From NCBI GenBank assembly GCA_947452725.1, contig CANGEG010000005.1, forward strand, positions 1 to 35,889: a stretch of DNA of 35,889 nucleotides, written 5' to 3'. Origin of the DNA: Comamonadaceae bacterium (GTDB lineage Bacteria > Pseudomonadota > Gammaproteobacteria > Burkholderiales > Burkholderiaceae_C). The notes under the pieces were generated by a model. That model was not told the DNA's origin. It worked only from the letters and a program-made list of their open reading frames with translations, and ran no database searches. The translations under genes were made by a program, and so were the position numbers. Positions within the stretch are counted from its first letter, which is position 1. Each line of letters begins with the position of its first letter. Positions 1 to 35,889 of the stretch are shown piece by piece.

Positions 1-1
1 C

Positions 2-55
2 TTGGTGTTGCGGGATGGCCTGTCCAGATTCTTCGCGCCCATGCACTTTGCGTGA
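2..55 (+). CDS. Possible C-terminal tail of an upstream gene (partial)
   Basis: An open frame runs in from the left edge and stops at a TGA at 53-55, giving a tail ending RFFAPMHFA. It would be the end of a plus-strand gene convergent with rpoH. Only 17 codons are visible, so neither family nor coding status can be established. The remaining 66 bases before the rpoH stop show no clear terminator. Confidence 0.2.
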   Translation: MVLRDGLSRFFAPMHFA

Positions 56-121
56 TAAAAAAAGTTCGGCGGCTGCCAAGCCTAGAAAAGCATTAAAAGC
101 AGTGACGGTGACACAGCCGAA

Positions 122-1054
122 TCATGCGTACTCGGTCAGTGTCTTCTTCATCTTCTTCATGGCCGCAACTTCGATCTGGCGAATGCGCTCGGCGCTCACG
201 CCATAGACCGCCGCCAAGTCGTGCAGCGTCATGCCGCCCGAGCCGTTGTCGTTCACTTTGAGCCAACGCTCTTCCACGATGTGGCGGCTGCGGTCGTCCA
301 AGGCGGCCAAGGCCGTGGCAATGCCATCGCTCGAGAGCAGATCGCGCTCATGCGCCTCGATCATGGCGGTCGGCTCATGGTTCATATCAGCCAAGTAGGC
401 GATTGGCCCAAAGGCCTGTTCGCCGTCATCGGACGGTGCGGGATCGAGCAACACGTCACCGCCGGACATGCGTGTTTCCATCTCCATGACTTCTTCTCGC
501 TTGACGTTCAAGTCGCGCGCCATCACATCAATTTGATCCACGGTCAACGTGTCCCGGTGGGTGTTGAGTCCAGCATCGGCCTTGAAGCCTTGTTTCATCG
601 AGCGCAAGTTGAAAAAAAGTTTGCGCTGTGCCTTGGTGGTGGCCACTTTGACCATGCGCCAATTTTTCAGAATGTACTCGTGAATCTCCGCTTTAATCCA
701 GTGCAGCGCGTAGCTGACCAAGCGCACGCCTTGGTCCGGATCAAAGCGTTTGACCGCTTTCATCAGGCCCACGTTGCCTTCTTGGATCAGATCGCCATGC
801 GGCAAACCGTAGCCTAGGTACTGGCGCGAAACTGAGACCACCAAACGCAGATGCGACAGGACCAATTTGCCTGCGGATTCGAGGTCGCCTTCGTTTTTCA
901 GTTTGCGTGCAAAAGCCTGCTCTTGCTCCAGCGTCAGCATGGGCATGCGGTTGACCGCAGAGATGTAGGCGTCCAAATGCCCCAGCGACGGCACGACCGC
1001 CCAAGGATTGGTCAAAGACACAGCAGAGGCGGGGGAACCAGTTTGAATGTTCAT
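122..1054 (-). CDS. rpoH: RNA polymerase heat-shock sigma factor RpoH (sigma-32)
   Basis: This is the alternative sigma factor that directs RNA polymerase to chaperone and protease promoters after heat or envelope-protein stress. The 310-residue product has the normal length for the family. Region 2 is recognisable around residues 65-135 (GDLIQEGNVGLMKAVKRFDP). The RpoH-specific box QRKLFFNLR sits at about 143-151, and the C-terminus has a region 4 helix-turn-helix (VSAERIRQIE). That box separates RpoH from other group 2/3 sigma factors. The ATG at 1054 is preceded by AAAGGAGT at 1061-1068, a near-perfect ribosome-binding site, which fixes the start. The gene is monocistronic here. A perfect CIRCE element upstream adds predicted HrcA repression. 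Confidence 0.97.
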   Translation of the reverse strand: MNIQTGSPASAVSLTNPWAVVPSLGHLDAYISAVNRMPMLTLEQEQAFARKLKNEGDLESAGKLVLSHLRLVVSVSRQYLGYGLPHGDLIQEGNVGLMKAVKRFDPDQGVRLVSYALHWIKAEIHEYILKNWRMVKVATTKAQRKLFFNLRSMKQGFKADAGLNTHRDTLTVDQIDVMARDLNVKREEVMEMETRMSGGDVLLDPAPSDDGEQAFGPIAYLADMNHEPTAMIEAHERDLLSSDGIATALAALDDRSRHIVEERWLKVNDNGSGGMTLHDLAAVYGVSAERIRQIEVAAMKKMKKTLTEYA

Positions 1055-1081
1055 ACCAGAACTCCTTTCAGAATTGAGGTT

Positions 1082-1111
1082 ATTTTAGCACTCGTGCACA
1101 GAGAGTGCTAA
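1082..1111 (-). promoter_or_regulatory. Predicted rpoH promoter embedded in CIRCE
   Basis: On the minus strand, TTAGCA (complement of 1106-1111) and TAAAAT (complement of 1082-1087) are spaced 18 bases apart, resembling a housekeeping -35/-10 pair. Both hexamers overlap the CIRCE arms, so a bound repressor would block polymerase directly. The -35 box is only a partial match, so this is a moderate-confidence prediction. Confidence 0.5.
1085..1111. promoter_or_regulatory. CIRCE operator (HrcA-binding inverted repeat)
   Basis: TTAGCACTC at 1085-1093 and GAGTGCTAA at 1103-1111 are separated by exactly nine bases. This is the canonical CIRCE repeat with no mismatch. It lies 31 bases upstream of the rpoH ATG and overlaps the predicted promoter. 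HrcA binding here would repress rpoH transcription until HrcA inactivates on heat shock. The match is seen directly; HrcA binding is inferred from family knowledge. Confidence 0.96.
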
Positions 1112-1234
1112 TGATCAGCATCAATAGACCTCACAATGTGTGACGAGATGCAACCGGGCCAATCAGACTTGGAGATGGCCCCCTTATGTCCTATGGTTTG
1201 TCCTAATGGGACCAGGCGGGCGTTTGCGCATTTA

Positions 1235-1256
1235 GACAATACACTAATGTATTGTC
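1235..1256. promoter_or_regulatory. Palindromic operator, copy A (TetR-type)
   Basis: GACAATACA at 1235-1243 and TGTATTGTC at 1248-1256 form perfect 9-base arms around CTAA, ending 29 bases before the dehalogenase ATG. A weak promoter (TTGCGC at 1224, 18-base spacer, TGTATT at 1248) would overlap it. Related palindromes occur at 8161-8180 and 17955-17974, with right half-sites AATGTATTGT, AGTGTATTGT and AGTGTACTGT. Size and symmetry fit a TetR-family operator. The cognate regulator is not identified. Confidence 0.7.
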
Positions 1257-1285
1257 CGAAGTTCATTTTGTTTGGCAGGCCCCGC

Positions 1286-2212
1286 ATGAGATCTTTACCG
1301 CGTATTGACCAAGTTCTGAGAACCCCGCCAGAATGTTTTGAGGGGTTAAGAGATTTTCCTTATTTGCCGCACTACGCCGAAATCGGCGGGCTGCGTGTGG
1401 CCTATATCGACGAAGGCCCGGCCGATGGCCCTAAGGTCTTGTTGATGCACGGTGAGCCGACCTGGTCTTACCTTTACCGCAAGATGATTCCTGTCCTAGT
1501 GCAAGCTGGTTGCCGGGTGATTGCCCCCGATTTGGTGGGTTTTGGCCAATCCGACAAACCCACCCGGCGCCAGGACTACACCTATGCCAACCACGTGGCC
1601 TGGATGTCGGCATTGATCGAGCAACAGGACTGGCAAGGGATGACTTTCTTTGGCCAGGACTGGGGCTCCTTGGTGGGCTTGCGCGTGGTGGCGGGCATGC
1701 CGCAGCGGTTTGACCGAATCGTACTGGGCAACGCCGCTTTACCCACGGGTCAAGAAATCTTGCCCCAAGCCTTTCGCATTTGGCGTGCATTTGCCATGTA
1801 CAGCCCTTGGTTTCCGATTGGCCGCATTGTCAAAGCCGGTTGCCGCATGGGCTTGACGGACCTTGAGGTGGCTGCCTACGATGCACCATTTCCTACGCGT
1901 GCTTACCGCGTCGGCGCACGGGTTTTTCCCACCCTCGTGCCCGATGGGCCCAACCATCCTGAGGGTATAGCCAACGCGCGTGCCTGGGATGTCTTCAAAC
2001 AATGGCACAAACCGCTGCTGACTTTGTTCAGCAACCGCGATCCGATTACCCGCGGCGGCTACAAAATTTGGCAAACCATGGTGCCCGGCGCACAGGGCCA
2101 GCCGCATGCAAATATTCGCGGAGCAGGCCATTTTTTGCAAGAAGACAGCGGCGTGGAGGTGGCCCAGGCCATGGCGAAATTCATCCACAACACACCGGTC
2201 GTCAGTGCCTGA
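1286..2212 (+). CDS. Haloalkane dehalogenase-like alpha/beta hydrolase
   Basis: The protein is predicted to cleave a carbon-halogen bond hydrolytically in the cytoplasm. It has the haloalkane dehalogenase (DhlA-like) layout: HGEPTW oxyanion motif at residues 55-60, nucleophile Asp125 in GQDWGS, acid Asp252 in SNRDP and His282 in GAGHF. Trp126 directly follows the nucleophile, as in true dehalogenases, and Trp175 in the cap is a candidate second halide-binding Trp. An Asp rather than Ser nucleophile excludes an ordinary esterase, but epoxide hydrolases also use Asp. The ATG at 1286 is chosen because family homology begins at residue 1 there; the frame is open 150 bases further upstream. The product is 308 residues, matching the family. 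The MBL-fold gene follows after nine bases, and a palindromic operator lies 29 bases upstream. Substrate unknown. Confidence 0.85.
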   Translation: MRSLPRIDQVLRTPPECFEGLRDFPYLPHYAEIGGLRVAYIDEGPADGPKVLLMHGEPTWSYLYRKMIPVLVQAGCRVIAPDLVGFGQSDKPTRRQDYTYANHVAWMSALIEQQDWQGMTFFGQDWGSLVGLRVVAGMPQRFDRIVLGNAALPTGQEILPQAFRIWRAFAMYSPWFPIGRIVKAGCRMGLTDLEVAAYDAPFPTRAYRVGARVFPTLVPDGPNHPEGIANARAWDVFKQWHKPLLTLFSNRDPITRGGYKIWQTMVPGAQGQPHANIRGAGHFLQEDSGVEVAQAMAKFIHNTPVVSA

Positions 2213-2221
2213 AGGGGTCAT

Positions 2222-3304
2222 ATGAAAAGCAGTCTTTCACGTCGGATCCTCTACAGCCTGGTGGCACTTGGTTTTGCTCTCGGCCTTGCCTGGGCGTTCA
2301 GGGCCAGCCTGAGTGTTTGGGTTGCGCAAAAGGTGGTAGGCCAGCGCCTAGCCACTGAATTGAAGAAGGAACTGAGCGATGGCTTGCATGTGGGTTTGTG
2401 CGGTGCGGGTTCGCCTTTTCCAGACGACAAGCGCACCGGCCCTTGCACCCTTGTGGTGGCTGGCTCCAAAATGTTCGTCTTTGACGCAGGCAACGCCGCC
2501 ACCCGCAATTTGGGCAAGATGGGCGTAAACCATGGGCAAATTGATGCGATTTTTCTGACCCATTTCCATTCCGATCATTTGGACGGTTTGGGCGAGTTGC
2601 TGCTGCAGCGCTGGATCTCGACTGGCAACGCCAGGCCGGTGCCGGTCTATGGACCACCGGGCGTGCAACGCGTGGTCGCCGGTTTGCGCGAGGTCTATGC
2701 CCAAGACGAGAGCTACCGCGTGGCGCATCACGGCGAGGCCATCGTGCCGTCTTCTGGGTTTGGTGGCGAGGCCCATCCCTTTGAGGTGACGGCGCAGCGT
2801 AATCTGTTGATTTACCAAGATGGCGGCGTTGAAGTGCGTGCCTTTGCCGTGGATCATGCGCCGGTGCACCCTGCGGTGGGGTACCGCATTAGCTACCAAG
2901 GCCGCAGCGTAGTGCTCAGCGGTGATACCCGCCCATCAGAGGCGGTGCGCGAGCAAGCCCAAGGCGTGGACTTGCTGGTGCATGAGGCTTTGTCCGAACC
3001 CTTGGTCCGAATCATTGGCGATGCGGCCTTGAAGGCGGGGCGCCCGAATGTGAAAAAACTGATGTCCGACATCGTCGATTACCACTCGTCACCCGAGCAG
3101 GCCGCGCAGGTGGCCCAAGATGCCCAGGTGGGCTATTTGTTACTCAGCCACATTGCACCGCCTTTGCCGATTCCTGGCATGGACAAAGCCTTCTTGGGCA
3201 ATGCGGAGGCGATCTACAAAGGCCCGATACGCGTGGGGATCGATGGTGACTTTGTCAGTTTGCCTGCAGGCAGCAAAGAGATCCTCGTGAGCAAACGGTT
3301 TTGA
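2222..3304 (+). CDS. Exported or membrane-anchored MBL-fold metallohydrolase
   Basis: This is a zinc-dependent hydrolase of the metallo-beta-lactamase fold, 360 residues. A hydrophobic segment at residues 9-26 after SRR predicts a signal anchor and periplasmic location. The metal motif is THFHSDH at 113-119 (HxHxDH). It is preceded by FDAG at 87-90 and followed by further candidate ligands in DHAPVHP, SGDTRP and a late SHIAPP. The layout resembles ribonuclease Z-like and MBL-type arylsulfatase proteins rather than classical lactamases. It is the second gene of a two-gene operon with the dehalogenase-like hydrolase, nine bases apart, with AAGGGG before the ATG. Given the sulfatases nearby, an ester hydrolase role is plausible, but the sequence does not settle the substrate. 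Confidence 0.8.
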   Translation: MKSSLSRRILYSLVALGFALGLAWAFRASLSVWVAQKVVGQRLATELKKELSDGLHVGLCGAGSPFPDDKRTGPCTLVVAGSKMFVFDAGNAATRNLGKMGVNHGQIDAIFLTHFHSDHLDGLGELLLQRWISTGNARPVPVYGPPGVQRVVAGLREVYAQDESYRVAHHGEAIVPSSGFGGEAHPFEVTAQRNLLIYQDGGVEVRAFAVDHAPVHPAVGYRISYQGRSVVLSGDTRPSEAVREQAQGVDLLVHEALSEPLVRIIGDAALKAGRPNVKKLMSDIVDYHSSPEQAAQVAQDAQVGYLLLSHIAPPLPIPGMDKAFLGNAEAIYKGPIRVGIDGDFVSLPAGSKEILVSKRF

Positions 3305-3349
3305 TATACAGGGCTTGGCACAGCTTTTTACGGCATGCAACTGGCCCCA

Positions 3350-4639
3350 TCACGCCACAAAGATGCGCGCCAAGCGGCCCATAGACGACCAGTACAAATC
3401 GCGCTGCCATCCTGCGCTGGGAAATACCACTCCTTGCGTGATGCCGCCTGAGCGCACGCGCCCCTTTTCGTCGCCTGAAACGATGTCCAGCACCACCACT
3501 TCTTCGCGCCAGTGGCGGTAATCGTTAAGTACCAGCTCCCCGCTGTCGGGGTAGAGCAGCATGTGACTGGCGCAGCCAAAGTCCTGCTTTTGCCATAAAG
3601 GCTCTAATCGCGTGCCGCCAGGGTCCTCTTGCTGTTCATCCTGAAGTCGCCATGCGCGTAAAACGCGGTTCGACGAGTCGTAGGCGATTACGCAGCGCCT
3701 TTGCAAATCCACCAGAGGTGGGTTGGTAATGCTGCCCTGGGGCAGACCACATACCTCCCAAGCTTGGTGATCTTGCGAGTCGCCTAGCGCCACGCGAATC
3801 AATCGGTTGGGCGAGGCGTTCAGGCCCGCACCGATCATGCGCAAGCGGTAGTTGTGCCGTCCGTTGTCCATGAACCAGGCATGAGCGCCGTCAATCACCA
3901 TATCCCAGCCATAAGACTGCGTGGCACCCGACAGGTAGTCATATTGCCAAGCTTCGTCGCGAACCAGGGCCTGAAGCTCATCACGCCAGTGGTAACGAAA
4001 CACAGATCGTACGCCCACCACGTACACCGTGTTGCCTTGGCTGCTGAGCCGAGCAATCGATGGTTCTGGGCACTTTGTATCGGCACAGGCTCTTTGCAGA
4101 TCGGTGGTCAGCACTGTCAGCTGAGCATGAGTTTGGTCGGAGAGATTTTTGGTAACCAACATGCCGTTGTCCAGAATCACAAACGAGTTGTAGGCCTGAT
4201 CAACGGGTAATTGAAAATGCTTGCGCACCTCGCAGGCGCGGCTCAAGCGGTGGGCATGCCGGCCATAGACCACATACAGATCGCCATTGGCGTGTATGGC
4301 CATGCCTCCCGGCCACATGGGGCCTCCAGGTAAGCGTGGGGAGGCGCACAGTGTTTTGAGCGAAAGGGGATCAATCATTTCCACGCAGGCGGTGGTGGGC
4401 AGGCCCAGGTGCGCGCGCAGGGCGGAATGGGTCAGCAAATACACCTGGCCCGGATCACCCAGAACTGTCATGGTCGAGAGCAAGGTGTTGCGCGTGGTGC
4501 AGGCCAAGCGCTCACCCGCTTGCAGGTTCAGGCCGGGCCAGTTCACACCGGTTGCGCCCCAGGGCTGCTGCAAGCGCTGAGGCCCTGCGTCTTCAGATGG
4601 CCAGGGACTGCGAAAGTAGCCTAAAGGAAAGGGTGTCAT
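3350..4639 (-). CDS. Uncharacterised protein, predicted beta-propeller
   Basis: I do not recognise a named family for this 429-residue protein. It is rich in short beta-strand-like segments with recurring NGDLYVVYG, NTVYVVGV and SGELVLNDYR patterns, typical of a beta-propeller, and has an unusual number of cysteines, including ACADTKCPEP. No signal peptide is apparent from the chosen start. The ATG at 4639 is preferred over an upstream in-frame start because it overlaps the stop of the sulfatase gene as TGATG, a translational-coupling arrangement. It is the last gene of a four-gene operon. It may bind or process the same ligand as the sulfatase (inference). Cytoplasmic placement next to a periplasmic sulfatase is odd. 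Confidence 0.7.
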   Translation of the reverse strand: MTPFPLGYFRSPWPSEDAGPQRLQQPWGATGVNWPGLNLQAGERLACTTRNTLLSTMTVLGDPGQVYLLTHSALRAHLGLPTTACVEMIDPLSLKTLCASPRLPGGPMWPGGMAIHANGDLYVVYGRHAHRLSRACEVRKHFQLPVDQAYNSFVILDNGMLVTKNLSDQTHAQLTVLTTDLQRACADTKCPEPSIARLSSQGNTVYVVGVRSVFRYHWRDELQALVRDEAWQYDYLSGATQSYGWDMVIDGAHAWFMDNGRHNYRLRMIGAGLNASPNRLIRVALGDSQDHQAWEVCGLPQGSITNPPLVDLQRRCVIAYDSSNRVLRAWRLQDEQQEDPGGTRLEPLWQKQDFGCASHMLLYPDSGELVLNDYRHWREEVVVLDIVSGDEKGRVRSGGITQGVVFPSAGWQRDLYWSSMGRLARIFVA

Positions 4640-6492
4640 CACACCTTGCTGCGTCGCTGACTGCGCCGACGTCGCCAAAGTGCAATGCCCGCAAAAAACA
4701 GCACTGTTCCCGCGGTCAGCCACAGGCCATAAGTGGGCAGCCAGTAGTCGAGCACCATATTGATTGCCACTTGCCGCACCGGGTTGTAGTCGTCTGGCAC
4801 GGGCAAGACCCCATGGGCATCGGCCCAGACTTGGTAGTCATTTTGCATGGCCGCAAATTCGGTCGGCATTTGCACCTGCAGCTCACGGGTTTCGCCGGGG
4901 TCGCTCATCACATCAAAAAGCCGCCATTGCCCGTCGCCCAGCGGCGGTAAATTTTTGACCAGCTTCAAAGCCCCTTTAAACAGCGCCGAATTGCCCGATA
5001 ACTCATAGCCCAATATTTCATCAGTCCGTCGCAGCGGTGCGCTGTCGCCTTGCAAGGCGGCGCGTAGGCTGTGGCCCGCCATGGCTTCAACGGGCTTGCC
5101 TTTGTATTGCCCAGGCGCTGGTGAAATACCGGCCATCTCCAGCAAAGTGGGCGCGATGTCGGTCACATGGGTCAAGCCGGTATAAATGGGGTGAGTGCTG
5201 TTGACACCTGCCCCAGAGATGAACATGGGCACTCGGATGCCGCCTTCACCTGCGAAAAATTTAAAGCCATTCATTGGGCTGGAAGATGCGCTGGCCCAAC
5301 TGGGGCCTTGGATGCTGTAAGCCCCAGGGCCACCCAAGCGATCTATGTTTTGGCTGTATTGGGTCATGAGCCACGGTTGAGCCATTGTGTAGTCAGAGCC
5401 CTCGGCGCCGTTGTCCGACAAAAACACAAAGACCGTGTGGTCGTATTGTCCCGTGGCTTTGAGGTGCGCGACCAGCCGGCCCACCTGGTAGTCCATGGCT
5501 TCGGCCATTGCGGCATAGACCTCCATGCGCCGTGCTTCATAGCGCTGGGTCGGCGAGTCTTGCGCGTCCCAATTCCGGGTGGTGGGCAAGGTGACCATGG
5601 CGATGTTGGCTGGCACCAGCCCCAAGGCGACGGCGCGGTCGCGCCGTGCTTGGCGCAAGGCGGTCCAGCCCTGATCGTAACGGCCTTTGTATTTGGCAAT
5701 GAACTCAGCGGGCGCTTGCACCGGCACATGATTGGCCTGGAAACCGACATAGGCCATGAAAGGTTTGGCGCTGGCTTGGTCTTGATCGAGGTAGCCAATC
5801 ATCCGGTCCACAAAGTACTCGGACGAATAAAACTTTTTCGGCATCACTGCGCTGTGGCCGTCCTCGTACCAATACACCTTGTCGTTATGAGGCAAGTAAC
5901 GTTGTGACGGGTCCCAGTTGTCAGAGCCTGTGTCGCCTTGCACAATTGAGCGGTCAAAGCCGCGTTGCGGAGGCAGGTTGCTCGGCTCGGAGCCCACATT
6001 CCATTTGCCGGTGATGTAGGTGCGGTAACCGTCGTCTTTCAACAGACTGGAAACGGTCACCACCCGTTGAGTGAGTGAGCCTTGGTAGGCCGGGCTGCTC
6101 AGGTGGGCACGCGGTGTGCTCTCGCGCAAATTGCCAATACCCGCGCGGTGACTCTCCACCCCCGTCAACAGCATGGAGCGCGTGGGTGAACAAGAAGCTG
6201 CGGTGTGGAAGTTGGAAAAGCGTACGCCCCGTTGCGCCAAAGCGTCTAGGTGCGGGGTAGCGATCTCGCCGCCGAAAGCGCCCAGGTCACTGAAGCCCCA
6301 ATCGTCGGCGACCAAGATAACAATGTTGGGTCTTTGGCCTTGGGCTGCATGGGCTTTGCTTAGTGCTGCACCCGCACTCGCACCCGTCGTGGCGGATAAG
6401 GCCATGGTGGCGCTGAGTGACAGAGACAGGCACCAGCTTTTAATAAGGCGCTGGCGACAGGGCGCTGGACGTAGCTTGTTGTGCTTAATCAT
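4639..6492 (-). CDS. Type I sulfatase (arylsulfatase-like), periplasmic and C-terminally anchored
   Basis: This 617-residue enzyme hydrolyses sulfate esters using a formylglycine made from Cys101 in the signature CSPTR, followed by SMLLTG. Metal and sulfate-site residues are visible: Asp63-Asp64 in VADDWG, the SDNGAEG motif, and GEGGIRVP. CSPTR is the variant I associate with the Pseudomonas AtsA-like branch. A Sec-type signal spans about residues 10-50, ending near SKAHA. Unusually, a hydrophobic helix and an Arg/Lys-rich tail (WRRRRSQRR) close the protein, predicting a C-terminal inner-membrane anchor. The start at 6492 overlaps the upstream membrane-protein gene by eight bases. A longer frame reaches 6549 but would put 19 extra residues before the signal. 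Substrate unknown; formylglycine would come from the enzyme at 15351-16403. Confidence 0.9.
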   Translation of the reverse strand: MIKHNKLRPAPCRQRLIKSWCLSLSLSATMALSATTGASAGAALSKAHAAQGQRPNIVILVADDWGFSDLGAFGGEIATPHLDALAQRGVRFSNFHTAASCSPTRSMLLTGVESHRAGIGNLRESTPRAHLSSPAYQGSLTQRVVTVSSLLKDDGYRTYITGKWNVGSEPSNLPPQRGFDRSIVQGDTGSDNWDPSQRYLPHNDKVYWYEDGHSAVMPKKFYSSEYFVDRMIGYLDQDQASAKPFMAYVGFQANHVPVQAPAEFIAKYKGRYDQGWTALRQARRDRAVALGLVPANIAMVTLPTTRNWDAQDSPTQRYEARRMEVYAAMAEAMDYQVGRLVAHLKATGQYDHTVFVFLSDNGAEGSDYTMAQPWLMTQYSQNIDRLGGPGAYSIQGPSWASASSSPMNGFKFFAGEGGIRVPMFISGAGVNSTHPIYTGLTHVTDIAPTLLEMAGISPAPGQYKGKPVEAMAGHSLRAALQGDSAPLRRTDEILGYELSGNSALFKGALKLVKNLPPLGDGQWRLFDVMSDPGETRELQVQMPTEFAAMQNDYQVWADAHGVLPVPDDYNPVRQVAINMVLDYWLPTYGLWLTAGTVLFFAGIALWRRRRSQRRSKV

Positions 6493-6772
6493 GATGTTCT
6501 TTGGCGGTATCTGCCGCATCGGCCAAAGGCTTCCAATGCAACAAGCCAAATAACAGCGTCAACAATATGCTGAGTGCGACCGGCCCTTTGTATGAACGCA
6601 CATGCTTGAATACAAACGCCAGCTCCAAGGCATGAATAAATACCAAAATCAAAGCTGCTCGCGTTGGGTCAAAAGGCCAGTCTACAGCCATGGGCCACAA
6701 AGCGTGGGCAAGGCCAAGACAGAGCAGCGTCAAGCAGGCACATTTGGAAATCAAAACAACAACAGGGTTCAT
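6485..6772 (-). CDS. Small integral membrane protein (DUF1145-like)
   Basis: A 95-residue protein with three hydrophobic segments at about residues 5-25, 36-56 and 63-80 and a charged C-terminus. The middle part (LILVFIHALELAF) resembles the DUF1145/YhhL type of small inner-membrane protein; this assignment is by eye and tentative. Its ATG overlaps the stop of the upstream DsbA-like gene as ATGA, and its stop overlaps the sulfatase start, so it is tightly co-translated. A membrane-partner role for the anchored sulfatase would be inference. Confidence 0.7.
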   Translation of the reverse strand: MNPVVVLISKCACLTLLCLGLAHALWPMAVDWPFDPTRAALILVFIHALELAFVFKHVRSYKGPVALSILLTLLFGLLHWKPLADAADTAKEHHD

Positions 6773-8100
6773 GAGAATCTTTTATTTTCTTTGTCAAATG
6801 CAGGAGCAGCTGGCAATGAGGTACTTTGGTGCAAGGCCATATCTACCGCCGCCATGCGGTCTTGTCCCCACACGGCAGTGTCGCCCACCTTAAAACTGGG
6901 CACCCCCCACAGACCCAATCCCAGCATCTCCACGCGGCTGGCTTCGGCGCTTATACGCCAGGCGTCGTCTTGCAATGCGGCGCAGACCTCAGGCCAAGCC
7001 AGCCCGGCCCGCGTGGTGATATGGCGCAGGCCTTTGTCGCTGCCAGCGTTGAGGCCTTCGGCCCACACCCCTTGCATGAAGGACAGTACGTAGGCCTGGC
7101 CCACGCCTCGGGCTTCGGCCAAAGGCATCAACGCCAAGCCACGCTCCGTCGGTTTGCCTACAGGGTCGCACACACGCCCAAACGGCACGTTTAAACGGCG
7201 TGCTTCGCGAGCCGCATCAAGGCTGATGTACATGCGTTTGCTTTTCGGCACGGCCAGTCCGCGCATGACCATGGGCAATACATAACGTAACCGTACCTGA
7301 ATGTTAGTGCCCTTTGTTAGAGCAAACAGGCGGTGCGCAGCAATGGCAGAGTAAGGACTGCGGAAGGAAAAATAAAAATCAACGCTGCTTCCCGGTGCCG
7401 CTTGCTCCCAATGGGTTGCTGCCTCGGGCTCGAACATAAAGCCCTTGGTGTCAGCACGCGCAGCGCCCAAGGCTTGCAAGCGTTCCTCCAAATGGTGCAA
7501 CCGGTCTAGGCCCCAGTACCACTCACCTGCGTAGTACAGCATGCTGCCGCTGTAATGCCCCAAGCGTCGGCGCAAAGCGTCTGACATGGCCAAGTGCGTT
7601 TGGACCTGCACTGGGCTGGCCGAGGGAAGAATTTGTGATGATGAGCTGGCAGAACTCCAAAGCGCTTGCACTAACTCGCTGCTGTGATGCTCAAATTGCT
7701 GTGACTCGATCAGGTGCACGAGTTGGGCGCTGTTTTTCTCAATTTCGAGTGATGTTGGTTGCTGACCTGTGTCCTCGAAGTTCAAGCCCTGTTGTTGCGC
7801 CAACCAGGCCGCGTCTCTACGACTGTAGGCGATGAGGCGTTCACGGTCTGGCGCAGCATCGGCTGCCGGTGGGCTAACAAGGTGAGACCGCACATCAATG
7901 TCGTAACGCTGGCGCAGTTGCGGCAGACATTGCACCATTAGGGCCGAATAGGGGTCGTCTACTTGGTGAAAATAATGCACCTGATGTGGCTCAGCGCGTT
8001 GGCAGCGCTGGCGTTCAGCGCTGCGACGTTGCCCAGCCAAACGCTGAGGCGACAACCACCAGGCGGAGATGGCGGGCATGAGCAAGCTCTTGAGGTTCAT
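6769..8100 (-). CDS. Tandem DsbA-like / HCCA isomerase-like (kappa GST fold) protein
   Basis: A 443-residue protein that appears to contain two copies of the DsbA-like thioredoxin fold used by 2-hydroxychromene-2-carboxylate isomerases and kappa glutathione transferases, which are normally about 200 residues. Copy 1 starts near residue 40 (VHYFHQVDDPYSALM). Copy 2 starts near 239 (VDFYFSFRSPYSAIAAHRL) and ends with the cis-proline segment WGVPSF at 398-403. Copy 2 has the SPYS motif of the isomerase group and no CxxC, so a disulfide oxidoreductase role is unlikely. Copy 1 is more divergent. A glutathione-dependent isomerase or transferase role is inferred. First gene of the four-gene minus operon; palindrome B lies 61 bases upstream. 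No clear ribosome-binding site is seen. Confidence 0.8.
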   Translation of the reverse strand: MNLKSLLMPAISAWWLSPQRLAGQRRSAERQRCQRAEPHQVHYFHQVDDPYSALMVQCLPQLRQRYDIDVRSHLVSPPAADAAPDRERLIAYSRRDAAWLAQQQGLNFEDTGQQPTSLEIEKNSAQLVHLIESQQFEHHSSELVQALWSSASSSSQILPSASPVQVQTHLAMSDALRRRLGHYSGSMLYYAGEWYWGLDRLHHLEERLQALGAARADTKGFMFEPEAATHWEQAAPGSSVDFYFSFRSPYSAIAAHRLFALTKGTNIQVRLRYVLPMVMRGLAVPKSKRMYISLDAAREARRLNVPFGRVCDPVGKPTERGLALMPLAEARGVGQAYVLSFMQGVWAEGLNAGSDKGLRHITTRAGLAWPEVCAALQDDAWRISAEASRVEMLGLGLWGVPSFKVGDTAVWGQDRMAAVDMALHQSTSLPAAPAFDKENKRFS

Positions 8101-8114
8101 CGGCGAATGGATTG

Positions 8115-8162
8115 GGCCATCAAGGCGCTAACTGAAAGGCTGGCTTCAGCCTGACGATGGCC
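8115..8162 (-). repeat. Nested inverted repeats in the 5' leader of the DsbA-like operon
   Basis: GGCCATC at 8115-8121 pairs with GATGGCC at 8156-8162. This outer stem encloses a second perfect hairpin, AGGCTG at 8137-8142 with CAGCCT at 8147-8152. The structure sits between operator copy B and the ATG at 8100, so it would be transcribed into the leader if transcription starts at or upstream of the operator. No T-run follows, so it is not a standard terminator. Confidence 0.45.
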
Positions 8163-8180
8163 GAAACACAAGTGTATTGT
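8161..8180. promoter_or_regulatory. Palindromic operator, copy B (TetR-type)
   Basis: An imperfect palindrome centred at 8170/8171 with core ACACAAGTGT and right half AGTGTATTGT, nine of ten bases identical to the right half of copy A. It lies in the divergent region between the DsbA-like operon (start 8100) and the SDR gene (start 8294), so it could control both. The left arm is weaker (CCGAAACACA). Confidence 0.6.
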
Positions 8181-8293
8181 TTGGGCACAATGTAGCACGG
8201 CACCAGGGAGGACAAGCTCAGGGTTTTCGCTATTTCTTAGCTTGACACATTGGCTTGAGCTGTCTGGCCTAAGTCTTTTTTAGGAGAATTTTC

Positions 8294-9085
8294 TTGTTGA
8301 AAAAAATTTTGATCACCGGTGCAGGCACAGGCATTGGGCGTGATGCGGCCTTCGAATTGGCAGCGCGTGGGCATCAGGTCTGGGCGACGACCTACGATGA
8401 AACGCAGGCTGAGGCCTTGACGCGCGACGTTCGCGTGCGAGGGCTGCCTATAACCGTGTTCAAACTTGACATCACAAGCGAAGCTGATCGGGCCTTGGCG
8501 GTGCCTTTGGCTCTGGATGTGTTGATCAACAACGCGGGTGTAGGCGAATCAGGTGCTTTGGCCGAAGTGCCAATGGAGCGCATTCGCCATGCATTTGAAG
8601 TCAATGTATTTGCCACCTTGGCGCTAACGCAAACCGTTCTGGCCGGCATGTTGGCGCGGGAGCGGGGCACAGTGCTTATAGTTAGCTCTATCGCGGGCCG
8701 TATTCCGGTGCCGTTTTTGATGCCTTACGGCATGACTAAATTTGCTTTGTCGGCAGCGGGTGCTGGTTTACGCGCTGAGATGGACCGGTTGAAAAAAAAC
8801 ATCCACATTACACTGATTGAGCCTGGGGCGATTCACACTGGGTTCAACCAAGCCATGACCGCGCGCAAGTACGACTGGATGAACGAGCGTTCCTATTTTT
8901 GGGCTTTACGTGATCGCTTGAAGGCTGAAGAAAAACGCAGTTTTGATTTCCTCGAAGCCCGCGACACGAGCTCCATTGTTGCCCAAATTGTCAAAGCAGC
9001 TGAAGCCCGGCGACCGCGCCTGCGCTATGTGGCTCCAAGAATTCAAGCTTGGATGGTGCGTCTGGCGCGGGTGTGCGGAGTTTGA
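8294..9085 (+). CDS. Short-chain dehydrogenase/reductase (SDR)
   Basis: A classical NAD(P)-dependent oxidoreductase of 263 residues. The nucleotide-binding TGAGTGIG is at residues 8-15, NNAG at 79-82, the catalytic serines in IVSSIAG at about 131, and Tyr145/Lys149 in YGMTK. This is the complete SDR catalytic set; it would oxidise or reduce an alcohol or ketone in the cytoplasm. The start is TTG at 8294, supported by TAGGAGAA seven bases upstream; a second TTG follows at once. Divergent from the DsbA-like operon with palindrome B between them, and convergent with a TetR gene 33 bases downstream. It may act on the alcohol released by the sulfatases or dehalogenase (inference). Specific substrate unknown. 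Confidence 0.92.
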   Translation: MLKKILITGAGTGIGRDAAFELAARGHQVWATTYDETQAEALTRDVRVRGLPITVFKLDITSEADRALAVPLALDVLINNAGVGESGALAEVPMERIRHAFEVNVFATLALTQTVLAGMLARERGTVLIVSSIAGRIPVPFLMPYGMTKFALSAAGAGLRAEMDRLKKNIHITLIEPGAIHTGFNQAMTARKYDWMNERSYFWALRDRLKAEEKRSFDFLEARDTSSIVAQIVKAAEARRPRLRYVAPRIQAWMVRLARVCGV

Positions 9086-9118
9086 GCACTTGGTAGCAGT
9101 TGGGTACTTCAAAAAGGC

Positions 9119-9724
9119 TCATTGGTGGGACAGGTGCGGCGCCATCATGGACTTCACCATCATCAAAACGATGGCTTTAGCTTTGGCCGCCGACAGGCCT
9201 TGCAAGGTTCGCAAACGCATCCATGTTTCCAGGCTTACCAGCATAGACAAGCCTTCAAAAAACACACGGTCTTGCACATACGGGGCAGGTAGCAGCCGGG
9301 TCAGGATGTCTTGCTCAATTTTCACACGGCGTTGAACTTGCAACCTGATGAACTCTGAGTCGTGCATGTGCAATTGGGCTGCAATGTGAAAGGGTGTCAG
9401 ACGATCAAAAATATCGCAACGCCTTTGGATGCCCTCGATCAAGCGGCTGCTCCATTCGGTCGCTCTCAGGGGCTTGTTAACCAAGGGAATCATTAACTCA
9501 TCCAAGCGTTGAGTGATCTCTCGGTAAAGTGTTTCCATGTCGTCGAAATGGCGAAACACGGTACGCAATCCTACTTGCGCTTGTGTTGCAATTTGCTCCG
9601 CCGTGGGCGATGGATGGCCATTACCAATCAACTCTATGAAAGCCGTGACGATGACTTGCCGCGTTCTAATGCTGCGATGATGGCGACCGTCTGTGATCGT
9701 GTCAGGTGGTGCAGTAGCAGTCAT
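9119..9724 (-). CDS. TetR-family transcriptional regulator (1)
   Basis: A 201-residue regulator with an N-terminal TetR DNA-binding domain. The helix-turn-helix is at about residues 41-62 (TAEQIATQAQVGLRTVFRHF) and a helical ligand-binding domain follows. The frame is open to a TTG at 9784, but the ATG at 9724 gives the usual TetR N-terminus (about 20 residues before helix 1) and is preferred. The ribosome-binding site is weak. Convergent with the SDR gene and divergent from the outer-membrane channel gene across a 406-base region with two palindromes. It is a candidate for either palindrome family in the island. Ligand unknown. Confidence 0.85.
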   Translation of the reverse strand: MTATAPPDTITDGRHHRSIRTRQVIVTAFIELIGNGHPSPTAEQIATQAQVGLRTVFRHFDDMETLYREITQRLDELMIPLVNKPLRATEWSSRLIEGIQRRCDIFDRLTPFHIAAQLHMHDSEFIRLQVQRRVKIEQDILTRLLPAPYVQDRVFFEGLSMLVSLETWMRLRTLQGLSAAKAKAIVLMMVKSMMAPHLSHQ

Positions 9725-10130
9725 TTTTCTGAATACTTTAGAGCTTGTTTTTTCATGGATGGATTGTCCTTGATCACGCCGCAATTCGTTGGCATCGAGA
9801 GCGTTCTTCTCCGTAAAATCAATAGCGGCTAGTGTTTGTCCCTATTGTTCTGGCTTGTGAAACAAATGACATTGAGTATGTCAGTTAATGATAGCGCGAC
9901 CGAGATGTAGGCCTTGCATGAACTTGTTAATGACAAGATAAGTGAGTTGAAGTGCCATGTCTTGGGTGTGTTATCCGCAGCCGACTTGTGTTTCTTAAGC
10001 CCGCTCGCATAGCGCAGCGACCACAACCAAAACTGATAAACAAGACCACTTTAATTAGTTGTGATTTGTGTGTTGTCATACGATGATGGCTGCACCTCAA
10101 TTGCCGCTCACTGAACCCGAAGGATCCCCT
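9725..10130. other. 406-base gene-free divergent control region
   Basis: This stretch separates TetR gene 1 from the channel gene. I see no convincing coding frame. It contains a 17-base palindrome (9867-9883) and a 5-base-arm hairpin (CTTGT at 9923, ACAAG at 9933-9937), and is more AT-rich than its surroundings near 10040-10075. No promoter with two good hexamers could be named. Its length suggests divergent promoters with operators, or a small RNA that cannot be recognised by eye. Confidence 0.5.
9867..9883. promoter_or_regulatory. 17-base palindrome, TGACAT-N5-ATGTCA
   Basis: Perfect 6-base arms (9867-9872 and 9878-9883) around TGAGT, 143 bases upstream of the TetR 1 ATG. The same architecture recurs at 13162-13178 upstream of TetR gene 2. 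The size and odd-number centre fit a dimeric regulator site. Autoregulation by one of the two TetR proteins is inference. Confidence 0.5.
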
Positions 10131-11318
10131 ATGAAAAAAAATCACACATTCAAGTTGGCCGGCACGGCCATGGTCATTCTGTCTGCAGCTTCATCGGCTT
10201 TTGCGGCGGATGGTTTTAAATTGCGTTTCCCCATTTCGGGCACTTTGGGTGGAGAAATTGTGGCCCCTCTTCCTTCAGAGGGTTGGGTCGGCTCAGTGGC
10301 TTACACCGACATCAATATCGATAAAATTGGTGGGGCTGATGGCAATGCGCTGTCATTGCAAAAACCAGCGACTTTTGGGCCTTTAACTCCGGCTCAATTG
10401 GCCGCCGTGCCCGCTGTCGCTATTCCTGGTGTCGGCTCATTTACGGCCGCCCAGATGCAAGCGGCTTTAAACGGCAGAACTGCCTCGACCGTGGGAGCTG
10501 TTGGTGTGGATTATCACCAACAAATCAAGCAGGCCAATTTGACCTTTGCTCGCATCTTGGACAAGGACGTTCAAGGCGGAAAGTTGGCTATTGCCATCAA
10601 CATTCCATACGCGCTGACCTTGAAGTCTGACGCCTTGTTTACGGGTGCGACGCCGACCTTGAGTGCTTTGAGCCCTTCCGCTGGCCCACTGGCCCCAGTC
10701 GCGCAACAGGTGGCTCAATCCAGTTTCAGTACAGGGTATCAAGCTGCTGTAGCAAGCCAATGGCAGTCCGCCAATGTCAACACTTCAGGTTTGGGTGACA
10801 TCGAGACCAGCTTGTTGTGGGAAAAATCGATCGATCAACTCAAAATCGTGGCTGGCGCGACGCTCGCTTTGCCTACAGGCAATTACAACTATGTGGAAGG
10901 CCGACTTGCACCCAACGTTGGTTATGGAAAGTATTACACGTTCCGTCCGGGCGTTGGGGTGGCTTACACCGCTTCTGAGAATGTGACTTTGGGTGCACGA
11001 GGCAGTTTAGGGTTCAATACTAAGAATACCGAAAACAATGTGCGAAGTGGAGATTTTTATGTGATCGATTTGGCTGCAGCCTTCAAAACTCCTGTGGGTG
11101 TTTTCGGTCCGCATATGACCGTTATGCGCCAGTACACAGATGACACAGGGGGGCAGTTGGGCGCTAACCGCGTTTCACTGACAGGTGCTGGAATGTTTGC
11201 TGCATTTCCGATTGCAGCCATCGGTGCAGGCCTGAACCTCTCTTACATGAAGACCATCGATGCACGCAACTCCTTGGCAGGCAGCTTCGTGCAGGCTCGC
11301 ATTTCCAAAGCTTTTTAA
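10131..11318 (+). CDS. Outer-membrane channel of the phenol/MetA degradation family
   Basis: A 395-residue exported protein resembling the Phenol_MetA_deg (SphQ-like) outer-membrane proteins found beside aromatic and hydrophobic-compound catabolic genes. A signal peptide is clear: MKKN, a hydrophobic core, cleavage near SSAFA-ADG. The mature part alternates short amphipathic strands typical of a beta-barrel, and the last residues end in Phe (ARISKAF), the usual outer-membrane assembly signal. The ATG at 10131 is supported by AAGGAT upstream; an earlier in-frame start is not. It likely lets a hydrophobic substrate across the outer membrane towards the periplasmic sulfatases. Monocistronic, with an inverted-repeat terminator candidate shared with the convergent sulfatase gene. 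Confidence 0.8.
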   Translation: MKKNHTFKLAGTAMVILSAASSAFAADGFKLRFPISGTLGGEIVAPLPSEGWVGSVAYTDINIDKIGGADGNALSLQKPATFGPLTPAQLAAVPAVAIPGVGSFTAAQMQAALNGRTASTVGAVGVDYHQQIKQANLTFARILDKDVQGGKLAIAINIPYALTLKSDALFTGATPTLSALSPSAGPLAPVAQQVAQSSFSTGYQAAVASQWQSANVNTSGLGDIETSLLWEKSIDQLKIVAGATLALPTGNYNYVEGRLAPNVGYGKYYTFRPGVGVAYTASENVTLGARGSLGFNTKNTENNVRSGDFYVIDLAAAFKTPVGVFGPHMTVMRQYTDDTGGQLGANRVSLTGAGMFAAFPIAAIGAGLNLSYMKTIDARNSLAGSFVQARISKAF

Positions 11319-11332
11319 ATACCCTGCATCAC

Positions 11333-11366
11333 ACTCCAAGTTGCGCATGCCCAGCGCACTTGGAGT
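11333..11366. terminator. Bidirectional inverted repeat between convergent genes
   Basis: ACTCCAAGTTGCGC (11333-11346) pairs with GCGCACTTGGAGT (11354-11366) with a one-base bulge and a seven-base loop. It lies exactly between the channel stop (11318) and the sulfatase stop (11370). No long T-run follows on either strand, so it is a weak or Rho-assisted terminator, or an RNA 3'-end stabiliser. Confidence 0.55.
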
Positions 11367-11369
11367 TGC

Positions 11370-13046
11370 TCAATTGGCATAGTAGACGTAAGCCTCACCC
11401 GGCTTGGATGCTTGTTTGAGAGTCCTGTCCAGGGCGATAGGGGCTTCAGCCAGCGAGGGCCACAACGGTTTGCCCTGCTGGGCATTGATGGCCAATAGAC
11501 TTTTCTTCATATCTGCCAACCGCTTAGGTTCTTGACTTGCCAGGTTGTTGCGCTCCCCCGGATCTACGGCCAAGTTGTACAGCACATCTTGCTTGGGTCG
11601 TTCCATGACTTGCAGTTTCCAGTCCCCCGTGCGTAGCGCCAGGTAAGTATCGGTGCGGAAAAAGAGTTGCTCATGTGGAGCTTGCGTGTTCAGACCTTTG
11701 GCAAAAGGCAAGAGATTCACGCCGTCCAAGTCTTTACCTTCTGGGGGCGCTGCGTGGGCCGCAGCCAAGGCGGTACTGAAAATATCCAGATGGCTGATGG
11801 GTTGCGTGTACTGGGTGCCTGTGGGCAAGCCCTTAGGCCACTTCATGAAAAAAGGAACGCGGATGCCGCCTTCATAGAACGTGGCTTTCCAGCCGCGAAA
11901 AGGTTTGTTCAAGTCGGGTACACCGATGTAATGTGCGCCACCGTTGTCGCTGGTAAAAATGATCATGGTGTTGTCATCTAACCCCTGCTTTTTGAGGTGC
12001 TGCAACAAGCGCCCGATGTTGCGGTCCAAAGATCGGATCATGGCCGCATAAACGCGTGTGGTGTGGTCTGTGATGTGGGACAGTGCATCGTAATCCTCAC
12101 GCGTCGATTGCAAGGGTGAGTGTGGCGCGTTGTACGCCAAGTACATAAAGAAGGGGTTTTGTTTATTGACATCGATGGCTTTGATTGCCTCATCGGTCAA
12201 ATAATCGGTCATGTAGCGCGGTGGTTGAAAGGGTTCGCCGTCATTGAATCTGATACCCCAGGGATGGGCGGCCCATAGAAATTTATCAATCGGGTCGAAA
12301 TCTTGTTTTGCATTGACCACGTGCGGCGAGTTTTCTGGCAAAAACATGGATGCGCCATGCATCAGAGCCAGTGACTCATCAAAGCCGTGCGAATAGGGCC
12401 GAAACTGGGGGCTGTCGCCCAAATGCCATTTGCCCAGTTGTAATGTTCGATAGCCAGAATTTTTCAGCGCACGTGCCAGCGTCACTTCCTGCACCGGTAA
12501 GCCCATGTCTTCATAGGGGATCAAATCGGCTTCGCGCTCGGGGTGATAAATGGGCTTGCCCGACTGAATGCCGTTGCCCTCTGCGGCAATCACTTTCATA
12601 AATTGCTTGGGGGTGGGCGTGAACTCAAAACCAAACCGGGTGGGGTAGCGCCCGGTCATCATGGCTGCGCGCGATGGCGCGCAGGTGGCATTGCCGGAAT
12701 AGCCCGCCAAGAAATCGACCCCGTTGTGAGCCAGTGAATCTATATGGGGCGTAGGGACCGTACCTTGCGCGACACCACCGCCGTGCGCGGTAATGTCGTT
12801 GAAGCCCAGATCGTCGGCAACAATCAAAATGATATTGGGTCTTTTTTCTGCTGAGTTCGCTAAGGGGCTAATCACAGGCGTGGCCCACTGCACTTCTTGC
12901 GCGGGGCCGTAATCTTTGCGAATCATGTATTTCACTGCCCACAGCATCGCGCCTGTACGCCCGCCGATCGCCCAATACCCAACTCCCAGGAGCATCAATA
13001 GGACGAGTAAGCCGATAAAGCTTCGGCGCAAGAGAGATGACGACAT
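11370..13046 (-). CDS. Type I sulfatase 2, N-terminally anchored or exported
   Basis: A 558-residue formylglycine-dependent sulfatase. The signature is CAPSRAAMMTGR with Cys122 as the residue to be converted. Metal ligands Asp78-Asp79 (VADDLGFND), the late SDNGGAHY motif and WKATFYEGGIRVP are all present, so it looks catalytically complete. An uncleaved signal-anchor-like segment occupies residues 9-27 after LRR. Its signature differs from sulfatase 1 (CSPTR), and there is no C-terminal anchor, so the two belong to different branches and probably act on different esters. Monocistronic; divergent from TetR 2 across 258 bases containing a palindrome. The ribosome-binding site is weak. Substrate unknown. 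Confidence 0.92.
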   Translation of the reverse strand: MSSSLLRRSFIGLLVLLMLLGVGYWAIGGRTGAMLWAVKYMIRKDYGPAQEVQWATPVISPLANSAEKRPNIILIVADDLGFNDITAHGGGVAQGTVPTPHIDSLAHNGVDFLAGYSGNATCAPSRAAMMTGRYPTRFGFEFTPTPKQFMKVIAAEGNGIQSGKPIYHPEREADLIPYEDMGLPVQEVTLARALKNSGYRTLQLGKWHLGDSPQFRPYSHGFDESLALMHGASMFLPENSPHVVNAKQDFDPIDKFLWAAHPWGIRFNDGEPFQPPRYMTDYLTDEAIKAIDVNKQNPFFMYLAYNAPHSPLQSTREDYDALSHITDHTTRVYAAMIRSLDRNIGRLLQHLKKQGLDDNTMIIFTSDNGGAHYIGVPDLNKPFRGWKATFYEGGIRVPFFMKWPKGLPTGTQYTQPISHLDIFSTALAAAHAAPPEGKDLDGVNLLPFAKGLNTQAPHEQLFFRTDTYLALRTGDWKLQVMERPKQDVLYNLAVDPGERNNLASQEPKRLADMKKSLLAINAQQGKPLWPSLAEAPIALDRTLKQASKPGEAYVYYAN

Positions 13047-13161
13047 AAGCCACTTTCATTTGCGCAATGGATTTGCGCTTATCTAATTTGGTCTCACATT
13101 CTCTGTGGAAACTTCAACCGACACCATGGGTTGTTTCACCCTTGCCGGGCCATCTTTAATG

Positions 13162-13178
13162 TGGCATGGTAAATGCCA
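13162..13178. promoter_or_regulatory. 17-base palindrome, TGGCAT-N5-ATGCCA
   Basis: Perfect 6-base arms (13162-13167 and 13173-13178) around GGTAA, between sulfatase 2 (start 13046) and TetR 2 (start about 13305). Matches the 9867-9883 site as TGrCAT-N5-ATGyCA, including the spacer length. Probable operator for one of the TetR regulators (inference). Confidence 0.5.
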
Positions 13179-13304
13179 ATACCTGCTTTTCAGGGGCCCT
13201 GTGTCAAAGTCTTTTTTGCCTGCACTTGATCAGTCGGGCGGTTGGGCCCATTTCTGATAACCTTAAGTGCGTTTTGTTCATTACACACTTCAAACCATCA
13301 GTCC

Positions 13305-13943
13305 GTGGCGTCTACCTTAAAACCCCCCTCTTCCACTACAGCTTCGTCCAAAGAAGGGCCGCGACTGAAGCGTGAAGATTGGTTGCAAGCGGCTTTCAAC
13401 GCGGTGGTGGACGGTGGCATCGACAACCTCAAAATTCTCACCCTCGCTGAAACCTTGGGCGTGACCCGTGGCAGCTTTTATTGGCATTTTGTGGACCATG
13501 CTGAATTACTCCAGGCCACTTTGCAGGGCTGGAAGGGCCAAGAAATCCAACGCCTTTTGCGCATTGAAGCCCAGCAAACGCAAGATCCTTTGGCCGATGT
13601 GCACACGCTGCTGGAAGAGGCCTTGGCCCACAGCGGTGATGAACTGGAAAACATGAGGTTTGAACTCGCCGTCAGAGGCCTGGGCCGGCGCGATGCGCAG
13701 GTTGCAAACTTGCTCATTGAGGTCGATCAAGCACGCACCCATCTGTTTGTGAAAAAATTTAACCGCTTGTTTCAGGACCCCCAAAAAGCCAGCGACTTGG
13801 CCGCCTTGTTTTACTTGACGATCGTGGGCTGTTTTCAAGCTTTGAGCCGACCCGGTAACCCTGCGAGGTCCAAAGACTATTTCAAGTCCATCATTTCAAC
13901 TTTCTTGATCCACGCCCAATTGCCCCAGTCTTCAGCTGAGTAG
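13305..13943 (+). CDS. TetR-family transcriptional regulator (2)
   Basis: A TetR-type regulator of about 212 residues. After a Ser/Thr/Pro-rich lead it shows the DNA-binding domain (REDWLQAAF, then LTLAETLGVTRGSFYWHF), followed by a helical effector domain with the VRGLGRRD segment. The frame is open to a TTG at 13242, but the residues encoded there do not look like a TetR N-terminus. The GTG at 13305 is therefore chosen; neither start has a convincing ribosome-binding site, so the exact start is uncertain. Divergent from sulfatase 2 and convergent with the DUF1254 gene, whose stop is 13 bases away. It may control sulfatase 2 and itself through the 13162 palindrome (inference). Confidence 0.85.
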   Translation: MASTLKPPSSTTASSKEGPRLKREDWLQAAFNAVVDGGIDNLKILTLAETLGVTRGSFYWHFVDHAELLQATLQGWKGQEIQRLLRIEAQQTQDPLADVHTLLEEALAHSGDELENMRFELAVRGLGRRDAQVANLLIEVDQARTHLFVKKFNRLFQDPQKASDLAALFYLTIVGCFQALSRPGNPARSKDYFKSIISTFLIHAQLPQSSAE

Positions 13944-13956
13944 TCAAACTGAGTGC

Positions 13957-15354
13957 TCAGGGTTGGCGCTCCACAGCGGGCATATGCCAGGCGCCGTTCA
14001 GTGCTTCGGCTTGTGGCCAATACAAGCGCGCACTGAGCAAGAAGGGCGCACCCTCATTCACCGCTATCCAGTTGGCTTGCCGCGGCCCTTCTGGCGCCTG
14101 CGCCTGAATCCACAGATCTAAAGAACCGTCTGAATTGGCCACCAGAGGGTGCAGGCTACCCAAAGCATGGCGGTGAGAGGGGTGATCGATCAAAAAGTCG
14201 TCTAAGCCATAGGCCGTGACGGACCAGAAGGCTTTGACCGGTGGCCACTGTCCTGCAGAAAAATGCATGCGATAGCTGTGGCGCCCATGCAGTGACGCCC
14301 CGCTGCTGTCCAATAGGGCGCTGGGGTACATCGCGTCCTCGGGCAGATTGGCACCTAAACCGATCATGGCCACGGCGGTGCGAATGTTGTAGTCCTCTCC
14401 GTATTGGCCCAAGTTGCGTGGCGGTGTGGACCAGCCATTCACCAGATCACGCGGATGGTTAAGTGCTTGCGCGATCTTGATGTCGGCGATCCAACGTCCC
14501 AGACTCACTGCTGTTTGGTCAAACCAACTCCAGATAATGGGTTGACCCACTTGAATGCCGATCTGCGCCAGCTCTCGCAACATGGGGGCGTCGGCTGCAA
14601 AGGGCGGGTTGACGCGCATTAACTCAGTCAGGCGTTTGAAAAAATCAACCGTGGCCATGCGCTGCATTTGCAACATGGGTGGCGTCAGGATCGCTGTAGA
14701 TTTTTGCCAGGTCTGGGCAGGGGAGCGCTGATGCTCATTGGCCCGTGGGGTCAATTGCAAACCATCTTGCAAGCGATGCACCAGCATGAGATCGGCGTCG
14801 CCTTGGGTTTGGGTGCGACCGATTAGCCAGGCCATGGTGGTCGGCGAGCGCAGCAAGATCGTGCCTTTCGGAGGCGTGCCTTGCCATTGGGGGCCGACAA
14901 TCCAATAACGCCCGCCTGCGGTGCCTTGTGTGCGCGTGCCCAGTGCGGCGAACACATTAGTCCAAGCATCTAAGAAGGCCATCACTTCATAGCGCAATGC
15001 ATTGGGCGGCATCTCAAACAGCACCGGGCTTTGCGACAGGTCTAAAAAGGCGGTGCTGTACAAAGTGTCCAGGTTCGGGCGCACCACGGTCTTAAATTGC
15101 GCATCAGGAAACTGCCTTACCCTTTGCAATACGTTCACCGGAGCGATACTCAAGGCCGCATTTTCTCGCGTGATGTCCATGATCACTAAAGGGTAGCCGA
15201 ACACATAGCCTTGGGCGCCGATGCGGATGTGATCGGCTTTCCACCACGCCAGCCCTGCAGTCACCAGCAAAGGAACCAGCAGCCAGGCGAAGGCGCGCCG
15301 CAGGCGATGCAATGGGCTTGAAGCCGCAGGGGAGGGTGACGCATTGGCCGTCAT
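13957..15354 (-). CDS. DUF1254/DUF1214 domain protein, membrane-anchored
   Basis: A 465-residue protein with an N-terminal transmembrane segment at about residues 22-38, then a DUF1254 region (about 45-180: GYVFGYPLVIMDIT, RPNLDTLYSTAFLDL) and a C-terminal DUF1214 region (about 340-450: KAFWSVTAYGLDDFLI). The pair is common in proteobacteria and actinobacteria, usually exported, and its biochemical function is unknown. The ATG overlaps the stop of the formylglycine-enzyme gene as ATGA, so the two are translated together. The last gene of the operon starting with the diiron protein. Its link with a formylglycine enzyme suggests a role in the same periplasmic ester chemistry (inference). Confidence 0.88.
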   Translation of the reverse strand: MTANASPSPAASSPLHRLRRAFAWLLVPLLVTAGLAWWKADHIRIGAQGYVFGYPLVIMDITRENAALSIAPVNVLQRVRQFPDAQFKTVVRPNLDTLYSTAFLDLSQSPVLFEMPPNALRYEVMAFLDAWTNVFAALGTRTQGTAGGRYWIVGPQWQGTPPKGTILLRSPTTMAWLIGRTQTQGDADLMLVHRLQDGLQLTPRANEHQRSPAQTWQKSTAILTPPMLQMQRMATVDFFKRLTELMRVNPPFAADAPMLRELAQIGIQVGQPIIWSWFDQTAVSLGRWIADIKIAQALNHPRDLVNGWSTPPRNLGQYGEDYNIRTAVAMIGLGANLPEDAMYPSALLDSSGASLHGRHSYRMHFSAGQWPPVKAFWSVTAYGLDDFLIDHPSHRHALGSLHPLVANSDGSLDLWIQAQAPEGPRQANWIAVNEGAPFLLSARLYWPQAEALNGAWHMPAVERQP

Positions 15355-16403
15355 TTCAAATCCTTAGGGGCGGGGGCCAGCAACACGGTACGAAAACCTA
15401 AATGGCTGGTGCCCAGGTCTTCTTCTTGGGGTTGGCGCGATCCCGAGCGGTAGCGCATGCAATAGTCAGGTGAGCATAAAAAAGAGCCGCCCTTGATCAC
15501 TCGTTGGCGTGCACCCGCATTGCGAACCAGCGCCGAATCCGGGCTGTTCTCCTCTTTTTGGCTTGAGACAGCGCGGTGATCCTCGGTGTACAGGTCGCGG
15601 GTCATCTCCCACACATTGCCCATCATGTCGTACAAGCCCCAAGCATTCGGTGCGTAGCAACCCACCGGGGCCAGGCCGACAAACCCATCATCGGCTGAGT
15701 TCAGCACAGGAAACACACCTTGCCAAGTGTTGGCACCATGCGGTTGATCATGATCTTTGGCGGCTTTGATCTCGCCGGCGCGTGCGGCCCATTCCCACTG
15801 GCTTTCGGTGGGCAGGCTTCGCCCTTTCCAAGTGGCATAGGCCATTGCGTCTTCGTAAGTCACGGTGACCACAGGGAAGTTGCCACGACCTTGGATGTTG
15901 GTGCTAGGCCCGCCAGGGTGTCGCCACTGGGCGCCGGCCACATATTGCCACCATTGCTGAAGGTCGTTGCGGTTGTGAAGCTTGCTGGGCATGGCAAACA
16001 CAACGGCACCGGGCGCGCGCAGTTCAGGGGGGAAATCGGGGTGTTGTTTGGCATCCCAAGCTCGCTCGGCCAAAGTGACATAGCCCGTGGCCTGAACGAA
16101 GGCGGAAAATTCGTCATTGCTCACTTCAGTGCGGTCCATCCAAAAGCCGTCAACGTGGGTGCGCCGGACAGGGCCTTCTTCGGGATATGTCGTGTCTCCC
16201 ATGTCAAATTGACCCGCAGGCACCCACACCATGCCCGAGTAGCGCACGCCGGGTTCAATCGGAGGCATTGAGCATGCACGCACCGACGCGACGACGCTGC
16301 GGGCCGAGTTTGGGGGATGTGCCAGCCGCCAGCCGCCCAGTGCGATTACGACTGCGGCCAACAATGCCACTGGCCAAAGGATACGAGCAGGAGGCCTGGT
16401 CAT
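15351..16403 (-). CDS. Formylglycine-generating enzyme (FGE/SUMF1 type), membrane-anchored
   Basis: This enzyme oxidises the sulfatase signature cysteine to formylglycine. The 350-residue protein has the FGE-sulfatase fold: MVWVPAGQFDMGD near residue 58, FPVVTVTYEDAMAYATWKGRSLPTE at 176-200 and GLYDMMGNVWEMTRD at 256-270. The active-site pair is Cys310/Cys315 in GGSFLCSPDYCMRYR. Both cysteines are present, unlike in many FGE relatives (EgtB, PvdO types), so real FGE activity is likely. Residues 8-27 are a hydrophobic anchor, predicting a periplasmic catalytic domain, which is unusual for bacterial FGEs described as cytoplasmic. It is separated by 58 bases from the upstream gene and overlaps DUF1254. 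The two sulfatases here are the natural clients. Confidence 0.9.
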   Translation of the reverse strand: MTRPPARILWPVALLAAVVIALGGWRLAHPPNSARSVVASVRACSMPPIEPGVRYSGMVWVPAGQFDMGDTTYPEEGPVRRTHVDGFWMDRTEVSNDEFSAFVQATGYVTLAERAWDAKQHPDFPPELRAPGAVVFAMPSKLHNRNDLQQWWQYVAGAQWRHPGGPSTNIQGRGNFPVVTVTYEDAMAYATWKGRSLPTESQWEWAARAGEIKAAKDHDQPHGANTWQGVFPVLNSADDGFVGLAPVGCYAPNAWGLYDMMGNVWEMTRDLYTEDHRAVSSQKEENSPDSALVRNAGARQRVIKGGSFLCSPDYCMRYRSGSRQPQEEDLGTSHLGFRTVLLAPAPKDLK

Positions 16404-16461
16404 GGATGGCAGGGATTAAAGAAGTGAAGTTGCCATCTTAAGTGCAGGCTTGCCCCAAACA

Positions 16462-17082
16462 TCAGGACAAAATCTGCGTCGTTCCCCAAGCCATCAGTGC
16501 GCACACAACGGCCATATCAAAGCGAGCGCTGAACCCGCTCACCAAAGGGCGAACGGGAAACACCTGGGTCTGCTCAATGGCTGCCCATTTGTGCACTGAG
16601 ATGCCTTGCTTTTCGATGTCCAAAGCAAAATTTAAAAAATCTCTGCGGCTTCTGTACCGAACCATGGCCACGTAATGCCATTCCGGTGCATTGGCATCGT
16701 TGACAAATTGCCCTGTTTTGCGCGCAATGAAGATCGGTAGACAGGCCCGTTTGAGCAAGGGCCAAATGATGGCCTTGCCATAACGCTGGTCCGCTTGCCG
16801 CGGATCTGAGCCAAAGGGCGAGCCCTCAGGATACAGCGCCTGCTTGCGGTAGAGCACCGCATTGGACATGATGAATTCGCGGCCATCGTCTTGCGCTAAG
16901 AACTGCTCTACTTCATGCAAGTGCGCCAGGCTGAGCGGACCAGATACTACGGAGTGAAGTTGTTGAACGCCTTGGGCAGTTTCTTGCGCCGTCAAGGGTT
17001 TGCCGCGCCCGCCCCACCAAAGCAGAAATAACAGATAAAGCGCGGCCCAAGTTACCAGAATGATTTGGTTTGTGCTGCTCAT
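16462..17082 (-). CDS. Membrane-anchored small protein, possible DUF1330-like alpha/beta barrel
   Basis: A 206-residue protein with one hydrophobic segment at about residues 6-24 (IILVTWAALYLLFLLWW) and a soluble remainder. The part HYVAMVRYRSRRDFLNFALDIEKQ followed by HKWAAIEQTQVFPV recalls dimeric alpha/beta-barrel proteins such as DUF1330, an assignment by eye. The ATG at 17082 is preferred over an upstream start at 17139, which would run inside the preceding gene; the gap to that gene is five bases. Second gene of the diiron-FGE-DUF1254 operon. Function unknown. Confidence 0.72.
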   Translation of the reverse strand: MSSTNQIILVTWAALYLLFLLWWGGRGKPLTAQETAQGVQQLHSVVSGPLSLAHLHEVEQFLAQDDGREFIMSNAVLYRKQALYPEGSPFGSDPRQADQRYGKAIIWPLLKRACLPIFIARKTGQFVNDANAPEWHYVAMVRYRSRRDFLNFALDIEKQGISVHKWAAIEQTQVFPVRPLVSGFSARFDMAVVCALMAWGTTQILS

Positions 17083-17087
17083 CAGGT

Positions 17088-17912
17088 TCAGGCGGGTTGG
17101 CCGACCACGGTAAATTGGGAGGCGTTGTTGTGTAGCCAAGCTCGCGAAAGGCTAGCGTCGTGTTGGGAGGGGTGAAAATCTTTGCGCAAATAGTCTCGCC
17201 ACAGCACCATATTGCCTCGCAACAAGCCGTCCTTGGCGAACAGCAGGCGTGCAGCACTGCGCCAGGTTTGCAGCTGGAAAAGGCTGCCGTCGTGCCACAA
17301 ATTTAACACGGTCTGACGCAGGATGTCGGCCAAGAAAATGACCGTTACGTAGCGAAACACTTTCAAGCGACGAGCGTGGTCGCCGCCCAAGGCTTGGTAC
17401 AAGTCGAAAGCGGTGCAGCGGTGCTCAGCCTCTTCGGCGCTGTGCCATAGCCAAAGGGTTTGCAAGCGGGGTTCTGCACCCTCCAAGGCCTCGGGGTGGT
17501 GAAGCATCCAGTCTGCAAACACTGCAGTGAAATGCTCTGTCGCGGCGGTGGCGGCCAGGTGCATTCGGGTATCCAGGTGGGCTTGCTTTTGAATGCGCAG
17601 GCTCGCGCGCACTGCAAACCGGTTGTCAAACCCCATTTTGATCAGGTGTTTGTTGAACAGTTCGTGGATTCGGCGGTGCGTGGCCTCTTGGCCAATAAAG
17701 CCTCTGACCTCGGTGGCCATTTGCGCATGTTGCTCGGCGGGCAATTTCTTCAATCCCTCGCGCACGGAGTCGATGAAAAACTGCTCTCCTACCGGAAAGC
17801 TCATCGATAAGGTGTTGAAAAATGCAGACCGAAATGCATCACCGCCATTCCATCTCTGTGCAAAAGGGGCTTCTAAATCAATCAGCAGGCGTCTGACGAC
17901 AAGTTCGGTCAT
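17088..17912 (-). CDS. Metal-dependent hydrolase family protein (COG3687, ferritin-like diiron)
   Basis: A 274-residue helical protein of the predicted metal-dependent hydrolase family (COG3687/PF10118). Candidate diiron ligands are arranged as in ferritin-like folds: Glu43 (VGEQFF), Glu76 and His79 (GQEATHRR), Glu126-His127 (ATEHFTAVF), and Glu160/His164 (HSAEEAEHR). The family name suggests hydrolysis, but the ligand pattern also fits an oxygenase or desaturase-like role, and no activity is established by the sequence. First gene of a four-gene minus operon; palindrome C is 43 bases upstream of its ATG and shared with the divergent esterase. The ribosome-binding site is weak. Confidence 0.85.
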   Translation of the reverse strand: MTELVVRRLLIDLEAPFAQRWNGGDAFRSAFFNTLSMSFPVGEQFFIDSVREGLKKLPAEQHAQMATEVRGFIGQEATHRRIHELFNKHLIKMGFDNRFAVRASLRIQKQAHLDTRMHLAATAATEHFTAVFADWMLHHPEALEGAEPRLQTLWLWHSAEEAEHRCTAFDLYQALGGDHARRLKVFRYVTVIFLADILRQTVLNLWHDGSLFQLQTWRSAARLLFAKDGLLRGNMVLWRDYLRKDFHPSQHDASLSRAWLHNNASQFTVVGQPA

Positions 17913-17954
17913 GGTTTTTTTAAAAGAGTGACAGGGTGGACATGGAATAATTTT

Positions 17955-17974
17955 TCAATACACAAGTGTACTGT
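17955..17974. promoter_or_regulatory. Palindromic operator, copy C (TetR-type)
   Basis: Palindrome centred at 17964/17965 with core TACACAAGTGTA; seven of the eight base pairs flanking the two central bases match. The left arm TCAATACACA and right arm AGTGTACTGT each match copy A at eight of ten positions. It sits between the diiron operon (start 17912) and the esterase (start 18037) and could control both. Confidence 0.65.
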
Positions 17975-18036
17975 TGCTTGCCGAGATTGTCCAGAGGGGT
18001 ATTCTCGGGGTATTTGGCCTCGCAATAAGGTGCACC

Positions 18037-18942
18037 ATGAGCATTCAAGCCTTTCTGACCCGTTGGTATTTACGCAGCCAATTCAAGCCGCAACCCGGCG
18101 TTCATGTCAGCGTGGATGAGGCCCGTCAAGGCATGGCGCGTTTGAGCCATTGGCAAGTGCCTTTGCCCAAAGGTGTGCACTTGAAATCGTTGGCGGCCGA
18201 TACGGCGGCTGGTTTGTGTCCAGCGGAGTGGTTGTCTGTGGACGCGCCGCAGCGCTCTGTACTGTACTTTCACGGCGGGGGCTATTTTTCTTGTGGCTTG
18301 GATACGCACCGACCCGTGGCGGCCGCCATCAGCCGCAGGGCGCAGGCTCGCGTCTTGTCGGTAGATTACAGACTCGCGCCCGAGCATCCTTGCCCGGCTG
18401 CCGTAGACGACGCGTTGGCTTGGTACCGTGAGCTGCTGAGTGACACGCCTGCCGCTCAGATCGTGATCGCTGGCGACTCGGCTGGCGGCGGTTTGGTGGT
18501 GGCTTGTTTGCAAGCCGCATTGCATCAGGGCTTGCCCATGCCCGCCGGTGCTGTACTTTTTTCACCATGGGTGGATTTGGCCTCCACAGGTGAATCGATC
18601 CACACCCAAGCCCAAAGCGATGTGATGTTCAACCCCGAAAACCTGGTTGATGCGGCAAAGTTGTATTTGGCCGGGCGAAGCGCCACAGACCCTATGGCTT
18701 CGCCCTTGTATGGCAGCATGTTGGGCATGCCCCCTTTGTTGATTTTTGCAAGCAAGAGCGAAATTTTATTGTCTGATGCCACCCGTTTGCACGACAAGGC
18801 CCTCGTAGCGGGCGTGTCCTCGCAATTGGTGCTTCAGCCGAACATGCCGCATGTCTGGCCCATCATGGTCATGTTGCCCGAGGCCAAAGCCAGTTTGCGC
18901 CAGGTGGCCGCTTTCATGCGCGAGCGCGTGCCTGGCCTGTAA
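18037..18942 (+). CDS. HSL-family alpha/beta hydrolase (esterase/lipase)
   Basis: A 301-residue esterase of the hormone-sensitive-lipase group. The oxyanion motif HGGG is at residues 79-82, YRLAPEH at 111-117, the nucleophile elbow GDSAGG with Ser148, and a late candidate His272 (MPHVW). The acid is odd: relatives usually read D-E-I/V-L-L at this place, while here the sequence is SEILLSDA, so Ser241 stands where Asp is expected and Glu242 is adjacent. The enzyme may use Glu242 or have altered activity. The ATG at 18037 with AAGG upstream is preferred over a start 63 bases earlier that would run through operator copy C. Divergent from the diiron operon. A cytoplasmic ester hydrolase is expected; substrate unknown. 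Confidence 0.88.
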   Translation: MSIQAFLTRWYLRSQFKPQPGVHVSVDEARQGMARLSHWQVPLPKGVHLKSLAADTAAGLCPAEWLSVDAPQRSVLYFHGGGYFSCGLDTHRPVAAAISRRAQARVLSVDYRLAPEHPCPAAVDDALAWYRELLSDTPAAQIVIAGDSAGGGLVVACLQAALHQGLPMPAGAVLFSPWVDLASTGESIHTQAQSDVMFNPENLVDAAKLYLAGRSATDPMASPLYGSMLGMPPLLIFASKSEILLSDATRLHDKALVAGVSSQLVLQPNMPHVWPIMVMLPEAKASLRQVAAFMRERVPGL

Positions 18943-18962
18943 GGGGGCAGCGCCAATTTAAC

Positions 18963-20063
18963 TCAGCTCAGCAAGGCTTGGGCAAATTCGCGTGCGTTGA
19001 AGGTTTCAAGATCGGCAAGCTGCTCGCCCACGCCGATGAAATAAACCGGGATCGGTTTTTCGCGTGCAATCGCGCATAGCACCCCACCCTTGGCCGTGCC
19101 GTCCAGCTTGGTCACGATCAGACCCGTCAGCTGCAAAGTCTCATCAAAGGCTTTGACCTGCATCAGCGCGTTTTGCCCGGTGTTGCCGTCAATCACCAGC
19201 AGGATCTCATGCGGCGCAGTGGCGTCTGCTTTTTGCACGACGCGCTTGATTTTGCTCAGCTCTTGCATCAAATGGGTTTGCGTGGGCAAACGCCCGGCGG
19301 TGTCGACCAACACCACATCTTTGCCTCGCGCTTTACCCGCGCTGACCGCGTCAAAGCTGACGGCTGCCGGGTCGCCGCCGGCTTGGCTGATGATGTCAAC
19401 CGTGTTGCGGTCAGCCCACACTGCTAACTGTTCACGCGCTGCGGCGCGAAAGGTGTCAGCCGCGGCCAGCAACACGCTGGCTCCGCTGTCAGCCAAGTGT
19501 TTGGTGAGCTTGCCGATTGAGGTGGTTTTGCCTGCGCCGTTAACCCCCGCGACCATGATCACAGTGGGTTGGTGTTCGCCAATTGACAGGGTTTTTTGCA
19601 GCGGAGTAAGCAAGTCGGTGATGCATTCGATCAACAGGCCTTTGACGGCTTGCGGTTCGGTAGTTTTACTGTCTTTCACCCGACGCTTGAGGTCTTGCAG
19701 CAAATGCTCCGTGGCCTTTACGCCGGTGTCGGCCATCAACAAAGCAGTTTCCAACTCTTCGTAAAGATTGTCGTCAATCAGCGTGCCCGTGAACACGGTG
19801 GCGATACTGGAGCCTGTTTTGCGCAAGCCGGCTTTGAGCTTGTCGAGCCAGCCCTGGCGTGCTGGGTGCGCAGGCGCTGCCGGCTCAGTCGCGCTCGTTT
19901 TGACTGTGAGGGGGGCGAGAGCTGGCGCCGCAGCGGCAAATTCGGGTGCCACTGCAGTCACGGACAACGGCGGCGGCGCCTGTGCGGGGATAGCGGCAGG
20001 TTCGCTGGCTGAAGAGGGGGCTGTGGCCGGTGGGGGGGATTTTTTGCGGAAAAAACTGAACAT
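18963..20063 (-). CDS. ftsY: Signal recognition particle receptor FtsY
   Basis: The membrane-associated GTPase that docks SRP-bound ribosomes to the Sec translocon. The 366-residue protein has a Pro/Ala-rich A domain (about 1-70), the N domain (LYEELETALLMADTG) and the G domain: GVNGAGKTT at 173-181, DTFRAAA, DTAGR, TKLDGTAKGG and the C-terminal GVGEQLADL. The A domain is short and proline/alanine-rich, as in many betaproteobacteria. Convergent with the esterase gene, 20 bases apart. No ftsE/ftsX partner is adjacent. Confidence 0.97.
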   Translation of the reverse strand: MFSFFRKKSPPPATAPSSASEPAAIPAQAPPPLSVTAVAPEFAAAAPALAPLTVKTSATEPAAPAHPARQGWLDKLKAGLRKTGSSIATVFTGTLIDDNLYEELETALLMADTGVKATEHLLQDLKRRVKDSKTTEPQAVKGLLIECITDLLTPLQKTLSIGEHQPTVIMVAGVNGAGKTTSIGKLTKHLADSGASVLLAAADTFRAAAREQLAVWADRNTVDIISQAGGDPAAVSFDAVSAGKARGKDVVLVDTAGRLPTQTHLMQELSKIKRVVQKADATAPHEILLVIDGNTGQNALMQVKAFDETLQLTGLIVTKLDGTAKGGVLCAIAREKPIPVYFIGVGEQLADLETFNAREFAQALLS

Positions 20064-20167
20064 GGGCTCGTTTCTGAATTCGTCCCCATTCTATGAAATC
20101 GGCGAGCGGCCTGATCAATCAACACCCGCACAAGTTCGGCAAACCTGAAATTGAATCCTGGCAAAGC

Positions 20168-20698
20168 TCACATATGCGCAATCGGCAATCGGATGTGGTG
20201 CATGTGCAAGGACAAACCCAAGGCGGCCATGTGGTTGCTGTTGCGGCCCAAAATAAGCTCTGCCAAGGGCAAAAAAGCTTGTTCCTCATGCGCTGCATGC
20301 TGCTGGTATTGCGCCACGAAGCTCGCCAGATCGACGGCACTAACCGCGCAGGCCTGGCCCTTGGCCGCTTTTTTCAGTTCAGGCTCCAAACCATGCCAGA
20401 GCTTTTCAAGGGCGCGATGATCCGCCACTAAGCCGTCCACCAAAGCGTCGATATGCAAGCGCTCTTCACCCTTGTGTGCACTGGCTTTCACCGCAGGAAA
20501 CAGGTCTTTTTCTTCCTCTTGGTGATGCGTGCGAATTACGTCTTGAAAAAACGCCAAGGACTTTTGAGCCGTTTCGCGTGCCAAAGCGGCTGGGGCCAAC
20601 AAGGCGGGTAGGTCGGCCAAGTGATGCAGTTGCGACAAGATGCCCTCATGGCAATGGGAAAAATTGGTCAGCGGGGTGTCGGGGTCAATCGTCATCAT
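20168..20698 (-). CDS. Hemerythrin-like (HHE domain) protein
   Basis: A four-helix protein of about 176 residues with spaced histidines and acidic residues expected for a non-haem diiron or metal site: HCHEG, THHQEEEKDLFP, ADHRALEKLW and HAAHEEQAFLP. Members bind oxygen or sense iron/oxygen or nitric oxide. Several starts are possible (20695, 20698, 20707 and further upstream); 20698 has AAGGA at a suitable distance, whereas at 20707 the AAGG abuts the ATG. Same strand as ftsY, 104 bases away, probably separately transcribed. Function beyond metal binding cannot be read. Confidence 0.85.
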   Translation of the reverse strand: MMTIDPDTPLTNFSHCHEGILSQLHHLADLPALLAPAALARETAQKSLAFFQDVIRTHHQEEEKDLFPAVKASAHKGEERLHIDALVDGLVADHRALEKLWHGLEPELKKAAKGQACAVSAVDLASFVAQYQQHAAHEEQAFLPLAELILGRNSNHMAALGLSLHMHHIRLPIAHM

Positions 20699-20945
20699 CA
20701 GTGTCATCCTTGAAGTGGTAAGGACCAATGTAGGAGACAGATTAAAGACTGCCAAGGGATGCATCCAATTTCATTGATGCAGATCATCTCTTGCTAAGCG
20801 AAAGCCAATATGCAAGCCCCTGAGCGTCGATACATGGCGTTACACCTGGACGGCAAACACGTCATCAAACAGTGAATGCACCACGTTGTACATGCAAGTT
20901 CAACGCAGTGTTGGGCTCACAACTGAAGTAAATGGAGTATTTTTC

Positions 20946-21203
20946 ATGAACAAATTGCTTGCCACATTGATCGCTGGTTTCTTTGCTGTTGGCGCGTTTG
21001 CACAGGCTCCTGCTGCTGCTACACCCGCAACACCTGCTGCACCAGTCAAAGTCGAGGCTAAGGCGGAAGTCAAAGCTGAACACAAGGCAGTAAAAGAAGA
21101 GAAAAAGGAAGCACATAAGGTGCATAAATCTGAAAAGAAAGCCGAAAAATCAGCAGCTCCGGTGGCTCCTGCCGCTGAGAAAGCACCCGCTGATAAAAAA
21201 TAA
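20946..21203 (+). CDS. Small secreted Ala/Lys/Glu-rich protein
   Basis: An 85-residue product with a clear signal peptide (MNKLLATLIAGFFAVGAFAQ, cleavage after AFA). The mature part is low-complexity: an Ala/Pro/Thr stretch, a highly charged Lys/Glu/His region and an Ala/Pro tail ending DKK. The ATG at 20946 has GGAG at 20934-20937. A strong terminator 54 bases downstream of the stop supports an independent transcript. The composition resembles histone-H1-like or TolA-like repeats, but no domain is recognised. It probably acts in the periplasm or at the surface; function unknown. Confidence 0.75.
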   Translation: MNKLLATLIAGFFAVGAFAQAPAAATPATPAAPVKVEAKAEVKAEHKAVKEEKKEAHKVHKSEKKAEKSAAPVAPAAEKAPADKK

Positions 21204-21256
21204 AAGCGCCTGCATTAACTGCAGATAGCGATGTGGGGCAGCCCAGCCCCGCACAG

Positions 21257-21284
21257 AAGGCCAGTATTTGCTGGCCTTTTTTTT
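21257..21284 (+). terminator. Rho-independent terminator
   Basis: AAGGCCAG (21257-21264), loop TATTTG, then CTGGCCTT (21271-21278) followed by a run of eight T ending at 21284. A perfect 8-base-pair stem with a T-run is a strong intrinsic terminator for the small secreted protein gene. It lies before rsmD, whose start is 21338. Confidence 0.93.
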
Positions 21285-21337
21285 CTTTTGCGCCCATGCT
21301 CAGATGGGGCACTCGCAGCTTGCGTACACTTGACTGC

Positions 21338-21973
21338 ATGCGACCTCGTTCTACCCTAGCCCAAGCTTCTCAAAAACATCGCTCCGTTAAGGCAGCGTCA
21401 TCTTCCGTGATCGGTCACCCTGCGCATGAAATCCGCATCATTGGCGGACTGTGGAAACGCAGCAAACTCAAGGTGCTCGACAAACCAGGCCTGCGGCCCA
21501 CGCCCGACCGGGTTCGCGAAACGCTGTTCAATTGGCTCGGCCAGGACCTGAGTGGTTGGCTATGTGTGGACGCTTTTGCGGGCACAGGTGTGCTGGGCTT
21601 TGAGGCGGCCTCTCGCGGCGCCCAGCAGGTGTTGATGTGGGAGCAAGATGCCGAATTGGTGGCGCAGCTGACCGACAGCAAAGTGCGCCTTAAAGCCAGC
21701 ATGGTGCAGGTGCAGCGCGGTGACGCGGTGAACGGCCTGCAACGTGCAGCCCCGGGAAGCATGAATGTGGTTTTCTTAGACCCGCCTTTTGAAGGCGAGT
21801 TGTTCGCCCCCGCCTTGCAAGCCGCAGCCCAAGCCGTCGCTCCTGGCGGTTGGGTCTACCTGGAAGCGCCTGTGCTGTGGACCGACGAGAAACTCGCGCC
21901 TTGGTTTTTGAAGGTGCAGCGGCACCTGAAGGCCGGCGCCGTGCATGCTCATTTGCTGCAAAAATTGGCCTAA
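21338..21973 (+). CDS. rsmD: 16S rRNA (guanine966-N2)-methyltransferase RsmD
   Basis: Methylates G966 of 16S rRNA in the 30S subunit. The 211-residue product shows the RsmD start IRIIGGLWKRSKL, RPTPDRVRETLFNWL, the SAM-binding motif DAFAGTGVLGFEA and the catalytic DPPFEG (family usually DPPY/F). The ATG at 21338 is chosen; the frame is open upstream into the terminator, where a start is implausible. It has an Arg/Ser/Ala-rich extension of about 25 residues before the conserved part. coaD follows after 57 bases, the usual rsmD-coaD neighbourhood. Confidence 0.93.
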   Translation: MRPRSTLAQASQKHRSVKAASSSVIGHPAHEIRIIGGLWKRSKLKVLDKPGLRPTPDRVRETLFNWLGQDLSGWLCVDAFAGTGVLGFEAASRGAQQVLMWEQDAELVAQLTDSKVRLKASMVQVQRGDAVNGLQRAAPGSMNVVFLDPPFEGELFAPALQAAAQAVAPGGWVYLEAPVLWTDEKLAPWFLKVQRHLKAGAVHAHLLQKLA

Positions 21974-22030
21974 GCAACACACAATTTGCAGTTTTAAACG
22001 TTCCTCACTTTTCTCTTGGAGACCTTGCCC

Positions 22031-22534
22031 ATGAGCCGTTGTGTAATCGCTGTCTACTCTGGCACTTTCGACCCCTTGACCTTGGGCCACGAGGATGTGG
22101 TGCGTCGTGCGGCGCAGCTGTTTGACCAGGTGGTCATTGGCGTGGCCATGGCGCATCACAAAAAAACCATGTTCAGTCTGGACGAGCGTTTGGCCATGGC
22201 GCAAGAAGTGGCGGGTAGCCTGACCGGTGTGCGCGTGGCCCCCTTTACAGGTTTGCTGCGCGACTTTGTGGTGGCCCAGGGCGCGCGCGCCATTGTGCGC
22301 GGTATTCGATCAGTTACGGACTATGACTACGAAACGCAAATGGCCGGCATGAACCGCTATTTGGCGCCGCAGGTAGACACGGTCTTTTTAAACACCTCCC
22401 CCCACTACCAGCACATCAGCAGCACCTTGGTTAGAGAAATCGCCACCTTGGACGGCGATGTGTCGGGCTTGGTTTCGGCGCCAGTGCTCAAAGCCTTGAA
22501 GGATAAGATGGCTGAGCGCAAATCGACACTCTGA
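22031..22534 (+). CDS. coaD: Phosphopantetheine adenylyltransferase CoaD
   Basis: Catalyses the penultimate step of coenzyme A synthesis, transferring AMP from ATP to 4'-phosphopantetheine. The 167-residue product contains SGTFDPLTLGH near the N-terminus (the TxGH nucleotidyltransferase motif), RGIRSVTDYDYE, and the C-terminal ISSTLVREIA. The ATG at 22031 is preferred over a TTG five codons earlier because TTGGAGA at 22016-22022 is a good ribosome-binding site for it. Follows rsmD, likely in one operon. Confidence 0.97.
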   Translation: MSRCVIAVYSGTFDPLTLGHEDVVRRAAQLFDQVVIGVAMAHHKKTMFSLDERLAMAQEVAGSLTGVRVAPFTGLLRDFVVAQGARAIVRGIRSVTDYDYETQMAGMNRYLAPQVDTVFLNTSPHYQHISSTLVREIATLDGDVSGLVSAPVLKALKDKMAERKSTL

Positions 22535-22631
22535 GTTTAATGACGATGAAATGTGTTTTTAGGTTGCCAGCAATCAGTGGGCAAGAAGGCCCTACACATT
22601 TCCTTCAGATTGTGCCGCCCCAATAGGCACC

Positions 22632-24158
22632 ATGCCTGATCGTTCGTCATTTCGTTTAGTTCACTTTATTGCACTCACGCTTGTGATGTGCATGGGCTTG
22701 ACGGTCGCGATCATGTCCGCCTGGACCGTATGGCAGCTTAAATACGGGTTTGACGAATATCTGCAAGCTCATGACGCACTGCGCTTAGACCAGTTTGCAC
22801 GCCAATTTGAAGTGCTGGCGCAAAAATCGGGCGGCGTATCCGCCTTGTTGCAACAACCCTGGCCTGTCTTGATCGATCAAATGGCAGGCAAGGTGAACAA
22901 AGACCAGGCGCCAGACCTCCGTGAGCCTGATCCGATGGAGCGTTTTGCCCCGCCACACCCGCCCCCCCCACCGGATCAGGCCATGGGTAGCCGCCCTTCG
23001 CGTTCAGGTCGGCTTGGCCCTGACGGATTCAGTCGAAGACTGTCGGTGATTGATCTGGGGGGAGAGACGCTTGAGGGTCCGCCTGTTCGGTCTGACGACC
23101 CATCCATTCAATCCGCTGTACACGTGAATGGGCAGCTTCAAGCTTATTTAAGTTTGCGCACCGTCAAGGCCTTGCCAGATCAATTGGCACAGCGTTTTTT
23201 GCAGCGGCAATACATGGGTTTAGCAGGGTTGGCCTTGGTGATGCTTTGCCTGACCATTGGCATCGCCATGGTGTTGGCTCGGCGGTGGAGTCGTCCGTTG
23301 CAAGCAGCATCGCAGGCCACAGCGCGCATAGCCCAAGGAGATTGGTCATCCCGCATTGCCGAGCATCACTTGACGGGATGGCGCACCGAACTGGACGATT
23401 TGATGCATCACATCAATCAAATGGCCCAATCTCTGCAAAACAACGAAAGCACCCGTCAACGCTGGCTGGCCGACATATCACATGAACTCAGAACCCCATT
23501 GTCAGTCTTGCAAGCCGAAGTGGACGCACTGCTCGATGGTGTGCGCCCTCTCGCATTACCTGGAATTGGCTCATTACGAGAAGAAATACTGCGCTTGAGC
23601 GCATTGGTGAACGATTTGCATTTGTTGTCCATGGCCGATTTGCAGGCTTTGCCCTGTCATTTTGAACCCGGAGATGCCGTGGCGTTGTTGAACAATATTC
23701 ATCAACGATTTGCGCACATAGCTGAAACTAAAGGCGTTGCCCTCAGTTTGGATTTGGTAAGTCAAACGACATTGCCCGTGCAGTGGGACATGCATCGCAT
23801 GACCCAAGTGCTCAGCAACTTGGTCAGCAACAGTTTGAGCTACACCGATGCTCCTGGACATGCGGTTATTCGTTTGCGACAAGTGAAAGAAACTGTCTTG
23901 ATTGAAATGGAAGACAGCGCGCCTGGTGTGCCCACAGATGATTTGGTCAGGCTGCTGGCCCCCTTGTTCAGAGTGCAAAACGATAGGGCCAGGGCCCATG
24001 GTAATCGGATGAGTGGTAGCGGCTTGGGCTTGTCCATTGCGCAAGCCATCGTTAAAGTTCACCACGGGCAAATCGACTTGGATGCTTCAGTCTTGGGTGG
24101 TCTGCGGGTGCGTTTGACTTTACCCATCAACGTGAAACCTATAGAGGCAACTGTGTGA
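22632..24158 (+). CDS. Sensor histidine kinase, BaeS-like
   Basis: A 508-residue membrane sensor kinase. Segments: TM1 at about 11-33, a periplasmic sensor region about 35-190, TM2 about 195-216, HAMP about 217-270, and the H-box ISHELRTPL with phospho-acceptor His284. The ATP-binding domain has NLVSNSLSYTD and GSGLGLSIA. The periplasmic region carries a proline-rich tract (HPPPPPD) and RSGR, which is not typical of BaeS. The gene overlaps the response-regulator gene as GTGA, so the two are coupled. BaeS-type kinases sense envelope-damaging compounds; the stimulus here is unknown. Confidence 0.92.
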   Translation: MPDRSSFRLVHFIALTLVMCMGLTVAIMSAWTVWQLKYGFDEYLQAHDALRLDQFARQFEVLAQKSGGVSALLQQPWPVLIDQMAGKVNKDQAPDLREPDPMERFAPPHPPPPPDQAMGSRPSRSGRLGPDGFSRRLSVIDLGGETLEGPPVRSDDPSIQSAVHVNGQLQAYLSLRTVKALPDQLAQRFLQRQYMGLAGLALVMLCLTIGIAMVLARRWSRPLQAASQATARIAQGDWSSRIAEHHLTGWRTELDDLMHHINQMAQSLQNNESTRQRWLADISHELRTPLSVLQAEVDALLDGVRPLALPGIGSLREEILRLSALVNDLHLLSMADLQALPCHFEPGDAVALLNNIHQRFAHIAETKGVALSLDLVSQTTLPVQWDMHRMTQVLSNLVSNSLSYTDAPGHAVIRLRQVKETVLIEMEDSAPGVPTDDLVRLLAPLFRVQNDRARAHGNRMSGSGLGLSIAQAIVKVHHGQIDLDASVLGGLRVRLTLPINVKPIEATV

Positions 24159-24832
24159 ACAAACCCGCGCATATTTTGATGGTGGAGGACGATCTAAAAA
24201 TCGCCCAAGTGGTCAGTGACTATCTGCATCAAGAGGGCTACACGGTGGAGCAGGCCCACGATGGCCTATTGGGTTTGCAGGTGTTTCGCCATCGCCAGCC
24301 TGATTTATTGATATTGGACTTGATGCTTCCTGGCATGGATGGGCTCGCCTTGTGTCAACAGGTGCGCCGTTGCAGTGATGTACCTGTCATCATGCTCACA
24401 GCACGGGTGGACGAGGTTGAAAGGTTGATGGGCCTGGACATGGGGGCCGATGACTATGTGTGCAAGCCCTTCAGTCCGCGTGAATTGATGGCACGGGTCC
24501 GCAGCTTATTGCGCCGCAGTCGTGGCGCCTTTCAACGTGAAAGCATTTGGCGCATCGACGATGCAGGACTACGTATTCATTGGCGAACGCAAGAGTTGGA
24601 ATTGACTCCCGTGGAATACCGATTGTTTCAACTGCTGCTGACGCATCCTGGCCGGGTTTTTTCAAGGGCCCAACTGTTGGATGTAATTCATGATGACTTG
24701 CGCGATACCAGTGACCGCGTGATTGATAGCCACATTAAGAATTTGCGAAAAAAAATCCAGCAAGCTGCCCCCGGTGATGACTGCATTGTTTCTGTCTACG
24801 GGATTGGCTATCGCTTTGACGCCCCAGATTAA
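24155..24832 (+). CDS. OmpR/PhoB-family response regulator, BaeR-like
   Basis: A 225-residue regulator with a receiver domain (acidic pair Glu11-Asp12-Asp13, phospho-acceptor Asp55 in LILDLMLPGMDG, LTAR, CKPF) and a C-terminal winged helix (ELTPVEYRLFQLLLTHPGRVFSR, then the DTSDRVIDSHIKNLRKK segment). The start is a GTG at 24155 overlapping the kinase stop, supported by GAGG upstream. Partner of the histidine kinase. Its DNA targets are unknown; the next gene, a dihaem peroxidase, is a plausible one by position only. Confidence 0.93.
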   Translation: MNKPAHILMVEDDLKIAQVVSDYLHQEGYTVEQAHDGLLGLQVFRHRQPDLLILDLMLPGMDGLALCQQVRRCSDVPVIMLTARVDEVERLMGLDMGADDYVCKPFSPRELMARVRSLLRRSRGAFQRESIWRIDDAGLRIHWRTQELELTPVEYRLFQLLLTHPGRVFSRAQLLDVIHDDLRDTSDRVIDSHIKNLRKKIQQAAPGDDCIVSVYGIGYRFDAPD

Positions 24833-24909
24833 GCAATGAGGAACGCTACTTAATTTCTCCATTTTTCGGCTCTATTGTTGACACATTTACAAATCCAAAG
24901 GGAAATGTT

Positions 24910-26112
24910 TTGATTTTGAATTTTTTTAAATCGATAGGGACGGGCTTGCTGATCGGCTTGTTGACGGCTTGTGGCGGCGGCGCCACTTCAAGCGCTTCAA
25001 CCACCCCGACGGCAACACCGTTGAGTGTGGCTCAGGCTTTGTTTGCTGAAAAAGCCTTGTCGGCCAGCGGGCAACAGGCCTGCGCCAGTTGTCATACCGA
25101 TGACAACGCGCACGCCGATGCCACCGCCACCTTACTGCCTCTGGGCGGGGTGAGCATGGATCAACAAGGATTTCGCAGCAGCCCCAGCTTGATGTACTTG
25201 GCCAGTAACACAGCATTTCGTTTCGATGCCAACGGCTTGCCTTTGGGCGGCTTTACTTGGGATGGGCGCGCCAACAGTCGGGCTGAACAAGCATCTGGCC
25301 CGCTGCTGGACAGCGCCGAAATGGCCAATATAGATATAGCTGCAGTAGCGAAAAAAGTCCGTGCTTTGCCGTATTTCAATGACTTTGTGAGTCAATTCAA
25401 TGTGCCGACCGTATCCACCGATCAGCAAATTTTTGACAAGTTGCGAACGGCGCTGCAGACGTATCAACAACTGGACACCGACTACCTTCTGTTCAACAGC
25501 AAATTCGACAAAGTCGCTGACGGAGCCGCCACGTTTACTGCGGCTGAACAGCGTGGATTGGCAATTTTCAATAGTCCCAGCCAAGGCAATTGCGCCAGTT
25601 GCCACACCAGTCGCGTTGGACCTGCGGGTGAGCGCCCTTTATTTACCAACTTCAGCTATGCGGCGCTGGGTTTGCCGCGCAATCCACTCATTCAAAAGAA
25701 TACCGATCCGGCGTTTTTTGACATGGGCTTGTGCGGCCCCAAACGTACTGATTTGAGTACGCGAACCGACTTGTGCGGACAGTTCAAAGTACCCACCCTG
25801 CGCAACATCGCTTTAACGGCCCCGTACTTTCATAATGCCAGTGTGAACACCTTGATTGATGCCGTCGGCTTTTACGCCACCCGTGATATCGACCCTGGCC
25901 GTTGGTACCCTAGCGTCAACGGCCAGGTACAAAAGTTCAACGACTTGCCCTTGTCCTATCGGGGCAACGTGATCAGCACTACCCCGTTTGGGCAGCAACC
26001 GGGCACGGCACCCTTGCTCAGTGCTCAAAATACGGCCGATTTGGTGAGCTTCCTGCAGACCTTGACCGATGACCGCAACGCTGCACCCGGCAGCCTCACT
26101 GTGGGACGCTGA
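24910..26112 (+). CDS. Lipoprotein dihaem cytochrome c peroxidase (CcpA/MauG family)
   Basis: A 400-residue periplasm-facing peroxidase-like protein. A lipobox LLTAC with Cys21 predicts a lipid-anchored protein. Two c-type haem sites are visible: CASCH at residues 58-62 and 228-232, with CGQFKVPTLRNIALTAPYFHN after the second, typical of the family. The start is TTG at 24910, preceded by AAAGGGA; an ATG a few bases earlier hits a stop at once. It either reduces hydrogen peroxide or, as in MauG, does oxidative maturation of a partner. A TTGACA at 24878 could be a -35 box, but no matching -10 is clear. Monocistronic, after the two-component pair. Confidence 0.88.
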   Translation: MILNFFKSIGTGLLIGLLTACGGGATSSASTTPTATPLSVAQALFAEKALSASGQQACASCHTDDNAHADATATLLPLGGVSMDQQGFRSSPSLMYLASNTAFRFDANGLPLGGFTWDGRANSRAEQASGPLLDSAEMANIDIAAVAKKVRALPYFNDFVSQFNVPTVSTDQQIFDKLRTALQTYQQLDTDYLLFNSKFDKVADGAATFTAAEQRGLAIFNSPSQGNCASCHTSRVGPAGERPLFTNFSYAALGLPRNPLIQKNTDPAFFDMGLCGPKRTDLSTRTDLCGQFKVPTLRNIALTAPYFHNASVNTLIDAVGFYATRDIDPGRWYPSVNGQVQKFNDLPLSYRGNVISTTPFGQQPGTAPLLSAQNTADLVSFLQTLTDDRNAAPGSLTVGR

Positions 26113-26117
26113 GTTTT

Positions 26118-27827
26118 TTATTCTTCCGCACCTTCCACCAAAAACCTTACACGGCGCTGGCCTTGCCATTCGTCTGCGTCCAGCCTGAAGGCCAGCTTAA
26201 CGCGGTTGGCCAAGGGCTCGGTGCGGCCAAACCAGATTCCGTCTACCGCCTGACCTTGGTGTTTGAGTTTCAAGGCCAAATGTTTTTCGCCCACCAGGCG
26301 CTGCGACACCACATCCACTTCTTCGCTGAACATAGGTGGAGCAAAGCCTTGGCCCCAGACTTCCTTGTGTAAGGTGTCCACCAAGTCTACGCGCAGGTAT
26401 TCGGGGGCCAATGGGCCATCGGTTTGAAGGCTGCGCGTGAGCGTGGCAGCATCCAGCCATTCGCTCGCCACTTGGTTGAAGGCTTCTTCAAAGACATCCA
26501 ACTGTTCTTCGGCCACGGTGCAACCGGCTGCCATGGCGTGTCCGCCAAAGCGCAACAGCACGCCGGGATGGCGTTTGGCAATCAGGTCGAGTGCATCTCG
26601 CAAATGAAAGCCAGGTATCGAGCGGCCGGAGCCTTTAAGTTCGTCTTCCTTGCCGACGGCGCTGCTGGCTGCAAACACAAAAGTGGGGCGGTGAAATTTG
26701 TCTTTGATCCGCGAGGCCACAATGCCGACCACACCTTCATGAAAGTCAGGGTCGAACACGCAAATGGCAGGTGGCGGCTCCTCGCCTTCGTCAAACAGCG
26801 ATTCGGCAATCTCCATCGCCTGTTCGCGCATATCGCCTTCGATCACGCGGCGCTCGCGGTTAATGCCGTCCAATGCCAGGGCTAACTCGGCTGCACGCAC
26901 GGCGTCGTCGGTCAGCAGGCACTCTATGCCCAGCGTCATGTCAGACAAACGGCCTGCAGCGTTGATACGCGGTCCCAGCGCAAAGCCAAAATCAAAAGTG
27001 GTGGCGCTGCCCGATTGACGACCGGCCACAGTAAATAAGGCTTTCAGTCCTGCAGGCAGTGCGCCGGCGCGAATCCTTTTTAAGCCTTGTGCTACCAGTC
27101 GGCGGTTGTTGGGATCGAGCTTGACCACATCGGCTACGGTACCTAATGCCACCAGCGGCAGCAAAGCATCCAGCTTGGGTTGCTGCTCGGGCGAGAAGGC
27201 ACCGCGTAGGCGCAACTCGGCGCGCAAAGCCAGCAGAACATAAAACATCACGCCCACACCGGCCATGGATTTGCTGGCAAAGCTGCAGCCCGGCTGGTTG
27301 GGGTTGACGATCACCTCGGCACTGGGCAACTCGGCGGCGGGCAGGTGGTGGTCGGTGACAAGCACTTTCAGGCCCAGAGCCTGCGCTTTGGCCACGCCTT
27401 CAACGCTGGCAATGCCGTTGTCCACCGTGATCAGCAGGTCCGCGCCGCTGGCGTACACGCGCTGGGCAATGGGCGCAGTCAGGCCGTAGCCGTCCACAAC
27501 TCGATCGGGCACGATGTAGCTGACCTGCGTGGCCCCCAGTAAACGCAAACCCCGGACCGCCACAGCGCAGGCGGTCGCGCCGTCGCAGTCGTAATCGGCC
27601 ACGATGCACAGGCGTTGATTGGCTTTGATCGCGTCGGCTAGCAAAGTGGCTGCGGCCTGCGCGCCCAAGAGTCCCGATGGCGGCAGCAGCTGCGCCAAGC
27701 CATCGTCCAGGTCTTCCTTGTTCAATACGCCGCGTGCGGCAAAAAGTTGGGCCAGTAGCGGGTGCACGCCGGCTTGCTCCAGGGCCCAGACGGCGCGGGG
27801 GGGGATGTCTCTAGTTAAAAGATTCAT
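26118..27827 (-). CDS. recJ: Single-stranded-DNA-specific exonuclease RecJ
   Basis: Degrades single-stranded DNA 5' to 3' in recombination and mismatch repair. The 569-residue product has the DHH-phosphoesterase motifs: ADYDCDGA near 78-84, TVDNGIA near 134-140, the hallmark TDHH at 158-161, and the C-terminal DHHA1 region with SGRSIPGFHLRDAL and GGHAMAAGCTV. Overlaps its upstream gene by four bases (ATGA), so the pair is translationally coupled. Convergent with the peroxidase gene. Confidence 0.97.
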   Translation of the reverse strand: MNLLTRDIPPRAVWALEQAGVHPLLAQLFAARGVLNKEDLDDGLAQLLPPSGLLGAQAAATLLADAIKANQRLCIVADYDCDGATACAVAVRGLRLLGATQVSYIVPDRVVDGYGLTAPIAQRVYASGADLLITVDNGIASVEGVAKAQALGLKVLVTDHHLPAAELPSAEVIVNPNQPGCSFASKSMAGVGVMFYVLLALRAELRLRGAFSPEQQPKLDALLPLVALGTVADVVKLDPNNRRLVAQGLKRIRAGALPAGLKALFTVAGRQSGSATTFDFGFALGPRINAAGRLSDMTLGIECLLTDDAVRAAELALALDGINRERRVIEGDMREQAMEIAESLFDEGEEPPPAICVFDPDFHEGVVGIVASRIKDKFHRPTFVFAASSAVGKEDELKGSGRSIPGFHLRDALDLIAKRHPGVLLRFGGHAMAAGCTVAEEQLDVFEEAFNQVASEWLDAATLTRSLQTDGPLAPEYLRVDLVDTLHKEVWGQGFAPPMFSEEVDVVSQRLVGEKHLALKLKHQGQAVDGIWFGRTEPLANRVKLAFRLDADEWQGQRRVRFLVEGAEE

Positions 27828-28828
27828 AGGGCTTGCAGGGCAGTGTGGACGGTCAAAGGTTTAAACAGGCGTTGGGCGCGTTGCCAAATTTGTTGTATCT
27901 GAGTTTGCGTGGTGGTTTGGTAGTGGTGCGCCGCATATTCGCTGCATAGCGTCAAAGTGATGGGGCGTGATCCCGTGCGATCGCGTAAATCAGCGCACAA
28001 GGTGGCGTCGATCTCGCGCCATGCCTGTGTCCAGGCCTGTGCGTCTTCGCGCAGGGCGGGTTCACGCAAGGCCTGAGCCATCTGGGGCGCTGGCGCCGGT
28101 TCAGATCCTAAAGGCTTGTGCGTCAAAACTCCGGCGCCGTGTACCCAAAACGAATTCACAGTCAATTGACGCTGCGTGCTGCGAGCGTCATTGACCGGGT
28201 GGTTGTACAGCAGCATTTGCATTTCGCTTTGCAAACGGCGCAGCGCTTTGGCCGAGTCACTCTTCGGTAACCATAGGTTGATGTCCATTCCGACGACCCG
28301 GTCCAGGCTGGCGCAGGCCAGGCCACGCAGCATCTCGCCTTGCACATGCCATTGGGTGGGTGCAAGGTATCGCACGGTTAAACCGTCTTCAATAAAAAAA
28401 GGCTGCATCGCTTGCAGCAGGGCTTGCGACTCGGCCTCGCTCAGTTGTAAGTGGGCAGGGTTGAGCATGACCACCTGGCCCATGCCAATTTGCCAATGGC
28501 AGGGGCTAAAGAAAGCCTGAGGCACAACGCTGGCGGCTTCGTTCGCTGCTTTATTGGTTATTGCGGCCCAGGGCCAGGCGCCCTCGTTGCCCTCAAGCGC
28601 GGGCAGTTGCAGCGCTTGAGCATAAGCCCGCTCATGCGGCATGTTCAGGCCCGGCTGATCCAGGTCTTCCACGTCCGTTGCCACCCGTGTCAAAGTGCGC
28701 AACAAGGCTTGCAAATGCGGTAATTCGAGGTTCACCAGGGCCTCCCGCAATGCGGGTGAGCGGCTTGCGGCATAGGGAATGATCAGGTGATTGGCGGCTT
28801 GCGCACCGGCAGGGAGAAAGACGGTCAT
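27824..28828 (-). CDS. RpfE-type protein (COG4255-like), upstream of recJ
   Basis: A 334-residue soluble protein with MNLP-like and phosphoglycerate-mutase-like segments (NHLIIPYAASRSPALREAL near the start; VVGMDINLWLP; VNSFWVHGAGVL). In Xanthomonas a gene called rpfE lies near recJ, and Burkholderiales have a similar neighbour; the assignment is by recall and moderate. Biochemical activity is not established. The stop overlaps the recJ start (ATGA). Confidence 0.7.
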   Translation of the reverse strand: MTVFLPAGAQAANHLIIPYAASRSPALREALVNLELPHLQALLRTLTRVATDVEDLDQPGLNMPHERAYAQALQLPALEGNEGAWPWAAITNKAANEAASVVPQAFFSPCHWQIGMGQVVMLNPAHLQLSEAESQALLQAMQPFFIEDGLTVRYLAPTQWHVQGEMLRGLACASLDRVVGMDINLWLPKSDSAKALRRLQSEMQMLLYNHPVNDARSTQRQLTVNSFWVHGAGVLTHKPLGSEPAPAPQMAQALREPALREDAQAWTQAWREIDATLCADLRDRTGSRPITLTLCSEYAAHHYQTTTQTQIQQIWQRAQRLFKPLTVHTALQAL

Positions 28829-28880
28829 GGGGCTATTGTCCGGGATGCCACAATCCCCACTATGGAAATGGATTGGATCG

Positions 28881-30137
28881 ATGCAAATTCCTTATGAATT
28901 GATTTTAGGCTGGCGCTACACTCGCGCCGGCCGCGCCACCCGGCGAAACGGCTTTATCTCGTTCATCTCGGGTGTGTCCATGCTGGGTATTGCGCTGGGC
29001 GTGGCGGCCTTGATCATTGTGTTGTCGGTCATGAATGGCTTTCAAAAAGAAGTGCGCGACCGCATGCTCGGCGTGGTCTCGCACATTGAGGTGTTTTCGG
29101 CCGATGGTGGCGCCTTGTCCGACTTGGCTGGAACTTTGCAAAAAGTCAAAGCCCACAGCAGCGTTCTGGCCGCCGCTCCTTTTATTTCGGCTCAGGCCTT
29201 GCTGGCCCGCGGTGAGGACATGAAGGGCGTGATGGTGCGCGGCATTGATCCGGCGCTTGAGCCTGGCGTAACCGACTTGACGCCTGGCGTGCAAACCCAG
29301 GCTCTGGCGCAGTTGCAGCCTGGTCAGTTTGGCTTGGTGCTCGGAGTGGACCTGGCGCGCATGTTGGGTGTGCGGGTGGGTGACCCGGTCACCCTGGTCA
29401 CCCCCAGCGGCCAGGTCACGCCGGCCGGCGTGGTGCCGCGTTTGAAGCAAATGACCGTGGTCGGCACCTTCAGCTCAGGTCACTACGAATACGACTCGGC
29501 GCTGGCCTTGATGCATGTGGACGATGCTGGGCGCTTGTTCCGGCTCGAAGGCCCAAGCGGCATTCGCCTTAAGTTGCGCGATTTGCACCAGGCCCGTCAA
29601 GTCGCTTACGAGCTGGCGGCGGTGCTGCCGCCCGAGTTGTTGGTGCGTGATTGGACCCAACAAAATCGTACCTGGTTTGCGGCCGTTCAGGTTGAAAAAC
29701 GCATGATGTTCATCATCCTGACTTTGATCGTGGCCGTGGCCGCTTTCAACCTGGTGAGCACCCTGGTGATGACCGTTACCGACAAGCGTGCTGACATTGC
29801 GATCTTGCGCACTCTGGGTGCCAGCCCGGCCAGCATCATGGGCGTGTTTGTCGTGCAGGGCGCCATGGTCGGGGTGATTGGCACCTTGTCGGGGCTGCTG
29901 CTGGGTTTGCTGGTTGCCTTTAATATCGACGTGATCGTGCCCGCGCTGGAAGGTCTGTTTCATGCCAGCTTTTTGCCCAAAGACATTTACTTGATCAGCC
30001 GCATGCCTAGCGAGCCGCAAAGCTCGGACATCGTGCCTATCGCACTCATATCTTTGGTGTTGGCCTTTGTTGCCACTTTGTACCCCAGCTGGCGCGCCAG
30101 TCAAGTCAATCCTGCGGAGGCGCTGCGCTATGAATGA
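28881..30137 (+). CDS. lolC: Lipoprotein-releasing ABC transporter permease LolC/LolE family
   Basis: The 418-residue inner-membrane permease that extracts lipoproteins for transfer to LolA. It shows the family start ([14 protein letters not shown]), TM1 at about 25-48 ending [18 protein letters not shown], a large periplasmic domain and three C-terminal membrane segments ending [18 protein letters not shown]. The ATG at 28881 fits the family N-terminus; the frame is open 90 bases earlier. It overlaps lolD by eight bases. No second permease (lolE) is adjacent, so this may act as a homodimeric LolF-like permease. Confidence 0.93.
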
Positions 30138-30819
30138 TATGGTTTTGCAAGCGCAAGGCTTGACCCAGCGATTTACCGAAGGTCGGCTGGATGTGACTGT
30201 GCTGCAAGGCGTGGACCTGCAGGTGCATGCGGGTGAAACTTTGGCTATTGTGGGCGCTTCCGGCTCAGGCAAAAGCACCTTACTGCATTTGCTCGGTGGC
30301 TTGGAAAAACCCACCCAAGGCACCGTGCATTTGAAAGGCCAGGCCCTTGCGCAGCTCAGCGCTGCCGAGCAAGGTCAGTGGCGCAACCGCTATCTGGGCT
30401 TTGTGTACCAATTTCACCATTTGTTGCCCGAGTTCAGCGCGCTTGATAACGTGGCCATGCCCTTGTGGATTCGCCGTATGCCGCGCGCTGAGGCCTCTGC
30501 TGCTGCCGAAATTTGGTTGACTAAGGTGGGCTTGCAAGAGCGTTTGCAGCACCGACCCGCTGAGCTCTCAGGGGGTGAGCGCCAACGCGTGGCGATCGCA
30601 CGCGCCTTGGTCACACAGCCCACTTGCGTGCTCGCTGACGAGCCTACCGGCAACCTGGACCGCAGCACAGCCGAAGGGGTGTTTGATCTGATGCTGCAAC
30701 TGGCGCGCGATGTAGGCACCGCCTTTGTGGTGGTCACACACGACACGCAACTGGCTGCGCGCTGCAGCCGTCAAGTTAAATTGGTGCAAGGGCGATTGGT
30801 GCCCGAGTCGCTGGGCTGA
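30130..30819 (+). CDS. lolD: Lipoprotein-releasing ABC transporter ATPase LolD
   Basis: The cytoplasmic ATPase that powers lipoprotein release. The 229-residue product has Walker [10 protein letters not shown] at 42-50, the Q-loop [16 protein letters not shown], signature [15 protein letters not shown], Walker [12 protein letters not shown] and the switch VTHD. The ATG at 30130 lies inside the end of lolC (overlap 8 bases), so translation is coupled; an earlier in-frame start would sit deep inside lolC and is not credible. Confidence 0.96.
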
Positions 30820-30848
30820 ACCTTCAGCGCCATTCACCGCGACACCTC

Positions 30849-31718
30849 ATGTGGATCGACACCCATTGCCACTTGGACGCTGCTGAATTTGACGCTGACC
30901 GGGACTTGGTGCGTGAACGCGCGAGCCACGCAGACATTGGCCTGTGCGTGATCCCTGCCGTGGAACGGCGCAATTGGGCTAAGGTGCGTGAGGTGGCAAA
31001 CCGCTATGGAGATGTGTACGCCCTGGGCATCCACCCCTTGTATGTGGCCCATGCGCAGGTCGATGACCTTCACGCCTTGGATGAACTGCTGAGCGCATCC
31101 AAAGGCGATCCGCGCTTGGTGGCGGTCGGTGAAATCGGCCTTGACTATTTTGTGCCGGCACTGTGCAAGCCCGACCAGCGTGAGCGGCAATGGTGGTTTT
31201 ACACCGCGCAACTGCATCTTGCCCGCAAGCACGGTTTGCCAGTGATCTTGCACGTGCGCCGCTCAGCCGACATGTTGCTCAAAGGCCTGCGGCAAACCCA
31301 TGTCCAAGGCGGTATTGCTCACGCCTTCAATGGCAGCCTGCAGCAAGCCCAGTCTTTCACTGACCTAGGTTTTGTGCTCGGCTTTGGCGGCGCCATGACC
31401 TTTGAACGTGCGACCCAACTGAGGCACTTGGCCGCCACCTTGCCGATCTCTTCGATTGTGCTGGAGACCGATGCGCCGGATATTCCACCGCAGTGGGTGT
31501 ACCGCACGGCTGGGCAACGGGCTCAGGGGGATGTGCAGGGGCGAAATGAGCCCGCAGAACTGCCCCGCATTGCCGATGTGCTGGCTCAGTTGCGCGGCTG
31601 CTCTGCGCTCGATTTGGCTCGTGATACGTGCCGAAATGTCCGTCGCGTCCTGCCCGGGGTACTTCCGGTCGGCGACAATTGGGACCATGATTCGCAAAAT
31701 GAAACCCAAGCTCCCTGA
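30849..31718 (+). CDS. tatD: TatD-family metal-dependent deoxyribonuclease
   Basis: A 289-residue amidohydrolase-fold nuclease. The metal motif DTHCHLD is at the N-terminus, GEIGLDY near residue 96-102, ILHVRRS, GGIAHAFNGS and the late ETDAPDIPPQWV carry the remaining ligands. It starts 29 bases after lolD, likely in one transcript. Its 3' end overlaps the next gene by 32 bases. Confidence 0.93.
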   Translation: MWIDTHCHLDAAEFDADRDLVRERASHADIGLCVIPAVERRNWAKVREVANRYGDVYALGIHPLYVAHAQVDDLHALDELLSASKGDPRLVAVGEIGLDYFVPALCKPDQRERQWWFYTAQLHLARKHGLPVILHVRRSADMLLKGLRQTHVQGGIAHAFNGSLQQAQSFTDLGFVLGFGGAMTFERATQLRHLAATLPISSIVLETDAPDIPPQWVYRTAGQRAQGDVQGRNEPAELPRIADVLAQLRGCSALDLARDTCRNVRRVLPGVLPVGDNWDHDSQNETQAP

Positions 31719-32448
31719 GGTCAATTTCTCTGAGGAAGGCAATGTTCGTTACCTGCATTTGGGCACTCCCTGGATTCAGGGCTCGATGCTGATCACCAAA
31801 CCTTTTGACATCGAGCTGGAGTATGTGCAGCGCATGATGGCCGGCTTGTTGTTCCTGAGCCCTGAGTCGGTGACCGGGGCCCATGCCATGCAACTGGGAT
31901 TAGGTGCGGCCACTTTGACTAAGTTTTGTTATCAAAAGCTCAAGATGACTTGCACCGCAATCGAGATCAATCCGGGCGTATTGCATGCTTGCCGCGGCTG
32001 GTTCAAGTTGCCACCAGATGACGAGCGCTTGCGTGTGGTGCTGGCCGATGCCGGGCAAGAGATTCAAAAGCCCGAGTGGCAGGGCACGGTTGATTTGTTG
32101 CATGTGGATTTGTATGATCACGAGGCGGCGTTACCAGTGCTTGACAGCGTGGAGTTCTACGATCACTGCCGCACTTTGCTAACTGACCAAGGCTGCATGA
32201 CGGTGAACTTGTTCGGGCGCAGCTCCAGCTACCAGCGCAGTCTGGAAAAAATGGCCCAGGTATTTCGTGAAGATGCGGTTTGGGACTTCAAACCTACACG
32301 CGAGGGCAATACGATCGTGCTGGCCCAGCGCGTTCCAAGTCGTCCAGACCGCGAGGCGTTGCAAGCGCGCGCCGAGCAAATTGAGCAACAGTACGGTTGG
32401 CCGGCCAACAAGTGGCTAAAGATGTTCAAGCCGCTGGTCAAACTCTAA
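31687..32448 (+). CDS. Spermidine synthase-like (SAM-fold) protein
   Basis: A 253-residue protein of the polyamine-aminopropyltransferase-like group: LGLGAATLTKF is the nucleotide-loop motif and AIEINPGVLHACR the acidic loop. The full polyamine site of SpeE is not clearly visible, so substrate is uncertain. The ATG at 31687 lies inside tatD (32-base overlap); an alternative ATG at 31699 gives a shorter overlap. Co-transcribed with lolCD-tatD. Confidence 0.75.
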   Translation: MIRKMKPKLPEVNFSEEGNVRYLHLGTPWIQGSMLITKPFDIELEYVQRMMAGLLFLSPESVTGAHAMQLGLGAATLTKFCYQKLKMTCTAIEINPGVLHACRGWFKLPPDDERLRVVLADAGQEIQKPEWQGTVDLLHVDLYDHEAALPVLDSVEFYDHCRTLLTDQGCMTVNLFGRSSSYQRSLEKMAQVFREDAVWDFKPTREGNTIVLAQRVPSRPDREALQARAEQIEQQYGWPANKWLKMFKPLVKL

Positions 32449-32632
32449 AAACGCCAATAAGTAACAAAGCGCTGCGATTAGGTGCTCAATACCAAGGGTT
32501 AACCACGAGATTTGAGGCGCTGCAAGCCTTGGAAGCCGTTTCGCGCCTGCGCGACATAGGTGGAACCCACATGGTCATTGCCCAATGAAGCCGCCACAAT
32601 GAGCGTACCCAAATCATTGGAGGAGCTATCTC

Positions 32633-33121
32633 GTGAATATCAAAAGTCAAAAAGACTTTTTCTCAGGGCTAATGTTTGCCGTTATCGGTGCAGCATTTGC
32701 CTATGGAGCATCAAGTTACACCATCGGCAACGGTGCGCGCATGGGCCCGGGTTATTTCCCGCTCGTGTTGGGCATTATCTTGGCCTTACTCGGCTCGGCC
32801 ATCATGTTCAAGTCGTTGGTGGTGGAAACCCCTGATGGCGAAAAAATTGGTAAATGGGCCTGGAAGCCTTTGTTCTACATCATTGCCGGCAACTTACTGT
32901 TTGGCATCTTGCTCGGCGGTTTGCCCAGCATCAAGTTGCCAGCCATGGGTTTGATTGCTGCCATTTTTGGGACCACTCTAGTGGTCAGCAAGGCCGGAGA
33001 TACTTTCGATTTGAAAGAAGTTCTGGGCTTGTCCACAGTGCTGTCAATCGGCAGTTACTTGGCTTTTGTGGTGCTGCTGAAATTGCAGTTTCCGGTTTGG
33101 CCCACTTTCATAACCGGCTGA
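32633..33121 (+). CDS. tctB: Tripartite tricarboxylate transporter small subunit TctB
   Basis: A 162-residue membrane protein with four hydrophobic segments (DUF1468/TctB). The start is GTG at 32633, with GGAGGAG at 32619-32625 as ribosome-binding site. It partners TctA in a TctC-dependent importer of carboxylates. tctA starts 14 bases after its stop. The preceding 184 bases hold no gene. Confidence 0.88.
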   Translation: MNIKSQKDFFSGLMFAVIGAAFAYGASSYTIGNGARMGPGYFPLVLGIILALLGSAIMFKSLVVETPDGEKIGKWAWKPLFYIIAGNLLFGILLGGLPSIKLPAMGLIAAIFGTTLVVSKAGDTFDLKEVLGLSTVLSIGSYLAFVVLLKLQFPVWPTFITG

Positions 33122-33134
33122 GGAGAAAAACAAG

Positions 33135-34646
33135 ATGGAACTTTTTGACAACTTAGCCATGGGTTTTGGGGTGGCATTCACCTTCCAAAACCTGATTTAC
33201 GCTTTCATTGGTTGCTTGTTGGGCACTTTGATCGGCGTCTTGCCAGGCATTGGACCTGTGGCGACCATCGCCATGCTGCTGCCTGCCACCTACGCTTTGC
33301 CCCCCGTGGCTGCGCTGATCATGTTGGCCGGTATTTACTACGGCGCCCAGTACGGTGGCTCAACCACCGCGATTTTGGTCAACTTGCCCGGTGAATCTTC
33401 ATCGGTCGTGACTGTGATCGATGGCTATCAAATGGCCCGTAAAGGCCGTGCAGGTCCCGCTTTGGCGGCGGCCGGCTTGGGTTCGTTCTTTGCCGGTTGC
33501 GTTGGCACCTTGATCTTGGCCGCATTTGCTGCGCCCTTGACCGAAGTCGCCTTCAAGTTCGGTCCGGCAGAATATTTCTCGCTCATGATTTTGGGCTTGA
33601 TCGGCGCTGTCGTGTTGGCTTCGGGCTCGTTGCTCAAAGCGGTCGCCATGATTGTTTTAGGCTTGTTGCTTGGGCTCGTCGGTACCGATGTGAACTCGGG
33701 CGTGGCACGTTTCAGCTTCGACATTCCTGAATTGACCGATGGCATTGGTTTCATCGTCATTGCCATGGGTGTGTTTGGATACGGCGAGATCATCTCCAAC
33801 CTGTCACAGCCTGAAGACGAGCGCGAAGTGTTCACAGGTAAGGTCACAGGTTTGTTTCCGACCAAAGAAGACTTTCGCAACATGATTCCGGCTGTTTTGC
33901 GTGGAACAGCCATCGGTTCTATTCTGGGCATCTTGCCTGGCGGCGGAGCCTTGTTGGCGGCTTTTGCGGCTTACACCATCGAGAAGAAAACCAAGTTGCG
34001 TCCCGGTGAAGTGCCTTTCGGTCAAGGTAACATCCGCGGCGTAGCGGCACCTGAATCGGCCAATAACGCCGGCTCGCAAACTTCCTTCATTCCATTGTTG
34101 ACCTTGGGCATCCCACCCAACGCTGTGATGGCCTTGATGGTGGGCGCGATGACGATCCACAACATTCAGCCTGGCCCTCAGGTGATGACCAGCAACCCCG
34201 AGTTGTTCTGGGGCCTGATTGCCTCGATGTGGATCGGCAACTTGATGCTGGTGATCTTGAACCTGCCGTTGATTGGCATCTGGATCAAGCTGTTGACCGT
34301 ACCTTACCGCTGGTTGTTCCCCGCCATCGTGCTGTTCTGCGCTATCGGTGTCTACTCCACAAACAACAACACCTTCGACATTTGGATGGTGGCCATGTTT
34401 GGTGTGATCGGTTACACCTTCATCAAACTGGGTGTGGAGCCTGCGCCTTTGCTGCTCGGCTTCATCTTGGGCCCGATGATGGAAGAAAATCTGCGCCGGG
34501 CACTGCTTTTGTCTCGTGGCGACTGGACCGTGTTCGTGACCCGTGGCTTGTCGGCCAGCCTGTTGGCTGCTGCACTGGTGCTGCTGATCATCGTGCTGCT
34601 GCCTGCGGTGAAATCTAAACGCGAAGAAGCTTTCGTGGAAGAGTGA
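33135..34646 (+). CDS. tctA: Tripartite tricarboxylate transporter large permease TctA
   Basis: A 503-residue permease with about ten to twelve membrane segments. Family motifs are seen near the N-terminus (GVLPGIGPVATIAMLLPATY) and in the middle (ILGILPGGGALLAAFAAYTIEKK, PESANNAGSQTSFIPLLTLGIPP). The ATG at 33135 follows GAGGAGA. Acts with TctB and a periplasmic TctC protein to import a carboxylate. A strong terminator follows. Confidence 0.96.
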   Translation: MELFDNLAMGFGVAFTFQNLIYAFIGCLLGTLIGVLPGIGPVATIAMLLPATYALPPVAALIMLAGIYYGAQYGGSTTAILVNLPGESSSVVTVIDGYQMARKGRAGPALAAAGLGSFFAGCVGTLILAAFAAPLTEVAFKFGPAEYFSLMILGLIGAVVLASGSLLKAVAMIVLGLLLGLVGTDVNSGVARFSFDIPELTDGIGFIVIAMGVFGYGEIISNLSQPEDEREVFTGKVTGLFPTKEDFRNMIPAVLRGTAIGSILGILPGGGALLAAFAAYTIEKKTKLRPGEVPFGQGNIRGVAAPESANNAGSQTSFIPLLTLGIPPNAVMALMVGAMTIHNIQPGPQVMTSNPELFWGLIASMWIGNLMLVILNLPLIGIWIKLLTVPYRWLFPAIVLFCAIGVYSTNNNTFDIWMVAMFGVIGYTFIKLGVEPAPLLLGFILGPMMEENLRRALLLSRGDWTVFVTRGLSASLLAAALVLLIIVLLPAVKSKREEAFVEE

Positions 34647-34669
34647 CGGTTGTCTGTCCCTCATTCAAG

Positions 34670-34692
34670 CGGCGCCCCTGGGCGCCGTTTTT
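34670..34692 (+). terminator. Rho-independent terminator after tctA
   Basis: CGGCGCC (34670-34676) pairs with GGCGCCG (34681-34687) around a CCTG loop, followed by TTTTT at 34688-34692. The GC-rich stem with a T-run is a good intrinsic terminator. It separates the permease pair from tctC. Confidence 0.88.
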
Positions 34693-34787
34693 GATGGAGG
34701 CGCTTGAAACGCCAACGCCAGTGCGGTTGCCGCGGTCGCTGTCGCTTGCGCTCTAGGCCCTGAACCAATCTCTGCCAAAATCATCGC

Positions 34788-35768
34788 ATGAAAAGACGTT
34801 CGCTTGTATTGACCTTAGCTGGCCTTATCGCCTCTTGTTTTGGAACTTTAAGCCTGGCACAGCAGGCGCCGGGCTATCCCAGCAGGCCGATTCGTTTGGT
34901 GGTGCCATTCCCGGCGGGCGGCGCGACCGACATTTTTGCGCGCACCTTGTCGCAAAAATTAGCGGAAAAAATCGGCGCATCGGTGGTGGTGGACAATAAG
35001 CCCGGCGCCGGCGGCACCTTGGGCTCAGACATGGTGGCCAAGGCCATGCCAGACGGCTATACCTTGTTGCTGGCCACCTCCAGCACGCACTCCATCGGTC
35101 CCAATCTCAACCCCAAGATGCCCTACGACGCGGTGCGCGACTTTACGCCCATCGCACAAGTGGGCTTTGCGCCTAGCATCATGCTAGTGCCTAATTCCTC
35201 GCCTGCTCACACTGTGCAAGAGTGGATTAATTACGCACGCAAAAACCCTGGTCGTTTGAACTACGCCTCAAGTGGCAACGGCACCATCGTACAACTGACG
35301 GCCGAACTCTTCAAAGCCCAGGCTGGTTTGTTTGTCGTGCACATTCCGTATAAAGGCACGGCCTTGGCCATGCCCGATCTGATCAGCGGCAAAGTGGACG
35401 TGCTCTTTGACTCCTTGCCCACCGGCTTGCCCCATGTGCGCGATGGTCGATTGCGCGCATTGGGCGTGACCACCGCACAGCGCACCCCACTGGCTCCTGG
35501 CGTTCCGGCCATTTCTGAGGTGTTGCCAGGTTATGAATCCACCACCTGGTTTGGTTTATTTGGTCCGCAAAACTTGCGCCCTGAACTGATCGGTCGCATC
35601 AATGCAGCGGCCAACCTGGCACTCAAAGACCCCGAAGTGGCCGAGAAGCTGCAAAGACTGGGCATTGAAGCTTTAGGCAGCACCCCGGCGCAATTCACCA
35701 CCATGCTGGCCGGCGAGTCGGCCAAATGGAAAAAAATCATCAACGAACGCAAAATTTCTCTGGACTAA
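34788..35768 (+). CDS. tctC: TctC/Bug-family periplasmic substrate-binding protein
   Basis: A 326-residue exported binding protein (signal peptide at residues 1-24, cleavage near SLA-QQA). Bug-family motifs: YPSRPIRLVVPFPAGGATDI, KPGAGGTLGSD and YASSGNGT. The ligand-binding core is complete. Its ATG has a poor ribosome-binding site. Probably supplies TctAB, but it follows their terminator, so it has its own promoter. Ligand unknown. Confidence 0.95.
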   Translation: MKRRSLVLTLAGLIASCFGTLSLAQQAPGYPSRPIRLVVPFPAGGATDIFARTLSQKLAEKIGASVVVDNKPGAGGTLGSDMVAKAMPDGYTLLLATSSTHSIGPNLNPKMPYDAVRDFTPIAQVGFAPSIMLVPNSSPAHTVQEWINYARKNPGRLNYASSGNGTIVQLTAELFKAQAGLFVVHIPYKGTALAMPDLISGKVDVLFDSLPTGLPHVRDGRLRALGVTTAQRTPLAPGVPAISEVLPGYESTTWFGLFGPQNLRPELIGRINAAANLALKDPEVAEKLQRLGIEALGSTPAQFTTMLAGESAKWKKIINERKISLD

Positions 35769-35774
35769 CCGAGC

Positions 35775-35889
35775 ATGACTTTTAATTTCAACGCCCCCTA
35801 CACCAGCACCCGTTTGCCGCTGTTTGCGCGCAACGTGGTCTCCACCTCGCACCCTTTGGCGGCGCAAGCCGGTTTGCGAATGATGCTCA
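35775..35889 (+). CDS. Gamma-glutamyltransferase-like N-terminus (partial, cut by window)
   Basis: The visible 38 codons encode MTFNFNAPYTSTRLPLFARN followed by VVSTSHPLAAQAGLRMML, the family's early segment (gamma-glutamyltransferases begin with a similar VxxSHPLAxxxG motif). It starts six bases after the tctC stop, so probably the same transcript. The catalytic region is outside the window. Confidence 0.6.
   Translation, partial: MTFNFNAPYTSTRLPLFARNVVSTSHPLAAQAGLRMML

Follow-up and report, generated by a model that had tools for sequence, protein, structure and literature searches.

A CIRCE operator at position −51 from the start codon of rpoH, the gene of the heat-shock sigma factor sigma32, was published in 2004 for Geobacter sulfurreducens (PMC545781, Table 8). 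For other species, it has been reviewed that GroE enhances the binding of the HrcA repressor, that HrcA binds over core promoters, and that its release involves titration of GroEL or direct inactivation by heat (PMC6032397). A CIRCE at rpoH is already known; what we add here is the breadth of this arrangement, its link with hrcA, and the fusion of the operator with the −10 element of the promoter. For some beta-proteobacteria, rpoH reportedly figures among the HrcA targets in RegPrecise, and a comparative paper from 2003, said to cover by its title both regulons in beta-proteobacteria, may already list rpoH among the HrcA targets. Our literature search, which covered sources other than this 2003 paper, retrieved no direct experiment on HrcA or CIRCE at rpoH in beta-proteobacteria.

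We analysed a stretch of 35,889 nucleotides from a freshwater Comamonadaceae bacterium, hereafter the window, in which the region around the rpoH start has the following features:

122..1054, minus strand: rpoH, heat-shock sigma factor sigma32, 310 aa (TIGR02392, NF005143, PF04542, PF04545)
1062..1066, minus strand: probable Shine-Dalgarno sequence AGGAG, read directly
1082..1091, minus strand: predicted extended −10 GTGCTAAAAT (TG-C-TAAAAT on the minus strand, of which the CIRCE right arm supplies TGCTAA and the 3-base flank AAT)
1085..1111, no strand assigned: CIRCE operator TTAGCACTC-N9-GAGTGCTAA, a perfect inverted repeat with 0 mismatches
1106..1111, minus strand: −35-like hexamer TTAGCA, within one CIRCE arm, 4/6 to TTGACA
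1136–2212, plus strand: divergent haloalkane-dehalogenase-like alpha/beta hydrolase (NF002043, 418 bits)

The product of complement(122..1054) scores 385.3 bits against TIGR02392, the RpoH equivalog model (cut-off 323.1), and 399 bits against NF005143, and carries sigma70 regions 2 and 4 (PF04542 and PF04545). The motif scan places the full operator, TTAGCACTC-GTGCACAGA-GAGTGCTAA, at exactly 1085–1111, that is 31–57 nt upstream of the rpoH start codon, with its near edge 31 bp away. No second site within three mismatches was found anywhere in the 35.9-kb window, where dinucleotide shuffles give a mean expectation of 0.01. A promoter scan run without reference to CIRCE predicted, on the minus strand, TTAGCA (1111–1106), an 18-nt spacer, and TAAAAT (1087–1082) with the TG of an extended −10. 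CIRCE takes in the whole −35-like hexamer, the spacer, and the first three bases of the −10, the last three (1084–1082) lying just outside. Both the perfect CIRCE and its overlap with the two predicted rpoH promoter hexamers, as claimed by the first-pass annotation, are thus borne out, the −35-like hexamer being fully contained. This −10/−35 call is a match to consensus; by expectation, 3 kb would hold 1.1 promoter-like sites, and the scan returned three. Transcription of rpoH is predicted to start near 1076, with a leader of about 22 nt.

The source assembly comprises 2.94 Mb in 276 contigs and is 81% complete. Among its named relatives, the rpoH search placed closest some MAGs with the labels Comamonadaceae, Burkholderiales, and Limnohabitans. 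The assembly contains an hrcA gene (G000:C105:226-1203; TIGR00331, 314 bits, cut-off 197), whose absence the first-pass annotation had regarded as fatal to its reading. The neighbours of hrcA are presumably nadK-like and recN-like genes, which we named by recognising their translations. The site at 1085–1111 is therefore a mismatch-free inverted repeat with hrcA in the same genome, placed upstream of a heat-shock gene and over its predicted promoter, as expected for a CIRCE. Only two perfect CIRCEs are present in the assembly, upstream of rpoH and of groES. The latter comes after a sigma32-like promoter, CTTGAAA-N13-CCTTAT or close variants. On another contig, both grpE and dnaK have a sigma32-like box upstream. 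Neither has a CIRCE, the best match having eight mismatches. The general statement that HrcA and CIRCE control groESL and dnaK consequently holds in this genome for groES and fails for dnaK. The region upstream of rpoH itself in this genome showed no sigma32-like box. Similarly, no CIRCE precedes hrcA in the assembly; the best upstream site has nine mismatches, and we rejected autoregulation of hrcA in this genome. A third CIRCE-like site, with three mismatches, lies upstream of a transporter substrate-binding protein gene (G000:C10:12448). It looks like a chance match; similar three-mismatch sites also occur in genomes devoid of hrcA.

To scan relatives for CIRCE upstream of rpoH, a check that the first-pass annotation had proposed, we took the best RpoH homologue of each genome and examined up to 400–450 nt of the DNA that precedes it. 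Within the genus, the operator is present in all 28 genomes with an intact rpoH start, 27 times as a perfect match and once with one mismatch. It is also found, always with at most two mismatches, at every one of the 78 rpoH loci from named Burkholderiales whose upstream DNA was readable, including those of Acidovorax, Variovorax, Comamonas, Hydrogenophaga, Rubrivivax, Paraburkholderia, Cupriavidus, Pandoraea, and Herbaspirillum. Among the 28 genomes of the order sample (one per family), 25 carry a site with at most two mismatches, two a degraded site with four mismatches, and one neither site nor hrcA. The class sample has the site in 16 of 25 genomes, and seven of the nine genomes without it also lack hrcA. 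Loci scored as site-less show six to nine mismatches and are well separated from the site-bearing ones. When the order and class samples were combined with the same-class genomes of the phylum sample (59 genomes in all), 41 had both the rpoH CIRCE and hrcA, two the site only, four hrcA only, and 12 neither (Fisher p = 1.3e-7; 43/2/2/12 and p = 7e-9 if the two four-mismatch sites are counted as present); these tests take genomes as independent, which they are not, although nearly every class- or order-level genome comes from a different family. The operator is kept at rpoH orthologues and tracks hrcA, as expected of a member of the HrcA regulon.

Two genomes carry an rpoH CIRCE and no detected hrcA (G075:C50:36527-36553 and G064:C77:7290-7316, in assemblies 97% and 62% complete, respectively); hrcA may have escaped assembly there, or the operator may have outlived its repressor. 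G072 and G085 have hrcA and no recognisable CIRCE at rpoH. G085 instead has a CIRCE with one mismatch some 60 nt in front of hrcA (G085:C4:148994-149020), which suggests that this gene may be autoregulated there. Outside the class, where the best RpoH locus of a genome was the one considered, a site with at most three mismatches was found at only two of 22 loci, both in one genus, although 17 of 23 of these outside genomes encode hrcA; the wiring thus belongs mainly to this class. These two sites (G093:C1:242557-242583 and G101:C11:118457-118483), which belong to another class of the same phylum, are one-mismatch CIRCEs upstream of an rpoH homologue and perhaps represent an independent gain. 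As the site is common to nearly all hrcA-bearing relatives, the predicted connection between HrcA and rpoH is old and standard, and not peculiar to the source genome. Calling it a noteworthy wiring was an overstatement, as it is the norm among the sampled hrcA-bearing members of the class and had been published for G. sulfurreducens.

Between genomes, the CIRCE arms are 94–97% identical, whereas the 9-nt spacer (32–33%) and the flank (26–27%) are close to random, indicating that selection acts on the arms. At the rpoH sites of the order and class samples, the right arm is followed by N-A-T, with A at +2 in 80% of cases. T at +3 is found at 40 of 41 of these sites versus three of 29 groES sites from the same order (p = 8e-15). 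Likewise, T25 of the right arm is changed at none of the 41 rpoH sites versus six of the 29 groES sites (p = 0.004). Such a pattern would arise if GTGCTAANAT served rpoH as its extended −10. Among the left-arm changes at rpoH, the most frequent gives TTGGCA (A3 to G), which is nearer than TTAGCA to the −35 consensus TTGACA; it occurs at 12/41 rpoH versus 2/29 groES sites (p = 0.03, uncorrected for relatedness). We predict that the right arm GAGTGCTAA and its N-A-T flank form the extended −10 of rpoH, the left arm lying at the −35. Operator and putative sigma70-type promoter would then be nearly one object. By contrast, the conserved feature at groES in this order is a sigma32-like box immediately upstream of CIRCE. 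These patterns indicate that one operator has been set into two promoter types.

The conservation of the operator, its co-occurrence with hrcA, and its overlap with the promoter strengthen the earlier claim that rpoH is under HrcA, and make repression a well-supported prediction. We assign a probability of about 90% to the reading that 1085–1111 is the HrcA operator of rpoH, within a GroEL-gated feed-forward loop of HrcA and sigma32. Free GroEL would keep HrcA active, and HrcA would bind CIRCE from the −35-like hexamer to the −10 of the sigma70-type promoter, thereby excluding RNA polymerase. Occupation of GroEL by unfolded protein, or direct inactivation of HrcA by heat, would derepress rpoH and groESL together, and newly made sigma32 would act on the sigma32 promoters of groESL, grpE, and dnaK. 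HrcA would thus repress both rpoH and groESL, sigma32 would activate groESL, and GroEL would restore HrcA by negative feedback. The first-pass annotation had proposed two heat-shock circuits in series. The link between them is indeed predicted, but this description is incomplete: a CIRCE also adjoins the sigma32 promoter of groES, so that the two circuits are predicted to form a coherent feed-forward loop and not a simple series. Two textbook heat-shock circuits would in this way join in one network across a very large clade, with one GroEL-gated repressor setting the chaperonin and also the sigma factor in charge of the other chaperones. Transcriptional heat induction of rpoH is a prediction for Burkholderiales, unlike the E. 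coli model.

HrcA might instead set only the basal level of rpoH expression, the operator being real but minor and control being mainly post-transcriptional (mRNA thermometer, chaperone-directed turnover) or exerted by other promoters. In E. coli, sigma32 is controlled by mRNA structure. It is also subject to chaperone sequestration and proteolysis (PMC6032397). In the source genome, rpoH may have further promoters that bypass HrcA. Five Rubrivivax/Aquincola-type loci (L105, L111, L112, L118, and L124) harbor GGAAC(T/C) boxes, like the −35 of sigmaE promoters, just after the CIRCE −10 and before rpoH; these genomes possibly have a second, stress-responsive rpoH promoter. We nevertheless consider a minor role less likely than not. 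Folding of the first 247 nt of the predicted rpoH mRNA is no more stable than that of shuffled sequences (z = +0.92), and the rpoH start has no match in Rfam, which led us to reject an RNA thermometer or Rfam element there. The predicted leader is short, and a near-invariant operator suggests a strong effect. These points leave room for control of sigma32 protein stability.

As proposed for CIRCE in 5′ untranslated regions elsewhere, the perfect inverted repeat, so close to rpoH, could act as an RNA hairpin affecting the stability of the mRNA. This is very improbable, because the predicted start lies downstream of CIRCE, so that the operator would not be transcribed from this promoter, of which the right arm and the invariant N-A-T flank form the putative −10.

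The operator is symmetric and sits in a divergent intergenic region, and could in principle serve the hydrolase gene, rpoH being merely adjacent. Judging from its HMM match and from a later ATG, the hydrolase probably starts near 1286 (about 1286–2212, plus strand). However, among loci with enough upstream DNA, a homologue of this gene lies beside rpoH at one of 25 genus loci (that of the window), one of 70 named loci (that of the closest relative, L063), and none of 25 order loci, and all of them keep CIRCE regardless. Moreover, the conserved −10 flank faces rpoH. We rejected the hydrolase as the target, since it almost never adjoins rpoH in relatives, and give this assignment even less credit than the hairpin. 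The hydrolase gene adjoins rpoH in almost no lineage but that of the source genome. Elsewhere, the window contains two sulfatase-family genes (PF00884; 4639–6549 and 11370–13046, both minus strand) and, between them, a gene for a DSBA-domain protein (6769–8100, minus strand), a patch possibly involved in organosulfur or sulfate-ester catabolism.

Finally, a chance match or a vestige is in practice excluded by the conservation of the operator, which is kept across dozens of families while its spacer drifts and of which only about 9e-6 copies within two mismatches are expected per upstream region (uniform composition), in addition to the low expectation in the window.

In E. coli, hrcA is absent and sigma32 is controlled at the levels of translation and protein stability. 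We tentatively raise the idea, at slightly less than even odds, that the beta/gamma clade ancestrally controlled sigma32 by HrcA repression of rpoH, at an operator merged with the −10, and that the E. coli-type mode was derived from this state after loss of hrcA together with the rpoH operator. As in G. sulfurreducens, the operator described here is a perfect match and has the same target gene, at −51 there and 31–57 nt upstream here. The two cases belong to different classes and, whereas only one species listed in PMC545781 had the site, it is near-universal in the hrcA-bearing members of the class studied here. In Geobacter, hrcA-grpE-dnaKJ also has a CIRCE, unlike dnaK of the source genome. 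The control of groESL in Bacillus subtilis and many Proteobacteria relies on the same repressor family and operator, and groES here also has a perfect CIRCE. At rpoH, however, what HrcA would repress is the gene of a sigma factor, and the operator shares bases with a predicted sigma70-type −10, whereas the groES CIRCE of this order follows a sigma32 promoter.
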